This document shows positions 1-57,126 of a DNA stretch of 57,126 nucleotides, piece by piece (within the stretch, counting starts at the first letter, position 1; every line of letters starts with the position of its first letter). The stretch comes from an uncultured Oscillospiraceae bacterium. GTDB lineage: Bacteria; Bacillota; Clostridia; Oscillospirales; Oscillospiraceae. The position numbers and the translations under genes are program-made. Location: the NCBI GenBank assembly GCA_947624065.1, contig CANQIO010000007.1:1-57126 (forward strand), read 5' to 3'. Below the pieces are notes generated by a model that saw only the letters and a program-made list of their open reading frames with translations, ran no database searches and was not told the DNA's origin.

Positions 1-80
1 TGGGAAAGGTACGGTCATTACGGTGCGCTTTAGCTAATATAAAAATGGGCTGTCCAAGCCAATAATGGTTGGTGAAACGA

Positions 81-296
81 ATGAATGACGAGCTACAATC
101 AAAATGGGTACATTGCCCTATTTGCCACGGAAAGACAAGGATAAAAGTAAATCCAGATAGTGTTTTACTAAACTTTCCCCTCTTTTGTCCGAAATGCAAG
201 CAGGAACACAACGTCAGCATCATACAGATGAAGATGGTGATCAACGACGAGCCAGAAACACCACCTCGGCCACGTTTCCAGTACAAGCATCCCTAG
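81..296 (+). CDS. Cysteine-rich KTR domain protein (mobile-element accessory)
   Basis: A 71-residue protein of the Cys-rich KTR family. A CPIC pair is followed by the name-giving KTR, then NFPLFCPKCKQE, so two CxxC knuckles probably bind one zinc. The family is known as a passenger of conjugative elements, for example next to tetracycline-resistance genes in Tn916-like elements; its function is unknown. The ATG at 81 is chosen, with GGTG upstream; a TTG at 69 would add four residues. The gene is AT-richer than everything after position 1062, which suggests acquired DNA. No other element gene is inside the window. Confidence 0.8.
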   Translation: MNDELQSKWVHCPICHGKTRIKVNPDSVLLNFPLFCPKCKQEHNVSIIQMKMVINDEPETPPRPRFQYKHP

Positions 297-469
297 CAGA
301 AGCCGCCGTTGCTGTCAATGGTCAAGATGAACGGCTCCCTCAGCCGCCATTGACAGCAATGCCCGCTTCCGCTCTCCCTGTATGTAAGAGGGGCGACAGC
401 TATTTCCGCTGTCGCTCCTCTCATAATATCTGCTTCTTGTCTCACCCCGCCATAAAACCGAGGGCGGTG
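297..469. other. Gene-free stretch with two strong hairpins
   Basis: No convincing reading frame. It holds a perfect 13-bp inverted repeat (309-321 with 347-359) and a second hairpin (388-400 with 408-420, loop 401-407, one mismatch). The second could end transcription of the KTR gene, but its tail is only moderately T-rich. The tandem modules follow directly. Confidence 0.6.
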
Positions 470-885
470 TGTAATGGTTTAGACACTCTGGACCCCTTGC
501 GCCCCAAGGGATTCAGAACGGGAATTTGAGCAAAGCATGAAATCACCCGCTATCCTCCAAAAACCGGCTTCTATACCATTACATCAGGGGGCGATGTCCG
601 CATTTTAGCACTCTGGCCCCCTTCTGCCGCAAGAGGTTGAAACCGTTAAACTTAGGAGGGCAATGGTAGTATATGGCGACACCCGAAAACCGGGGTCTAT
701 ATGCGGACAAACTTAAAACTCTTTAAGCATTTGACTCTGCACACGGATCTTCGTGAAAACAAGGGTTCGATGTGACGCTTTTGGCCGGTCTGACCCCTTG
801 CGGCACAACGGGTTCAGGTCGTCAAAGTAAGGGGGTAATGATACTATACGGCACACCCCAAAAACCGGGGTCTATTGCGTCACAT
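470..885 (+). repeat. Three tandem 115-116 bp structured modules
   Basis: Modules A (470-584), B (595-709) and C (770-885) share interior sequence and length. Each is closed by a different perfect 9-bp inverted repeat: TGTAATGGT/ACCATTACA in A, TGTCCGCAT/ATGCGGACA in B, ATGTGACGC/GCGTCACAT in C. Inside are a CCCTTG-type hairpin near the 5' side and, in B and C, an ACCC(C)/(G)GGGT hairpin with an A-rich loop, followed by TCTAT. Different sequence with kept pairing at the closing stem is compensatory change, expected for a structured RNA or a folded single-strand DNA site. The plus strand is favoured only because its loops are A-rich. The family was not recognised. Confidence 0.7.
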
Positions 886-919
886 ACATCAAAGTTTTTA
901 AGCAATTCAAAACAGGCAA

Positions 920-1061
920 CGGATGGCGCATTTTAGCACCATCCGCTGTCTGCTCTGTCGATTCCAATTCCGTAAGACAGTTGCCAGATGTTCGTTTTTT
1001 CGGGGTCGTACTGTCTTACGAGCACCGGGCGTTCGCACCGCGCTTTTCTTATGTCCGGATA
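920..1061. other. Remnant fourth module and element/chromosome junction zone
   Basis: At 923-939 the start of module B recurs (GCAT then TTTAGCAC), but no matching 3' arm follows, so a fourth module is cut short or collapsed into a small hairpin (920-926 with 939-945). A perfect 11-bp inverted repeat (971-981 with 1010-1020, 28-bp spacer) lies just before the rny stop codon at 1062. GC content rises sharply there, so the element boundary is probably between about 945 and 1061. No recombinase gene is in the window to confirm an attachment site. Confidence 0.45.
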
Positions 1062-2603
1062 TTATTTCGCGTATTCTACCGCTTTGGTCTCCCGCAGGAC
1101 ATGGACCTTGATCTGGCCGGGATAGGTGAGCTCGTCCTCGATCTTCTTGGCGATGTCCCGGGCCAGGAGGGTCATCTGGTCCTCGCTGACCTGGTCGGGC
1201 TTGACCATGATGCGGATCTCGCGGCCCGCCTGGATGGCGTAGCAGGAGTCGATGCCCGGGAAGGACATGGACACTTCTTCCAGCTTTTCCAGACGCTTGA
1301 CGTAGTTCTCGATGTTCTCCCGCCGGGCGCCGGGGCGGCTGGCGGAGATGGCGTCGGCGGCCTGGACGATGCAGGCGATGACGGTCTGGGGCTCCACGTC
1401 CCCGTGATGGGCGTGGATGGCGTGGATGACCTCGGGGGATTCCTTATACTTCTTGGCGATGTCCACGCCGATGGTGACGTGGCTGCCCTCCACCTCGTGG
1501 TCGATGCTCTTGCCGATATCGTGCAGCAGGCCCGCCCGCTTGGCGGTGGCGATGTCCACGCCCAGTTCCGCGGCGATGAGCCCGGAGATGTGGGCCACCT
1601 CCATGGAGTGGTTGAGCACGTTCTGGCCATAGCTGGTGCGGTATTTCTGCCGGCCCAGGAGCTTGATCAGCTCCGGATGCAGACCGTGGACGCCGGTCTC
1701 GAACACGGCGCGCTCGCCCTCGGCCTTGATGGTGGCATTGACTTCCTTCTGGGCCTTGGCGATCATTTCCTCGATGCGGGCCGGGTGGATGCGTCCGTCC
1801 GCGATGAGCTTTTCCAGGGCCAGGCGCGCCACCTCGCGGCGCACCGGATCGAAGCAGGAGACCGTGATGGCCTCCGGGGTGTCGTCGATGATCAGGTCCA
1901 CGCCGGTGAGATTCTCGATGGAGCGGATGTTCCGTCCCTCGCGGCCGATGATGCGGCCCTTCATCTCGTCGTTGGGCAGACTGACCACCGAGACGGTGAC
2001 CTCGCTGGCATGGTCGGCGGCGCAGCGCTGGATGGCCAGGGCAATGACCTCCCGCGCCCGCTGGTCGGCTTCCTCTTTGAACTGTGCCTCGATCTCCCGG
2101 ACCTTGACGGCCTGTTCGTGGGTCACCTCGCTTGCCAACGAATCGATGAGCAGCTGCTTGGCCTCCTCGGCTGTGTAACCGGAGATGCGCTCCAGCTCCT
2201 CCATCTGCGACGCCTTGAGCTTCTGGACCTCTTCCTGCTGGGCCTCGACCTCGGAGATCTTCTTGGTGAGAAGTTCGTTCTTCCGGTCGATGGCGTCGGT
2301 CTTTTTGTCCAGGTGCTCTTCCTTCTGCTGTAAGCGGTGCTCCTGCTTGGAAAGCTCCGCTCGTCTCTCCTTGACCTCGCGCTCATATTCGGCGCGGTTC
2401 TTGTGTATCTCTTCCTTTGCCTCCAGGAGCGCCTCGCGCTTTTTGCTCTCCCCGGATTTTATGGCTTCGTTCAGTATCCGTTTCGCTTCCTCCTCCGCGG
2501 AGCCGATCTCCCGCTCGCCCACACGCTTGCGGTATATCACGCCCGAGCCGAAGCCCAGGACCAGGCCCACGAGGATAAGAAGGATCGTTAACCATACAGG
2601 CAT
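1062..2603 (-). CDS. rny: Ribonuclease Y
   Basis: Membrane-anchored endoribonuclease that starts bulk mRNA decay in Firmicutes. The 513-residue product has an N-terminal membrane helix (about 3-25), a long charged coiled coil (about 30-190), a KH domain with [12 protein letters not shown], and an HD domain with NHSMEV and [10 protein letters not shown] as metal ligands. It ends in the family-typical AK. The ATG at 2603 fits the RNase Y N-terminus; a GTG at 2618 lies only one base from the AGGAGG site. A TTGACA-17-TAAAAT promoter lies upstream at 2727-2755. The mobile-element end lies 40 bp or less beyond its stop codon, and the gene looks intact. Confidence 0.96.
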
Positions 2604-2726
2604 TGTAAGTATACACACCTCCTATCCTATTCAGTTTTCGCATACGGCGGGTATCAAGCACCCCATCCGATAAATCAAGGACGCAACAGCAGGAAAACCA
2701 TCCAATTATCCCACTGTAACTAATTG

Positions 2727-2755
2727 ATTTTAATGCCATTTTTGTCTTATGTCAA
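2727..2755 (-). promoter_or_regulatory. Sigma-A promoter for rny
   Basis: On the minus strand TTGACA (2755-2750) and TAAAAT (2732-2727) are separated by exactly 17 bp, upstream of rny. Confidence 0.75.
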
Positions 2756-2775
2756 GTTTAACTTCTTTTTTCTTC

Positions 2776-2818
2776 CAAAAAAAGAGACGCCGCCCTTCCC
2801 CAGCAGGGAAAGGCGGCG
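2776..2818 (-). terminator. Terminator of the lysine importer operon
   Basis: A 13-position GC-rich stem with one mismatch (2788-2800 with 2806-2818) is followed on the minus strand by TCTCTTTTTTT. It lies just after the ATPase stop codon. Confidence 0.85.
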
Positions 2819-2824
2819 GTATAT

Positions 2825-3565
2825 TCAATTGTTGCGGAACCGGGACAAAAAGTCCTTCGTCTCCTGTTTCTGGGGATTGCCAAGCACCTCCGCCGGGGAA
2901 CCCTGCTCGCATATGACCCCCTGGTTCATGTACACCACATGGTTGGACACGTCCCGGGCAAAGGCCATCTCGTGGGTCACCACCAGCATGGTCATGCCCC
3001 CGGACGCCAGCTGCTGCATGACGTTGAGCACCTCGCCCACCATCTCCGGGTCCAGGGCGGAGGTGGGCTCGTCGAAGAGCAATACCTCCGGGCCCATGGC
3101 CAGGGCCCGGGCGATGGCCACCCGCTGCTTCTGGCCGCCGGAGAGCTGCCGGGGCTTGGCGTTGATGTAGGGGGCCATGCCCACGTACTGCAAAAAGCGA
3201 AGGGCGTTCTCCTTCGCCTCGTCCCTGCCCTTTTTCAGCACCTTCACCTGGCCCACGATGCAGTTTTCCAGCACGGACATGTTGTTGAAGAGGTTGAAGG
3301 ACTGGAACACCATGCCCACGTGGGAGCGGTACTCCGGGGCGTTCACCCCCCGGCCGGTCACGTCCTTCCCGTGGAACAAAATCTCCCCGCTGGTGGGGGT
3401 CTCCAGCAGGTTCACGCACCGCAGGAGGGTGCTCTTGCCGGAGCCGGAGGCGCCGATGATGGCGGTCACGTCCCCCTTGGAGACGGTGAAGTCGATATCG
3501 CGGAGCACCTCGTGGGAGCCGAAGCTCTTGGAGAGGTGGCGTATTTCAAGAATCGTGTCTGCCAT
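2825..3565 (-). CDS. Amino-acid ABC transporter ATPase, probably lysine
   Basis: Cytoplasmic ATPase of a polar amino-acid importer (GlnQ/HisP family), 246 residues. Visible are Walker [11 protein letters not shown]-loop MVFQSFNLF, signature LSGGQKQR, Walker [13 protein letters not shown] and the switch His in VVTHEM. The ATG at 3565 begins MADTILEI. It is separated from the permease stop by a single base, and permease and binding protein lie upstream on the same strand. The lysine riboswitch in front of the operon, rather than the protein sequence itself, points to lysine as substrate. Confidence 0.93.
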
Positions 3566-3566
3566 C

Positions 3567-4451
3567 TTACCGCTCCCCCCTCTGCTTGCCGATCTTGACC
3601 TCCTGGATGACCTCGTCCCGGGAGGGCTTGTGCCGCTCGTCAAAGGGCGTGCCCCGGTCCGGGTGGGCGTAGGTGCCGGCGGCCATGACCAGCTGGTCGT
3701 CGGAGACCAGCTCATAGTTATCCGACCCGTCCAGCCGCTTTTCCAGCCACCGCAGGAGGAACGAGGCCGCCAGTGTCAGACACAGGTAGCCCACCATCTC
3801 GATGGCGGCGGAGGGGAAGTACATCAGGTTCACGCCCACGATGTTCCGGTGGGTGGCGAAGAACTCCACGAACCCGATGACGAACATGACGGAGGTATCC
3901 TTGATGTTGATGATGAAGTTGTTGCCGATCTGGGGGATGATGTTGCGAAGGGCCTGGGGCAGGATGACGTGGATCATGGTCTGCACGTGGGTCATGCCGA
4001 TGGCCTTGGCCCCCTCGGTCTGGCCCGGGTCCACGGAGATGATGCCGCCCCGGACGGACTCGGCCATGTAGGCGCCGGTGTTGATGGACACCACCAGCAC
4101 CGCGGCCAGCCACATGCCGGAGTTGCCACGGAAGGCCACCGCGCCGTTGGAGAAATAGGGCAGGCCGTAGAAGATGAACACCGCCTGCAGCACCATGGGG
4201 GTGCCCCGGAAGATCTCCACATAGGCCCGGACGACGAAGCGGATGATCTTCAGCACCGCCCGCTTGACGATGTTGTCATTCCTGCCGCAGGGGATGGTGT
4301 TCAGGATGCCGCACACCAGGCCGATGAGCACGCCGATGACCGTGGCGATCACCGCCAGCTTCAGGGTGCTCCAGATGCCGCCCAGATAAAAGGAGCTGTA
4401 TTTGGTCCACAGGCGGGAGATGTCGTTGATGAGCTTGGCGAATAGGTCCAT
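3567..4451 (-). CDS. Amino-acid ABC transporter permease, probably lysine
   Basis: Inner-membrane permease of the HisM/GlnP family, 294 residues. It has several hydrophobic helices and the coupling-loop pattern around [19 protein letters not shown], which contacts the ATPase. The ATG at 4451 (MDLFAKLI) has AAAGGAG eleven bases upstream. The C-terminus carries an unusually long charged tail of about 60 residues. Only one permease gene is present, so the membrane domain is probably a homodimer. It lies between the binding protein and ATPase genes. Confidence 0.92.
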
Positions 4452-4531
4452 AGGGAGAGGGGCTCCTTTCGACAGACGCATCCTCCGGTCCCGGACGGGC
4501 CGGAGGATGCGAGAGTGTTCGGTCGGTCTTT

Positions 4532-5446
4532 TTAGATCTCAGGCTGGACGGAGATGGCGTAGTCCATCAGCGTGTTGAAGTCGTCCACGGTGTACTCGTC
4601 CAGGACGGCGTTGATGGCGTCCAGCAGCTCGGCGTTGTCCTTCTTCACGGAGATGCCGATGTTCACGTTCTCGGCCCGCTCGGCCTCGTCCTCGAACTGG
4701 AAGTCGCCGTCGGTGCCCTCAAAGTTGAGGATGACCAGCTGGTCGTTCTTCATCACGGCGCCCATGGCGGTGGGCAGGTCGGTGCACACGAAGTCCACCA
4801 TGCCGGTCTCCAGCTGCATGATCATGGCCGGGGCCGTGGCGGCGGGGGCGACGATGTCCGCGTCGGGGATCTGGGGCAGGCAGGTGTCATACCAGATGGT
4901 GCCGGACTGGCTGGTGCAGGTGCCGCCGGCCAGGTCGGCGATGGAGGTGGCGTCGGCATACTCGCTGTCAGCGGTGGTCAGGCACACGATGGTGGCGTAG
5001 ATGTAGGGGCCCGCCATATCCACCTCGGCCATGCGGTCGGCGGTCATGGACTGGCCGGCGATGTTGGCGTCCATGGTCCCGGCCTGGACGGCGGGGGTCA
5101 GGGAAGCCCAGGCGCTGGACACGACCTCCAGCTCCCAGCCGTAGGCGTCGCAGATGCGCTGGGCCATCATCACGTCGTAGCCGTTGGCGTAAGCGCCGGG
5201 CACGTTGGAGATGGGCACGGCGCCGTTGGCGTCGTCCATCTGGGTCCAGTTGTAGGGGGCGTAGGCGCACTCCATGCCCACGGTGAACACGCCGTCCTCC
5301 AGGCCGGGGATGGCGCTGGTGTCCACGTCGGTGAAGTCGGGGGCCTGGGGCAGTTCGACGGCCTCTTCGGCCTCCTCGGCAAAGGCGATGGCGCTCATGG
5401 AGAGCACCAGGCACAGGGCCATCAGCACAGCGGTAAGTCTTCTCAT
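4532..5446 (-). CDS. Substrate-binding protein of the lysine-type ABC importer
   Basis: Extracytoplasmic binding protein (SBP_bac_3 family), 304 residues. It starts with a Sec signal (MRRLTAVLMALCLVLSMSAI, then AFAEE); no lipobox Cys is seen, so it may be released or held by the permease. The mature part has the family pattern GVFTVGMECAYAPYNW, YDVMMAQRI, and a late TGMVDFVCTDLPTA hinge region. AAGGAG precedes the ATG at 5446. It is the first gene of the operon, directly behind a lysine riboswitch, so lysine or a related basic amino acid is the inferred ligand. Confidence 0.93.
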   Translation of the reverse strand: MRRLTAVLMALCLVLSMSAIAFAEEAEEAVELPQAPDFTDVDTSAIPGLEDGVFTVGMECAYAPYNWTQMDDANGAVPISNVPGAYANGYDVMMAQRICDAYGWELEVVSSAWASLTPAVQAGTMDANIAGQSMTADRMAEVDMAGPYIYATIVCLTTADSEYADATSIADLAGGTCTSQSGTIWYDTCLPQIPDADIVAPAATAPAMIMQLETGMVDFVCTDLPTAMGAVMKNDQLVILNFEGTDGDFQFEDEAERAENVNIGISVKKDNAELLDAINAVLDEYTVDDFNTLMDYAISVQPEI

Positions 5447-5483
5447 TGTTTTTGTTCTCCTTTTCTCACAAAAAGATTTTTTT

Positions 5484-5516
5484 GCAAGAAAAATGGATCG
5501 CTTTGTCAAGCGATCC
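5484..5516 (-). terminator. Intrinsic terminator of the lysine riboswitch
   Basis: On the minus strand a perfect 9-bp stem (5495-5503 with 5508-5516, 4-base loop) is followed by ATTTTTC. It sits between aptamer and start codon, so it is the likely OFF platform when lysine is bound. Confidence 0.8.
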
Positions 5517-5556
5517 ACGGAAAACTCGGTATCAGCCCCGAAGGGCTCTCCATCGG

Positions 5557-5722
5557 CCATGACAGCGCTCCACAAATACTTGTGACAGTCCGGCGGATAT
5601 TCTCCGACGGCCCAGCGAGAGGGGATCAGACACTCCCCAAACGCTTCGGCGGCGTTCCCTTTCGCGACCGGCGGCTGTCTGGCCTTGCCGGGCGGTACTG
5701 ATGAAAACCGCGCCTCTGTTCA
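5557..5722 (-). ncRNA. Lysine riboswitch (L-box) aptamer
   Basis: Read on the minus strand, the leader carries the L-box conserved blocks in order: CAGAGGCGCGG, AGTACCG, AAAGGGAACGCCGCCGAAG, GCTGG, GGACTGTCACAAG and TGGAGCGCTGTC. Order and spacing match the five-helix lysine aptamer known from Bacillus lysC and lysine permease genes. A terminator follows at 5484-5516 and a consensus promoter precedes at 5747-5775. By family knowledge, lysine binding should cause premature termination and so turn off the importer. Confidence 0.92.
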
Positions 5723-5746
5723 GCGATTCATTTTTCAAGCGTGCTC

Positions 5747-5775
5747 ATCATAACATCGGCCCATCCGCTTGTCAA
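5747..5775 (-). promoter_or_regulatory. Promoter of the lysine riboswitch/importer operon
   Basis: Minus-strand TTGACA (5775-5770), 17-bp spacer, TATGAT (5752-5747), placed about 25 bp before the aptamer. Confidence 0.85.
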
Positions 5776-5863
5776 CCGTCATCCGGCGATTTTGTAAGGT
5801 TGAATAAAGCGAAACGGGGCGCATTCTCTTTTGCTTGGTAAATCGACACAACAAATCGCCCCC

Positions 5864-6130
5864 TCACAGCAGGTACTTGACCGCCCACAGCAGACACACG
5901 CCGGGGACCCCCAGCGCCGCCGCCACCGGCAGCGTCAGGCCGTTGAGACCCACGCCCAGGCCCGCGAGAGATCCGGCCATGTTGGCCGCGAACAGCGCCG
6001 CCAGTCCCGCCATCGCCTGCAGCAATGCCCGCAGCGGCCGCTTCTCCGTCTCCGCCGACAGCGCCGCACACCGGCGGATCAGCGCCAGCCCCGTGGTCAC
6101 GAACAGCGCCTTCAGCACATATACCGGCAT
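5864..6130 (-). CDS. bofA: Pro-sigma-K processing inhibitor BofA family
   Basis: Small membrane protein of 88 residues. BofA sits in the outer forespore membrane and holds the SpoIVFB protease inactive, delaying sigma-K activation in the mother cell. The sequence has two hydrophobic segments and the diagnostic C-terminal pattern AANMAGSLAGLGVGLNGLTL, then a GVPGVCLLWAVKYLL tail. The ATG at 6130 follows AAAGGGGGAC. It stands alone, upstream on the minus strand of the lysine operon. This is one of the main signs of endospore formation in the window. Confidence 0.85.
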   Translation of the reverse strand: MPVYVLKALFVTTGLALIRRCAALSAETEKRPLRALLQAMAGLAALFAANMAGSLAGLGVGLNGLTLPVAAALGVPGVCLLWAVKYLL

Positions 6131-6158
6131 ACCCTGTCCCCCTTTCCATAAATTGTAT

Positions 6159-6187
6159 TTGTTTTCCGGCCGGTTTAGACGTATACT
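6159..6187 (+). promoter_or_regulatory. Upstream promoter of the parE operon
   Basis: TTGTTT (6159-6164), 17 bp, TATACT (6182-6187). Transcripts from here would first meet the terminator-like hairpin at 6219-6250. Confidence 0.5.
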
Positions 6188-6218
6188 ATGGCCAGACAGA
6201 GAGACGCGCAGACCACTG

Positions 6219-6250
6219 GGCGGGGACGGAAGTCCCCGCCTTGATTTTTT
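6219..6250 (+). terminator. Terminator-like hairpin in the parE leader
   Basis: Perfect 9-bp stem (6219-6227 with 6232-6240), GGAA loop, then TTGATTTTTT. It lies upstream of parE and downstream of the 6159 promoter, so it may attenuate that transcript. Confidence 0.7.
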
Positions 6251-6268
6251 GGGCCGGTATGTTATAAT
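6241..6268 (+). promoter_or_regulatory. Proximal promoter of the parE operon
   Basis: TTGATT (6241-6246), 16-bp spacer, TATAAT (6263-6268). Its -35 overlaps the T-tract of the preceding terminator-like hairpin. Confidence 0.55.
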
Positions 6269-6330
6269 GTGTTTATGCTGGGAAAGTTATGTCCACCGGA
6301 CATCAAGATATTGTAAAAAGCGAGGGAACC

Positions 6331-8313
6331 ATGGCAAAGGCAAAGAAGGAAGCTTACGGCAACGAGTCCATCAGCCAGCTCAAGGGCGCGGACCGGGTGC
6401 GCAAGCGCCCGGGGGTCATCTTCGGCTCCGACGGGCTGGAGGGCTGCGAGCACTCCGTGTTCGAGATCCTGTCCAACTCCATCGACGAGGCCCGGGCGGG
6501 CTACGGCGACGTGATCACCGTCACCCGGTTCGAGGATAAGTCCATCCAGGTGGAGGACCTGGGCCGGGGCTGCCCGGTGGACTGGAACCCGTCGGAAAAC
6601 CGCTACAACTGGGAGCTGGTGTACTGCGAGCTCTATGCCGGCGGCAAATACGGCAACGACGAGGGGGAGAGCTACGAGTACTCCCTGGGTCTGAACGGTC
6701 TGGGCGCCTGCGCCACCCAGTACGCCTCCGAATACATGGACGTGACGGTCTGGCGGGACGGGACCCGGTACGACCTGCGCTTTGAAAAGGGCGAGATCGT
6801 GGGGCAGCTGAAAAAAACCCCCATGGACCGGAAAAAGACCGGCACCACCCATCACTGGAAGCCGGATCTGGAGGTGTTCACCGACATCGACATCCCGGAG
6901 GAATGGTTCCGGGACACCCTGCGGCGGCAGGCGGTGGTGAACGCGGGCGTCACCTTCCGGCTGCGCATCCAGCACGGGTCCAAATTCGAGACCACCGACT
7001 ACGTCTATGAGCACGGCATCCTGGATTACGTGACGGAGACCGCCGGGACCGAGACCCTGACCGCGCCGGTGTTCATCGACACCGAGCGCCGGGGCCGGGA
7101 CCGGGAGGACAAGCCCGAGTACAAGGTCAAGCTCTCCGCGGCGTTCTGCTTCTCCAACCGAGTGAGCCTGCTGGAATACTACCACAACTCCTCCTGGCTG
7201 GAGCACGGCGGCGCGCCGGACAAAGCGGCCAGGCAGGGCTTCGTCTACGCGATCGACGCCTATATCAAAAAGATCGGCAAGTACCAGAAAAACGAGTCCA
7301 AGATCTCCTTCCAGGACGTGCAGGACTGTCTGGTGCTGGTGACCAACTGCTTCTCCACCCAGACCAGCTATGAGAACCAGACGAAAAAGGCCATCACCAA
7401 CCGCTTCCTCCAGGAGGCCATGACCGACTTCTTCAAGGAGAAGCTGGAGATCTGGTGCATCGAGCACAAGGCCGAGGCGGACAAGATGGCCGAGCAGGTG
7501 CTCATCAACAAGCGCTCCCGGGAGCAGGCGGAGCGCCAGCGGCTGAACATCAAGAAAAAGCTCACCGGCTCCATGGATATCGTCAGCCGGGTGGAGAAGT
7601 TCGTGGACTGCCGCAGCCGGGACCCGGAGAAGCGGGAGCTGTACATCGTGGAGGGCGACAGCGCCCTGGGCTCCTGCAAGATGGGCCGGGACGCGGAATT
7701 CCAGGGCATCATGCCCGTGCGGGGCAAGATCCTCAACTGCCTGAAGGCCGATTATGGCCGCATCTTCAAAAGCGACATCATCACGGACCTTTTGAAGGTG
7801 CTGGGCTGCGGCGTGGAGGTGGCCAAGCACGGCAAGGACCTGAACAACTTCGACCTGGCCAACCTCCGCTGGAACAAGGTGGTCATCTGCACCGACGCGG
7901 ACGTGGACGGCTTCCAGATCCGGACCCTGATCCTGACCATGCTCTGGCGGCTGACCCCCACCCTCATCCGGGAGGGATACGTCTATATCGCCGAGTCGCC
8001 CCTTTATGAGATCACCTGCCGGGAAAAGACCTGGTATGCCTACTCCGACGGGGAGAAGAACCGCATCGTGGACGAGCTGGGCAAGGCGAAATTCACCGTC
8101 AACCGCTCCAAGGGTCTGGGCGAGAACTCGGCAGAGATGATGTGGCTGACCACCATGAACCCCGAGACCCGCCGCCTTATCCGCGTCATGCCCGAGGAGG
8201 CGGAGCGCACGGCCTATTATTTCGAGCTGTTCGAGGGCAACGATCTGGAGGGGCGCAAGGCCCACATCGCCCAGGAGGGTTACAAATACCTGGAGCTGGC
8301 CGATATATCCTGA
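6331..8313 (+). CDS. parE: Type IIA topoisomerase ATPase subunit (ParE/GyrB-like)
   Basis: ATPase subunit of topoisomerase IV, which unlinks daughter chromosomes. The 660-residue protein shows the GHKL ATP site (ILSNSIDEARAG, DLGRGCPV, GLNGLGA), then TOPRIM (YIVEGDSALG, TDADVDGFQIRTL) and the GLGENSAEM segment. Several invariant positions differ from textbook ParE: DLGRGC for DNGRGI and EGDSALG for EGDSAGG. This suggests a divergent clostridial paralogue rather than GyrB. The ATG at 6331 (MAKAKKE) follows GCGAGGGAACC. It is operonic with the lipoprotein gene and parC. Confidence 0.88.
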   Translation: MAKAKKEAYGNESISQLKGADRVRKRPGVIFGSDGLEGCEHSVFEILSNSIDEARAGYGDVITVTRFEDKSIQVEDLGRGCPVDWNPSENRYNWELVYCELYAGGKYGNDEGESYEYSLGLNGLGACATQYASEYMDVTVWRDGTRYDLRFEKGEIVGQLKKTPMDRKKTGTTHHWKPDLEVFTDIDIPEEWFRDTLRRQAVVNAGVTFRLRIQHGSKFETTDYVYEHGILDYVTETAGTETLTAPVFIDTERRGRDREDKPEYKVKLSAAFCFSNRVSLLEYYHNSSWLEHGGAPDKAARQGFVYAIDAYIKKIGKYQKNESKISFQDVQDCLVLVTNCFSTQTSYENQTKKAITNRFLQEAMTDFFKEKLEIWCIEHKAEADKMAEQVLINKRSREQAERQRLNIKKKLTGSMDIVSRVEKFVDCRSRDPEKRELYIVEGDSALGSCKMGRDAEFQGIMPVRGKILNCLKADYGRIFKSDIITDLLKVLGCGVEVAKHGKDLNNFDLANLRWNKVVICTDADVDGFQIRTLILTMLWRLTPTLIREGYVYIAESPLYEITCREKTWYAYSDGEKNRIVDELGKAKFTVNRSKGLGENSAEMMWLTTMNPETRRLIRVMPEEAERTAYYFELFEGNDLEGRKAHIAQEGYKYLELADIS

Positions 8314-8337
8314 GTTCAACATTGCAAGGAGGAAGCC

Positions 8338-9351
8338 ATGAGAGATCTTCTTTCCGTTCTTTTGGCGGCGCTGCTGCTGGCCGCGCCGATCACCGCCTGC
8401 GCGGCGGAGGCGCCGGACGATACCGACCTGGTGACCGACGCGTTCTCCTACCAGTCCGAGGGGGACTACAACCGCTTTGCCGTGCCCCGGATCGACCGGG
8501 AGGGCGAGGGCATCCAGGCGGTGAACGACGCCATCTGGCGGGAGCTCTACGAGGAGGAGCTCTACAGCGAGTACGGGGCCATGACCGCCATCGAAGAGGG
8601 CTGGTCCCCGGAGCCCTACAACATGACCTACGACTGGGCCGTCAACGGCGACGTGCTCTCCCTGTGGACCGTGTCCAGCTACAGCAACGATTATAACGTC
8701 TATTTCGTCTACAACGTCTCCCTCTCCGCCGGCCGGCGCATCACCGACGGGGAGCTGCTGGACGTGCTGGAGCTGGACCCGGACGACTTTTACGGCCAGG
8801 CGGCCCTGGTGCTGTCGGACACCTTTGAGGAGCAGTCCTCCATGGCCCCGGAGGACGAGTTCAAGGCCCAGCAGCGCCAGGCCAACAACGACCCCGCCAA
8901 CGTCCGGGCCGTCCGGCCTTATCTGGACGGGAACGGCGACCTGTGCGCGATCGGGCGGATCCGCGCCATGGCCGGCGCCGGGGAATACGCCCAGCCGCTG
9001 ACGGTGATGACCGCGGACCGGCTCCCCGAGGCTATCAGCAGCGCCTCCCTGCCCGAGACGCTGTCCGCGGAGGAACGGCTGGCCTGCTTCATCGAGCGCT
9101 GCGACAGCGAATTTTTCGCCCCGGCGGACATCGCCGGCTTCGACGAGCAGATGTGCGTCTATGCCATCAACGGCGCTTACGCCCGCGCGGGCCGCATCTT
9201 TTCCGATCCGGCTCTGGGGGAGTATTTCTCCCGGTTCGTCTGGTACCGGCCCTCCATCGAGCCTGACCAGTTCACCGACGATCTTCTCGGCCCCTATCAG
9301 CTGGCAAACATCCGCCTGGTCCTCGACTACCAGGCCGAGCAGGGATTCTGA
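8338..9351 (+). CDS. Putative lipoprotein between parE and parC
   Basis: A 337-residue exported protein. Its signal peptide ends in a plausible lipobox, ITAC with Cys21, so it is probably anchored to the outer face of the membrane. The body has alternating hydrophobic and aromatic segments (YDWAVNGDVLSLWTVSSYS, VYFVYNVSLSAGRRITDGEL) that recall the beta-rich DUF3298/RsiV-type extracellular fold. That resemblance is only suggestive. No catalytic motif was recognised. It starts 25 bp after parE and ends 18 bp before parC, so it is cotranscribed with a topoisomerase although no functional link is evident. Confidence 0.7.
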   Translation: MRDLLSVLLAALLLAAPITACAAEAPDDTDLVTDAFSYQSEGDYNRFAVPRIDREGEGIQAVNDAIWRELYEEELYSEYGAMTAIEEGWSPEPYNMTYDWAVNGDVLSLWTVSSYSNDYNVYFVYNVSLSAGRRITDGELLDVLELDPDDFYGQAALVLSDTFEEQSSMAPEDEFKAQQRQANNDPANVRAVRPYLDGNGDLCAIGRIRAMAGAGEYAQPLTVMTADRLPEAISSASLPETLSAEERLACFIERCDSEFFAPADIAGFDEQMCVYAINGAYARAGRIFSDPALGEYFSRFVWYRPSIEPDQFTDDLLGPYQLANIRLVLDYQAEQGF

Positions 9352-9369
9352 GAAAGGGCAGCGTGAACT

Positions 9370-11610
9370 ATGGCACGAAAATCCAAGGACCAGCAGCCCC
9401 AGAAGCGGGGCCTGGACAGCAATGTGATGGGCCTCCGGGGCGAGACCATCGACCAGCCCATCACCGATACGCTGGAGCGCAACTTCATGCCCTACGCCAT
9501 GAGCGTGATCGTCTCCCGGGCCATCCCGGAGATCGACGGGTTCAAGCCCAGCCACCGCAAGCTCCTGTACTGCATGTACAAAATGGGCCTGCTCAACGGC
9601 GGGCGGACCAAGTCCGCCAACATCGTGGGCCAGACCATGCACTATAACCCCCACGGCGACGCGGCCATCTATGAGACCATGGTCCGGCTCACCCGGGACA
9701 ACGAGGCTCTGAACGTGCCCTTCGTGGACTCCAAGGGCAACTTCGGCAAGGTGTACTCCCGGGACATGGCCTACGCCGCCAGCCGCTATACCGAGGCGAA
9801 GCTGGCCCCCATCTGCGCGGAGCTGTTCCGGGACATCGACAAGGACACGGTGGACTTCGTCCCCAACTATGACAACACCACCACCGAGCCCAGCCTGCTG
9901 CCCACCAGCTTCCCCAACGTGCTGGTCAGCGCCAACCTGGGCATCGCCGTGGGCATGGCCAGCCAGATATGCGGCTTCAATCTGGCGGAGGTCTGCCAGA
10001 CCACCATCGAGCTCATCAAAAATCCGGACCACAGCATCCTCTCCACCATGCCGGCCCCGGATTTCCCCACCGGCGGCGAGATCATCTACGATCCCGGCGC
10101 CATGGCGGAGATCTACCGCACCGGCCGGGGCTCCTTCCCCGTCCGGGCCCGGTGGCGCTATGAGGAAAAGGACCACATCATCGAGATCTACGAGATCCCC
10201 TACACCACCACCGTGGAGGCCATCCTGGACAAGTGCCGGGAGCTGATCAAAGACGGCAAGATCCGCGAGATCGCCGACATGCGGGACGAGACGGACCTGG
10301 GCGGACTGAAGCTGGCCATCGACATCAAGCGCGGCACGGACCCGGACCGGCTCATGGCCAAGCTTTTCAAGCTCACTCCCCTGCAGGACAACTACCCCTG
10401 CAACTTCAACATCCTCATCGCCGGCTCTCCCCAGGTGATGGGCGTGGGGGAGATCCTGACGGAATGGATCGCCTGGCGGACCGAGTGCGTCCGGCGGCGG
10501 GTCTGGTTCGACATGACCCGGAAGAAGGAAAAGCTCCATCTTCTGGAGGGCCTCAAGGCCATCCTGCTGGACATCGACCGGGCCATCGCCATTATCCGAG
10601 AGACGGAAGCGGAGGCAGAGGTGGTGCCCAACCTGATGATCGGCTTCGGCATCGACGAGGTCCAGGCGGACTTCGTGGCGGAGATCAAGCTGCGCAACAT
10701 CAACCGGGAGTACATCCTCAAGCGCACCGAGGAGACCGCCGCCCTGGCCGAGGAGATCCGGGACCTGGAGGACACCCTGTCCTCCAAACGGCGGCTGCGG
10801 TCCATCATCACCGACGAGCTGAAGGCCGTCATCAAAAAATATCCCTCCCCCCGCCGGACCGGCCTGGTGTACGCCCGGGAGGTGGAGGAATATGACGACA
10901 GCCCCGCCGCGGCGGAGGACTACCCGGTGCACCTGTTCCTGTCCCGCCACGGGTACTTCAAGAAGATCACCCCCCAGAGCCTGCGCATGAGCGGGGAGCA
11001 GAAATACAAGGAGGACGACAGCCTGGGCTGGTACTGGGAGACGACCAACACCGCAGAGCTGCTGCTGTTCACCGACCGGCAGCAGGCATACAAGCTGCGG
11101 GTATCGGACCTCGCCGAGACGAAGGCCAGCGCCCTGGGCGAGTATCTGCCGGGAAAGCTGGGCTTCGACGAGGGGGAGAACCTGGCCGCCGCCGTGCTGT
11201 GCGGGGACTACTCCGGGACCATCCTGCTGTTCTTCCAGAACGGCAAGTGCGCTCGGCTGCCCCTGGCGGCCTATGCCACCAAGACCAACCGGAAAAAGCT
11301 CACCGGCGCCTATTCCGACAAGTCCCCCCTGGCGGCGCTGCTGCCCCTGGAGGGGGAGCAGGAGATCGCCGTCACCTCCGCCGAGGGTCGGTGCGTGGTG
11401 TTCTCCTCGGCGCTCCTCGCCCCCAAGACCAGCCGCACCACCCAGGGCGTGTCCGTCATGGCCGTGAAAAAGCACCCGGTGGTCAAGGCGGCGTTCCTCT
11501 CTGACACCGCCATCCAAAACCAGTCCCGTTACCGGGTCCGCTCCCTTCCCGCCGCCGGCGCGAAGCTCACCGACGCGGACCGGGGCGAGGAACAGATGAG
11601 CATACTGTAA
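9370..11610 (+). CDS. parC: Type IIA topoisomerase DNA-cleaving subunit (ParC/GyrA-like)
   Basis: DNA breakage-reunion subunit partnering the upstream ParE, 746 residues. The winged-helix core has the catalytic Tyr140 in AASRYTEAKL and PHGDAAIYET in the quinolone-resistance region. A98 takes the place of the usual Ser (GyrA Ser83/ParC Ser80) and E102 is acidic as usual. A coiled coil (about 400-480) is followed by a short, divergent C-terminal domain of about 240 residues with no clear GyrA-box, which favours ParC over GyrA. It starts 18 bp after the lipoprotein gene and ends 18 bp before the YitT gene. Confidence 0.88.
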   Translation: MARKSKDQQPQKRGLDSNVMGLRGETIDQPITDTLERNFMPYAMSVIVSRAIPEIDGFKPSHRKLLYCMYKMGLLNGGRTKSANIVGQTMHYNPHGDAAIYETMVRLTRDNEALNVPFVDSKGNFGKVYSRDMAYAASRYTEAKLAPICAELFRDIDKDTVDFVPNYDNTTTEPSLLPTSFPNVLVSANLGIAVGMASQICGFNLAEVCQTTIELIKNPDHSILSTMPAPDFPTGGEIIYDPGAMAEIYRTGRGSFPVRARWRYEEKDHIIEIYEIPYTTTVEAILDKCRELIKDGKIREIADMRDETDLGGLKLAIDIKRGTDPDRLMAKLFKLTPLQDNYPCNFNILIAGSPQVMGVGEILTEWIAWRTECVRRRVWFDMTRKKEKLHLLEGLKAILLDIDRAIAIIRETEAEAEVVPNLMIGFGIDEVQADFVAEIKLRNINREYILKRTEETAALAEEIRDLEDTLSSKRRLRSIITDELKAVIKKYPSPRRTGLVYAREVEEYDDSPAAAEDYPVHLFLSRHGYFKKITPQSLRMSGEQKYKEDDSLGWYWETTNTAELLLFTDRQQAYKLRVSDLAETKASALGEYLPGKLGFDEGENLAAAVLCGDYSGTILLFFQNGKCARLPLAAYATKTNRKKLTGAYSDKSPLAALLPLEGEQEIAVTSAEGRCVVFSSALLAPKTSRTTQGVSVMAVKKHPVVKAAFLSDTAIQNQSRYRVRSLPAAGAKLTDADRGEEQMSIL

Positions 11611-11628
11611 ATTCTCTGCGAGGCGACT

Positions 11629-12501
11629 ATGGAAAAGATAAAACAGTTTCTCAAAACGGACGGCAAAGCCGTGGCCATCACCCTGGTCGGGTGCGCCATC
11701 GTGGGCTTCAGCTTCTCCTTCTTCACCTTCCCCAACAACATCGTCTCCGGCGGTCTGACCGGCGTGGCGCAGATCTTGAATCTGCTGCTGGGCCTGCCGG
11801 TGGGCACGATGGTCATCGTGATGAACATACCCCTGTTCGCCGTGGCGTGGAAACAGTTCGGTCCCCGGTTCATCGTCTATTCGTTCATCGGCATGGCGGG
11901 CTCCAGCGTGGCCATCGACCTGTTCAACCTGTTCGCCCGCCCGCTCACCAACGACATCCTTCTGGCGGCGGTATACGGCGGCATCACCAAGGGCCTGGGC
12001 TACGGGCTCATCTTCTCCGCCGGCGGCACCAGCGGCGGCACGGACATCCTCTCCCGGATGCTCCGGCGCAAATACGCCTACATACAGCTGGGCACCATCG
12101 GCCTGGTGCTGGACGCCGCGGTGGTGCTGGCCTTTGCGCTGATCTTCAAGCGGGCGGACGCGGCCATGTACACCGTCATCACCATGTTCGTCTCCAGCAA
12201 GGTGATCAACCTGATCCTCTACGGCGCCTTTACCTCCAGCGTGTGCTACATCGTCACCGTGCATCCCCACGAGATCGCCCGGGCCATCGGCGACAGCCTG
12301 CGCCGGGGCGCCACGCTGCTCAAGGGCGAGGGCGCATACAGCGGCGAGGAACGGGACGTGGTGCTGTGCGCCGTGAAGCGCCAGCAGATCCCGGCGCTGA
12401 AAAAGCTGGTCTCCGGCATCGACGAGCACGCCTTCGTGATGGTCACCCAGTCCCACGAGGTGTTTGGCAAGAACTTCCAAAACATTGAAAAAATAGACTG
12501 A
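11629..12501 (+). CDS. YitT family membrane protein (DUF2179)
   Basis: Integral membrane protein of 290 residues with about five to six hydrophobic helices (FSFFTFPNNIVSGGLTGVAQ, then GYGLIFSAGGTSGGTDILSR) and a cytoplasmic C-terminal DUF2179 domain (about 215-285). This is the standard YitT layout and length. The glycine-rich GGTSGGTD loop is a family hallmark. The substrate is unknown for the family. It lies in the parE-LUD operon with an 18-bp gap before it and 21 bp after it. Confidence 0.88.
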   Translation: MEKIKQFLKTDGKAVAITLVGCAIVGFSFSFFTFPNNIVSGGLTGVAQILNLLLGLPVGTMVIVMNIPLFAVAWKQFGPRFIVYSFIGMAGSSVAIDLFNLFARPLTNDILLAAVYGGITKGLGYGLIFSAGGTSGGTDILSRMLRRKYAYIQLGTIGLVLDAAVVLAFALIFKRADAAMYTVITMFVSSKVINLILYGAFTSSVCYIVTVHPHEIARAIGDSLRRGATLLKGEGAYSGEERDVVLCAVKRQQIPALKKLVSGIDEHAFVMVTQSHEVFGKNFQNIEKID

Positions 12502-12522
12502 CGCTTTCAGGAGGAACAGAGC

Positions 12523-13110
12523 ATGGAAAAGATCATCGGGAATCTGCGCAAAAACGGCTTTGCCGTCACGGAGTTCGACACGGCGGAGGCCGCGGCGGAC
12601 TATCTGGCGGGCAGCATCCACGGCAAGACCGTGGGCATGGGCGGCAGCGCCACCCTGGCAGCGCTGGGCATATACGACCGGCTGAAGGCGGACAACACCG
12701 TGTACTGGCACGCCGCGGACAACGGCCCGGACGTGTGCGTCCATGAGGTCAACGCCCAGGTGTTCCTCACCAGCGCCAACGCCGTCTCGGAAGAGGGGTA
12801 CATCCTGAACATCGACGGCCGGGGCAACCGCCTGGCCGCCTCCGCTATGCGCAAGGAGCGGGTCATCTTCGTCATCGGCGAGAACAAGCTCTCCGGCCCC
12901 TTCCCCCAGGCCCTGGAGCGGGCCCGGAACGTGGCCGGCCCTCTGAACGCCAAGCGGCTGCATAAGAACACCCCCTGCGCCGTGGACGGGGTATGCCACG
13001 ACTGCCACAGCCCTGACCGCATCTGCAACGCCCTGTTGGTGCTCTGGGGCAAGCCCATGTGGTGCGACAGCATGGAGGTGGTCCTCATCCACCAGGACCT
13101 GGGCTTCTAA
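12523..13110 (+). CDS. LUD domain protein (LutC/YkgG-like)
   Basis: A 195-residue single-domain LUD protein (formerly DUF162), the family of LutC from lactate oxidation. It begins with a fold containing GKTVGMGGSATL and has a conserved Cys/His cluster near the C-terminus (PCAVDGVCHDCHSPDRICN). That cluster is typical of stand-alone clostridial LUD proteins and might bind metal. No lutA or lutB is near, so a lactate role is not supported by context. It is the last gene of the parE operon, preceded by AGGAGGAAC. Confidence 0.85.
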   Translation: MEKIIGNLRKNGFAVTEFDTAEAAADYLAGSIHGKTVGMGGSATLAALGIYDRLKADNTVYWHAADNGPDVCVHEVNAQVFLTSANAVSEEGYILNIDGRGNRLAASAMRKERVIFVIGENKLSGPFPQALERARNVAGPLNAKRLHKNTPCAVDGVCHDCHSPDRICNALLVLWGKPMWCDSMEVVLIHQDLGF

Positions 13111-13123
13111 AACCTCCCCGTTT

Positions 13124-13178
13124 TTTAATGGAGCTTTAATCTCCCTTCTATGGGGATTTAAAAAAACCGTGCTATCCT
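13124..13178 (+). promoter_or_regulatory. Promoter with 11-bp phased hexamers
   Basis: TTTAAT at 13124 and 13135, TTCTAT at 13146 and TTTAAA at 13157 lie at exact 11-bp steps. A -10-like TATCCT follows at 13173-13178 with no good -35. This is the layout expected for an OmpR/PhoB-type activator, and such a regulator is encoded 640 bp downstream at 13821. Confidence 0.55.
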
Positions 13179-13210
13179 CATAGGCAGATAAGGACAAGGA
13201 GGTCCCGTCA

Positions 13211-13765
13211 ATGGAACGATATGAAATGGCGGAGCTGCTCAGCCAAAAAGCCGGCGTATCCCTGGAGGACGCCAAGACGGCGCTGGAGCAGAACAACTGG
13301 GATCTGCTGGACGCCATGGTGGCCCTGGAGCGGGCCAGAAAAGCGGCAGGCCCCTCCGTGAACATGGAGACCGACGCCGGTCCGGCCTATACCAGCCCGG
13401 TCCGGCCCGTGAAGAACGTCAGCGCGCGCAAGAGCCAGACCTTTTTCACCAACGGCTTCGCCGTCATGTGGGAATACGTCAAAAAGCTGTGGCACATCCT
13501 GCTGGAGAACGACTTCATCGTCCTGCACCGGAACAAGCAGCTGCTGGCGGTGCCGGTGCTGGTGCTGCTGGTGCTGCTGCTGGCCAGCTTCGGACTGATG
13601 CTGGTGGTGCTGATCGCGGGGCTGTTCTGCGGCTGCCAGTACCGGTTCGAGGGCCGGCAGCTGGGCAGGGACGGCATCAACGCCGCCATGGACAAAGCCA
13701 GCGACATCGCCGAGGACATCAAGGAGTCCATCATGGGCGACGGCGACGGCAGCGACGAACAGTGA
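13211..13765 (+). CDS. UBA-like and DUF4342 domain membrane protein
   Basis: A 184-residue protein. The N-terminus (about 1-42) is a UBA/TS-N-like three-helix domain (ELLSQKAGVSLEDAKTALEQ). A DUF4342 segment follows (about 80-125: VKKLWHILLENDFIVLHRNK), and a long Leu/Val-rich stretch (about 112-140) can span the membrane. DUF4342 proteins are widespread in Clostridia and of unknown function. The gene is the first product of the 11-bp repeat promoter. A terminator separates it from the two-component genes, which could be reached by read-through. Confidence 0.8.
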   Translation: MERYEMAELLSQKAGVSLEDAKTALEQNNWDLLDAMVALERARKAAGPSVNMETDAGPAYTSPVRPVKNVSARKSQTFFTNGFAVMWEYVKKLWHILLENDFIVLHRNKQLLAVPVLVLLVLLLASFGLMLVVLIAGLFCGCQYRFEGRQLGRDGINAAMDKASDIAEDIKESIMGDGDGSDEQ

Positions 13766-13780
13766 CTGACACCGCAACGC

Positions 13781-13808
13781 GGGGACGGGATACCCGTCCC
13801 CTTTTTTT
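13781..13808 (+). terminator. Terminator after the DUF4342 gene
   Basis: Perfect 9-bp stem (13781-13789 with 13793-13801), 3-base loop, followed by seven T. It lies between the DUF4342 stop and the response-regulator start. Confidence 0.85.
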
Positions 13809-13820
13809 ACGGAAAGGCAG

Positions 13821-14516
13821 GTGACCGATTTGCCCACCAACATCCTGATCGTGGAGGACGAGAGCGGCATCGCCCGGTTTTTGGAGCTGGAGCTGACCCA
13901 TGAGGGCTACGCCGTGGACAAAGCCGCCGACGGCCGCACGGGACTGGACATGGCCCTGGCGGGGGAGTACGATCTCATCCTGCTGGATGTGATGCTGCCG
14001 GGTCTGAACGGATTGGAGGTGCTGCGCCGGCTCCGGAACGAGTCGGGCGTGCCCGTCATCATGCTCACCGCCCGGGACGCGGTGATGGACAAGGTCAGCG
14101 GCCTGGACATGGGCGCCAACGACTACATCACCAAGCCCTTCTCCATCGAGGAGCTCCTGGCCCGCATCCGGGCCGCCCTCCGGTCCGGCGCGGCGGCGGA
14201 GCGGCGCAGCGCGGTCCTCCGATGCGGAAAGCTGGCCCTGGACCCGGCACGGCACACCGCCGTCTACGGCGAGACGCCTCTGCAGCTGACCTACAAGGAG
14301 TTCTTCCTGCTGCAGACCCTGCTGGAGAACCGGGACATCGTCCAGACCCGCGACATGCTGCTGGAGAAGGTCTGGGGCTATGACTACGCCGGGGAGACCA
14401 ACGTGGTGGACGTGTACATCCGCTACCTGCGCCAGAAGATCGACGCCGCCTTCGGCGTCAAGCTGATCCACACCGTCCGGGGCGTGGGCTACGTCATCAA
14501 GGGGGACAGCACATGA
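13821..14516 (+). CDS. OmpR/PhoB-family response regulator
   Basis: Two-domain transcription factor of 231 residues. The receiver has the acidic pair in VEDE, phospho-acceptor Asp in LILLDVMLPG, Thr in MLTAR and Lys in ITKPF. The winged-helix domain ends with HTVRGVGYVIK. A GTG at 13821 or a TTG at 13830 could start it; AGGTGA overlaps the former. It overlaps the kinase gene by 4 bp (ATGA). Phased-hexamer promoters at 13.1, 15.8 and 17.3 kb are likely targets. The lipid genes downstream suggest envelope sensing. Confidence 0.92.
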   Translation: MTDLPTNILIVEDESGIARFLELELTHEGYAVDKAADGRTGLDMALAGEYDLILLDVMLPGLNGLEVLRRLRNESGVPVIMLTARDAVMDKVSGLDMGANDYITKPFSIEELLARIRAALRSGAAAERRSAVLRCGKLALDPARHTAVYGETPLQLTYKEFFLLQTLLENRDIVQTRDMLLEKVWGYDYAGETNVVDVYIRYLRQKIDAAFGVKLIHTVRGVGYVIKGDST

Positions 14517-15841
14517 AAAACCCCGGCAGCACCGGCTCTATCGCCCGGCGCATCGCCTGGAACCAGCAGTGGAAGAGACTGGTGCGCATCCTCTGGCAGA
14601 CGGCGGTGCTGTTCTGCGTATGCACGGCGGTGTGGTGCGTCGGCGCGGAGATGGGCGCCCGGGGAGACCTGGGTCTGCGCTGGAGCCAGCGGAGCATCCA
14701 GTTCAACGACTTTCTGGACAAGTTTCTTGTCTTCCCGTCCAACATCCTGATACAGCTGATGGGCACGGACACGTTTGCCGGCAGCGTCCTCTACCGGATC
14801 GGGGATCAGTCAGTGGAGATGGGGCTGTTTTTCTTCTGGCTCACCTTCATCCTTCTGAGCCTGACGGCGCTGCGGCTTTTCTGGTGGCTTCTCAGCTGTC
14901 TGTGGGCCACCCGGCGCATCCGGAAATTCCTCCGGCCCATCGACGACATCGCCCAGGTGACGGAGAGCATCTCCTCCCACGGCTTCGACGAGGGCAAGTT
15001 CCACTCTTTGGAGGAGGCCATCGACCATCTGAACGGCGCCTCCCCCGACGAGCAGCTGCGCATCGGCGACAGCGACCTGGCGGGGCTGGAGACGGCGGTG
15101 AACAACCTGATCGTACGCATGCACAACGGCTACCGCCAGCAGGTCCGGTTCGTGGACGACGCCAGCCATGAGCTGCGCACGCCCATCGCCGTGATCCAGG
15201 GCTACGCCGACATGCTGGCCCGCTGGGGCTCCACCGACGAGAAGGTGCTCCAGGAATCCATCCGGGCCATCCAGAACGAGACGGCCCACATGAAGACCTT
15301 GGTGGAGCAGCTGCTGTTTTTGGCCAGGGGCGACGCCGGGCGGCAGGAGCTGAAGCTGGCGGACTTGGACCTGGCGGCGCTGGCCGGCGAGGTGTGGGAG
15401 GAGAGCCGCATGATCGACCCCGGCCACGAGTACGCCCTGGAGGCCGCCGCGCCGGTGCCCTTCCGGGGGGACGAGGCGCTGCTCAAGCAAGCCGTGCGCA
15501 TCCTGGTGGACAACGCCCAAAAATACTCCCCCATTTACACCCGCATCACCCTGCGGGCCTACCAGGAGGGAGACGCGGCCTGCATGGACGTGCAGGACAA
15601 CGGCATCGGCATCGCTCCGGCGGACGCGCCGAAGATCTTCGACCGCTTCTTCCGGTCCGATACCGCCCGCCGGACCGATGGCGGCGGCAGCGGCCTGGGC
15701 CTGTCCATCGCCCGCTGGATCGTCACCCGCCACGGCGGCCGCTTCCAGATCCGCTCCTATGAGGGCGTGGGCACCCGCATGACCATCGTCCTGCCCCGGC
15801 GGTCCCAGCCCCCGGCGGAGGCCGGTACAGACCGCCGGTGA
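14513..15841 (+). CDS. Membrane histidine kinase partnering the 13.8-kb regulator
   Basis: Sensor kinase of 442 residues. A cytoplasmic N-tail and first membrane helix (about 22-46), an extracytoplasmic segment of roughly 50 residues and a second helix (about 100-125) lead into a HAMP-like linker. HisKA follows (DDASHELRTPIAVIQG, catalytic His in SHELRTP). The ATPase domain shows DNAQKY (N box), DNGIGIAP (G1) and GGGSGLGLSIARWI (G2). The ATG overlaps the regulator stop, so the two are translationally coupled. The signal sensed is not apparent. Confidence 0.92.
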   Translation: MKNPGSTGSIARRIAWNQQWKRLVRILWQTAVLFCVCTAVWCVGAEMGARGDLGLRWSQRSIQFNDFLDKFLVFPSNILIQLMGTDTFAGSVLYRIGDQSVEMGLFFFWLTFILLSLTALRLFWWLLSCLWATRRIRKFLRPIDDIAQVTESISSHGFDEGKFHSLEEAIDHLNGASPDEQLRIGDSDLAGLETAVNNLIVRMHNGYRQQVRFVDDASHELRTPIAVIQGYADMLARWGSTDEKVLQESIRAIQNETAHMKTLVEQLLFLARGDAGRQELKLADLDLAALAGEVWEESRMIDPGHEYALEAAAPVPFRGDEALLKQAVRILVDNAQKYSPIYTRITLRAYQEGDAACMDVQDNGIGIAPADAPKIFDRFFRSDTARRTDGGGSGLGLSIARWIVTRHGGRFQIRSYEGVGTRMTIVLPRRSQPPAEAGTDRR

Positions 15842-15843
15842 TT

Positions 15844-15887
15844 TTAAGAAAAACTTAAGAAACAAATCACGAAAAATGGTTTATACT
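15844..15887 (+). promoter_or_regulatory. Distal promoter of the GT2/lipid operon with 11-bp TTAAG repeats
   Basis: TTAAG at 15844 and again at 15855 (11 bp apart), then TATACT at 15882-15887. No consensus -35 is present, consistent with an activator of the OmpR type. Confidence 0.5.
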
Positions 15888-15918
15888 GCCTGTGGCGGGC
15901 ACATGGCAGCCCGTAACT

Positions 15919-15963
15919 TTTACCCTTTCCTTTACCGCTCGCTTTACCCCGCATCATTATCAT
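15919..15963 (+). promoter_or_regulatory. Proximal promoter with triple TTTACC at 12-bp period
   Basis: TTTACC occurs at 15919, 15931 and 15943. A -10-like TATCAT follows nine bases after the third copy (15958-15963). The same arrangement is found at 51441-51485 before the three-permease ABC operon. Confidence 0.6.
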
Positions 15964-15998
15964 CCTGACTGTAATCACCGCGAAAGAGGGAACCGACC

Positions 15999-17294
15999 AT
16001 GTCATCCGTAGAACTGCTCCAGTACATCCTGCTGGCCCTGTCCGCCCTGGTGGGCGTGAGCTATTTTTATCAGACCGTCTATATGGCCCTGCCCATGCTG
16101 CGCCGCCGCAGGGCGGAGACGCATGAGGCCCCCGGCGCCGGATACGACTATGCCGTGCTCATCGCCGCCCGGAACGAGGAAAAGGTGCTGCCCTTCCTTC
16201 TGGACAGCATCCGCGCCCAGGACTACACCGGCGGGCGCGTGGTGCCCTATGTGATCGCCGACAACTGCACCGACCGGACCGCGGCGGTGGCCCGGGAGCA
16301 CGGGGCCGTTGTCTACGAGCGCTTCGACCGGACCCATGTGGGCAAGGGCTACGCCATCCAGGCGCTGCTGGAGGCCATCTGCCGGGACGGGGCCCTGGGC
16401 CGGTACGACGCCTTCCTGGTCTTTGACGCGGACAACCTGCTCCGGCCGGACTACATCACCCAGATAGACCGGACCTTTGCCGAGGGCTATGAGACCGTGT
16501 GCGGCTACCGGGGGTCCAAGAACTTCATGACCAACTGGATCACCGCCGGCTACGCCCTCTGGTACGCCCATGACTGCGCCCACATGAACGCCTCCCGCAA
16601 GCGCCTGGGAGCCGGCTGCGCCTGCACGGGCACCGGCTTCGGCTTCACCGGCCGGCTGCTGGAGCGGATGGGCGGCTGGAACTTCCACACCCTGGTGGAG
16701 GACATCGAGTTCGACACTTGGTGTGCCGTGAACGGGGTCCGCATGGGCTACTGCCCGGACGCGGTGGTCTACGACGAGCAGCCGGTCACCTTCCGCCAGT
16801 CTTGGGTCCAGCGCACCAGGTGGGTCCAGGGCGGCATGCAGGTGAGCTTCAAATACACCGCCGCGCTGCTGCGGGGGCTGTTCCATGGCCGGGCCTGGCA
16901 GCGGTGGACATGCTTTGAGAACCTGACCCTCACCATGACCGGCTATGGCGCCTGCACCCTCTCGGCGGTGCTGGCGGCGCTGCTGGCGCTGATGACCGCC
17001 GGCACCGCCGGGCTGATCCGGTGCCTGGCGCTGTCCGCGGCGGGCATGTATATGGGCCTGCTGGCCATGGGCGCGATGACCACGCTGCTGGAGCGGGAGC
17101 GCATCCCCGGCACTCTCCGGCAGAAGCTCGTCAGCTGCCTGACCTTCCCCCTGTTCATGATGACCTATCTGCCTGTGGCGGTGTGCGCCTGCTTCTGCAA
17201 GTTCCAGTGGACCCCCACCAGCCACACCGTGGCGGTGGGCGTGGATAAGATGCCCCAGCAGGACCGCCGCCGGATCCCCGCCAAGATCCACTGA
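15999..17294 (+). CDS. Membrane glycosyltransferase, GT2 family
   Basis: Probably processive family 2 glycosyltransferase, 431 residues. An N-terminal membrane helix is followed by the GT-A domain (about 45-280) with IAARNEE, DAD in FDADN (metal/nucleotide binding), EDIEF (catalytic acid region) and QRTRW, the QxxRW motif of processive synthases. Three to four C-terminal helices (about 305-405) follow. It could make a glycolipid or an exopolysaccharide; sugar and acceptor cannot be told from sequence. It is the first gene behind two activator-type promoters and upstream of the phospholipid genes. Confidence 0.88.
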   Translation: MSSVELLQYILLALSALVGVSYFYQTVYMALPMLRRRRAETHEAPGAGYDYAVLIAARNEEKVLPFLLDSIRAQDYTGGRVVPYVIADNCTDRTAAVAREHGAVVYERFDRTHVGKGYAIQALLEAICRDGALGRYDAFLVFDADNLLRPDYITQIDRTFAEGYETVCGYRGSKNFMTNWITAGYALWYAHDCAHMNASRKRLGAGCACTGTGFGFTGRLLERMGGWNFHTLVEDIEFDTWCAVNGVRMGYCPDAVVYDEQPVTFRQSWVQRTRWVQGGMQVSFKYTAALLRGLFHGRAWQRWTCFENLTLTMTGYGACTLSAVLAALLALMTAGTAGLIRCLALSAAGMYMGLLAMGAMTTLLERERIPGTLRQKLVSCLTFPLFMMTYLPVAVCACFCKFQWTPTSHTVAVGVDKMPQQDRRRIPAKIH

Positions 17295-17309
17295 TAAGAA
17301 TGACAGGCT

Positions 17310-17375
17310 GTGACAAAAATGTAAGATATTTGTAATGGCCTATCGATTGCACCTTTGTGATTTTTTTGATAAACT
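17310..17375 (+). promoter_or_regulatory. Promoter of the PAP2-flippase-pssA-psd genes
   Basis: GTGACA, GTAAGA and GTAATG begin at 17310, 17321 and 17332 (11-bp period). A sigma-A-like TTGCAC (17347-17352), 17 bp, TAAACT (17370-17375) follows. It lies in the 135-bp gap between the GT2 and PAP2 genes. Confidence 0.6.
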
Positions 17376-17429
17376 GTAGATAATATCCCCGCTGAGCCCG
17401 TCCGCTGGACAGGAAGGAGACGCCGATCC

Positions 17430-18104
17430 ATGACCCTGCCCCGCCCTGTCCGGAAGCTGGCCGGTTCGCCCGGTCTCTGGCCGCTCGTCTTTTCGTTTGT
17501 CTTTCAGTGCCTGGTCTACAGCGGCAGCCGGCTCATCACGGCCGGCTGGGGGCACACGGACATGACCACGGCCTTCGACGCGGCGACGCCTTTTTGGCCC
17601 TGGACAGTGGCCGTCTATGTGGCCGCCTATCTCTTTTGGGCCGTCAACTATAACCTGGCCGCCCTGGACGGCGGCAGCGGGGCCTGGCGGTTCCTGGCGG
17701 CGGACGCGCTGGGAAAGACGGTCTGCCTGGCTGTATTTTTCGTGCTGCCCACCGCCAACGTCCGCCCCCCTATCCCGGACGGCGCGGCGCTGGGCTGGCT
17801 GATGGGGCTGATCCGTCTGCTGGACACGCCGGACAACCTGTTCCCCTCCGTCCACTGCTTCAACAGCTGGCTCTGCTGGGCAGGGCTCCGGGGCCGGCGG
17901 GACATCCCGGCACCCTGGCGGCACCTCTCCCTGGCGTTCGCCCTGGCCATCGGCGTGTCCACGCTGACCACCAAGCAGCATGTGATCGCGGACGTGGCCG
18001 CCGGCTTCGTTCTGGCGGAGCTGTGCTGGCAGGCCGCCGGGCACACCGGGCTGGGCGCCTGGTACGGACGGCTCTGGGGCCGAAAAAAGAACGCCCCTCT
18101 CTGA
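17430..18104 (+). CDS. PAP2-family membrane phosphatase/phosphotransferase
   Basis: Polytopic membrane protein of 224 residues with PAP2 active-site motifs: PSVHCFNSW (PSxH) and TTKQHVIADVAAG (catalytic His and Asp). The first PAP2 motif is weakly kept. Members act on lipid phosphates such as phosphatidate, PGP or undecaprenyl pyrophosphate, or transfer head groups like inositol phosphorylceramide synthase. Its place before a flippase-like gene, pssA and psd favours a lipid substrate. The ATG at 17430 follows AGGAAGGAGACG. Confidence 0.85.
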   Translation: MTLPRPVRKLAGSPGLWPLVFSFVFQCLVYSGSRLITAGWGHTDMTTAFDAATPFWPWTVAVYVAAYLFWAVNYNLAALDGGSGAWRFLAADALGKTVCLAVFFVLPTANVRPPIPDGAALGWLMGLIRLLDTPDNLFPSVHCFNSWLCWAGLRGRRDIPAPWRHLSLAFALAIGVSTLTTKQHVIADVAAGFVLAELCWQAAGHTGLGAWYGRLWGRKKNAPL

Positions 18105-18133
18105 CGAGGGTGCCAGGAGAGGAGCGGACGGCA

Positions 18134-19174
18134 GTGAGCAAAAAAGTTAAGCAGGCCGTCCTGGACGCGCTCCTCTTCGTGGGGCTGCTGGCCCTGACCT
18201 TATACATGGTGTTCCACGGGGAGGACCTGGGCGACATCCGGGACGCCATTCGGGACTGCGACGAGCGCTGGCTCATCCCCGCGATCGCCTGCGTGCTGGT
18301 GTTCATCGGCGGCGAGAGCGTCATCATCCGGCTGCTGCTGCGCTCCTGCGGCATAAAGCTGGGCGGCTGCCGGTGCTTTCTCGTCTCCTCCGCGGGCTTT
18401 TTCTTCTCCGCCGTCACCCCCTCCGCCGGGGGCGGCCAGCCCATGCAGGTCTATCTTTTGAACCGGGAGAGGGTCCCCGTGCCGGTGGCCGCCGTGGCGC
18501 TCATGGCCGTGACCATCACCTATAAGCTGGTGCTGGTGGCCGTGGGGGCCGCCATGGCCCTGTTCCGGCTGGACTGGCTGCGTGTCCGGTTCGACGACCT
18601 GATGTTCCTGTTCTGGATCGGCCTGGCGCTGACCGTGGGTTTCACGGCGCTGCTGCTGATCCTGGTGTTCCACCCCAGTCTGGCCAAAGCGGCCATGGAC
18701 GGCGGGCACCGGCTGCTGGTCCGGCTGCGTATCCTGCGCCACAAGCAGTCCCGGCGGGAGAAGCTCCTGGACGCCATGGAGCGCTACCATGAGACGGCGG
18801 CCTATTTCAAGACCCACATGGGGCTGATGGTGCTGGTGCAGCTCATCACCTTCGTCCAGCGGTTCGCCCTGTTCACGGTCCCCTGGCTGGTATACCGGGC
18901 CTTCGGGCTGGCGGGCCAGAGCTGGGCAGACATCGCGCTGGCTCAGGCGGTGATCTCCGTGGCGGCGGACATGCTCCCCCTGCCGGGGGGCATGGGCGTG
19001 ACGGAGGCGCTGTTCCTGACCGTATTCGCGCCGGTGTTCGGGGAGCTGGCCCTGCCGGCCATGGTCCTGAGCCGGGGGGCGGACTTTTACTGCCGGCTGC
19101 TGATCTCGGCGGCCTTCACGGCAGTGGCGTTCCTGGTGCTGGGGCGCCGCAAAGGAAGAGAGGTGGAATCATGA
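18134..19174 (+). CDS. LPG-synthase-TM/UPF0104 flippase-like membrane protein
   Basis: A 346-residue protein with about seven to eight hydrophobic helices of the lysylphosphatidylglycerol synthase transmembrane family, the half of MprF that flips lipids. The family pattern is seen in SAGFFFSAVTPSAGGGQPMQ and in LPLPGGMGVTEA. The aminoacyl-transferase half of MprF is absent, as in many stand-alone members. The GTG at 18134 after AGGAGAGGAG is chosen. It overlaps pssA by 4 bp, which argues for a role in moving phospholipids or glycolipids made by this operon. Confidence 0.85.
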   Translation: MSKKVKQAVLDALLFVGLLALTLYMVFHGEDLGDIRDAIRDCDERWLIPAIACVLVFIGGESVIIRLLLRSCGIKLGGCRCFLVSSAGFFFSAVTPSAGGGQPMQVYLLNRERVPVPVAAVALMAVTITYKLVLVAVGAAMALFRLDWLRVRFDDLMFLFWIGLALTVGFTALLLILVFHPSLAKAAMDGGHRLLVRLRILRHKQSRREKLLDAMERYHETAAYFKTHMGLMVLVQLITFVQRFALFTVPWLVYRAFGLAGQSWADIALAQAVISVAADMLPLPGGMGVTEALFLTVFAPVFGELALPAMVLSRGADFYCRLLISAAFTAVAFLVLGRRKGREVES

Positions 19175-19839
19175 TCGGCATCTATGACTATACCGTCATC
19201 CTTACATATCTGAGTCTGATCTCCTCCGTATTCGGGATCTTCTGCGCCTGCTCCGGCCACCTCCGCTGGGCGCTGGCGTGCCTGGCGGTGTCCGGGCTGC
19301 TGGACGCCTTCGACGGGAAGGTGGCCCGCACGAAAAAGGACCGCACCGACCTGGGAAAGGCCTTTGGCGTGCAGCTGGACTCCCTGTGCGACATCGTCTG
19401 CTTCGGGACGTTGCCGGTGGTCATCTGCTACTTTCTGGGGATGAACAACTTCTTCGGCATGGCGGTCCTGGCGCTGTACTGTCTGGCGGGGCTGATCCGG
19501 CTGGCATGGTTCAACGTCACCACCGACACCGCGCCCCCGCGGGAGGACGGGAAAAAATACTATGAGGGCCTGCCCATCACCTCCATCGCGGTGATCCTGC
19601 CTGTCTTTTACGCGGTGGGCACGCTGTGGCCGATCCTGGTGTTGTACGGGCTGCCTGCCGTCATGCTGGCGACGGGGCTGCTGTTCGTGCTGCGCTTTCC
19701 CTTCCGCAAACCCACCAACAAAGAGCTCATGTTGCTCATCGCCTTCGTGGCGGTGGTGGTGCTGTATATTCTGGCCTGCCACCTGTGGGGCAGCCCGCTG
19801 CCCTGGAAATGGGTGCTGCGCAGGGTGCGCACCCCATGA
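19171..19839 (+). CDS. pssA: CDP-diacylglycerol-serine O-phosphatidyltransferase
   Basis: Makes phosphatidylserine from CDP-diacylglycerol and serine in the membrane. The 222-residue protein has the CDP-alcohol phosphotransferase signature spread over DGKVAR, then G, then D and D (DAFDGKVARTK and GVQLDSLCD), plus about six hydrophobic helices. The neighbouring psd gene separates it from other CDP-alcohol transferases such as PgsA. It overlaps the flippase gene and the psd gene by 4 bp each, so translation is coupled along the pathway. Confidence 0.92.
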   Translation: MIGIYDYTVILTYLSLISSVFGIFCACSGHLRWALACLAVSGLLDAFDGKVARTKKDRTDLGKAFGVQLDSLCDIVCFGTLPVVICYFLGMNNFFGMAVLALYCLAGLIRLAWFNVTTDTAPPREDGKKYYEGLPITSIAVILPVFYAVGTLWPILVLYGLPAVMLATGLLFVLRFPFRKPTNKELMLLIAFVAVVVLYILACHLWGSPLPWKWVLRRVRTP

Positions 19840-20675
19840 GAGCGGCGGAATTCCTATATGGCACGGCCCCGGGGCGTCTGCTGCTCCGGGGCCTGACCCG
19901 TCCCTGGTTCTCCCTCCTGGGCGGCCGGGTGCTGGACAGCCGCCTCTCCGCCCTGGCCGTGAGGCCCTATATCCGGGCCCATGGCATCGACATGACAGCG
20001 TGCCCGAGGGACCGGTTCCGCTCCTTCAACGACTTCTTCACCCGGACCCTGGCTCCGGACGCCCGGCCGGTGGACCCGGACCCGGCGGCGCTGGTGAGCC
20101 CCTGCGATGGGCGGCTGACGGTCTGGCCCATCGAGCCGGACGGGCGCTTTCCCGTGAAGGGGACCGCCTATACTCTGGCGGGGCTGCTGCGGGATGAGGC
20201 GCTGGCGGCGGAGTTTTCCGGCGGGCTCGTGTGGCTGTTCCGGCTGTGCCCGGAGGATTATCACCGCTATATCTGGCCCGTGGACGGGCCCAGGGGCCCG
20301 GCGGTGCGCATCCCCGGCCTCTATCACACCGTCCAGCCTCTGGAGCGGGGTCAGCGGCCGGTGTACCATGAGAACACGCGGGAGTACTGCCGCGTAGATT
20401 CGGACCGGTTCGGTCCGGTGGTCATGATGGAGGTGGGGGCGCTGCTGGTGGGCCGCATCGAGAACCGGCCCGGCGACGGCCCTGCCGTCCGGGGCGCGGA
20501 AAAGGGCAACTTCGCCTTCGGCGGCTCCACGGTCATCCTGATCACCCGTGCCGGCGCGGCGGTCCCGGACGCGCCCTTCGCCGACGCCTCGGCCAAGGGG
20601 ATGGAAACGCCGGTCCGCCAGGGCCAGCGCATAGGCCGGGCAGACCGGACCGCCGCGGCGCAGATAAAAAGGTGA
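19836..20675 (+). CDS. psd: Phosphatidylserine decarboxylase proenzyme
   Basis: Converts phosphatidylserine to phosphatidylethanolamine. The 279-residue proenzyme has SFNDFFTR, SPCDGRL with the protease Asp, YHRYIWPVDG with the conserved His, and FAFGGSTV near residue 230. The Ser of that GGST site becomes the pyruvoyl cofactor after self-cleavage, leaving a roughly 50-residue alpha chain. The C-terminal part is Ala/Arg-rich. It is the last gene of the lipid operon; a plus-strand terminator follows at 20705-20736. Confidence 0.93.
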   Translation: MRAAEFLYGTAPGRLLLRGLTRPWFSLLGGRVLDSRLSALAVRPYIRAHGIDMTACPRDRFRSFNDFFTRTLAPDARPVDPDPAALVSPCDGRLTVWPIEPDGRFPVKGTAYTLAGLLRDEALAAEFSGGLVWLFRLCPEDYHRYIWPVDGPRGPAVRIPGLYHTVQPLERGQRPVYHENTREYCRVDSDRFGPVVMMEVGALLVGRIENRPGDGPAVRGAEKGNFAFGGSTVILITRAGAAVPDAPFADASAKGMETPVRQGQRIGRADRTAAAQIKR

Positions 20676-20697
20676 CCGGTCTCTGCGACCGGTCACC
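20671..20697 (-). terminator. Terminator of the surface-protein gene
   Basis: Perfect 11-bp stem (20671-20681 with 20687-20697). On the minus strand it is followed by TTTTTATC. Confidence 0.8.
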
Positions 20698-20704
20698 TCA
20701 TTCA

Positions 20705-20736
20705 CGTCTCCGTTAAACCGGAGGCGTTTTGTTTTT
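20705..20736 (+). terminator. Terminator of the lipid operon
   Basis: Eight-bp stem with one G-T pair (20705-20712 with 20719-20726), followed by TTTTGTTTTT. Confidence 0.75.
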
Positions 20737-20746
20737 CAATACGGGC

Positions 20747-22966
20747 TTATTTGATGTTGCCCAACTCCGTGGTCCAGGTGCACTCGCCAAAGTGGCCCTT
20801 GTGCTCCGGCACGAACCAGCCCCAGTTGGTGACGACCTGGCCATTCTTGTTGACGCAGGTGCCCAGCTCCTGCCAGCCGCAGAGCAGACGGCCGTTGTCG
20901 CCGAAGCAGAACATCTTGTCGCCGACCGTCTGGAGCCCGGTCTGCATGACGCCGTTCTCGTCCAGATGGTACCACCAGCCGCTGTCGTCGCTCATGTACC
21001 AATCGTTCTTCACCGGCTCGCCCTCTTCGAAAACGAACCACTGGCCGTTCTCGTTCTTCTCCCAGGGGTAATCGCCGTCCTTGGGGGCCTCGGGGACCAC
21101 CGGCACGGGAGTCACCTCAGGCGCCGGGGTCTCCCCGGGCTCGGGAGACTGCTCCGGCGCAGGAGTCTGCTCCGGATCGGGGGACTGCTCCGGATCGGGA
21201 GTCTGCTCCGGGTCGGGGGTCAGTTCCGGATCGGGAGTCTGCCCAGGGACAGGGGACTGCTCCGGATCGGGAGTCTGTCCAGGGTTGGGATAGTTGGGGA
21301 CCATGGGGATGACCTCGGATTCCCTCGCGCCGCAGACGGTGCAGGCGCGCTCCTTCAAGCCCTCACGCTGATAATCGGCCTTCGTGATCGTCTTCCAATC
21401 GGCCCAGGAATGCTCGCCGGTGGCGGGGATCGCCTGGCTGTCCTTTGTGACGTCGCAGTTGGCGCAGTGGATGGACTTACTGCCCTCAGAAGAGCAGGTG
21501 GCCTCCTTATCGACGGTATAGAAGCTGTTCCAGCTGTGCTCGGCGCCGCTGGCATTGCTGCTGACCTTTACGACAGTGTTGCAGACGGTGCAGATCTCCT
21601 CCGTCACGGAGCCGCCGCAGCTGCTGATGGTCTTGGTGGTGGTCTTGTGTCCGGCGGCGGGCCTCACGTCGGCCTTCTGGGTAGCGCCGCACTTGGAGCA
21701 TACCTGCAGGGTATAGCCCCCGCTGGTGCAGGTGGGCAGAACGGTCGTGCCGCGGGTGAAGGAGTGGGAGGCCGGGAAGTATTCAGTATACCGCGTATCA
21801 CACATCGAACACTTCCACTGCGTCCAGCCCTTGGCGGTGCAGGTCCCGTCGAAGTGGTAGATCTTCACGGTGAAGTCGTGGCCGACCTTCACCGTCGCGC
21901 TGGCGGAAAAGCCGTCGGCCGTGACGGTGATGGTGGCAGTGCCTTCCTTGACGCCCTTCACGGTCGCGCTATTTCCAGAGCCGGAAACGGAGACGACGCC
22001 GCTGCCATCGCTGGACCAGGATACGTTCTTCATCGCGGCGCCAGCGGGCTTGGCGCTCACCGTCAGCGAAACAGTATCGCCCACGTGGATCTTGGCGGAC
22101 TTGGGCGACAGGGACACGCCCGTAAGGGTCTGGGTCGGGTCGACGCCCTTCTCCGCAGTGCTCTGGTTGATGCTGGGATCGTCTTTCTTATGCCAGTGGG
22201 CATAGACATCGCGGCCAGTATCAGGGTCGCCCTCCATGACCTGGGTGCCGCCCTTGAGACTGGTGAACCAGCCGTCAAACACGAAGCCTTCCCACTCGGT
22301 CGTGGTCCAGCTATAGACGATGCCCGTGAAGGGGACGCCGTACTGACGGGAGATTTTAAGCGTCCCGAAGTTGTTCTTCCAGCCGCTGGGGTGCATCTCG
22401 TAATGGACGACCGTCGGCTTGAACATGGCATACAGGGTATCCACGCTGTCATCGATGTGGGAGCCGGCAGAGACGCGCTTGCCGCTGGTCGTGATGTTCC
22501 ACTTCCAATACGTCTTTTCATCCGTGGGGTCGGTCAGGTCGACCTTCTCGGTGACGGGGCCGTCATACCAGCCGGAGAACGTCCAGCCGGTGCGGCTGGG
22601 AGAGGACAGGCTGCCCAGGACGCCGTCGGTCACCGTGGCGGTGCCATATTTGGCGTCATTCGCACCTACCAGCTTCACCGTACGCTCCTTTGTCGAGGGC
22701 GTGGGCGTCGCCGTGGGCACAGGCTCAGGCGTTTCCGTGGCCTCGGGCGTTGCCGTAGGCTCAGGGTCCTCTGTGGGCTCAGGGTCCTCCGTAGGCTCGG
22801 GGTCCTCCGTGGGCGCGGGCGTCTCCGCAGGTTCGGACGTCTCCGTGGGCTCAGACGTCTCCGTAGGCGCGGGCGTCTCCACGGGCTCATCCTCCACGGC
22901 AAGCGCCGGCACGACGAGCGCCAGCAGCATTACCAGAGCGAGGAGAAGCGTGAGGGATCTTTTCAT
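20747..22966 (-). CDS. Large secreted repeat protein with InlB-type, Ig-like and cell-wall-binding-like parts
   Basis: A 739-residue exported protein. A signal peptide (cleavage near ALAVEDE) is followed by a Pro/Thr/Glu repeat linker (about 25-95). A Listeria/Bacteroides InlB B-repeat-like region follows (RTGWTFSGWYDG and EGFVFDGWFTS, about 100-260), then a Big_2 Ig-like domain (TLTGVSLSPKSAKIHVGDTV onward, about 285-365). A Cys-rich section has repeated CxxC pairs and GHxW/EHSW motifs (about 375-560). A second Pro-rich repeat (PDPEQ, about 565-635) leads to a C-terminal WYYHLD-like cell-wall-binding region. No LPXTG is seen. It is probably displayed on the wall; the ligand is unknown. Confidence 0.85.
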   Translation of the reverse strand: MKRSLTLLLALVMLLALVVPALAVEDEPVETPAPTETSEPTETSEPAETPAPTEDPEPTEDPEPTEDPEPTATPEATETPEPVPTATPTPSTKERTVKLVGANDAKYGTATVTDGVLGSLSSPSRTGWTFSGWYDGPVTEKVDLTDPTDEKTYWKWNITTSGKRVSAGSHIDDSVDTLYAMFKPTVVHYEMHPSGWKNNFGTLKISRQYGVPFTGIVYSWTTTEWEGFVFDGWFTSLKGGTQVMEGDPDTGRDVYAHWHKKDDPSINQSTAEKGVDPTQTLTGVSLSPKSAKIHVGDTVSLTVSAKPAGAAMKNVSWSSDGSGVVSVSGSGNSATVKGVKEGTATITVTADGFSASATVKVGHDFTVKIYHFDGTCTAKGWTQWKCSMCDTRYTEYFPASHSFTRGTTVLPTCTSGGYTLQVCSKCGATQKADVRPAAGHKTTTKTISSCGGSVTEEICTVCNTVVKVSSNASGAEHSWNSFYTVDKEATCSSEGSKSIHCANCDVTKDSQAIPATGEHSWADWKTITKADYQREGLKERACTVCGARESEVIPMVPNYPNPGQTPDPEQSPVPGQTPDPELTPDPEQTPDPEQSPDPEQTPAPEQSPEPGETPAPEVTPVPVVPEAPKDGDYPWEKNENGQWFVFEEGEPVKNDWYMSDDSGWWYHLDENGVMQTGLQTVGDKMFCFGDNGRLLCGWQELGTCVNKNGQVVTNWGWFVPEHKGHFGECTWTTELGNIK

Positions 22967-23060
22967 TTTTTGGTCCTCCTTTCAACTTTGGGCCAAAGGT
23001 GATCTCAACAGTACGGCCCGGGGGGCCGGGATGGCCCCGGCGGGCTTTCCTGCCGAGATG

Positions 23061-23250
23061 ACAAAAGCGGCGCAGAGTCACCCCTGCACCGCAAAAAGGC
23101 AACAACACAAACCTCACCGGCTCTTGTAAAAACAACAGGGAGCGGGTATAATGAGGCGTGGCGCAGAATTCTGCTGTGTGGGAGGTTGAGCTCCTGCATA
23201 GGGCCGTGGGGCGGGCTAAACACCTCACGGCCTGCCCTTGTTATCTCGTG
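23061..23250 (-). ncRNA. Candidate small RNA of about 190 nt (6S-like not excluded)
   Basis: The gap between pncB and the surface-protein gene has its own minus-strand promoter (TTGCAC-17-TATAAT) and a terminator (stem 23067-23075 with 23084-23092, then TTTTGT). The predicted transcript is about 188 nt with no reading frame. It can form GGCCGTG/CACGGCC and a palindromic GCAGAATTCTGC hairpin. The block GTGAGGTGTTTAGCCCG resembles a conserved stretch of 6S RNA, and AAGGGCA near the 5' end can pair with TGCCTTT near the 3' end. It could instead be a long 5' leader of the surface-protein gene. Confidence 0.45.
23124..23152 (+). promoter_or_regulatory. Plus-strand promoter-like sequence inside the RNA candidate
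   Basis: TTGTAA (23124-23129), 17 bp, TATAAT (23147-23152), opposing the minus-strand promoter at 23256-23284. No plus-strand gene follows, so it may give an antisense RNA or be fortuitous. Confidence 0.4.
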
Positions 23251-23255
23251 GCCAT

Positions 23256-23284
23256 ATTATAGCGGGTTTTCCTCAATAGTGCAA
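23256..23284 (-). promoter_or_regulatory. Promoter of the RNA candidate/surface-protein gene
   Basis: Minus-strand TTGCAC (23284-23279), 17 bp, TATAAT (23261-23256). Confidence 0.7.
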
Positions 23285-23326
23285 GGGGAAAAACACGCCG
23301 CAACTTCCAAATTCTGGCCTGTCCCG

Positions 23327-24775
23327 TCATTTTTTGGCGTGGAGCAGGTCATTTTTGATGTCCCAAAGTTTTTGGGACAGGTCCACGTAGTACCGGTGGG
23401 GATTTTCAAAACGGCGCACCTCGTCCCACAGCGTGTCCGTCTGGGCGGCGCAATAATCCCGGATCTGGCCAAGCGTGGGCTTTTCATACACCAGGCGCCC
23501 GCCCAGGAAGATGGGCCGCAGCAGCTCCCTGGCCTCAAAATCATAGACCGTTTTCCGCTTCCAGGTGGCCTCCGGGTCAAAGATCTCCAGCGTGCCGCTG
23601 TCGTCCACCGTCTCGTCCCAGAGGGTGAGATAGTCCGCCAGGGCCTTGCCCGTATCCCGGGCATAGAACCGCCAGAGCCTTTTGAAGTGGGGGATGGTGA
23701 TCTTGCCCACGTTTTCGCTGATCTTGATCTTGGGCGTGATGGCGCCGGAGGCGTCCTCCACGGCCACCAGCTTATAGACCCCGCCGAACACCGGCTCGCT
23801 GCGGGCGGTGATGAGCCGCTCGCCCACGCCGAAGCAGTCGATGCAGGCCCCCTGGCCCAGCAGGTCCCGGATCAGATACTCGTCCAGGGCGTTGGAGCAG
23901 GTGATGGTGCACTCGGTCCAGCCGGCCTCATCCAGCATCTGGCGGGCCTTCCGGGACAGATACGCCAGGTCCCCGGAGTCCAGACGGATACCGCATTTTT
24001 TGATGCCCAGGGGCTTGAGCACCTCGTCGAAGGCCCGGATGGCGTTGGGCACGCCGCTCTGCAGGGTGTTATAGGTGTCCACCAGCAGGGTGGCCGCAGT
24101 GGGATAGGTCTTGCAGTAGGCCCGGAAAGCGTCCAGCTCCGAGTCGAACATCTGCACCCAGGCGTGGGCCATGGTGCCCCCGGCGGGGACGCCGTACATC
24201 TGGTCGCTGAGGGCGCAGGCCGTCCCCGCGCAGCCGCCGATATAGGCCGCCCGGGCGCCCACCACCGCCGCGTCGCCGCCCTGGGCGCGGCGGGAGCCGA
24301 ATTCCAGCACCGTCCGGCCCTTGGCCGCCCGGACGATCCGGCTGGCCTTGGTGGCGATCAGGCTCTCATGGTTCACCATGCACAGCAGATAGGTCTCCAG
24401 CAGCTGGGCCTGGATGGCCGGGGCCCGGACCACCACCAGCGGCTCCCGGGGGAACACCGGCGTGCCCTCCGGCACCGCCCAGATGTCGCCGGTGAACCTG
24501 AAGTTTTCCAAATATTTCAAAAACTCTTCCGTGAACAGGCCCCTGCCCCGCAGGTAGGCGATATCCTCTGGCTCAAAGCGCAGGCTCTGCACATAATCGA
24601 TGATCTGCTCCAGGCCCGCGGCGATGGCAAAGCCGCCGCCGTCCGGCACCGTGCGGAAGAACAGATCGAAATAGGTGATCTTGTCCTCCATCCCGGCAGC
24701 GAGATAGCCGTTGCCCATGGTAAGCTCGTAAAAATCGCACAGCATCGTGAGATTGACGTTCCGGTCGTTCAGCAT
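23327..24775 (-). CDS. pncB: Nicotinate phosphoribosyltransferase
   Basis: NAD salvage enzyme joining nicotinate to PRPP with ATP hydrolysis, cytoplasmic, 482 residues (normal for the long Firmicute form). Family motifs include the N-terminal LCDFYELTMGNGYL, FGSRRAQGGDAA (phosphoribosyl region with the phosphorylated-His neighbourhood further on), GGTMAHAWVQ and GIRLDSGDLAYLSRKAR. The ATG at 24775 follows GAGGAGGACC. It has its own promoter, overlapping head-on with that of the divergent galactokinase-like gene. No nicotinate riboswitch was found in its short leader. Confidence 0.95.
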   Translation of the reverse strand: MLNDRNVNLTMLCDFYELTMGNGYLAAGMEDKITYFDLFFRTVPDGGGFAIAAGLEQIIDYVQSLRFEPEDIAYLRGRGLFTEEFLKYLENFRFTGDIWAVPEGTPVFPREPLVVVRAPAIQAQLLETYLLCMVNHESLIATKASRIVRAAKGRTVLEFGSRRAQGGDAAVVGARAAYIGGCAGTACALSDQMYGVPAGGTMAHAWVQMFDSELDAFRAYCKTYPTAATLLVDTYNTLQSGVPNAIRAFDEVLKPLGIKKCGIRLDSGDLAYLSRKARQMLDEAGWTECTITCSNALDEYLIRDLLGQGACIDCFGVGERLITARSEPVFGGVYKLVAVEDASGAITPKIKISENVGKITIPHFKRLWRFYARDTGKALADYLTLWDETVDDSGTLEIFDPEATWKRKTVYDFEARELLRPIFLGGRLVYEKPTLGQIRDYCAAQTDTLWDEVRRFENPHRYYVDLSQKLWDIKNDLLHAKK

Positions 24776-24852
24776 GACTGGTCCTCCTCTTTTGCGGATC
24801 GTTCCGGTCTATTTATAGTCCCTTTTATATTTATTTGTAATCTTAATTTTAC

Positions 24853-24890
24853 ATTATAGCCTTGAATCGTTCGGAAAGCAAATATATAAT
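24853..24890. promoter_or_regulatory. Overlapping divergent promoters for pncB and the GHMP kinase
   Basis: Plus strand: TTGAAT (24862-24867), 17 bp, TATAAT (24885-24890). Minus strand: TTGCTT (24881-24876), 17 bp, TATAAT (24858-24853). The two share the same 38 bp, so polymerases should exclude each other. Confidence 0.65.
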
Positions 24891-25033
24891 AGCTAAGTAT
24901 TTATGCTATACTAGAAACAATGGCGGACCATGCCTTCGGCAGCGCGCCGGACGGGACGGTCCGAGATGACGACAAATCCCTCCCCGTGCGGCTGGTCCGC
25001 CCGCGGAGGCCCATATGAGGCTGCGGAAAGAAA

Positions 25034-26191
25034 ATGACACGATTTTTCTGTCCCGGCCGCGTGGAGTTGGCCGGGAACCACACCGACCAGCAGCGGGGCC
25101 GGGTCATGGCCGCCGCTATGGATCGGGGGATCACGGCGGAGGCAGAGCCCAACGACGAGGGCATCATCCGAATATTCTGCGAGGACTTCGACCCGGTAGA
25201 GGTGGATCTGCGCCGGCTCTGGCCCGACGCCAACGAAAAGGGGCGGCCCTCCGCCCTGGTGCGGGGCATCGCCGGGAGCCTGTCGGAGACCATCTCCGGT
25301 CTCCGGGGCTTCGACGCGTACTTGTTCAGCGACCTGCCCCCCCACCGGGGGCTCTCCTCCTCGGCGGCGCTGACCGTGCTGATCGGGTTCATCCTGGCCA
25401 CCTTTTCCGGCGTCTCCCTGGACCCGGAGGAATTGGCCCGCGCCGCCCAGAAGGCGGAATCCCGCTGGTTCGGAAAGCCCTGCTCCCTGGTAGACCCCCT
25501 GACCTGCGCGCTGGGCGGCGGGGTGTATGTCGACGTGCTGGAAAACAAGGTCCGGCAGCTGGACTGCGATTTCGACAGCCTGGGGCTGGCCCTGTGCCTG
25601 GCGGACACGGGAGAGGACACCGTGGGCGCCGCGCCGGCCTTCGACCAGATCGCCGCCGACATGACCGCCGTGGCCCAGACCTTCGGCGAGCCGGTGCTGG
25701 CCCGGGTCCGCGGCCCTGTTTTCGACGAGCAGTGGCCCTCCCACCAGACCGACCCCCAGTGGATGCGGGCCCGCCACTTCTTCGATGAGACGTGGCGCGT
25801 CTCCTCCATGGCCGACGCGCTGGGTCTGCGGGACGGGCAGCGGTATATGGAGCTGATGAACCAGTCCGGCCGCAGCTCGGAAAAACTCCTTCGCAACATC
25901 ACCATGGAGGGCGGCAGCGACAGGCTTGCGCGGGTTCTGGAGACGTCCGGCAACATCCTCGCCGGCCGCGGCGCCTGGCGGGTACACAGCGGCGGCTTCG
26001 GCGGCTGCGTGCAGGCGCTGATGCCGGAGATGCACTATGAGCTGTACCGCTCCACCATCGATACGCTCTTCGGCGCCGGGACCTGCCACCGCATCCATAT
26101 CAGCAGCCGCGGCGTGTGCCTGGCCCAGGAGGACAAGGCGCTGTTTTCCGGCCGGGGCTTCCCCGAAGAGGCCGCCTCCCTGCTGAAATAA
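25034..26191 (+). CDS. Galactokinase-like GHMP sugar kinase, short N-terminus
   Basis: ATP-dependent sugar kinase of the GHMP family, 385 residues. CPGRVELAGNHTDQQ matches the galactokinase signature, then GLSSSAA (phosphate loop), CSLVDPLTCALGG with the likely catalytic Asp, and HSGGFGGCVQAL (motif 3). The signature begins at residue 7, about 20 residues earlier than in E. coli GalK. An in-frame TGA at 25016-25018 rules out a simple extension, although 32 open codons precede it from an ATG at 24920. No other Leloir-pathway gene is near, so galactose is likely but unproven. Confidence 0.82.
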   Translation: MTRFFCPGRVELAGNHTDQQRGRVMAAAMDRGITAEAEPNDEGIIRIFCEDFDPVEVDLRRLWPDANEKGRPSALVRGIAGSLSETISGLRGFDAYLFSDLPPHRGLSSSAALTVLIGFILATFSGVSLDPEELARAAQKAESRWFGKPCSLVDPLTCALGGGVYVDVLENKVRQLDCDFDSLGLALCLADTGEDTVGAAPAFDQIAADMTAVAQTFGEPVLARVRGPVFDEQWPSHQTDPQWMRARHFFDETWRVSSMADALGLRDGQRYMELMNQSGRSSEKLLRNITMEGGSDRLARVLETSGNILAGRGAWRVHSGGFGGCVQALMPEMHYELYRSTIDTLFGAGTCHRIHISSRGVCLAQEDKALFSGRGFPEEAASLLK

Positions 26192-26236
26192 GCGGCCCGG
26201 CCCCACTGGCCGCCGGAGCAGTTTTACACATGTTCT

Positions 26237-26275
26237 ATAAAAAGGAGACGCCCCCGCGGGGCGTCTCCTTTTTAT
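26237..26275. terminator. Bidirectional terminator, 18-bp perfect stem
   Basis: Arms 26237-26254 and 26258-26275 pair perfectly around a 3-base loop, with A/T runs at both ends. It serves the kinase gene and the convergent GDPD-like gene. Confidence 0.9.
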
Positions 26276-26289
26276 ATCGCCGTGCCGCC

Positions 26290-27249
26290 TCAGGCGGCGG
26301 GGGCCAGGAAGTCGGTGTAGACGATGTCCGCGCCCATCTCGCGCAGCGCGTCGGCCTGGGCCTCGTCGTTGACGGTGTGCACGCCGATGGTGAGGCCGGC
26401 CTCTTGCCACAAGTCCGCGATGTCCTCCGTCAGCTTCTCCGCCGGGACGGTGACGAAGTCCACGCCCCGCTGCTGGCAGAAATCCACCACGCTCCGGGGC
26501 GTCCAGGTGGTGTCATACAGGGTATAGACCACCGACTGGAAAGGGTACACATCCATGACCCAGTCCAGCATCTCGGTCTTATAGATCTGGGGCACGAGCC
26601 GGTCCAGGACCTCCGGGGCCGTCTCCTGCGCATAGCGCACCAGCTGGGTGAACTGGAGGGTGACGGTGATCTCGTCATAATATTTGGTGTCGGTTACGAT
26701 ATAGATGTCCGGATACTCGGCCATCAGGTCGATGACATCCCGGTAGTCCATCGTGGTATACTTCCCGTCCACCTTGGAGGCGAGGAAGTTCTCCACGGTA
26801 TAGTCCCCCTCAGCGCCGGTCCGTTCCCGCCAGCGCCAGACGTCGTGGGAGGCGATGAGGTAGTATTCCTCAGAGACGTCAAAGTCCACTTCAAAGACCC
26901 GGTGTCCCAGGTCATAGTTGGCGTGGAACGCCTCCGGGGAGTTGGTATAGTCGGACCCGTCGATGCCGCCCATGGCGTGGGCGATGAGTCCGGCGGAGGC
27001 CTCGGTCCAATCGTGGTCCAGCGTATAGTGCTGCTGTTCTCCCACCAGGCCGCCCCAGTCGGCGGCGATCGTCTGGGAGATATCCTTGGACTCGTCCTGG
27101 ATATGCTCCACCAGCTCGATATACAGCCGCTTGGCGGTCTGCCAGACCTTCAGCGCGCCGAATCCCGCGCAGCCCAGCACCAGGACCGCGGCCAGCGCCG
27201 CGGCTATGAGCCGCTTCGTCCTTGACTTTGCTTTCTTTTCCCGCTTCAT
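26290..27249 (-). CDS. Membrane-anchored glycerophosphodiester phosphodiesterase-like protein
   Basis: A 319-residue protein with a basic N-terminus and one membrane helix (about 12-34), so the catalytic domain faces outside. The GDPD/PI-PLC-like TIM-barrel pattern is seen in IAHAMGGIDG, FEVDFDVSEEYYLIASHD and the late IGVHTVNDEAQADAL and GADIVYTD. His, Glu, Asp and second His ligands are kept, but the usual HRG is HAMGG, so the substrate may differ from glycerophosphodiesters. The ATG at 27249 follows GGGAGAGGCG. A terminator at 27281-27313 separates it from the upstream genes. Confidence 0.82.
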   Translation of the reverse strand: MKREKKAKSRTKRLIAAALAAVLVLGCAGFGALKVWQTAKRLYIELVEHIQDESKDISQTIAADWGGLVGEQQHYTLDHDWTEASAGLIAHAMGGIDGSDYTNSPEAFHANYDLGHRVFEVDFDVSEEYYLIASHDVWRWRERTGAEGDYTVENFLASKVDGKYTTMDYRDVIDLMAEYPDIYIVTDTKYYDEITVTLQFTQLVRYAQETAPEVLDRLVPQIYKTEMLDWVMDVYPFQSVVYTLYDTTWTPRSVVDFCQQRGVDFVTVPAEKLTEDIADLWQEAGLTIGVHTVNDEAQADALREMGADIVYTDFLAPAA

Positions 27250-27280
27250 ATCGCCTCTCCCTTTCGAACCATCGCAAAAT

Positions 27281-27313
27281 AACAAAAAAGGCCAGAGCGA
27301 ACGCCGGCCTTTT
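27281..27313 (-). terminator. Terminator after the CD1247-like gene
   Basis: AAAAGGCC/GGCCTTTT stem (27286-27293 with 27306-27313) followed on the minus strand by TTGTTATTTT. Confidence 0.7.
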
Positions 27314-27326
27314 CTGCTGTTTCAAA

Positions 27327-27776
27327 TCATTCCTCCGGGGCCTCCGGATCGTTCTCCTCCATGTCAAACTCCAGCTGCTCGCCGCAGGCGGGGCATTGGA
27401 TGCCACCCTGGGCCAGCACGTTCTCGTCGAAGGTGACGGTCTCGCCGCAGGCGGGGCACTGGCACTCATAGAACACCGTCTCCCCATCCCAGCTGTCGAT
27501 CTCGGCTTCGTCGTCCTCGTCGGACTCGTCATCGTCCTCATCGGACTGGTCGACGTCGCCGAACAGGATCTCCTCCACGTCCTCCAGATCGTCGCTGACG
27601 GCGTCCAGGCCCTCTTCCAGCTCGGCAACAGTGCCGCTCAGGTCCTCCTGGTCCAGAGCCAGGTCCTCCAGGATGTCCATGATGGTGGCCAGGAGCTTGC
27701 CCTCCTTCTGATCGGCGGCGATGCCGTAGCCCTCGGCCAGGCCCTTCAAGTACGCGACTTTTTCGGCTGTGGTCAT
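27327..27776 (-). CDS. Acidic CD1247-like protein with zinc ribbon
   Basis: A 149-residue cytoplasmic protein. An N-terminal helical domain (about 1-75; MTTAEKVAYLKGLAEGYGI) matches the CD1247 N-terminal domain of Clostridia. A strongly acidic linker follows (DEDDDESDEDDE, about 77-92). Two CPAC knuckles (QCPACGETV and QCPACGEQL, about 107-137) form a zinc ribbon. Function is unknown. It lies 32 bp downstream of efp on the same strand, a neighbourhood common in clostridial genomes, so a translation-linked role is possible but not shown. Confidence 0.8.
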   Translation of the reverse strand: MTTAEKVAYLKGLAEGYGIAADQKEGKLLATIMDILEDLALDQEDLSGTVAELEEGLDAVSDDLEDVEEILFGDVDQSDEDDDESDEDDEAEIDSWDGETVFYECQCPACGETVTFDENVLAQGGIQCPACGEQLEFDMEENDPEAPEE

Positions 27777-27807
27777 GGTAAAAGGCCTCCTTTATGCGAT
27801 GCTCCGC

Positions 27808-28371
27808 TTATCCCTTGGCCCGGCCCAGGTACTCGCCGGTACGGGTGTCGATCTCGATGCGCTCGCCCGGCTCGATGAACAGGGGCACCTTGATCTCGGC
27901 GCCGGTCTCCAGGGTGGCGGGCTTGGTGGCGTTGGTGGCGGTGTTGCCGGCGAAGCCGGGGTCGGTCTCGGTGATCTCCAGTGTCACGAAGTTGGGGGCT
28001 TCCACGGAGAAGACCACACCCTTGTAGGAGCTGATGGTGCAGACCTCGTTCTCCTTGACGAAACGGAAGCCGTCGGAGAGCTTGGACTTGTCGATGGGGA
28101 TCAGCTCGTAGGTCTCGCCGTCCATGAAGTAGTAGATGTCGCCGTCGGCATAGCTGTACTCCATGTTCTTGCGCTCCACGTAAGCGTTCTCGAACTTGGC
28201 CGTGGGGTTGAAGGAGGTCTCCACCACCGCGCCGGTGATGACGTTCTTCATCTTGGTGCGGACAAAGGGGGAGCCCTTGCCGGGCTTGACGTGCTGGAAC
28301 TCGATGACCTGCATCACCTGTCCGTCCATCTCAAAGGTCACGCCGTTGCGAAATTCGCCTGCAGAAATCAT
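27808..28371 (-). CDS. efp: Translation elongation factor P
   Basis: Relieves ribosome stalling at polyproline stretches. The 187-residue protein has the three-domain EF-P layout. Lys32 in [14 protein letters not shown] is the position that is modified or acts unmodified in the peptidyl-transferase centre. The end ([19 protein letters not shown]) is the standard domain III signature. A TTGTCA-17-TAAAAT promoter lies at 28411-28439. The Pro-rich surface protein at 20.7-23.0 kb is a plausible EF-P client. Confidence 0.97.
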
Positions 28372-28410
28372 ATAAGCATCCTCCGTATGAGTGTTTTATT
28401 CAATCGCTTT

Positions 28411-28439
28411 ATTTTACTATATTTTTTCCAGTTTGACAA
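28411..28439 (-). promoter_or_regulatory. Promoter of efp
   Basis: Minus-strand TTGTCA (28439-28434), 17 bp, TAAAAT (28416-28411). Confidence 0.7.
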
Positions 28440-28454
28440 CCCCAATCTGACGCA

Positions 28455-29513
28455 TCACAGAACGATCAGCTGTTTCGGGGCCTTCGTCAGGTCCTCGGCC
28501 ATGCCGTCGTGGAGCCAGAGCATATCCTCGATGCGCACCCCGAACCGGCCGGGCAGGTAGATGCCGGGCTCGGCGGAGATGACCGCGCCCTCCGGCAGGG
28601 GCTTGTCCCCGTTGGCGCCGGGGGTCTCGTGGATCTCCAGGCCCAGGCCATGACCGAAGCCGTGGCCGAAATACTCGCCGTAGCCCGCGTCGGCGATCAC
28701 TTTGGCGGCGGCGTTATGGATCTCCTTGCCGGGTATGCCCGGCTTGCCGGCGGCCTCGATGCCCGCCAGCTGGGCCCGCAGGACCACATCGTAGACCTGG
28801 CGCATCTCGTCGGTGGCGTGGCCCACCGCCACGGTGCGGGTCATGTCGGAGCAGTAGCCGTTATACAGCGTGCCGAAGTCCATGGTGACGAAGTCCCCGT
28901 CCCTGACCACATTGTCGCCAGGCACGCCGTGGGGCATGGAGCTCTTGGGGCCGGCCACCACGATGGGGTCGAAGGAGTTCCCCTCGCCGCCGTATTTATA
29001 CATACGATAGACCAGCTCCGCGGTGATCTCCTTCTCCGTCAGGCCGGGGCGGATGATGCCCAGGATGTCGTCGAAAGCCCGCTCCGCGATGCGCTGGGCC
29101 TTCACGATGCAGTCCACCTCGCCCCGGTCCTTGCTGGCCCGGAGGGTATAGAGGGTGGTCCGGTCCTCCACCAGGGGCACGCCCACCGCCTTTTCCAGCC
29201 ACTGCCACTGGCTGTGGCTGAAGCGGGTGGGATCGGCGCCGGCCCTGTCAAAGCCCTCGGCCGCGAAGATCTCCCCCAGGATGGCGTCCACGCCATGGCC
29301 GCGGGAGGTACACAGCACCTCCATATCCCGGATGGCCGCCCGGGCGGCCTCCACATAGCGGGAGTCGGTGATGACCCAGGCCTTGTCATGGGAGATGACG
29401 GCGGCGCCGTCGTCGATATGGAATTCGCAGGCATAGCGGATGCTGACCGCGTCCATCATGACCAGCACGGGAAGCTGGCCAAGGGACTGCTGGATTTGCT
29501 TTACGTGTGACAT
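28455..29513 (-). CDS. M24 family aminopeptidase (Xaa-Pro peptidase type)
   Basis: Metallo-aminopeptidase of the creatinase/aminopeptidase P fold, 352 residues. The N-terminal domain (about 1-120) precedes the pita-bread domain. Five metal ligands are visible: Asp in MDFGTLYNGY, Asp in CSDMTRTVAVG, His in GFGHGLGLEIHE, Glu in SAEPGIYLPG and Glu in VRIEDML. The ATG at 29513 is chosen because AAGGAG lies nine bases upstream; a start at 29534 would lack this. It is placed directly before efp, as in many Firmicutes, where peptides N-terminal to Pro are processed. Confidence 0.93.
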   Translation of the reverse strand: MSHVKQIQQSLGQLPVLVMMDAVSIRYACEFHIDDGAAVISHDKAWVITDSRYVEAARAAIRDMEVLCTSRGHGVDAILGEIFAAEGFDRAGADPTRFSHSQWQWLEKAVGVPLVEDRTTLYTLRASKDRGEVDCIVKAQRIAERAFDDILGIIRPGLTEKEITAELVYRMYKYGGEGNSFDPIVVAGPKSSMPHGVPGDNVVRDGDFVTMDFGTLYNGYCSDMTRTVAVGHATDEMRQVYDVVLRAQLAGIEAAGKPGIPGKEIHNAAAKVIADAGYGEYFGHGFGHGLGLEIHETPGANGDKPLPEGAVISAEPGIYLPGRFGVRIEDMLWLHDGMAEDLTKAPKQLIVL

Positions 29514-29548
29514 GGATATGATCTCCTTAATCATTGCGTTCTTGCGCT

Positions 29549-29578
29549 ATTTTATTACATCATGGAATGATAAGTCAA
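29549..29578 (-). promoter_or_regulatory. Promoter of the M24 peptidase gene
   Basis: Minus-strand TTGACT (29578-29573), 18 bp, TAAAAT (29554-29549). Confidence 0.65.
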
Positions 29579-30555
29579 GCGTCTGGCCGGGCAGACCCGC
29601 CGTCGGCGAAGAGCTCCCCGGCAAAGATGCCGCCCGCGCCGCCGGAGAAGAGGAACAGCACGTTGTCCTCCGGGGCAAAAGCCCCCTCGGCGGCCATGGA
29701 CAGCAGCCCCGCAAAGGCCTTGCCGGTATAGACCGGGTCCAGGAACAGCCCCTCCTGCTCCGCCATCAGGCGCACCGCGGCCATGCCCTCCTCCGAGGGG
29801 ATGGCGTAGCCGGGACCGCACACGTCCCGCAGGCGGACATCGCCGGGGCCCAGGTCTGCGTCCGTCTCCAGCAGCGCCGCCGCCTGGCCCATGAGGTCCG
29901 GGACGATCGTCTCAAAGGGGTCCGTGTCCACCATCATGCCGATGACCTCGGTATGGGGCAGAAAGAGCTTCGCCCCCAGGGCCAGGCCCGCGTGGGTCCC
30001 GCCGCTGCCAACGGCGCAGATGAGATGGGAAAAGGGCATGCCGCCGTCGGCGATCTCCTTGGCGCAGGCCACATAGCCCAGCGCGCCCAGGGCGTTGGAG
30101 CCGCCGCAGGGGATCTTGTAGTAGGGCCGGCCCAGAGCCTGGCCCACCCGGTCCATCTCGTCATAGATGTCCTGATAGTCGTCCGTGTCCACGAACCGCA
30201 CGTCCACGCCCATCAGCCGCTCCAGCAGCTGGTTGCCCCGGCAGGCCGTGACGCCCCGCTTTTTCAGGATCAGGATGGGCGTCATGCCCAGCCTCCTGGC
30301 GCAGGCCGCCGTCAGCATGGCGTGGTTGGACTGGGCCCCGCCGGTGGTGAACACCACCTCCGCCCCCTGGGCCCGGGCCTCGGCCAGCAGGAACTCCAGC
30401 TTGCGGACCTTGTTGCCGCCCAGGCCGACGCCGGTCATATCGTCCCGCTTGATCCACACGTTCGTATGCAGCATGCGGCTGATGTTCTCCAGCCGATGCA
30501 CCGGCGTGGGCAGGATGGCCAGCGGTATCCGCGCAAATGTATCCAGTTCTCTCAT
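29575..30555 (-). CDS. PLP-dependent D-cysteine desulfhydrase/ACC deaminase family
   Basis: Fold-type II PLP enzyme of 326 residues. KRDDMTGVGLGGNKVRKLE contains the PLP Lys (GGNKVRK), TTGGAQSNH binds substrate, and AVGSGGTHAGLALG forms the phosphate cup. The best match is D-cysteine desulfhydrase (D-cysteine to pyruvate, sulfide and ammonia), but ACC deaminase and other D-amino-acid lyases share these motifs. The ATG at 30555 follows GGGAGGAAACG. It is 16 bp behind the GerMN lipoprotein gene, at the end of the two-component operon. Confidence 0.85.
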   Translation of the reverse strand: MRELDTFARIPLAILPTPVHRLENISRMLHTNVWIKRDDMTGVGLGGNKVRKLEFLLAEARAQGAEVVFTTGGAQSNHAMLTAACARRLGMTPILILKKRGVTACRGNQLLERLMGVDVRFVDTDDYQDIYDEMDRVGQALGRPYYKIPCGGSNALGALGYVACAKEIADGGMPFSHLICAVGSGGTHAGLALGAKLFLPHTEVIGMMVDTDPFETIVPDLMGQAAALLETDADLGPGDVRLRDVCGPGYAIPSEEGMAAVRLMAEQEGLFLDPVYTGKAFAGLLSMAAEGAFAPEDNVLFLFSGGAGGIFAGELFADGGSARPDA

Positions 30556-30571
30556 CGTTTCCTCCCGACGT

Positions 30572-31195
30572 TCATATGGTAGGCTCCCGCGTCTGGCGCG
30601 GGGCGGGGGAAGCCGGCGCGGCGGCCTGGAGCAGCGCGTCATCCGGCGTCAGGCCGGAAAACACCGTCTCGCCGCCGGCGGTGATGTCGACGCGGTCCAC
30701 CCCGTCCAGCCGGCACAGGGTCAGCGCCGCGCAAAAGGCGGCGGCGGTCCGCTCCATGCCCGGCAGGGAGAGATATTCCTCTGACAGATCCAGCGTGACG
30801 GCGCCGCCCTCGAGGGACCAGGACTCCACCTGCACGCCCTCCGGCAGGGCGCAGACCAGTCCGCGCTCGCCGCTGGGTCCGGCGAAGAGCCCGACCGCCG
30901 TCTCCACCGGGTCGGCCCCCTCCGGCAGAGGGCAGCTCTCCCAGCCGGTCAGCGCGCCGGTGGCGCTGGTCCGCTCTCCCGTGTCTGGGTCCGGCGCCAC
31001 CAGCCGGCAGACGGACACTGTCCCGCCATCCGCGGCCTCATCCCGCCGCCACGGCAGCTCGAAGGGCAGCTGCGGCCAGCGGATCTCCGGCAGATCGATC
31101 TCCGGGAGCCGGATATGGGGGATCCGGGCGCTCCAGGAGCAGCCTCCCAGCAGCATCCCCAGGATCAGAGCCAGGATAAAAACGCGCTTTTTCAT
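30572..31195 (-). CDS. GerMN-domain lipoprotein
   Basis: A 207-residue exported lipoprotein: MKKRVFILALILGMLLGGCS, with LGGC as the lipobox. A Pro-rich spacer precedes one GerMN domain (about 95-185, with VESWSLEGGAVTLDLSEEYL and TLCRLDGVDRVDI). GerMN domains occur in GerM of spore formers and in lipoproteins coupled to two-component systems such as LpqB. The ATG overlaps the kinase stop codon by 4 bp, so it may modulate that sensor at the membrane. Confidence 0.85.
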   Translation of the reverse strand: MKKRVFILALILGMLLGGCSWSARIPHIRLPEIDLPEIRWPQLPFELPWRRDEAADGGTVSVCRLVAPDPDTGERTSATGALTGWESCPLPEGADPVETAVGLFAGPSGERGLVCALPEGVQVESWSLEGGAVTLDLSEEYLSLPGMERTAAAFCAALTLCRLDGVDRVDITAGGETVFSGLTPDDALLQAAAPASPAPRQTREPTI

Positions 31196-32775
31196 CGCCG
31201 CCCCCTCTTTTTCTTCCACAGGCGGAACGTGACCGTGAACACCGTGCCCCCCTGGGCCCGGTGGGCGGCCCAGACGGTGCCGCCGTTGGCCGCCACCGCG
31301 TCATGGACGATGGCCAGGCCCAAGCCGCTGCCGCCGGAGGCCCGGGACCGGGCCTTATCCACCCGATAGAACCGGTCGAAGATGTGGCTCAGATCCGCCT
31401 CCGGGATGCCGATGCCCGTGTCCGCCACGGTGAGCACCACGGCGCCGGACTCCGCCCGCAGACGCAGCTCCACCCGGCCGCTGGGGACATTGTATTTCAG
31501 GCCGTTCTCCGTCAGGTTGAACACGATCTGGTACAGATCGTCCGCCGCCGCCTCCACGATGCACCCCTCGTCCAGATCGGTGGCGATGGTGACCTGCTGG
31601 GCCGCCGCCAGCGGCTCCAGCAGATGCAGCGTCCGCTCCGTCACGATCTTCAGATCCACCGGCTCCCGGGGCCGGTCCGTGGTGCCGGAGTCCAGCTTCG
31701 ACAGGCTCATGAGTTTTTCCGTGATGCGCTGGAGCCGGTCGGCCTCCACGGCGATGTCGTGGGAGAACTCCCGCATGGTGCCGGGGTCCATATTGTCCGC
31801 CTGGGCGATGCTGTCCGACAGCAGCCGGATGGCGGCCAGGGGCGTGCGCAGCTCATGGGAGGCGTCGGACACGAACCGGCGCCGGGCCTCCTCGGTGCTC
31901 TCCAGGCGGCCGGTGAGCACGTTGAACTCCGAACTCAGCCGGGCCAGCTCGTCCCGGCCCCGCACGGGGATGCGGTAGCTGTAGTCCCCCCGCCGGACCA
32001 CGCCCATGGCGGTGGTGAGCCGCTTGATGCGCCGGGTCAGGGTGGTGGACAGCAGCACGATGATCACCAAGCCCGCGCCGCCGAAGATCGCCGAGGCGTT
32101 GGCCAGATCCCGCCGCAGGCCCTCGATGAGACGCCCCTGGGCGGCGTCGTGGTCGTAAAGGAACACCGCGCCCGCCGCAGTCCCGTCGGCCAGAATCGGC
32201 GCGGCGGCCCGGCTGACAAAGGCCCCCTCGTCGGCGGAATAGGCGCAGGCGAACTGGGTCCGCCCCTCCAGCGCGCCGGCCAGCTCCGCCAGCAGGCCAT
32301 AGCGGCCGACGGCATTGTCGGCGCGGTCTGTGTCATAGAGGATGCGCCCGTCCCGGTCGGCGACCAGCATCCGGGTCACCGGGGCCGTGTCCAGCCCCTC
32401 CATGGCCCGGGCCACTGTATCCTCCGTCAGCGTCTCCAGGGCCGCCAGGGTCCCGGAGACCGCCGTGCTCTGGGACAGGAGGGCGCTCTGCTTGACGGTG
32501 AACACCATGTCCTGGCACGCGCGGATGGGATAGATGTTCAAAAACAGCAGCAGCCCCGCCGTGAACAGCGAAAACGCTGCGGCAAGCTTCGTGCGGACCG
32601 ACAGCCCGCGCCTGGCCGGCTGTTTCTGCGCCCGCCGCGCCTGCCTCTCCGCACGCTTTTCCCGCTTTTTCTGTTTTCTGTCACTCCTTGAAATAGTACC
32701 CCACGCCCCACTTGGTGATGATGCAAGCCGGCTTTGCCGGGTTGCGCTCCAGCTTCTCCCGCAGACGGCGCACAT
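31192..32775 (-). CDS. PhoR/WalK-like membrane histidine kinase
   Basis: Sensor kinase. Basic N-tail, membrane helix (TKLAAAFSLFTAGLLLFLNI), extracytoplasmic region with a possible Cache/PAS-like fold (about 85-210), second helix, HAMP (TRRIKRLTTAMGVVRRGDYS), HisKA (SDASHELRTPLAAIR) and HATPase (NGLKYN, DTGIGIP, GGSGLGLAI). The start is unclear. The listed ATG at 32775 lies 95 bp inside the regulator gene. Near the expected site after AAGGAG there is no ATG, GTG or TTG in frame; an ATT at 32694 is one candidate. Residue numbers are counted from 32775. It overlaps the GerMN gene by 4 bp. Confidence 0.85.
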   Translation of the reverse strand: MCAVCGRSWSATRQSRLASSPSGAWGTISRSDRKQKKREKRAERQARRAQKQPARRGLSVRTKLAAAFSLFTAGLLLFLNIYPIRACQDMVFTVKQSALLSQSTAVSGTLAALETLTEDTVARAMEGLDTAPVTRMLVADRDGRILYDTDRADNAVGRYGLLAELAGALEGRTQFACAYSADEGAFVSRAAAPILADGTAAGAVFLYDHDAAQGRLIEGLRRDLANASAIFGGAGLVIIVLLSTTLTRRIKRLTTAMGVVRRGDYSYRIPVRGRDELARLSSEFNVLTGRLESTEEARRRFVSDASHELRTPLAAIRLLSDSIAQADNMDPGTMREFSHDIAVEADRLQRITEKLMSLSKLDSGTTDRPREPVDLKIVTERTLHLLEPLAAAQQVTIATDLDEGCIVEAAADDLYQIVFNLTENGLKYNVPSGRVELRLRAESGAVVLTVADTGIGIPEADLSHIFDRFYRVDKARSRASGGSGLGLAIVHDAVAANGGTVWAAHRAQGGTVFTVTFRLWKKKRGRR

Positions 32776-33361
32776 GCACGTCCACCGTCCGGATATCGCC
32801 CTGGTAGTCGTAGCCCCATATCAGGTCCAGCAGGTTCTCCCGGGAGTATACCTTCCCCGGCGTGCGCATCAGCAGCTCCACCAGGTCGAACTCCTTCACC
32901 GTCAGCTCCACCGGCCGGCCGTCCACCAACACGGACCGCCGGGAGCGGTCAATGGTGACGGGCCCGCGGGTGATCCGGTCCCCCGGCTCCTGGCCGCCTT
33001 GGAGGTTGGCCCGGCGCAGCAGCGCCCGGATGCGGGCCTTCAGCTCCAGGATGTTGAAGGGCTTGGTGATGTAGTCGTCCGCGCCGTATTCAAAGCCGAT
33101 GAGCTTGTCGGTGTCCTCGCTCTTGGCCGTGAGCATGATGACCGGCACCGTGGAGAACTCCCGGATCTTCATGCAGGCGGCCAGGCCGTCCAGCTTCGGC
33201 ATCATCAGGTCCAGCAGGATCAGACTGTAGCCGCCGGTCCGGGCCATGTCCACGGCGGTCTGGCCGTCGTAGCACACGTCCACCTCATAGCCCTCGTTCT
33301 CCAGGTTGAACTTGATCCCCTTGACCAGCAACTCCTCGTCGTCCACCACCAATATCTTCAT
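32681..33361 (-). CDS. PhoP/WalR-like response regulator
   Basis: OmpR-family regulator of 226 residues. The receiver has VDDEE, phospho-acceptor Asp in LILLDLMMPKLDG, MLTAKSE and YITKPF. The winged helix has LTVKEFDLVELL, a DNA-recognition helix in RTVDVHVRRLREKLE and a GVGYYFKE end. It is the first gene of RR-HK-GerMN-desulfhydrase. The closeness to PhoP and WalR sequences suggests envelope or phosphate sensing, but no target is evident. The ComEA-like gene ends 10 bp upstream on the same strand. Confidence 0.92.
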   Translation of the reverse strand: MKILVVDDEELLVKGIKFNLENEGYEVDVCYDGQTAVDMARTGGYSLILLDLMMPKLDGLAACMKIREFSTVPVIMLTAKSEDTDKLIGFEYGADDYITKPFNILELKARIRALLRRANLQGGQEPGDRITRGPVTIDRSRRSVLVDGRPVELTVKEFDLVELLMRTPGKVYSRENLLDLIWGYDYQGDIRTVDVHVRRLREKLERNPAKPACIITKWGVGYYFKE

Positions 33362-33371
33362 GCCTTGCTCC

Positions 33372-33728
33372 TCATCCCCACTCGATATACGGCGCTATGG
33401 CCTCCGCCGTGGCCGGGCCGATGCCCGACACGGCCTGTATGTCCTCCGGCCCGGCAAAGGGGCCGTTTTCCTCCCGCCAGGCCACGATCCGCTCCGCCAG
33501 CGCCGGACCGATGCCGGGCAGCTCGTCCAGATCCTCCGCCGTGGCGGCGTTCAGATCCAGGCCCCGCTGGTCCGCGCCCAGCGCGGCGTCCACAGGCCCC
33601 GTCTCCATGGGATGGGCGCCGCCGTCCAGCGCCGTCCAGATCACCGTGACCGCCGCCAGGGCCGCCGTCGCCGCCCAAAGGGCTATCCGCCCGGGCGCGG
33701 GCTTTCTCTTTTTCCCCAGATTTTGCAT
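33372..33728 (-). CDS. ComEA-like helix-hairpin-helix protein, membrane anchored
   Basis: A 118-residue protein with one N-terminal membrane helix (about 15-35) and a C-terminal double helix-hairpin-helix DNA-binding region (LNAATAEDLDELPGIGPALA and AVSGIGPATAEAI). This is the ComEA core that binds incoming DNA during natural transformation. The linker is short compared with Bacillus ComEA (about 200 residues). No comEC or comEB is in the window, so a competence role is only suggested. Confidence 0.85.
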   Translation of the reverse strand: MQNLGKKRKPAPGRIALWAATAALAAVTVIWTALDGGAHPMETGPVDAALGADQRGLDLNAATAEDLDELPGIGPALAERIVAWREENGPFAGPEDIQAVSGIGPATAEAIAPYIEWG

Positions 33729-33751
33729 AAAAGAATTAATAAAGATAGCAG

Positions 33752-33780
33752 TTGCTTTTCCCCGGTTTTTTTTCTATAAT
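33752..33780 (+). promoter_or_regulatory. Promoter of the carboxypeptidase-homologue gene
   Basis: TTGCTT (33752-33757), 17 bp, TATAAT (33775-33780). Confidence 0.7.
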
Positions 33781-33830
33781 AAAAGCGGACCGTGTTTTGT
33801 ACATCATACCATACTTTCTCGGAGAATGAC

Positions 33831-35330
33831 ATGAAAAAATTCAAGCTGCTGTCTCTTCTTCTCATCATATCGCTGTTCACCGCGCTGCTGCCCGTCCCCG
33901 CCCTCGCGCTGGACGATCCGGTGGTGTCCGCCCAGGCGGCTGTGCTGATGGACGCGGACACGGGCGACGTGCTGTACGAGCTGAACGGCGACCAAGCCTT
34001 CGCCCCCGGCGGGCTGACCATGCTGATGAGCTCGCTGCTGGTGGCGGAGCAGATCGATCTGCGCAACATCTCCCTGGTGGACGATGTGACCGCGTCGGAG
34101 AATTTCCGCAGCTATCTGAGCGACTCCGCCGCCACGGCCAATCCGGCCATCGTGCCCGGCGAGACGCTGACGGTGGAGGATCTGCTGTACTGCTCGCTGC
34201 TGCTCTCAGCCTCGGACGCGTCCATCATCCTGGCCGAGCATGTGGGCGGCACGGTGGAGAATTTCGTCGCCACCATGAACGCGCGCGCCGCGGAGCTGGG
34301 CTGCACCAACTCCCATTTCGTCAACCCCAACGGCCAGGCCGCCGAGGGCCACTATACCTCCGCCCATGACCTGGCCCTGATCTCCCGGGAGCTGGTGTCC
34401 AGCGCCCCCGTGCTGGCGGTGTGCGGCTCCTCCGGCTATACCGTGGAGGCCACGGAGGCCGCCGGGACCCGGACCCTGACCAACATCAACGCCCTGCTGA
34501 CTCCCGGCAGCGACTACTATTACCCCGAGGCCTACGGCCTCAAGACCGGCTACTCCCCCGAGGTGGGCCAGTGCCTGGTGGCCGCCGCCAACTGGAACGA
34601 CATGAACATCATCGCCGTGGTCCTGGGCTGCCCCTCCAACGGCGACCAGTTCCGGGACGCGGTGACCCTCTTCGACTGGGTCTTTGCCAACTTCAGCTAC
34701 CGCAGCATCCTCAGCTCCACCGCCACGCTGGCCACCCTGCCCGTGGAGCTGGGCAACCCCGCCAACGTGGGCGTCCGGCCCGAGACCCAGATCTCCGTGA
34801 TCCTGCAGAACGACCAGGAGCTGGGCGACATCTCCTACTCGGTCACCTACCTGCATGAGGCCGAGGGCCGCACCCTCACCGCGCCCATCGCCGCGGGCGA
34901 GCATCTGGGCGAGGTCACCGTGTACATGGACGGGGTGGAGTACGGCACCTCCCGCCTGGTGGCCGCCACCGCCTCGGAGATCTCCCGTCTGGAATATATG
35001 CGCACCCAGGTCGAGGGCCTGCCCCGCAACCCGGCCATCCGGCAAATCGTCACCGTGCTGATCATCGTGCTGGCGGTCTATCTGCTGCTGGTGCTCATCT
35101 ACCTCATCCAGCGGCTGCGCCATCTGCACAGCCTGCGGGTGGCCCGCAAGGACCGGGCCATCTCCCAGGCCCAGCAGGAGGCCGAATGGCTGGACGACCC
35201 CGGCGACACGGAGGATGACTACTACGACGATCCCGGCGGCTATGACGACGGCCGGTATGACGCCGCCCCCCAGCAGCCGCCTCCCCCCTCCGGCGACGGC
35301 AATTACTTTGATACTTATTTTAAACAATAA
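33831..35330 (+). CDS. D,D-carboxypeptidase (peptidase S11) homologue lacking catalytic Ser and Lys
   Basis: A 499-residue exported protein with a signal peptide (cleavage near ALALDDP), an S11 penicillin-binding-protein domain (about 33-285), a C-terminal beta domain, a late membrane helix (about 405-430) and an acidic Pro-rich cytoplasmic tail. Family members trim the terminal D-Ala of peptidoglycan. Here the PASxTK active site reads PGGLTM (residues 59-64), so the nucleophile Ser is Gly61 and the base Lys is Met64. The SGN motif reads SAS. KTG (GLKTGYS) remains. Catalysis and beta-lactam acylation are therefore not expected. It may be a structural or sensing protein. Confidence 0.88.
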   Translation: MKKFKLLSLLLIISLFTALLPVPALALDDPVVSAQAAVLMDADTGDVLYELNGDQAFAPGGLTMLMSSLLVAEQIDLRNISLVDDVTASENFRSYLSDSAATANPAIVPGETLTVEDLLYCSLLLSASDASIILAEHVGGTVENFVATMNARAAELGCTNSHFVNPNGQAAEGHYTSAHDLALISRELVSSAPVLAVCGSSGYTVEATEAAGTRTLTNINALLTPGSDYYYPEAYGLKTGYSPEVGQCLVAAANWNDMNIIAVVLGCPSNGDQFRDAVTLFDWVFANFSYRSILSSTATLATLPVELGNPANVGVRPETQISVILQNDQELGDISYSVTYLHEAEGRTLTAPIAAGEHLGEVTVYMDGVEYGTSRLVAATASEISRLEYMRTQVEGLPRNPAIRQIVTVLIIVLAVYLLLVLIYLIQRLRHLHSLRVARKDRAISQAQQEAEWLDDPGDTEDDYYDDPGGYDDGRYDAAPQQPPPPSGDGNYFDTYFKQ

Positions 35331-35341
35331 TTTAATTGATA

Positions 35342-35377
35342 AAAAAAGCTGGGGCGCTCTCGCGCCCCGGCTTTTTT
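35342..35377. terminator. Bidirectional terminator
   Basis: Fifteen-bp stem with one G-T pair (35342-35356 with 35363-35377), A-run on the left and T-run on the right, between convergent genes. Confidence 0.88.
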
Positions 35378-35440
35378 ATGTTTTTATTCAATGGGCCGTT
35401 TCCCATCTCCGCCTTGCCGCGCAGCCGGCCGGACCCACAG

Positions 35441-36358
35441 TCAATGGTTACCCAGACTAAATGTCTTTGCTGCCGGGTCATAATTATTCAGCCAATTGCT
35501 CACTTCTACTTCTACGTCAGATTCGCTTCTGAGGGAGAACGCCATATCCACATCCAGGGACACGCCGGGGCGGATATCCTTCCACTCTGCTTCCTCGTCA
35601 TAGCCTTCCACATCTCCCATGACAGCGTGTTCCAGCTCGATGCCGTCCTGGAAAGCCTTTTCGAGAAGCGCCGCCATCGCGCTGGTAGTCTCGGTGCTGT
35701 TATTGGTCCACGTATATGTAACGACCAGTGCCGGCTTCCCTTCGTAGTCCGTCGCCATAAAGGCGTCCTTGATCTCGACGGAATAGTCTCCTACGTCCAC
35801 TGCGCCGCCGGCCTGCTCCTGGGCAGACTGATCCTCACCGGACGCCCCCGACTGCGACGCTTTGGCGCCGGCGCCAGCGGCGGTATCGTCTTTTTTGCCC
35901 GGCAGGCTTATTATGGCCGCGACGATCCCGACGACCAGGACGATGCAGGCCGCCCAGAACCACCATTTTTTGAATATCGGTCGTTTTCGCGGCGCCCCTC
36001 CGGGATACGCCCGGGACGGCCGGGCATTTCCCTCATAGCGGCTCTGCCGTTCGGGCCGGGGAGGGGCCGGCGCCAGCGCCTCATCCTCTCCGTCCGACAC
36101 CGTGTCTTCAAAGCGCCTCTTGAACTGCACAGCCTCCTGCAGCTGGTCGTCCTCGAAAAAGATCCTGTACCGCTTGCCGTCCGCTGTCTCGATCCTGATG
36201 AATCCGTCCGAATCCTCCTGGGGCCGCCTCACTCGGACGGCCGCGACGTCATCGAGCGGGATCATGACCGCCTCCTGGTCGCGCTTCTGGAGCTTCATGA
36301 CCCGTTCGGAGAACGCGACTCCTCCGTCGAAAGAAACAAATCGCGCTATAGCTGGCAT
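35441..36358 (-). CDS. Membrane protein with DUF5067-like C-terminal domain
   Basis: A 305-residue protein. The cytoplasmic N-terminal part (about 1-90) looks like a small PH/DUF4429-type beta domain (MKLQKRDQEAVMIPLDDVAAV, IETADGKRYRIFFED). A basic Pro/Arg linker, one membrane helix (WFWAACIVLVVGIVAAIISL, about 132-152) and a low-complexity Ala/Gly/Ser stretch follow. The external domain (about 188-305; VVTYTWTNNSTETTSAM) matches the DUF5067 beta-sandwich. Function is unknown. The ATG at 36358 has a weak upstream Shine-Dalgarno site. Confidence 0.75.
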   Translation of the reverse strand: MPAIARFVSFDGGVAFSERVMKLQKRDQEAVMIPLDDVAAVRVRRPQEDSDGFIRIETADGKRYRIFFEDDQLQEAVQFKRRFEDTVSDGEDEALAPAPPRPERQSRYEGNARPSRAYPGGAPRKRPIFKKWWFWAACIVLVVGIVAAIISLPGKKDDTAAGAGAKASQSGASGEDQSAQEQAGGAVDVGDYSVEIKDAFMATDYEGKPALVVTYTWTNNSTETTSAMAALLEKAFQDGIELEHAVMGDVEGYDEEAEWKDIRPGVSLDVDMAFSLRSESDVEVEVSNWLNNYDPAAKTFSLGNH

Positions 36359-36421
36359 ATCGTAGTCCTCCCTTTCTTCTCATTAAGTATATATTACCAT
36401 GGGCATTTTTGCAAAGCAATA

Positions 36422-36443
36422 CCCCCGGACCGCGGTCCGGGGG
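36422..36443 (-). terminator. Terminator after spo0A
   Basis: A perfect 22-bp GC-rich palindrome (36422-36443), followed on the minus strand by TATTGCTTTGC. The tail is weak in T. Confidence 0.65.
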
Positions 36444-36481
36444 CATTCGTGGATATCGTGGATATCATGAATATCGTAAGC

Positions 36482-37273
36482 TCACGCCTGGCCGGACTTG
36501 CGGCCTAAGGTGAGGCTGTCCGCGATCATGGCGATGAATTCGGAATTGGTGGGCTTGCCCTTGATGTTGGACACGGTATAGCCGAAGAACTTCTGCAGCG
36601 TCTCCAGGTCGCCCCGGTCCCAGGCCACCTCGATGGCGTGGCGGATGGCCCGCTCCACCCGGCTGGGGGTGGTGGCGAACTTTTTCGCCACGGCGGGATA
36701 GAGCACCTTGGTGACGGCGTTGATGACCTCCATGTCGTTGACGGTGAGGATGATGGCCTCCCGCAGATATTGGTACCCCTTGATATGGGCGGGCACGCCG
36801 ATCTCGTGGATGATGTCGGTGACCACCGCCTCCAGACTGGGCTCTTTGGGCAGCGGCGCCATGGCCACCCCCTGGGAGGGGGCCTGCCCGGGACGGCGCC
36901 GGCCGGCGGCCACCTGGCGGATATGGGTCAGCAGGGCCGGCACATCGCAGGGCTTGGGAATGAAGTAGTACGCCCCCAGCTCCGCGCAGGCGGACACGGT
37001 CTTGTCGTTGAAGAAGCCGGACAGGACGATGGCCGCCGGAGCATTCTCGCGCTCGTTCAGCGCGGCCAGCAGGCCCATGCCGTCCAGATGCGTCAGCACC
37101 AGATCCGTGACCAGGACATCGGGGCGCAGACTTTCCGCCATTGCCAGCGCCTCCTGGCCGTCCCCGGCCGCGCCCACGACCTGGAAATCCTCCTCTCCAT
37201 TCATGACCTCCGTCAGCATTTTTCGGAAGTCCTCGCCGGGATCAGCAATCAGAATGCGCGTCGTAGTTTCCAT
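36482..37273 (-). CDS. spo0A: Sporulation master regulator Spo0A
   Basis: Phosphorelay response regulator that starts sporulation, 263 residues. The receiver (about 1-125) has phospho-acceptor Asp57 in VLVTDLVL, Ser in IVLSGF and Lys in FIPKPC. The C-terminal Spo0A domain (about 150-262) contains the recognition region around [18 protein letters not shown] and ends with [16 protein letters not shown]. The acidic pocket reads ADPGED, where Spo0A usually has ADDN: the second Asp is Pro. The ATG at 37273 follows CAGGAGGAAACG. Two consensus 0A boxes lie upstream, pointing to autoregulation. Confidence 0.95.
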
Positions 37274-37341
37274 GAACGTTTCCTCCTGTATGAAATTCCG
37301 GGCCGCCTTTCTCTCTTGCAACTCGTTGCGTCAGCTTTTAC

Positions 37342-37370
37342 AATTTACCATAATGACCGCTCCATTGCAA
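37342..37370 (-). promoter_or_regulatory. Vegetative promoter of spo0A
   Basis: Minus-strand TTGCAA (37370-37365), 17 bp, TAAATT (37347-37342). Confidence 0.55.
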
Positions 37371-37420
37371 CAGAAAACCGGTAAAACAGCGGGATTTTTT
37401 GTTTACATAATTTTACATTC

Positions 37421-37450
37421 TTCGACAAGATCCGACACGGGTCTGTCGAA
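37421..37450. promoter_or_regulatory. Inverted pair of Spo0A boxes
   Basis: TTCGACA (37421-37427) and TGTCGAA (37444-37450) are perfect copies of the 0A box TGTCGAA in opposite orientation, 16 bp apart. They lie between the spo0A promoter and the divergent ABC-transporter promoter. Confidence 0.75.
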
Positions 37451-37487
37451 AAATGACCGACAGCCGCGGCAGGCGCGCAAAAAACGC

Positions 37488-37517
37488 TTGACAGCGGATG
37501 ACGGGCGGTCTTATAAT
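37488..37517 (+). promoter_or_regulatory. Promoter of the 37.7-kb ABC transporter operon
   Basis: TTGACA (37488-37493), 18 bp, TATAAT (37512-37517). A leader of roughly 180 bases follows before the start codon; no known riboswitch was recognised in it. Confidence 0.75.
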
Positions 37518-37701
37518 GATTTTCCTTTTTGCCCATTTTTCGGGTGAGAAGAGGATATTTTGTCTGGCGCGGGAGGGGCACGTTGCCGCCCGCGCGGTTC
37601 CTGATGAAATATTTCCCGCCGTCCTTAAGGCCATGAAGGTGCCCAATGCCTTCCGCTGGTCTGACCGATCCGGGGCCATTTCAGAAAAGGAGCGAATGAC
37701 T

Positions 37702-38499
37702 ATGATCGAAATGCGAGGTGTGAACAAGACATACCGGGTCCGGCGGCGGGAGGCGGGCCTGGGCAGCGCGGTAAAGAGCCTGATCTCCCGCCAGTACGAC
37801 CTGATCCCCGCTCTGCGGGAGATGAGCTTCACCATCCCCGACGGGCAGATCGTGGGCTACATCGGCCCCAACGGCGCGGGCAAGAGCACCACCGTCAAGA
37901 TCCTCAGCGGCATCCTGCGGCCCGACAGCGGCGTGTGCACGGTGAACGGCCTGGTCCCCTGGGAGGACCGGAAAAAGCATGTCGCCCGGCTGGGGGTGGT
38001 GTTCGGCCAGCGCAGCCAGCTGTGGTGGGACGTGCCGGTGGCGGACTCCATGGCGCTGCTGCGGGACATCTACCGGGTGCCCCAGGCGCTGTACCGGGAG
38101 AATCTGGACCGGCTGACGGCGCTGCTGGACCTGGGGGCCCTTTTAAGGACCCCGGCCCGGATGCTCTCCCTGGGCCAGCGGATGCGCTGCGAGATCGCGG
38201 CGGCGCTGCTCCACTCGCCTCAGGTGCTCTTCCTGGACGAGCCAACCATCGGGCTGGACGCGGTGAGCAAGCTGAAGGTGCGCCAGTTCATCCTGGAGCA
38301 GAACCGGCTGTGCGGCACCACCGTGGTGCTCACCACCCACGACATGCAGGACGTGGACGCGCTGTGCTCCCGGGTGCTGCTCATCGGCAAGGGGCGGCTG
38401 CTGCTGGACGGCAGCACGGCCCAGATCCGGGCCATGGCCGGAGAGAACCTCTCCACCGAGGAGTCGGTGGCGGACCTGTACCGCCGGTTCGGGCTGTGA
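37702..38499 (+). CDS. ABC-2 type exporter ATPase
   Basis: ATPase of 265 residues: Walker A GPNGAGKST, LSLGQRMRCE signature (LSLGQ rather than LSGGQ), Walker B VLFLDEPTIGLD, switch His in LTTHDM. The LSLGQ variant and the long N-terminal segment before the Walker A fit the DrrA/NatA-like exporters paired with DUF990-type permeases. The ATG at 37702 is preferred: AAAGGAG lies nine bases upstream, against three for 37696. Two permease genes follow at once. Confidence 0.9.
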   Translation: MIEMRGVNKTYRVRRREAGLGSAVKSLISRQYDLIPALREMSFTIPDGQIVGYIGPNGAGKSTTVKILSGILRPDSGVCTVNGLVPWEDRKKHVARLGVVFGQRSQLWWDVPVADSMALLRDIYRVPQALYRENLDRLTALLDLGALLRTPARMLSLGQRMRCEIAAALLHSPQVLFLDEPTIGLDAVSKLKVRQFILEQNRLCGTTVVLTTHDMQDVDALCSRVLLIGKGRLLLDGSTAQIRAMAGENLSTEESVADLYRRFGL

Positions 38500-38514
38500 G
38501 GGAGGCGGGACAGG

Positions 38515-39318
38515 ATGAAAAAGTATCTCTCTTTCTTCAAAATGCGCCTGATGGCTGGCCTGCAATACCGAACGGCGGCGCTGGCGGGGCTGAGCACCCA
38601 GTTCGTCTGGGGCACCATGGAAATCCTCATTTACCGGGCCTTCTGGCTGGAGCATCCGGAGCGGTTCCCCATGGGCATGCAGGCTCTGGCGTCCTATGTC
38701 TGGCTGCAGCAGGCGTTTTTGACCATGTTCGCCCTGTGGCAGTGGGAGCAGGAGCTGATCCAGTCCGTGCGCACCGGCGACGTGGCCTATGAGCTAATCC
38801 GGCCCATGGACCTGTACGGGATGTGGATGGTCCGGTCTCTGGCGCTGCGGCTGGGCCGGGCGCTGCTGCGCCTGCCGCCGGTGGTGCTGCTGGGGAGCCT
38901 CATCCCCGCGCCCTACGGTCTGCGGCTGACCATATCGCCGGCGGTATTCGGGCTGTTTCTGCTGTCCGCCGCGCTGATGCTGCTGGTGGTCTGTGGGATG
39001 GTGATGTTCCTGTACGCGCTCACCTTCCACCTGACGGACCCCAACGGGGTCCAGGTGGTCGCCACGGCGGCGGCGGACCTGCTGGGCGGCGCCATCGTGC
39101 CGCTGCCCTTCCTGCCGGCGGGCCTGCGGCGGATCGCGGAGCTGTCCCCCTTCGGGGCCATGCAGAACGTGCCGCTGCGCATCTTCGGCGGGGACATCGC
39201 CGGGGCGGATATTCCACGGGCCATGGGCTTGCAGCTGTTCTGGGCGGCGGTGCTGATCGCCGGCGGCTGGGCTCTCATGCGAGCCGGTCTGCGCCGGACG
39301 GCCGTGGCGGGAGGGTGA
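38515..39318 (+). CDS. ABC-2 family permease, first subunit
   Basis: Integral membrane protein of 267 residues with about six hydrophobic helices. The pattern MKKYLSFFKMRLMAGLQYRT near the N-terminus and IRPMDLY after the second helix is typical of the ABC-2 permeases (DUF990-like) that work as heterodimers. It starts 15 bp after the ATPase gene and ends 3 bp before the second permease gene. The exported substrate is unknown. Confidence 0.88.
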   Translation: MKKYLSFFKMRLMAGLQYRTAALAGLSTQFVWGTMEILIYRAFWLEHPERFPMGMQALASYVWLQQAFLTMFALWQWEQELIQSVRTGDVAYELIRPMDLYGMWMVRSLALRLGRALLRLPPVVLLGSLIPAPYGLRLTISPAVFGLFLLSAALMLLVVCGMVMFLYALTFHLTDPNGVQVVATAAADLLGGAIVPLPFLPAGLRRIAELSPFGAMQNVPLRIFGGDIAGADIPRAMGLQLFWAAVLIAGGWALMRAGLRRTAVAGG

Positions 39319-39321
39319 GCT

Positions 39322-40095
39322 ATGCGACTCTATCTGCGATTTCTGGCCATCCACGTCAAGAGCGCCATGACCTATAAAACGTCCTTCTTCCTCAGCTGCC
39401 TGGGCCATCTGTTCATCGCCCTCAACTGCTTTCTGGGGGTGACGTTCCTGCTGAACAGGTTCGGGGACATCGGCGGCTACACCCTGCCCCAGCTGGCGCT
39501 GTGCTACGCGGTCATCCTGGCGGCCACATCCCTGGCGGAGTGCTTCGCCCGGGGCTTCGACGCCTTCCCCCGCATCCTGCGTCAGGCCCAGTTCGACCGC
39601 ATCCTGGTCCGGCCCCGGTCCCTGGTGGCCCAGGTCATATGCCAGGACCTGAAGCTCACTGTGGCTTCCCGCCTGCTCCAGGCGGTCGCGATGGCGGCGT
39701 GGGCCATCCGGGCCGGCGCGGTGGCGTGGACCGTCGGCAAGGCGGCGGTATTCGCGCTGATGATCCTGTGCGGGGCCGGCGTGTTCTTCGGGCTGTTCCT
39801 CATCTACGCCGCCCTGTGCTTCTTCACCCTGGAAGGGCTGGAGGTGATGAACATCTTCACCGACGGGGCCCGGGAGTACGGCAAGTACCCCTTCGGGGTG
39901 TACGGCAGGGGCGTGCTGTGGCTGCTGACGGCGCTCGTGCCGCTGGCGCTTATACAGCACTGGCCGCTGCAGTACCTGCTGGATCGGGGGCCATGGCAGT
40001 ACGGCCTGCTGCCGCCGGTGTCGCTGCTGTTTTTGCTCCCCTGCCTGGCCCTCTGGCGGCTGGGCGTGCGGCACTACGCCTCCACCGGCTCATAA
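39322..40095 (+). CDS. ABC-2 family permease, second subunit
   Basis: A 257-residue permease with about six helices, parallel to the preceding gene: N-terminal MRLYLRFLAIHVKSAMTYKT and the coupling segment FDRILVRPRSLVAQV. ABC exporters of this type carry two different permeases and one ATPase. It is the last gene of the operon. The hairpin at 40107-40139 may also stop its transcript. Confidence 0.88.
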   Translation: MRLYLRFLAIHVKSAMTYKTSFFLSCLGHLFIALNCFLGVTFLLNRFGDIGGYTLPQLALCYAVILAATSLAECFARGFDAFPRILRQAQFDRILVRPRSLVAQVICQDLKLTVASRLLQAVAMAAWAIRAGAVAWTVGKAAVFALMILCGAGVFFGLFLIYAALCFFTLEGLEVMNIFTDGAREYGKYPFGVYGRGVLWLLTALVPLALIQHWPLQYLLDRGPWQYGLLPPVSLLFLLPCLALWRLGVRHYASTGS

Positions 40096-40106
40096 GACAA
40101 AAAATG

Positions 40107-40139
40107 CGCCTGCCGCGAAACCTCGTTTCGCGGCAGGCG
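40107..40139 (-). terminator. Terminator between the ABC operon and the MocR gene
   Basis: Perfect 15-bp stem (40107-40121 with 40125-40139). The minus-strand side continues into ATTTTTTGTCTT, so it mainly serves the MocR gene; the plus tail is TGTCTTATT. Confidence 0.8.
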
Positions 40140-40143
40140 TGTC

Positions 40144-41226
40144 TTATTCCGTCCGTTCCCGCCGGCGGCGGACCCGGTTCAGATGGCGCTCGAAGTGGCC
40201 CTCGTCCAAAAACGCCGCCAGGGCGTACTGCTCCAGCACCGGCACCGAGCAGGAGTACATCCCCACCCGCTCCCGGTAGTCCGGCAGCAGCGCCTCCGGC
40301 AGGATCATGTACCCCAAGCGCATGGAGGGGGCCAGGCTCCGGGAGAAGGTGTTCAGATAGATCACCACGCCCCGCTCGTCCATGGAGTACAGGCTCTCCA
40401 GGGGCTTGCCGGGCATGAAGAACTCGCTGTCGAAATCGTCCTCCACGATGTACCGGCCCGGCCGGGCGGCCCATTGGAGGTACTCATACCGCTTGGCGGC
40501 GGGGGCGGTGACGCCGGTGGGCCAGCTGTGGAAGGGGGTCACGTGCAGCACCTGGGCCGCCGACGCGGCCAGCGCGGCACTCTCGATGCCGTCCGGGCTG
40601 ATGGGCAGCCGCTCCACCGCCGCGCCCGCGCCCTTATACACCGCCTCGATCTGGCCATAGGAGGGCCACTCGATGGCAAAGGTCCGCCCCTCCAGCATCC
40701 GGGCCACAAAGCCGTACAGCTGCTCCGAGCCGGACCCCACCACGATCCGCTCCGGCTGGGCATACATCCCCCGATAGCGCAGCAGATAACGGGCGATGGC
40801 GTTGCGCAGCACGGCGCAGCCCTCGTTGGGCGGCCGGTCCGCCAGACGGTTCCCCTGCTCGGAGATGACGCGGCGCAGGGTCTTGGACCACAGCGAATAG
40901 GGAAAATCCGTCCCGGAGGAGGCCGGCTCCTCCGGCAGCAGCCGCAGCGGCTCCCGGCCACGGACCGGGCCGCTCCCCGCCGCGCCGACCGCCCGGACAT
41001 AGAACCCGCTCCGCTCCCGGGAGGACACATATCCCTCGTCGATCAGCAGCCGGTAGGCCCCCTCCACCGTCACCACGCTCACGCCCAGATGCTCCGCCAG
41101 CGCCCGCTTGGAGGGCAGCTTCTCCCCCGGCGGCAGGGTCCCGGCGGCGATATCCTCCCGGATGGCGCGGTACAGGGCATAATAGAGGGGGCTCCGCCCC
41201 CGTTTTTGCAGATCATAGGTCAGCAT
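40144..41226 (-). CDS. MocR/PdxR-type GntR regulator with altered PLP site and short C-terminus
   Basis: A 360-residue fusion of a GntR winged helix (about 10-75; LPSKRALAEHLGVSVVTVEG) and a fold-type I aminotransferase domain. MocR proteins use bound PLP or an aldimine as signal. Here the PLP Lys of the TFSKxLAP motif is Arg296 (TFSRSLAPSMRLGY), and the usual SHQxPTG reads FHSWPTG. The protein ends at RVRRRRERTE, about 90-100 residues short of typical members. PLP bound as an internal aldimine is not expected, so this may be a ligand-independent or decaying regulator. A TTTACA-17-TATAAT promoter precedes it. Confidence 0.85.
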   Translation of the reverse strand: MLTYDLQKRGRSPLYYALYRAIREDIAAGTLPPGEKLPSKRALAEHLGVSVVTVEGAYRLLIDEGYVSSRERSGFYVRAVGAAGSGPVRGREPLRLLPEEPASSGTDFPYSLWSKTLRRVISEQGNRLADRPPNEGCAVLRNAIARYLLRYRGMYAQPERIVVGSGSEQLYGFVARMLEGRTFAIEWPSYGQIEAVYKGAGAAVERLPISPDGIESAALAASAAQVLHVTPFHSWPTGVTAPAAKRYEYLQWAARPGRYIVEDDFDSEFFMPGKPLESLYSMDERGVVIYLNTFSRSLAPSMRLGYMILPEALLPDYRERVGMYSCSVPVLEQYALAAFLDEGHFERHLNRVRRRRERTE

Positions 41227-41272
41227 CTGATATGGTCGACTGCTCCTTTTTCGTCATTTTGATACATACCAG

Positions 41273-41308
41273 ATTATACCCTGCCCTTCCGCGCTTGTAA
41301 AGCGCGGA
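41273..41308 (-). promoter_or_regulatory. Promoter and possible operator of the MocR gene
   Basis: Minus-strand TTTACA (41301-41296), 17 bp, TATAAT (41278-41273). An 8-bp inverted repeat (41290-41297 with 41301-41308) overlaps the -35 and could be an operator. Confidence 0.6.
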
Positions 41309-41369
41309 CGCACCGTCTTTCCGGAAAGTGGGGTCTTCCCAAAAACGGTCAACGGCGCTAGAATCCAGT

Positions 41370-41383
41370 TGACCGGCCGGTCA
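41370..41383. promoter_or_regulatory. Palindromic operator before the TetR gene
   Basis: A perfect 14-bp palindrome, TGACCGGCCGGTCA, 13 bp before the TetR start codon. A wider inverted repeat (CGGTCAAC with GTTGACCG) shares its left half. Likely site of autorepression. Confidence 0.65.
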
Positions 41384-41396
41384 GCGGAGGTGCGCT

Positions 41397-42008
41397 ATGA
41401 ACGAGAGATTCTTTTCCCTGCCCCAGGAAAAGCAGCAGGCCATCATGAACGCGGGCTACCGCGTGTTCTCGCAGAATTCCTATAAAAACAGCCCCATGAG
41501 CGAGATCGCCGCCGAGGCGGGGATCAGCAAGAGCCTGCTGTTCCACTACTTTCGCAACAAAAAGGAGCTGTACCTGTTTTTGTGGGACCGGTGCGCCCAA
41601 ATGACCATCCAGGTCCTGACACGATACGGCTGCTATGACCAGGAGGAGCTCTTCGTGAGCATGGAGCGCGGGATGCGGGCCAAGATGGAGCTCATCCGCC
41701 AATGCCCCGACATAGCCAACTTCACCATCCGTGCTTTCTACGAGAAGGACCCAGAGATCAGCGCCGCCATCCAGGAGAGCTATCACCGGTACTTCAGCCT
41801 CAAGGCGGACCGGACCCGGCTGAACCTGGACCCGGCCCAATTCATTCCCGGACTGGACATCCCCATGATGTACCGGGAGATGTACTGGGCGTCGGAGGGG
41901 TACCTGTGGGAGATGGTCCAGCGGGGGGATGTGGACATGGAGCGGCTGGAACGGGATTTCACCCGGCTCATGGCGTTCTGGAAGAGCGTCTATCTGCGAA
42001 GGGAGTGA
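41397..42008 (+). CDS. TetR family regulator
   Basis: Transcription factor of 203 residues. The N-terminal helix-turn-helix (about 12-58) reads IMNAGYRVFSQNSYKNSPMS and AAEAGISKSLLFHYFRNKKE, the TetR consensus. The C-terminal ligand and dimer domain is divergent, so the inducer cannot be told. It is the first gene of a three-gene operon with an ABC ATPase (5-bp gap) and permease, which it probably represses through the palindrome at 41370-41383. An exporter induced by its own substrate is the usual logic of this arrangement. Confidence 0.92.
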   Translation: MNERFFSLPQEKQQAIMNAGYRVFSQNSYKNSPMSEIAAEAGISKSLLFHYFRNKKELYLFLWDRCAQMTIQVLTRYGCYDQEELFVSMERGMRAKMELIRQCPDIANFTIRAFYEKDPEISAAIQESYHRYFSLKADRTRLNLDPAQFIPGLDIPMMYREMYWASEGYLWEMVQRGDVDMERLERDFTRLMAFWKSVYLRRE

Positions 42009-42012
42009 GGCC

Positions 42013-42906
42013 ATGGACGCCATCAAAACAGAGGGTCTGACCAAGTATTACGGCAAGGCCCGCGGCATCGAGGATGTCAGCCTGACGGTCCGGCAGGGGG
42101 ACTTTTTCGGCTTCATCGGCCCCAACGGGGCGGGAAAGTCCACGCTCATCCGCACGCTCCTGGGCCTTCTCCGGCCCAGCGCCGGCCGGGCGGAGATCTT
42201 CGGTCTGGACATCGGGAAGGACCGGGAAAGGATCTTGGCGCGGGTGGGATATCTGCCGTCGGAGGCAGCGTTCTGGCCAGGCATGCGGGTGCAGGACGCG
42301 CTGCGGCTGTCCGCCGGGCTGCGCCGGCGGGACTGCCGTCGGACGGCGGCGCAGCTGTGCGAGCAGCTGCGGCTGGACCCCTCCCAAAAAATAGACACGC
42401 TCTCCCTCGGCGGCCGGAAAAAGACCGCCATCGTCTGCGCGCTGCAGCACGAGCCGGAGCTGCTCATTTTGGACGAGCCTACATCGGGGCTCGACCCGCT
42501 GATCCAGCGGGAGTTTTTCACCGTGCTCCGGGAGCGCCACGAGCAGGGCGCGGCCGTGTTCCTCTCCAGCCACATCCTCTCGGAGATCCAGCGCAGCTGC
42601 ACCCACGCCGCCATCATCCGGGAGGGCTCACTCATCGCCGGGGGCAGCGTGGCGGAGCTGGTCCACGCCGGGGCAAAGCGGGTCCGCGTCCAGGGCCGTG
42701 TCGAGCTTCACGCGCTGGACGGCGTCCGGGACCTGCACCCGTCCGCGGACGGCGCCGACTTCCTGTTCAGCGGGGACACGGCGGCGCTGCTCTCGGCGCT
42801 GGCGGCCGGGGACGTGCGCGAGCTGACCGTCTCCGAGCCGGATCTGGAAGAGGTGTTCCTGCATTATTATCAGGAGGGATCGGGATATGACCATCGTCCG
42901 GCATGA
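42013..42906 (+). CDS. ABC exporter ATPase (YhaQ/BcrA-like)
   Basis: A 297-residue ATPase with Walker A GPNGAGKST, the signature replaced by LSLGGRKK, Walker B LLILDEPTSGLD and switch His in SSHIL. The C-terminal extension (about 215-290) is typical of drug and peptide exporters of the DrrA/BcrA group. The ATG at 42013 (MDAIKTEG) follows GGGAGTGAGG. It overlaps the permease gene by 20 bp. Confidence 0.9.
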   Translation: MDAIKTEGLTKYYGKARGIEDVSLTVRQGDFFGFIGPNGAGKSTLIRTLLGLLRPSAGRAEIFGLDIGKDRERILARVGYLPSEAAFWPGMRVQDALRLSAGLRRRDCRRTAAQLCEQLRLDPSQKIDTLSLGGRKKTAIVCALQHEPELLILDEPTSGLDPLIQREFFTVLRERHEQGAAVFLSSHILSEIQRSCTHAAIIREGSLIAGGSVAELVHAGAKRVRVQGRVELHALDGVRDLHPSADGADFLFSGDTAALLSALAAGDVRELTVSEPDLEEVFLHYYQEGSGYDHRPA

Positions 42907-43672
42907 GCTGCGGCAGGGCAGGACCGCCCTCGCCATATGGACCGGCTCCATCGCGTTCCTGCTGGCCGCCTGTGTGTTCCTGTTCCCCGGGATGCGCTCG
43001 CAGATGGCCGCTGTGAGCGAGGCGTTCGCCTCTATGGGCGGCTTTACCGCCGCATTCGGGATGGACAGGCTGCGCGTCGGGACCCTGACCGGGTTCTATG
43101 CGGTGGAGAGCGGGAGCATCCTGGGACTGGGCGGGGCGTTTTTCGCCTCCCTCACCGGCGCCTCGGCCCTCTCCAAGGATGAACGGGACCGCACGGCGGA
43201 CCTGCTGCTGACCCACCCCATATCCCGAGGCCGCGTCGTCACCGAGAAGCTGGCGGCGGTCCTGGCGCAGATCGCCGCGCTGGACCTGGCGGCGCTGGGG
43301 GCGGCGCTGCTGTCGATCCGGCTGATCGGAGAGGCCGTTCCCTGGCGGGAGATCCTGCTGCTGCACAGCGCCTACGCCCTTCTCCACATCGAGCTGGCGT
43401 GTGTCTGCATCGGCCTGTCGGCGTTCCTGCGCCGGGGCGGCGCCGGGATCGGCATCGGGCTCGCCGCCGCGCTGTACGCTCTGGAGCTGATCGCCAACAT
43501 GACGGGTCGGGCGGGTGCCCTCCGGTATATCACGCCCTTCAGCTACTGTGAGGGCGCGGATATCCTCGCCAAAGGGAGGCTGGACGCCTGGCCTGTGGCG
43601 GCGGGCATGCTGTTCGCCGCCGCCGGGGCCGCCATGGCGTACTGCCGGTACTGCGGGAAGGACATCCGATGA
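42887..43672 (+). CDS. ABC-2 type permease partnering the TetR-linked ATPase
   Basis: Membrane protein of 261 residues with about six helices. The segment SKDERDRTADLLLTHPISRG is the hallmark cytosolic loop of ABC-2 permeases. The start codon lies within the end of the ATPase gene, and the protein ends in KDIR like the permeases at 53-55 kb. Export of a toxic compound is inferred from the TetR-ABC context only. Confidence 0.88.
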   Translation: MTIVRHELRQGRTALAIWTGSIAFLLAACVFLFPGMRSQMAAVSEAFASMGGFTAAFGMDRLRVGTLTGFYAVESGSILGLGGAFFASLTGASALSKDERDRTADLLLTHPISRGRVVTEKLAAVLAQIAALDLAALGAALLSIRLIGEAVPWREILLLHSAYALLHIELACVCIGLSAFLRRGGAGIGIGLAAALYALELIANMTGRAGALRYITPFSYCEGADILAKGRLDAWPVAAGMLFAAAGAAMAYCRYCGKDIR

Positions 43673-43714
43673 TCCGTGCGGCGCACGGTCCTTATAAAAT
43701 ATCACAAAATATCA

Positions 43715-43763
43715 CAGCGGCATCCGGCGCTCACGCCGAATGCCGCTGCGTCATGATTTTTGT
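43715..43763 (+). terminator. Terminator of the TetR-ABC operon
   Basis: Stem of 9 plus 5 bp with one mismatch (43715-43729 with 43734-43748), then TCATGATTTTTGTTT. Confidence 0.8.
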
Positions 43764-43777
43764 TTCGCAGCGCCCGC

Positions 43778-44692
43778 TCAGGCCTCCCACAGGCGCTCGG
43801 GGTATTTCCCGGCGGCCCGCATCTCGGCAAGGGCCGCCTGAAGGGCCGGCAGATCGTCCCGATACGTGACGCCGTGCCAGACCTCGTCCGTGGGCACCAG
43901 CTTCACCCTGGCCGTGCCCGCCGCCAGGCAGGCGTTCACCACGCTGGGCAGGAAAAATTCCGCCTTGGCGGGGTTTTTCGGCATGACCTCCCGCAGGAAC
44001 TTCACCAGCTCTTCCCCGATGGCGTCCATAAACCCCCGGCGGAAGCCCCAGGTATTAAGGCTCACGGGCGTGTCCGGCGCCAGGGCCGTCCAGTTCTGGC
44101 CCCCGTCCAGCGTATAGGAGGGCGCTTCCGGGGGACCCTGGATGGCGGTCAGCTCCGTGACCGTGGCCAGATAGCCGCTGTCATCGGCGGTGCAGACGCC
44201 GCGGGCCACCGTGCCGTTCTCTGTCAGCGTGTTTTTCAGGTCGTAGGCCACCAGCGCGTGGGTGCGCTCGTCTCCCTCCCCGGACAGGAAATCATACAGG
44301 GCCCGAAACGCGCCCCGGCCATAGAAATCGTCCGCGTTGATCACGGCGAAGGGCCGGTCGATCAGCGCGCGGGCGGCATAGACCGCGTGGGCCGTGCCCC
44401 AGGGCTTGGTCCGCTCGGCCGGGACGGAGAAGCCCGCCGGCAGGTCATGGAGGTCCTGGAAAGCGTAATGGAGCTCGCATCCCCGGCCGATCCGGTCCCC
44501 CACCGCGGCGCGAAAGTCCGCCTCGATCTCCTTTTTGATCACGCAGACCACCTTTTCAAAGCCGGCCTGCCGCGCGTCGTAAGCGGAGTAGTCCAATATC
44601 ACCTGGCCGGCGCCGTCCACGGCGGTCATCTGCTTCAGCCCGCCGAACCGGCTGCCCATCCCGGCGGCCATGATCACAAGCATCGGTCTCAT
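43778..44692 (-). CDS. Sugar-phosphate nucleotidyltransferase-like protein
   Basis: A 304-residue protein of the NTP-transferase fold. The N-terminal LVIMAAGMGSRFGGLKQM is the nucleotide-binding signature (usually G-x-G-T-R; here MGSRFGG). TKPWGTAHAVYAA and AVINADDFYG (metal-binding Asp) follow. Such proteins activate sugar phosphates to NDP-sugars for capsule, teichoic acid or glycogen routes, but the sugar cannot be told. The ATG at 44692 follows GAGGAGGTCC. It stands alone between convergent and divergent neighbours. Confidence 0.85.
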   Translation of the reverse strand: MRPMLVIMAAGMGSRFGGLKQMTAVDGAGQVILDYSAYDARQAGFEKVVCVIKKEIEADFRAAVGDRIGRGCELHYAFQDLHDLPAGFSVPAERTKPWGTAHAVYAARALIDRPFAVINADDFYGRGAFRALYDFLSGEGDERTHALVAYDLKNTLTENGTVARGVCTADDSGYLATVTELTAIQGPPEAPSYTLDGGQNWTALAPDTPVSLNTWGFRRGFMDAIGEELVKFLREVMPKNPAKAEFFLPSVVNACLAAGTARVKLVPTDEVWHGVTYRDDLPALQAALAEMRAAGKYPERLWEA

Positions 44693-44845
44693 TGAAAGGA
44701 CCTCCTCGATCATAAATTCTCTGACTATTTTGAGGTACAATAGCGGCTTTGCTGCTATTTTACCATGTCCGGCGGTATTTTACAACGCCGATCCGCAATA
44801 GATCCCGCTCCGGCGGATATACTGACCAGGGGACGGATCAAGGTT

Positions 44846-44872
44846 TTAGCACTCACATTATTTGAGTGCTAA
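44846..44872. promoter_or_regulatory. CIRCE element (HrcA operator)
   Basis: TTAGCACTC (44846-44854), nine bases, GAGTGCTAA (44864-44872): a perfect CIRCE. HrcA represses from here and releases on heat shock. Confidence 0.95.
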
Positions 44873-44893
44873 TATTTACAATTCGTTCACAAT

Positions 44894-44926
44894 ATACACA
44901 TAAATTTGTTCACAAATTATGTGTAT
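44894..44926. promoter_or_regulatory. Second inverted repeat in the hsp20 promoter
   Basis: Perfect 10-bp arms ATACACATAA (44894-44903) and TTATGTGTAT (44917-44926), 13-bp spacer, ending over the -10-like TATGAT (44924-44929). A second regulator beside HrcA is possible. Confidence 0.55.
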
Positions 44927-44962
44927 GATACAGACAAATCAAAGATACGGAGGTACAAAACA

Positions 44963-45373
44963 ATGTTTGATATGATTCCCTTTGTGAACAGCCACCCTTA
45001 CGCGTCCGGCAGCAGCTGGGACCCGTTCCAGGAATTTTTCGGCACGGTGGCCCACGCCGCCGCCACGGACATCCGGGAGACCGACAAGGCCTTCACCATC
45101 GAGACCGAGCTGCCCGGCTATGACAAGAGCGAGCTGAGCGTCAGCATGAAGGAGGGCGTGCTCACCGTCCGGGCCGAGCACCAGACCAACGAGCAGTCCG
45201 ACGACGGCTATATCCGCCGGGAGCGCACCAACTCCACCGTGGAACGCCGCTTCGAGGTCTCCGGCGTGGACGCCGGCGCCATCACGGCCGAGTACGTGAA
45301 CGGCGTGCTGAAGCTGACTCTCCCCAAGCTGCCGGAGGTCGTTCCCCAGCAGCACCAGATCGAGATCCAGTGA
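44963..45373 (+). CDS. Hsp20 family small heat-shock protein
   Basis: ATP-independent holdase chaperone of 136 residues. The alpha-crystallin domain runs from about residue 33 to 125 (DIRETDKAFTIETELPGYDK, GVLTVRAEH), with the C-terminal signature YVNGVLKLTLPK. The N-terminal arm is short and Phe/Pro-rich, as in other Firmicutes. The ATG at 44963 follows ACGGAGG. A CIRCE element about 90 bp upstream places it under HrcA, which is less common for Hsp20 than for GroES/GroEL and DnaK operons. Confidence 0.95.
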   Translation: MFDMIPFVNSHPYASGSSWDPFQEFFGTVAHAAATDIRETDKAFTIETELPGYDKSELSVSMKEGVLTVRAEHQTNEQSDDGYIRRERTNSTVERRFEVSGVDAGAITAEYVNGVLKLTLPKLPEVVPQQHQIEIQ

Positions 45374-45379
45374 GACCGG

Positions 45380-45420
45380 GCCTGCCGCGCCGCTTTTGGC
45401 GCGGCAGGCCTCTGTTTTGC
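45380..45420 (+). terminator. Terminator of hsp20
   Basis: Perfect 12-bp stem (45380-45391 with 45398-45409), then CTCTGTTTTGC. Confidence 0.75.
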
Positions 45421-45513
45421 TCTCTCCCATGGCGCGCCCCGTCCGCGCCGATCCCGGGCCGTTTCCCGCAAACGGCTCGGTTTTTTCCGAAGGCAGCATC
45501 TGACATTTTACAC

Positions 45514-45544
45514 GCCCCGGCCCCCTTTTGGAGCCGGGGGTTTT
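45514..45544 (+). terminator. Second hairpin upstream of the ACT-hom-lysC operon
   Basis: CCCCGGC pairs with GCCGGGG (45514-45520 with 45533-45539), followed by TTTT. It lies between hsp20 and the threonine-pathway promoter. The 282-bp gap holds no gene. Confidence 0.55.
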
Positions 45545-45584
45545 GTGCGTCCTGACAGGAAAAATATCAATTTTTAAAATACCC

Positions 45585-45613
45585 TTGCATATCATGTTTA
45601 AACATGATAACAT
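45585..45613 (+). promoter_or_regulatory. Promoter with palindromic operator before ACT-hom-lysC
   Basis: TTGCAT (45585-45590), 17 bp, TAACAT (45608-45613). A perfect 20-bp palindrome centred on TTTAAA (45590-45609) fills the spacer and touches both hexamers, an ideal place for a repressor. Confidence 0.7.
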
Positions 45614-45655
45614 TCACGGCACGTGGACATTTGACCACACAAGGGGGACATTCCA

Positions 45656-46102
45656 ATGGATAACAGCGGCCGAGGGAAGTTTTATCTGGTGGACGGCGAC
45701 GCCCTGCCGGAGGTGTTCATCCGGGTGACCCAGGCCCGGGAGCTTCTGGACACCGGCCGGGCCCAGACCGTGGCGGAGGCCGCCGAGCGGGTGGGCATCT
45801 CCCGCTCCGCATACTATAAGTATAAGAATTCCGTCATGCCCTTCCAGAGCATCGCCGGCGGGCGCATCGTCACCTTCCAGATCATGCTGCGCCACCAGAT
45901 GGGCCTGCTCAGCGAGGTACTGTCCGTGTTCGCCGACACGGGGGCCAATATCCTGACCATCAATCAGGGCATCCCCACCAACGGGGCCGCGCCGGTGACG
46001 ATCACGGCGGACCTGGCCGCGCTGGACACCACCGCCGAGGCGCTGCTGGGCACTCTGCGCGCCATCGACGGCGTGATCAAGGCCGCGGTGGCGGCGGGCT
46101 GA
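45656..46102 (+). CDS. ACT domain protein (UPF0735/PheB-like)
   Basis: A 148-residue protein. The N-terminal part (about 15-65) has a helix-turn-helix-like stretch (TVAEAAERVGISRSAYYKYK). A C-terminal ACT domain (about 72-145; FQIMLRHQMGLLSEVLSVFA, then INQGIP) usually binds an amino acid. This layout matches UPF0735 proteins next to hom in Firmicutes. It could be the amino-acid-sensing regulator of its own operon, since a perfect palindrome sits in the promoter. This is inferred from context. It begins 43 bp after the -10. Confidence 0.88.
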   Translation: MDNSGRGKFYLVDGDALPEVFIRVTQARELLDTGRAQTVAEAAERVGISRSAYYKYKNSVMPFQSIAGGRIVTFQIMLRHQMGLLSEVLSVFADTGANILTINQGIPTNGAAPVTITADLAALDTTAEALLGTLRAIDGVIKAAVAAG

Positions 46103-46116
46103 AAAGGAGCATACAT

Positions 46117-47313
46117 ATGATAAAATACGCGATACTGGGCTTCGGCACGGTCGGCGGCGGACTGGCGGAGGTTATGGAGGACCAGAAGGAAAAGCTGGCC
46201 GCCGCCGCGGGCCAGAGCATGGAGCTGGGCTATATCCTGGTGCGGCACGACTATCCGAACAGCCCTTGGCGGGACAAGCTGGTGCAGGATTTCGCCGTGA
46301 TCGAGAGCGACCCCGACGTGGCCGTGGTGGCGGAGGTCATCGGCGGCGTGGGCGCGGCTTATGAGTACTCCCGCCGGGCCATCCTGGCCGGCAAGAGCGT
46401 GGTCTCCAGCAACAAGGAGCTGGTGGCGGTCCACGGGGCGGAGCTGGCGGCCCTGGCAAAGGAGCATGGCGTCAGCTACCTCTTCGAGGGCAGCGTGGGC
46501 GGAGGCATCCCCCTGCTGCGGCCCCTGTGCCGGTGCCTGGCGGCCAACCGCATCGACGAGGTGTACGGCATCCTCAACGGCACCACCAACTATATCCTCA
46601 CCGCCATGGACACCCAGGGCCAGACCTTTGCCGACGCGCTGAAAAAGGCCCAGGAGCTGGGCTATGCCGAGGCGGACCCCACCGCCGACGTGGAGGGGAT
46701 CGACGCCTGCCGCAAGACCGCCATCCTGGCGGACCTGTCCTTCGGCGGCAACCTGGACGTGACGGCCATCCCCGCCCGAGGCATCACCTCTGTCACGCCG
46801 GCGGACCTGGAGCTGGCCCACGCGCTGGGGTACGCGGTGAAGCTGCTGGGCCGGGCCGCCCGGGCGGAGGACGGCTGCTTTGCCTTCGTGGAGCCCCATC
46901 TGATCCCCCAGGACCACATCCTGGCGTCGGTGAACGGGGTGATGAACGCCTGCGCCATCCGGGGCAGCGCCGTGGGCGAGGTGGTGCTGTGCGGCCCCGG
47001 CGCGGGCGCCCATCCCACCGCCAGCGCCGTGGCGGCGGACATCGCCGATGCGGTCCGGCATATAGGCAGCCCCATGGTCCCGGACCTGGGCGCGCCCAAC
47101 GGAAAGCTGCTGCCGGCGGAGGCGCTTTGCTCCCGGTGGTATGTCCGCGCCCAGTGCGCCCCGGAGGACGCCGCCGGCGCATTCCCCGGCGCGGCGCCCG
47201 TCTACGGCGTCAGCGGCGAGTGCGGCTTCATCACTGGTCCCATGGACCGCCGGGCCGTGGAGTCCCGCCTGGCCACCGTGGACGGACGGGCCGCGTACCG
47301 GGTGCTGGCATAG
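46117..47313 (+). CDS. hom: Homoserine dehydrogenase
   Basis: Reduces aspartate semialdehyde to homoserine with NAD(P)H, the branch toward threonine and methionine. The 398-residue protein has the Rossmann GFGTVGGG, the NKELVAVHG segment, the catalytic region GILNGTTNYIL, then EADPTADVEGIDACRKTAIL with the substrate-binding and catalytic Lys. A C-terminal ACT-like domain (about 320-395) gives feedback control. It starts 14 bp after the ACT gene, preceded by AAAAGGAG, and lysC follows. Confidence 0.95.
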   Translation: MIKYAILGFGTVGGGLAEVMEDQKEKLAAAAGQSMELGYILVRHDYPNSPWRDKLVQDFAVIESDPDVAVVAEVIGGVGAAYEYSRRAILAGKSVVSSNKELVAVHGAELAALAKEHGVSYLFEGSVGGGIPLLRPLCRCLAANRIDEVYGILNGTTNYILTAMDTQGQTFADALKKAQELGYAEADPTADVEGIDACRKTAILADLSFGGNLDVTAIPARGITSVTPADLELAHALGYAVKLLGRAARAEDGCFAFVEPHLIPQDHILASVNGVMNACAIRGSAVGEVVLCGPGAGAHPTASAVAADIADAVRHIGSPMVPDLGAPNGKLLPAEALCSRWYVRAQCAPEDAAGAFPGAAPVYGVSGECGFITGPMDRRAVESRLATVDGRAAYRVLA

Positions 47314-47361
47314 TATGGAGGGGCGCGAGCCCCATTGACAGAATAAGGAGACCTGATATAT

Positions 47362-48570
47362 ATGTTGATCGTACAAAAATTCGGCGGTTCCTCCGTGGCC
47401 GACGCCGCGCGCATCCGCAACGTGGCCGGGATCATCGCCGAGACCTTCCTGGAGGGCAACGAGACCGTGGTGGTCCTGTCCGCCCAGGGCGACACCACCG
47501 ATGATCTGCTGGAGAAGGCGGCGGAGATCAATCCGGACCCCTCCAAGCGGGAGCTGGATATGCTCCTTGCCACCGGCGAGCAGCAGTCCATCGCCCTGAT
47601 GGCCATGTGCCTGGAGGGCATGGGTCTGCCGGTGGTGTCCCTCACCGGCTGGCAGGTGGGCATCCATACGGACGCGGCCTACGGCTTTGCCCGCATCCGC
47701 CGGGTGGACGCGGAGCGGCTGCGCCGGGAGCTGGACAAAAAGCGCATCGTGCTGGTGGCCGGGTTCCAGGGCGTGAACAAGTTCGACGACTACACCACCT
47801 TGGGCCGAGGCGGCAGCGATACCACCGCCGTGGCCCTGGCGGCGGCCCTGCACGCGGACCGGTGCCAGATCTTCACCGACGTGGAGGGCGTCTATACCGC
47901 CGACCCGCGGAAGGTGCCGGGGGCTCGGAAGCTGGAGGAGATCACCTACGACGAGATGCTGGAGCTGGCCAGCATGGGCGCGCAGGTGCTGATGAACCGG
48001 TCCGTACAGCTGGCCAAGCGGTACGGCGTGGAGCTGGAGGTGCTCTCCTCCCTTGTGAGGGCGCCGGGTACAAAAGTCAAGGAGGTTACCAAGAACATGG
48101 AAGAGATGAAAGTGACCGGCATCGCCAAGGACGACAAGGTGGCCCGGCTGACCGCCGTGGCCGTGCCCGACCGCCCCGGCTCCGCCTTCAAGGTCCTCAA
48201 TGCCGTGGCCAAGGCCGGCATCAACGTGGATATGATCATCCAGGCCGATACCACGGCCTCCACCAACGATATGAGCTTCACCGTGGCGGAGGCGGACGCC
48301 GACGCGGCCTATAAGGCGCTGTCGGACCGCAAGGCGGCCATCGGCTTCGACCACGTGACCGTGGACAAGAGCATCGCCAAGGTCAGCGTGGTGGGCGCAG
48401 GCATGATGAGCTCCGTGGGCATCGCCTCGCTGGTGTTCGAGGCCCTCAACGACGAGCACATCAACATCCAAATGATCAACTCCAGCGAGGTCAAGATCTC
48501 CTGCGTCATCGACGCCGCCAGCGCCGACCGGGCCGTGGCGGCCATCCATAGGAAGTTCTTCGAAACATAA
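47362..48570 (+). CDS. lysC: Aspartate kinase
   Basis: First enzyme of the aspartate pathway (lysine, threonine, methionine, diaminopimelate). The 402-residue protein begins with the kinase motif VQKFGGSSVADAARI. FTDVEGVYTADPR closes the kinase domain (to about 240). Two ACT domains (about 255-400) follow, with GSAFKVLNAVAKAGINVDMI and INIQMINSSEVKISCVI as effector-binding parts. The length fits a single-chain monofunctional aspartokinase. No lysine riboswitch precedes it; control is likely through ACT feedback and the palindromic operator. Confidence 0.96.
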   Translation: MLIVQKFGGSSVADAARIRNVAGIIAETFLEGNETVVVLSAQGDTTDDLLEKAAEINPDPSKRELDMLLATGEQQSIALMAMCLEGMGLPVVSLTGWQVGIHTDAAYGFARIRRVDAERLRRELDKKRIVLVAGFQGVNKFDDYTTLGRGGSDTTAVALAAALHADRCQIFTDVEGVYTADPRKVPGARKLEEITYDEMLELASMGAQVLMNRSVQLAKRYGVELEVLSSLVRAPGTKVKEVTKNMEEMKVTGIAKDDKVARLTAVAVPDRPGSAFKVLNAVAKAGINVDMIIQADTTASTNDMSFTVAEADADAAYKALSDRKAAIGFDHVTVDKSIAKVSVVGAGMMSSVGIASLVFEALNDEHINIQMINSSEVKISCVIDAASADRAVAAIHRKFFET

Positions 48571-48579
48571 GAGACGGCA

Positions 48580-48615
48580 AAAAGCGCGCCGGATGAGCTC
48601 ATCCGGCGCGCTTTT
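48580..48615. terminator. Bidirectional terminator, perfect 36-bp palindrome
   Basis: An 18-bp perfect inverted repeat centred on GAGCTC, with A and T runs at the ends. It serves lysC and the convergent ArsC/Spx-like gene. Confidence 0.9.
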
Positions 48616-48968
48616 CATTTTTCCAGGGCCGCGGCCCAATCCGCCTCCCGGAAGCCGGGCAGCACCGCCCGGTCCGTCACCAGGATGGGCCGCTTCACCA
48701 GCATCCCGTCGGAGGCCAGCAGGGCGAACTGCTCGTCCTCGCTCATGGCGGGGAGCCGGTCCTTCAGCCCCAGGGCCTTATACTGCAGACCGCTGGTATT
48801 GAAAAACCGCTTCAGCGGCAATCCGCTCCGGGCATGCCAGTCCCGCAGCTCCGCCTCGGAGGGGTTGTCCAGCTTGATGTCCCGGCTCACATATCGCTCT
48901 CCCCTGCCGTCCAGCCACCGCTGGGCCTTCTGGCAGGTGGTACATTTGGGATAGCATACGAACAGCAT
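48615..48968 (-). CDS. ArsC/Spx family thiol protein
   Basis: Thioredoxin-fold protein of 117 residues. YPKCTTCQKAQRWLDGRG has a CxxC redox pair, followed by DIKLDNPSEAEL and LPLKRFFNTSG, the pattern of the YffB/Spx/ArsC group. The late PRRP-like element reads LVKRPILVT. The family includes arsenate reductases and the Spx regulator; neither is proven here. The ATG at 48968 follows GGGGGAGGACG. It is 13 bp behind the small hypothetical gene, with which it forms an operon. Confidence 0.88.
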   Translation of the reverse strand: MLFVCYPKCTTCQKAQRWLDGRGERYVSRDIKLDNPSEAELRDWHARSGLPLKRFFNTSGLQYKALGLKDRLPAMSEDEQFALLASDGMLVKRPILVTDRAVLPGFREADWAAALEK

Positions 48969-48981
48969 AACGTCCTCCCCC

Positions 48982-49230
48982 TTATCCGCGCAGCACCGTC
49001 GCCCGGGCACCGGAGATCTTCATCTTCACGCCCTTGGACGCGAGCGCGCTCTCGATCCAATCCTCCAGCTTGGCGGCGTTGGCGTTGATGTACTTCGCCA
49101 TCAGCTCCTCCTTGGCGCTGTCCGGCAGCGCCCTGGCCGCCAGCGCGGCCGGTCCGGCCAGGCTCCCCGCCAGGGCCTGGATCACAGAGTCAAAATCCAC
49201 ATCGCTCACGTTGAATTTCAGCTCGACCAT
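48982..49230 (-). CDS. Small hypothetical protein, 82 residues
   Basis: Start MVELKFNVSDVDFDSVIQAL, helical, Ala-rich, no signal peptide or membrane helix, no known motif. The ATG at 49230 follows AGGGGGAAACAGG. It is read before the ArsC/Spx-like gene with a 13-bp gap, so it is probably cotranscribed; a partner or regulator role is speculation. Confidence 0.65.
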   Translation of the reverse strand: MVELKFNVSDVDFDSVIQALAGSLAGPAALAARALPDSAKEELMAKYINANAAKLEDWIESALASKGVKMKISGARATVLRG

Positions 49231-49277
49231 CCTGTTTCCCCCTTCTGTCGCTTCTCTGTACCTGCCTCTGTACCTGC

Positions 49278-49393
49278 CATTATAGCATATCTGCCGGAGG
49301 CAGGATGCTATAATGCGGCATGTTTTGCGGTTCTGCCGTCCGGCAGGAGCAAAACGCCTTAAATCAAATATAATAGCCGCATTGCGGCTATTA
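49278..49393. repeat. Cluster of nested inverted repeats in a divergent intergenic region
   Basis: Three hairpins in 116 bp: CATTATAGCAT/ATGCTATAATG (49278-49288 with 49305-49315), a nested GTTTTGC plus CTGCCG/CGGCAG structure (about 49322-49356), and TAATAGCCGC/GCGGCTATTA (49371-49380 with 49384-49393). TATAAT-like -10 boxes occur on both strands within them. It may hold both divergent promoters, or be a short palindromic repeat element. Confidence 0.5.
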
Positions 49394-49499
49394 TAGCATA
49401 CTTTTGGGAAAGCACAAGCGGAGCGGCGCGTCATGATGGCTCCCGCTTGACGTACCGGCCCGGGGCATGTACAATACTGCCAAGAAAGGCTGGGATGAT

Positions 49500-50702
49500 A
49501 TGGAAAACGCCGTCGTCACGCTGAAGGAGGGCGAGGGCCGGGCTCTGAAGGCCGGCGGGCCCTGGGTATACGACAACGAGGCCGCCTCCATCGAGGGGAC
49601 CTTTGCCGACGGGGACATGGTCACCGTCCGGGACTTCAAGGGCCGGTTCCTCTGCCAGGGGTTCATCAACCGCCGCTCGAAGCTGCTGGTCCGGGTGATG
49701 AGCCGGGAGGAGAACGCGGTCATCGACCGGGACTTCCTGCGCATGCGGGTGCGCAGCGCCTGGGAGTACCGCAAGCGGACCGTGGACACCTCCAGCTGCC
49801 GCGTCATTTTTGGGGAGGCGGACTTCCTGCCGGGGCTGGTGGTGGACAAATTCGCGGACGTGCTGGTGGTCCAGTCTCTGGCCCTGGGCATCGACCGGAT
49901 GAAGGGCGCGATCCTGGAGCTGCTCATGGAGACCCTGGCCGCCGACGGCGTCGCCATCCGGGGCGTCTATGAGCGCAGCGACGCCCTGGTCCGGGAGCGG
50001 GAGGGCCTTGCCCGGACCAAGGGCTTTACCGGCGCGCCCTTCGACACCAAGGTGGAGATCGAAGAAAACGGCGTGCGGTACCTGGTGGACGTGGCCGAGG
50101 GGCAAAAGACCGGTTTCTTCCTGGACCAGAAATACAACCGCCGGGCCATCCGGCCCCTGTGCGCCAGCGCGAAGGTGCTGGACTGCTTCACCCACACCGG
50201 CTCCTTTGCCTTGAACGCGGCCCAGGCCGGAGCGGCAAGCGTGCTGGCCGTGGACGCCTCGGACACGGCCATCGCCCAGGCGCGGGAGAACGCGGCGCTG
50301 AACGGCCTCGGGGACCGGGTGCAGTTCCAATGCGCGGACGTGTTCGAGCTGCTGCCGGAGCTCATCCGCAAAAAGGAGCAGTTCGACGTGGTGATCCTGG
50401 ACCCGCCTGCCTTCGCCAAGAGCCGGGGTTCGGTGAAAAACGCGCTGAAGGGCTACAAGGAGATCAACCTGCGGGCGCTGCAGCTGGTGCGGGACGGCGG
50501 GTATCTGGCTACCTGCTCCTGCTCCCATTTCGTGGACGCGGCCATGCTGGCCGAGACGGTGCGCCAGGCGGCCAACAACGTGCGCAAGCGCCTGCGGCAG
50601 GTGGAATTCCGCACCCAGGCCCCGGACCACCCCATCCTCTGGGGCGCCTCGGATTCGGACTATCTCAAATTCTTCATCTTCCAGGTATGCCGGGAGCGGT
50701 GA
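49500..50702 (+). CDS. rlmI: Class I rRNA large-subunit methyltransferase, RlmI-like
   Basis: SAM-dependent RNA cytosine methyltransferase, 400 residues. The N-terminal PUA domain (about 1-75) precedes a linker and Rossmann domain. Family motifs are FFLDQKYNRRAIR, VLDCFTHTGSFALNAAQAGA (SAM binding), VILDPPAFAKS (motif IV) and YLATCSCSHFVD, with the catalytic Cys in TCSCSH. E. coli RlmI makes m5C1962 in 23S rRNA. The ATG at 49500 is chosen over 49467 on PUA alignment. Confidence 0.9.
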   Translation: MENAVVTLKEGEGRALKAGGPWVYDNEAASIEGTFADGDMVTVRDFKGRFLCQGFINRRSKLLVRVMSREENAVIDRDFLRMRVRSAWEYRKRTVDTSSCRVIFGEADFLPGLVVDKFADVLVVQSLALGIDRMKGAILELLMETLAADGVAIRGVYERSDALVREREGLARTKGFTGAPFDTKVEIEENGVRYLVDVAEGQKTGFFLDQKYNRRAIRPLCASAKVLDCFTHTGSFALNAAQAGAASVLAVDASDTAIAQARENAALNGLGDRVQFQCADVFELLPELIRKKEQFDVVILDPPAFAKSRGSVKNALKGYKEINLRALQLVRDGGYLATCSCSHFVDAAMLAETVRQAANNVRKRLRQVEFRTQAPDHPILWGASDSDYLKFFIFQVCRER

Positions 50703-50772
50703 GCCCGCGGGCGCGGCGCCCTGCGGCGTTTCGCCATCAAATGATCGTTATGAAAGGCGCGGAGGTGATCGC

Positions 50773-51450
50773 TTGAAACACATCCTCATCATCGACGACG
50801 ACGTTTCCATCGGGGATATGCTCGCGGAGGCGCTGACCCTGGAGGGCTACCGGGTGAGCCGGGCCTACTCCGGCACGGAGGCGCTGCTGGCGCTGCCCCA
50901 GGCCCGGCCGGACCTGGTGCTGCTGGACCTGATGCTGCCGGGGCTGGCGGGGGAGCAGGTCCTGCCCCAGATCCGGGGCATCCCCGTGATCGTGGTGTCC
51001 GCCAAGGTGGACGTGCAGGACAAGGTGGACCTGCTGCTGGGCGGGGCGGTGGACTATGTGACCAAGCCCTTCGAGATCCGGGAACTGCTGGCCCGCATCG
51101 CCGTGCGCCTGCGCCAGGCCCCGGCCCCGGACGCCGCCCGGTTCACCTTCGGTGCGCTGGAGCTGGACGCGGACACCCGCGTGGCCTCCGTGGGGGGCGC
51201 CGAGACCCGCCTGACCCGCACCGAGTGCGCCATTTTGAAGCTTTTGATGCTCAACCCCACCCAGGTCATCACCAAGTCCACCATCCTGGACCGGATCAGC
51301 CTGGACACCCCCGACTGCACGGAGACCAGCCTCAAGATGCACGTGAGCAACCTGCGGAAAAAGCTCCGGGAGCTGGACGGCAGCGACTACATCGAGGCCG
51401 TCTGGGGCATCGGCTTCAAGCTGCGGGCGCCGGAGGAAAATTTACAGTGA
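50773..51450 (+). CDS. OmpR-family response regulator of the three-permease module
   Basis: A 225-residue regulator. The receiver has IIDDDVS, phospho-acceptor Asp in LVLLDLMLPG, the VVSAK signature and VTKPF. The winged helix has the DNA-recognition part TETSLKMHVSNLRKKL and ends GIGFKL. The start is TTG at 50773 with GGAGGTGATCGC in front. The ABC genes follow after 61 bp and the cognate kinase gene is the last of the block. It is a candidate to bind the triple TTTAC operator at 51441. Confidence 0.92.
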   Translation: MKHILIIDDDVSIGDMLAEALTLEGYRVSRAYSGTEALLALPQARPDLVLLDLMLPGLAGEQVLPQIRGIPVIVVSAKVDVQDKVDLLLGGAVDYVTKPFEIRELLARIAVRLRQAPAPDAARFTFGALELDADTRVASVGGAETRLTRTECAILKLLMLNPTQVITKSTILDRISLDTPDCTETSLKMHVSNLRKKLRELDGSDYIEAVWGIGFKLRAPEENLQ

Positions 51451-51485
51451 CCTTTACCGCTTTCTTTACCGGCCCGGCCTATGCT
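51441..51485 (+). promoter_or_regulatory. Promoter with triple TTTACM at 12-bp period
   Basis: TTTACA (51441), TTTACC (51453) and TTTACC (51465), then TATGCT nine bases after the third copy (51480-51485). It shares spacing and sequence with 15919-15963. The first repeat overlaps the end of the response-regulator gene. Confidence 0.65.
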
Positions 51486-51511
51486 GGGGCCATAAAGGAG
51501 GTCGTTTCCCT

Positions 51512-52426
51512 ATGGAATACGTATTGCAGACGGTGAGGCTGGCCAAGCGTTACCGCCAGTTCAACGCCCTGGACGGGCTGACCATGAACGTGCCCCGGGG
51601 CGCCATCTACGGCCTGGTGGGCCGCAACGGCGCGGGCAAGACCACGCTCATCCGGCTCATCTGCGGCCTGCAGGCGCCCACGGCCGGCATGTATGTGCTC
51701 TATGGCCGCAAGCACACCGACAAGGACATCGACCGCTCCCGGCGGCGGATGGGCGCGGTGGTGGAGACGCCGTCCATCTATCTGGACATGTCGGCGGAGG
51801 ACAATTTGAAGCAGCAGTACCGGGTGCTGGGCCTGCCCTCCTTTGAGGGCATAGCGGAGCTTTTGGAGCTGGTGGGTCTGGAGGACACGGGCAAAAAGAA
51901 GGCCCGCCACTTCTCCCTGGGCATGAAGCAGCGGCTGGGCATCGCCGTGGCCCTGGCGGGGGACCCGGACTTTCTGGTGCTGGACGAGCCGGTCAACGGC
52001 CTGGACCCCCAAGGCATCATCGAGATCCGGGAGCTCATTTTGCGCCTAAACCGGGAAAGACAGATCACCGTGCTCATCTCCAGCCACATCCTGGATGAGC
52101 TTTCGCGCCTGGCCACCCACTACGGCTTCATCGACGGCGGGCATATGGTGAAGGAGATCTCGGCCCAGGAGCTGGAGGCCGCCTGCCGCAAGTGCGTGCG
52201 GCTGACCGTCACGGACGCGGGCGCTTTGGCCCGTGTGCTGGACGCGCTGGGCGCGGAGTATAAAGTCCTCGACAGCGAGACGGCGGACGTGTACCAGAAG
52301 CTGAACGTTTCCCAGCTGACCCTGGCCTTGGCGGCGCAGAACTGCGAGCTGCTGGACATCCAGGAGCGGGACGAGAGCTTGGAGAGCTATTTCGTCTCCC
52401 TGGTGGGAGGTGGCCGCCATGCATGA
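51512..52426 (+). CDS. ABC ATPase of LanF/BcrA type
   Basis: A 304-residue ATPase: Walker A GRNGAGKTT, signature FSLGMKQRLG, Walker B FLVLDEPVNGLD, switch His in SSHIL, plus a C-terminal extension. FSLGMKQRL is the hallmark of lantibiotic-immunity and bacitracin-type exporters (LanF, BcrA). The first 25 residues (LQTVRLAKRYRQFNALDG) fit the family. AAAGGAGGTCG lies upstream. Its end overlaps the first permease gene by 8 bp. Confidence 0.93.
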   Translation: MEYVLQTVRLAKRYRQFNALDGLTMNVPRGAIYGLVGRNGAGKTTLIRLICGLQAPTAGMYVLYGRKHTDKDIDRSRRRMGAVVETPSIYLDMSAEDNLKQQYRVLGLPSFEGIAELLELVGLEDTGKKKARHFSLGMKQRLGIAVALAGDPDFLVLDEPVNGLDPQGIIEIRELILRLNRERQITVLISSHILDELSRLATHYGFIDGGHMVKEISAQELEAACRKCVRLTVTDAGALARVLDALGAEYKVLDSETADVYQKLNVSQLTLALAAQNCELLDIQERDESLESYFVSLVGGGRHA

Positions 52427-53246
52427 TCTGCTGCGGGCGGGCTTTTCCCGGCTGTGGCGGGCCCCGGTGTTCTGGCTGGGTGTGGCGGTCATGGCGTGCT
52501 GCGGCGGTCTGGTCTGCCTAAACGCCTATGATGGCGCTCAAAGGGGGATCGTCTACTTCATGGGCGATCTGTGCCGCTACCACTGCATCGTCACGGTGTT
52601 CCTGCCGGCGGTGTTCTGCGCCCTGTTTCTGGGCACGGAGCATGAGCATGGCGCCATCCGCAACAAGCTCATCGCCGGCAAGAGCCGTCCGGCGGTGTAT
52701 TTTTCCAGCCTGATCCTGACCCTGGCCGCCTGCCTTCTGATGATCGGGGCCTATTTTGTGCCGGTGGTCATCGCCGGGCCCTTCGTCACGGAGGGGCTGG
52801 GGATCGGCCCCGGCATGCTAGCCCTGGTCCTGGGCGGGGAACTGCTCATGGCGGCGGCCCTGTGCGGGCTCTGCACCCTGGGGAGCATGCTCATCTCCCG
52901 CAAGGCCATTCTGGCGGTGGTGCTGCTGTTGGCAGTGCTGGCGGGACTGGCCATGGGCGGCTATTTGGAGGGCCGGCTGGGTGAGCCGGAGTTTTATCCG
53001 GGCATCATGATGACCGTGGACGGTGAGCTGGTGGACACGTCGAATATGGAGAATCCGAGCTATGTCCGGGGCCGGGCGCGGGAGGTCTACCAATTCGCCG
53101 CGGACTTTCTGCCCACAGGCCAGGCCGTGGCCTATAACCTCGACATGATCGTCCATCCCTGGCGGATGTGCCTTTTCTCCCTGCTCATTCTGACCGCGTC
53201 CACCGCCGGGGGCCTTTTGGCCTTCCGCCGGAAGGACCTGAAATAA
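52419..53246 (+). CDS. ABC-2 permease 1 of the tandem set
   Basis: Membrane protein of 275 residues with about six helices, LanE/LanG-like. It starts MHDLLRAGFSRLWRAPVFWL at ATG 52419, where GGGAGG lies eight bases upstream; a GTG at 52410 is less likely. The conserved FLGTEHEHGAIRNKLIAGKS loop and the RRKDLK end are shared in form with the next two genes. It is the most divergent of the three. Confidence 0.9.
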   Translation: MHDLLRAGFSRLWRAPVFWLGVAVMACCGGLVCLNAYDGAQRGIVYFMGDLCRYHCIVTVFLPAVFCALFLGTEHEHGAIRNKLIAGKSRPAVYFSSLILTLAACLLMIGAYFVPVVIAGPFVTEGLGIGPGMLALVLGGELLMAAALCGLCTLGSMLISRKAILAVVLLLAVLAGLAMGGYLEGRLGEPEFYPGIMMTVDGELVDTSNMENPSYVRGRAREVYQFAADFLPTGQAVAYNLDMIVHPWRMCLFSLLILTASTAGGLLAFRRKDLK

Positions 53247-53258
53247 GGGGGCGGGGAT

Positions 53259-54074
53259 ATGGGAAGTCTTATCCGCTCCCACCTGGCGCGGATGCGGAAA
53301 AGCCCGGTCTACTGGCTGGCGCTCGTCGTCATGCTCCCTTACGGCCTGGGCCTTTGCAACAGCGCCATAGGCGATTTTCAGTCCGGCGTCGTATCCGCTG
53401 GCCTGTGGGGCCAGCCCCTGTTCGGCCTTGGCCTAATGATCGGTATCATCCTGGCGGTGGTGTGCAGCCTCTTTTTCGGCACGGAGCACGCCGACGGAGC
53501 TATCCGCAACAAGCTCATCGCCGGCCATGGGCGGGCCAGCATCTATCTGGCGACCCTCGCAGCGAGCCTTCTGGCAGCGCTGGCGCTGTATCTGATCTTT
53601 CTGCTTTCCTGGCTGCCCCGGCTGGGCTGGATGCTGCGCAATTTCCCGGCGCCGGAACCGGGAAAGCTGGCCCTGTGCCTGGCGGGGACGGCGCTGCTTC
53701 TGGCGGGGTACTGCTCCCTGTGCGTGATGCTGTGCATGCTGGTGCACCGGCGGTCGGTCCTCGCGGTGGTGCTCATCCTGCTGATGGTCTTTTTGTTTTT
53801 CGCCGGCATCCAGGCCCAGGACGCTTACGAGACCGCCACCCACGGGGGCATGCAGATGATGCTCGACGGGGCCGGCCAGCAGCAGTGGGTATTCCACGAG
53901 CCGGGCGCTGCCGGGGCGCTGACGGTGTTTTTCTATGACGCCCTGCCCGTCTGCCAGGCGTACCGGTACATGGAGCTGGACGCGACGCCCGCCATGCTGG
54001 CTTATTCCGCCGGCCTGGCCGTGCTGACCACGGCGCTGGGCCTGGCGCTGTTCAAACGAAAGGATATCCGGTGA
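53259..54074 (+). CDS. ABC-2 permease 2 of the tandem set
   Basis: A 271-residue membrane protein, paralogous to its neighbours: it begins MGSLIRSHLARMRKSPVYWL, has FFGTEHADGAIRNKLIAGHG and ends LALFKRKDIR. The start lies 12 bp after permease 1. The extracytoplasmic loop (about 180-225) is not shared with permease 3, so the copies may form different ligand surfaces. Confidence 0.9.
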   Translation: MGSLIRSHLARMRKSPVYWLALVVMLPYGLGLCNSAIGDFQSGVVSAGLWGQPLFGLGLMIGIILAVVCSLFFGTEHADGAIRNKLIAGHGRASIYLATLAASLLAALALYLIFLLSWLPRLGWMLRNFPAPEPGKLALCLAGTALLLAGYCSLCVMLCMLVHRRSVLAVVLILLMVFLFFAGIQAQDAYETATHGGMQMMLDGAGQQQWVFHEPGAAGALTVFFYDALPVCQAYRYMELDATPAMLAYSAGLAVLTTALGLALFKRKDIR

Positions 54075-54078
54075 GGCC

Positions 54079-54912
54079 ATGGGGAATCTGATCCGCTCCC
54101 ATTTCGCCCGGCTGTGGCGCGCGCCGGTGTTCTGGCTGGCAGTGGCCGTCTCGGCGGGCGCGGGCCTGTGCATGGCGTTCATCCAGGCCGCCGGGCTGGT
54201 CATCTTCCCGCCGGCGTGCTGCGCGGTGGTGTTCAGTCTCTTTTTCGGCACGGAGTACGCCGATGGGACCATCCGCAATAAGCTGACCGCCGGCCACAGC
54301 CGGACGGAGATATACCTGTCCGCCCTGGCGGTGTCCATCCTGCTCATGTGGCTTTTTCTGGCCCTGTCCAGCCCCCAGATCATCCTCACCGCCCGGTTCA
54401 ACACCTTTGGGCATTTCACCCCCGGCGAGGCGGCGCTGGCCATCGGGACGGTGATGCTGGCCTCGGCGGCGGTGGCGGCGGCGCTGACGGCGCTGTGCAT
54501 GCTGATCCACCGGCGGACGGTGCTGGCCCTGGCGCTGGTGTTTCTGGTGCTGTGCGGCATCCTGCTGGGGGCGGCGGTGTGGACCGAGATCGCCTCCTAC
54601 GGCAGCAACAGCTACCTGGAGATCTACGAGGACGCGCTGAGCGGGCTCCCGCCCGGCGTGGTCCTGGAGAGCTATGACGCGGACGAGCTGCTGCGGCTGG
54701 GCCCGGCGGAGTGGGTGTACGTGCCGGCCCAAAAGCCGCCGGCGCTGCTGACCTTCGCGGGCCGGCTGCTGCCCACGGTGCAGGCCCTGCAGGCGCTGGA
54801 CCGGGGCTTGGGCATGCCCGCGGCGTGGGACGTGCCCCTGTGGTCTCTGGCCGAGACCGCGCTGGTCACGGCCCTGGGCCTGGCCCTCTTCAAGCGAAAA
54901 GACATCCGATAA
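54079..54912 (+). CDS. ABC-2 permease 3 of the tandem set
   Basis: A 277-residue membrane protein: MGNLIRSHFARLWRAPVFWL, FFGTEYADGTIRNKLTAGHS, and the same LALFKRKDIR end as permease 2. The near-identical ends indicate a tandem duplication. It starts 4 bp after permease 2 and is followed after 15 bp by the kinase gene. Confidence 0.9.
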   Translation: MGNLIRSHFARLWRAPVFWLAVAVSAGAGLCMAFIQAAGLVIFPPACCAVVFSLFFGTEYADGTIRNKLTAGHSRTEIYLSALAVSILLMWLFLALSSPQIILTARFNTFGHFTPGEAALAIGTVMLASAAVAAALTALCMLIHRRTVLALALVFLVLCGILLGAAVWTEIASYGSNSYLEIYEDALSGLPPGVVLESYDADELLRLGPAEWVYVPAQKPPALLTFAGRLLPTVQALQALDRGLGMPAAWDVPLWSLAETALVTALGLALFKRKDIR

Positions 54913-54927
54913 AAAGGCGGTGTTCCC

Positions 54928-55809
54928 ATGGCGTATCTCGTCTGCGCCATCCTGGCCGTGACCTGCCTGGCGCTGGGGCTGAAAGTGTTCTCCATGCGCC
55001 GGGCGGCCCGGAGCATCCTCCGGGAGCTTTCGGAAAAGCTCTCGGAGGATACCAATACCCTGATCTCCCTGTCCGTCTCCGACAGGGAGATGCGCCGTTT
55101 GGCAGCGGGGCTGAACCGGGAGCTGCGCGCGCTGCGCACGGCCCGGCTGCGCTACAGCCAGGGGGACCAGGAGCTGAAGGACGCCATCACCAACGTCTCC
55201 CACGATCTGCGCACGCCCCTGACCGCCATCTGCGGGTATCTGGAGCTGCTGGAGCGGGAGCCCATGAGCGAGAACGCCGCCCGGTATCTGGATCGGATCT
55301 CCGAGCGGACCGAGGCCATGAAGGCGCTGACGGAGGAGCTCTTCCGCTACTCGGTGGTGCTGTCCACGGCGGAGGACATGACGCCGGAGCCGGTGGATCT
55401 GAACGCCGCCTTGGAGCAGAGCGCCGCGGGCTATTATGCCGCCCTCACCGGCCGGGGCATCGAGCCGGTCATCCGCATGCCGGAGGAGCACGTGGTGCGC
55501 AGCCTGAACCGGGCGGCCCTGAGCCGCATCCTCTCCAACCTCTTCTCCAACGCCCTCAAGTACAGCGACGGGGATCTGGAGGTGACGCTCTCCGGCGCGG
55601 GGGAGCTGTCCTTCTCCAACGGGGCGGCGGACCTGGACCCGGTGCAGGTGGGCCGGCTTTTCGACCGGTTCTTCTCCCTGGAGGCCGCCCGCAACTCCAC
55701 GGGGCTGGGCCTGGCTATCGCCAAGACCCTGGCCGAGCGCATGGGCGGCTCCATCGCCGCCGGGTACGAGGACGGCCGCCTCACCGTGACGGTGGCGTTC
55801 CCCGCTTGA
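54928..55809 (+). CDS. Short histidine kinase of the three-permease module
   Basis: A 293-residue sensor kinase with one N-terminal helix (MAYLVCAILAVTCLALGLKV), a short linker, HisKA (TNVSHDLRTPLTAICGY) and HATPase (NLFSNALKYS, then NSTGLGLAIAKTL). There is no substantial extracytoplasmic sensor domain. Such intramembrane-sensing-type kinases near peptide-resistance exporters usually read the state of the transporter. The split order RR, transporter, HK is known for some lantibiotic and bacitracin modules. Confidence 0.9.
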   Translation: MAYLVCAILAVTCLALGLKVFSMRRAARSILRELSEKLSEDTNTLISLSVSDREMRRLAAGLNRELRALRTARLRYSQGDQELKDAITNVSHDLRTPLTAICGYLELLEREPMSENAARYLDRISERTEAMKALTEELFRYSVVLSTAEDMTPEPVDLNAALEQSAAGYYAALTGRGIEPVIRMPEEHVVRSLNRAALSRILSNLFSNALKYSDGDLEVTLSGAGELSFSNGAADLDPVQVGRLFDRFFSLEAARNSTGLGLAIAKTLAERMGGSIAAGYEDGRLTVTVAFPA

Positions 55810-55856
55810 CAGCCGTGCTATAGTGATGGGAGAAAGAGGAAACGGAGAACAGATCT

Positions 55857-56591
55857 ATGAAGCTCATCATCGTGCGCCACGGCGACCCGGACTATGAACA
55901 CGACTCCCTGACCGAGAAGGGGTTCCGGGAGGCGGACTTTCTGGCCGAACGGCTGGCGAAGCTGGAGGACGTGCGCAGCTGCTATGTGTCCCCCATGGGT
56001 CGGGCCAAAGCCACCGCCGCGCCCACCCTGGCCCGGACCGGCTGGCACTGGGAGCAGCGGCCTTGGCTGCGGGAGTTCTCCGCGTTCATCCTCCGGCCCG
56101 ACGCGCCGGACCGGCGGAACGTGGCCTGGGACTGGCTGCCCCAGGACTGGACGGCGGACGCGCGGTTCTATGACAAGGACCGCTGGTTTGAACACCCGGC
56201 CATGGAGGAGGCCGGCGTGGGCCCGGAGGCCCGCTGGGTGGCCCGGGGGCTGGACGCGGTGCTGGCCGCGCACGGCTATGTCCGGGAGGGCCGGCTCTAT
56301 CACGCGGCGGCGGCCAACGGCGGCACGCTGGTGTTTTTCTGCCACTTCGGCGTGGAGTGCGTGATGCTCTGGCACCTGCTGGGGGTGTCCCCCATGATCC
56401 TGTGGCACGGGACCAGCGCCGCCCCTACCTCTGTCACCACGCTGATCAGCGAGGAGCGCCGGGAGGGGATCGCCGCATTCCGCATGAGCGCCTTCGGGGA
56501 CATCTCCCATCTTTACGCCCACGGCGAGCCGCCCTCCTTTGCCGCCCGGTTCCGGGAACTGTACGCCAACGACTGGGAACGGCGGGACTGA
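55857..56591 (+). CDS. Histidine phosphatase (phosphoglycerate mutase-like) family protein
   Basis: A 244-residue protein with RHG in IIVRHGDPDY as the phospho-His motif, SPMGRAKATA as the usual second signature, and a late CHFG with the second catalytic His. The middle part (about 70-150) is an insertion with many aromatic residues. Substrates in this family vary from phosphoglycerate to alpha-ribazole phosphate, so no specific role is given. The ATG at 55857 has only GAGAAC upstream. Confidence 0.85.
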   Translation: MKLIIVRHGDPDYEHDSLTEKGFREADFLAERLAKLEDVRSCYVSPMGRAKATAAPTLARTGWHWEQRPWLREFSAFILRPDAPDRRNVAWDWLPQDWTADARFYDKDRWFEHPAMEEAGVGPEARWVARGLDAVLAAHGYVREGRLYHAAAANGGTLVFFCHFGVECVMLWHLLGVSPMILWHGTSAAPTSVTTLISEERREGIAAFRMSAFGDISHLYAHGEPPSFAARFRELYANDWERRD

Positions 56592-56605
56592 CACAGAGAA
56601 AAATA

Positions 56606-56640
56606 AAAAACTGGCATGACGGGAAGTCATGCCAGTTTTT
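56606..56640. terminator. Bidirectional terminator at the window end
   Basis: Perfect 15-bp stem (56606-56620 with 56626-56640), 5-base loop, A-run before and T-run after. It lies between convergent genes. Confidence 0.9.
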
Positions 56641-56667
56641 GTGTCTTGCGGGGTCATGCGTTGGCCG

Positions 56668-57126
56668 TTACCTCTTGCCCTTGTCGTAGGGGACGCCCTC
56701 GGCCTTGGGGGCACGGGAGCTCTTGGAGGTGAACGCCAGCACCAGCAGCGTCACCAGGTAGGGCAGCAGCCGGTAGAAGTTGGAGTTCAGGCCGATGTTG
56801 GCCAGCAGGAACACCCCGTCGCCGTTGATGTCGATGCTGGTATAGGACGCGGCGATGCACTTGAACAGGCCAAACAGCAGCGCCGCTCCGGCGATGTTCA
56901 AGGGCTTCCAGTTGCCGAAGATCATGACGGCCAGGGCCAGGAAGCCGAAGCCCGCCACATCGCCGTTGGAGGCGCAGTTGGTGGTAGTCAGGGCGTACAC
57001 GAACCCGCCCATGCCGGCCAGGGCGCCGGAGATGGTGACGCCGGCATAACGCATCTTCACCACGTTGATGCCCAGGGAGTCGGCGGCCTGGGGATTCTCG
57101 CCGCAGGAGCGCAGCCGCAGGCCGAA
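56668..57126 (-). CDS. BMP-type ABC transporter permease, C-terminal part (truncated by window)
   Basis: The last 152 residues of a membrane permease; the frame stays open to the window edge at 57126. The segment GLRLRSCGENPQAADSLGIN followed by VVKMRYAGVTISGALAGMGG is the conserved coupling region of YufQ/NupQ-like nucleoside importers that work with Bmp-type lipoproteins. Two to three helices and a basic C-terminus follow. Its upstream part and the partner genes (second permease, ATPase, lipoprotein) should lie beyond the right edge. Confidence 0.85.
   Translation of the reverse strand, partial: FGLRLRSCGENPQAADSLGINVVKMRYAGVTISGALAGMGGFVYALTTTNCASNGDVAGFGFLALAVMIFGNWKPLNIAGAALLFGLFKCIAASYTSIDINGDGVFLLANIGLNSNFYRLLPYLVTLLVLAFTSKSSRAPKAEGVPYDKGKR

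Follow-up and report, generated by a model that had tools for sequence, protein, structure and literature searches.

A family of ~115-bp fold-back modules linked to Cys-rich VLP genes in mobile elements of Clostridia

The window, a 57,126-nt stretch of a contig from an uncultured Oscillospiraceae bacterium, contains an array of three modules on its plus strand. Module A (470-583) spans 114 nt and is closed by the perfect 9-bp arms TGTAATGGT (470-478) and ACCATTACA (575-583). Perfect 9-bp arms also close module B (595-709, span 115; TGTCCGCAT at 595-603 and ATGCGGACA at 701-709) and module C (770-885, span 116; ATGTGACGC at 770-778 and GCGTCACAT at 877-885). The spacing is uneven, with start-to-start distances of 125 for A-B and 175 for B-C, because B begins at 595 and C at 770. 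On the 5' side of the array are an open reading frame of the Cys_rich_KTR family (PF14205; 81-296, plus strand) and, 3' of this KTR gene, a long inverted repeat (295-373, plus strand) with 27-nt arms that are 85% complementary. An AT-rich palindromic tail of the CTTCAAANNTTTTTAAG type follows the last module (886-903, plus strand) and is kept within the genus, as read from alignments. The tail is followed by the hairpin CAGGCAACGGATGGCGC..GCACCATCCGCTGTCTG (913-952), which by eye is kept at the right ends of such elements, and by the inverted sequence CGTAAGACAGT..ACTGTCTTACG (971-1030), which forms the right end of the element and resembles the left end of its relatives, CATAAGACAGTAC. Homology to the relative G021 ends at ~1030. 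No gene lies directly 3' of the module copies in the window arrays.

The array holds three arm-pair centres with such spans. Dinucleotide shuffling of 470-886 (3000 shuffles) gave no centre 2989 times, one centre 11 times, and two or more never. This result bears out an initial annotation of the window, which had described three modules, each with its own perfect 9-bp inverted arms. The accompanying claim that the three lengths agree within one base (115-116) does not hold as stated, given measured spans of 114, 115 and 116. The interiors were said to be related, which is the case for B and C (71% identity over 80 nt in register), and A has the most diverged interior of the three. The GGGGT/ACCCC hairpin described as clear in B and C is only weakly kept in the genus, where 65.3% of its cells are paired compared to 85.1% for the arms. 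RNA folding of modules A-C on both strands gave z-scores between -3.06 and -0.31, which are not decisive.

The array sits at the right end of a mobile element, and the 913-952 hairpin and the inverted end lie beyond it. Five relatives were examined at length, and in each the same right end is joined, ~2 to 14 kb off, to a common left end with the matching inverted sequence. At its left end L035, the one relative with genes fully scanned, carries a large serine recombinase (Resolvase, Recombinase, Zn ribbon, DUF4368), and the cargo between the element ends varies among relatives. The matching ends and the recombinase confirm the suggestion that the array lies at the end of an acquired element. 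The window as a DNA query matched 17 of 99 genomes (own genome counted), all in its own genus, and model R1 matched 18 of 35 genus genomes, one of them weakly. Arrays in the genus usually comprise two or three units (B, C and often D) at ~176-bp intervals, modules B and C of the window being units 1 and 2. Unit D was not found in the window array; contig C74 of the same genome carries units C and D. The initial annotation had excluded plain duplication on the grounds that the arms would have been copied too. That exclusion fails: relatives carry B, C and often D as related units spaced ~176 bp apart, and the array is therefore compatible with duplication and later divergence of the arms in pairs. 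The element end in G021, otherwise 92% identical, lacks a 135-bp stretch (446-580) with which module A overlaps. Hybrid modules with 5' and 3' arms from different classes, and with pairing lost, occur in L033 (1507-1654) and L052 (1996-2143) and are consistent with recombination between array units.

Weak R1 matches in other genera of the family were read and aligned to give model R2. R2 matched 50 of 391 genomes and 35 of 223 genera in the class sample, and 56 of 300 genomes and 33 of 106 genera in the family sample (E up to 0.01 with shortened calibration; own genome counted in both samples). A homologue search of clostridial mobile elements had been proposed as a check, and with the covariance model it yielded this family. 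The motif had not been recognised by the initial annotation, and the Rfam searches it proposed left the modules without a family: nothing was found in the modules when the whole window was searched at the gathering score, and no family reached the gathering score in the modules of window 280-1050 and six distant loci searched at a lax E-value. The sole Rfam match at gathering score in the window is a lysine riboswitch (5555-5726, minus strand, 89.4 bits). The modules belong to a widespread fold-back family of bacterial mobile DNA that is missing from Rfam and was not found described, with no account of the motif in the literature searched. Among the individual loci, L064 (G338:C27, reverse complement 1-1200) has three modules ~415 bp apart with palindromic TTGGATTTTCCAA-type repeats in between, and L069/L124 (G204:C113) has, after ~590, a CRISPR-like repeat, CTCCCCTCGCGGGGAGCGTGGATTGAAAT, shortly 3' of the module.

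Two-sided changes were counted in 71 distinct aligned modules. They occur in 19 of 24 modelled pairs, with 226 such cells compared to 85 in shuffles and lower values in all slid controls, the alignment being one fitted to the model. Covariation was evaluated with our own script, not R-scape, against a tree-aware null in which Fitch substitutions were redistributed (20 replicates). Two arm pairs are significant on 71 modules and four on 155 modules (8-115, 9-114, 10-113 and 11-112; E = 0 in 20 null alignments). On 155 modules the test is likewise passed by six pairs that join these arm columns out of register, a reflection of arm classes. The arms covary, which agrees with the earlier view that differing arms with retained pairing represent covariation. 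None of the interior pairs passes the tree-aware test on 71 or 155 modules. The TGT/ACA arm ends and the inner UAG/CUA are mostly fixed across the class, and the module interior is partly conserved in sequence. Several other approaches to the fold were set aside. A naive column-pair scan of 39 modules was swamped by class structure, the interior RNA structure given by RNAalifold differs between classes A, B, C and D, and P2/P3 helices built into R2 gained no covariation support. Neighbouring modules have unlike arms in 17 close pairs, but we base no claim on this because these pairs lack independence and score 8 is reached by 19% of random cross pairs. Two wider-spaced G338 module pairs share their arms.

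The types of mismatch tolerated in the arms were used to compare DNA-level with RNA-level constraint. G.U favoring is expected under RNA selection and is not expected under DNA-level constraint or arm-to-arm conversion. The arm-helix finder takes the best ungapped helix and penalises all mismatches equally, and opposite-strand matches of the same modules were dropped (13 rows). The 90 distinct arm helices contain 999 Watson-Crick, 18 G.T, 16 A.C and 28 other cells. Counted in a fixed register, with 10 or more of 13 pairs Watson-Crick, the arms gave 38 G.T and 31 A.C, with the same outcome after removal of the 3-4 remaining opposite-strand rows. The control, tRNA acceptor and T stems from two Clostridia genomes in fixed register, had 26 G.U and 1 A.C in 58 distinct stems; the helix finder run on tRNA acceptor stems retained only 2 G.U and 0 A.C in 29. 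The arms differ from the tRNA stems (26:1) by Fisher's test with p = 1.3e-4 for the finder counts and p = 6.5e-5 for the fixed-register counts. The VLP-coupled subset of 28 distinct arm pairs has 15 G.T and 12 A.C. Wobble counts within P2/P4 came from a best-hairpin search, which biases them, and were not used. G.T and A.C are about equally frequent in the arms, unlike in tRNA stems, and the constraint on pairing therefore appears to act on DNA rather than RNA. Of the two natures first proposed for the modules, a structured RNA as such is not upheld, with interior pairs that fail and arms that show no clear G-U preference, and the same two observations favour the alternative, a folded single-strand DNA.

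The frame of a Cys-rich VLP gene (PF14194) ends in or at the 5' edge of the module in 21 of 55 loci and in 29 of 80 further loci (50 of 135, including several near-identical copies). The frame mostly stops on the UAG within the 5' arm, a triplet that many modules without a visible VLP have too (85 TAG in rows not marked VLP). VLP was found in 0 of 53 control RepA/DUF6017 loci without a found module. A search for PF14194 returned 28 genes in 15 of 196 genomes, and 21 of the 28 have an R2 match at or just 3' of the gene end (E up to 0.025; five are weak, E 0.001-0.025). The match in L312 is ~75 nt downstream of the VLP gene. Among the remaining PF14194 genes, L304 has visible arms with E of 0.13, L306 (own genome) carries a truncated stretch, both L308 and L315 are cut or broken, and L297, L298 and L302 have no module at the 3' end. 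The best 80 of 235 VLP-RepA-type loci in named genomes (some of the names being metagenome bins, possibly contamination) include 79 that match R2, and the 80th (L240) begins at a contig edge. These results identify a reciprocal link between module and VLP. A PDB profile search with VLP gave weak zinc-finger matches (best E 2.6e-4), and comparison of KTR with the VLP profile revealed no similarity (hhalign probability 0.91%).

Modules frequently lie before replication or establishment genes. Proteins encoded 3' of the module match RepA_N, Phage_rep_org_N, Mob_Pre, ArdcN, AAA_25, YodL and Sigma70_r2, and DUF6017-type proteins after the module match HTH_36. The L354 module adjoins an ArdcN gene, others precede RepA, Rep_org or Mob, and behind several solo copies there is no establishment gene. 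An ORF of at least 70 aa starts within 130 nt of only 97 of 183 aligned matches, and many such ORFs look spurious. VLP-module-RepA elements are found in L130, L149, L150 and L213-L292; in the C. jejuni plasmid pGMI16-002 the element is followed by a MobV relaxase and a serine recombinase. With a partly guessed query, RepA of 82-87% identity also turned up in contigs whose titles name many Clostridia, Streptococcus suis, Lapidilactobacillus and Dialister. None of 29 distant RepA loci carries a module. The transfer operon of the CD1115/Tn1549 type begins with DUF6017. Thirty DUF6017 loci were examined among the matches listed; a module is directly upstream in 5 (at least three arm classes), none is present in 24, and two copies are downstream in 1. 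By eye, a terminator-like hairpin with a T-run stands a short way ahead of the DUF6017 SD in many of the loci L153-L182, with or without a module. In 35 of 153 regions a terminator-like hairpin ends no more than 75 nt upstream of the module, compared to 12 and 15 at 400 and 700 nt further upstream, counts in which some loci are too short for the upstream controls and 3-4 opposite-strand matches are included.

The modules are best explained as copies of a ~115-bp site of clostridial conjugative, mobilizable and serine-recombinase elements, with a mechanism that we infer from their sequence and placement. Our tentative reading, held at a probability of about 0.4, is that the site is fold-back DNA linked to VLP, becomes active in the single-stranded element, and controls establishment genes in the manner of EGeRS1 or Frpo. 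The element would become single-stranded at conjugative entry or during rolling-circle replication, and each module would then close on its own arms into a hairpin. The hairpin would be recognised by the host or by VLP and would gate priming or expression of the gene behind the module. In the double-stranded state, the module may limit read-through. Where modules stand in tandem at an element end, as they do in the window, they would be additional copies of the site, and unlike arms would let each one close on itself. Such a site may serve as promoter, priming site or insulator. Observations that stand against this reading include two loci with modules in opposite orientation; the DUF6017 loci, only 5 of 30 of which have a module directly upstream; the window arrays and several solo copies, which lack an establishment gene to act on; the limited share of modules with an ORF starting nearby; the off-register pairs that pass the covariation test; and the lack of R2 homology with EGeRS1, whose authors reject a single-stranded DNA promoter in their system. 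The opposite-orientation pairs are ~370-390 bp apart (L136, 1133-1255 on the plus and 1501-1622 on the minus strand; L141, 1501-1622 on the plus and 1887-2008 on the minus strand), and the idea of a sense leader does not explain them. Least well explained are the window copies, which belong to an array at an element end. A bolder version, which we consider rather doubtful, would make VLP and module a two-part, sequence-flexible hairpin system of Bacillota mobile elements, defined by pairing and active only while single-stranded, through which VLP or a host polymerase would, once in the new host, initiate replication or switch on the expression of establishment genes.

A structured leader or intercistronic RNA is a possible but not a probable alternative. 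VLP, which is small, Cys-rich and zinc-ribbon-like, would bind the module in its own polycistronic mRNA and control rep/mob translation, and solo modules would be targets in trans. Ribosomal-protein leaders are a precedent for autoregulation of this type. The module does lie in sense orientation between the VLP and rep/mob genes, and in L129 and its relatives the repA ATG is ~9 nt past the 3' arm with no evident SD of its own and a strong SD-like GGAAAAGGAGGT before the module instead, a pattern that 78 of 80 loci fit. RNA folding of distant copies relative to shuffles gave z-scores of -5.4 to -8.1 in five of six; the sixth, L069, folds no better than shuffles (z = -0.67). An RNA leader also has to contend with arms that lack a clear G.U preference even when VLP-coupled, with the absence of interior covariation, and with terminator-like hairpins that directly precede some modules. 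Exchange of genes at the module, with VLP and module as a cassette carrying an attC-like 3' site, is unlikely. L320 has a near-identical module and a common upstream VLP with L296, L301, L388 and L399 and different downstream DNA, and therefore the module can mark a junction. Arms that vary yet pair, as in attC, and the hybrids that combine arms from two classes (L033, L052, L102, L103, L117 and L124) point in the same direction. However, the hybrids are explicable by ordinary homologous recombination, and the module is carried by VLP, not by every gene.

Arm identity could also arise from mutation, through template switching between the inverted arms, in which case concerted evolution would make the covariation neutral. 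The about equal tolerance of G.T and A.C and the existence of hybrids with unmatched arms agree with this explanation, which we nevertheless judge improbable given the mostly fixed arm ends and inner UAG/CUA, the partly conserved interior, and a module that stays behind VLP in all but one of the best VLP-RepA loci. A non-autonomous repeat of the MITE, ERIC or REPIN type, moving on its own and favouring sites behind terminators, is very unlikely. The modules are dispersed and multicopy, the module A region is absent from the 92% identical element end, and the Tn1549-type element of pMG2200 has an empty site between ATGCCC and AAAT at which L126 has a module. The flanks of similar modules argue otherwise. 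Module pairs at least 95% identical (67 tested, not independent of each other) share both flanks in 61 cases, only the upstream flank in 5, only the downstream flank in 1, and neither in 0; pairs 90-95% identical (48, likewise not independent) share both in 40, only the upstream flank in 6 and neither in 2. Near-identical modules share their flanks and therefore travel with larger elements and are not recently self-mobile. Neighbours in close arrays also have unlike arms, in contrast to the terminal repeats of one transposon family.

The module family links an orphan gene family, Cys-rich VLP, to a site in cis on elements that carry genes between Clostridia and also further afield; among these elements are IMEs, copies of which occur in a Streptococcus suis contig and on a Campylobacter plasmid. 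The timing of establishment genes after entry of Gram-positive elements is open for EGeRS1 in the available part of its description (PMC8708921), and a short site with a linked protein makes the question testable. The comparison of G.T with A.C is a cheap way of telling DNA-level from RNA-level covariation.

Known fold-back systems resemble the modules to different degrees. Integron attC sites have variable but complementary arms with R boxes (RYYYAAC..GTTRRRY). The modules have such arms and lie near the stop codon of the preceding gene; they differ in that R boxes were not seen at their arms by eye and that there is not one module per gene. ERIC, REPIN and MITE repeats are intergenic sequences of ~115-130 bp with inverted ends. 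The modules are alike in size, ends and placing, and differ in having not been recently self-mobile in the flank test, in their link to VLP genes and in arms that covary. The Frpo/ssi single-stranded DNA promoters of F and ColIb-P9, as the available part of PMC11541004 presents them, consist of DNA that folds back, lie upstream of early establishment genes and work on the strand that enters. They are the best-known counterpart of the modules, which have a similar fold-back character and placing. Frpo/ssi are best known from proteobacteria and have -35/-10 elements in the stem (PMC11541004), whereas -35/-10 consensus hexamers were not recognised by eye in the modules. In the available part of PMC8708921, EGeRS1 of pLS20 is repeated, inverted-repeat-rich DNA right upstream of the ribosome binding site of ardC and other establishment genes, where it blocks read-through and has no sigma-A promoter; its authors reject a single-stranded DNA promoter there, as the transferred strand is the non-template strand. 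EGeRS1 measures 400-600 bp compared to ~115 bp for the module, and that part of PMC8708921 does not mention the VLP association that the modules have. R2 run on pLS20 (1-50000 of 65774) gave a best match of 33 nt with E = 0.057, so EGeRS1 is not homologous by R2. Some modules, not all and not the window copies, lie directly upstream of establishment genes as EGeRS1 does. The likenesses given in the available part of PMC8708921, an inverted-repeat-rich site before establishment genes of Bacillota mobile elements, no ordinary promoter found and a mechanism still open, suggest EGeRS1 as the nearest published analogue seen and a close precedent in function.
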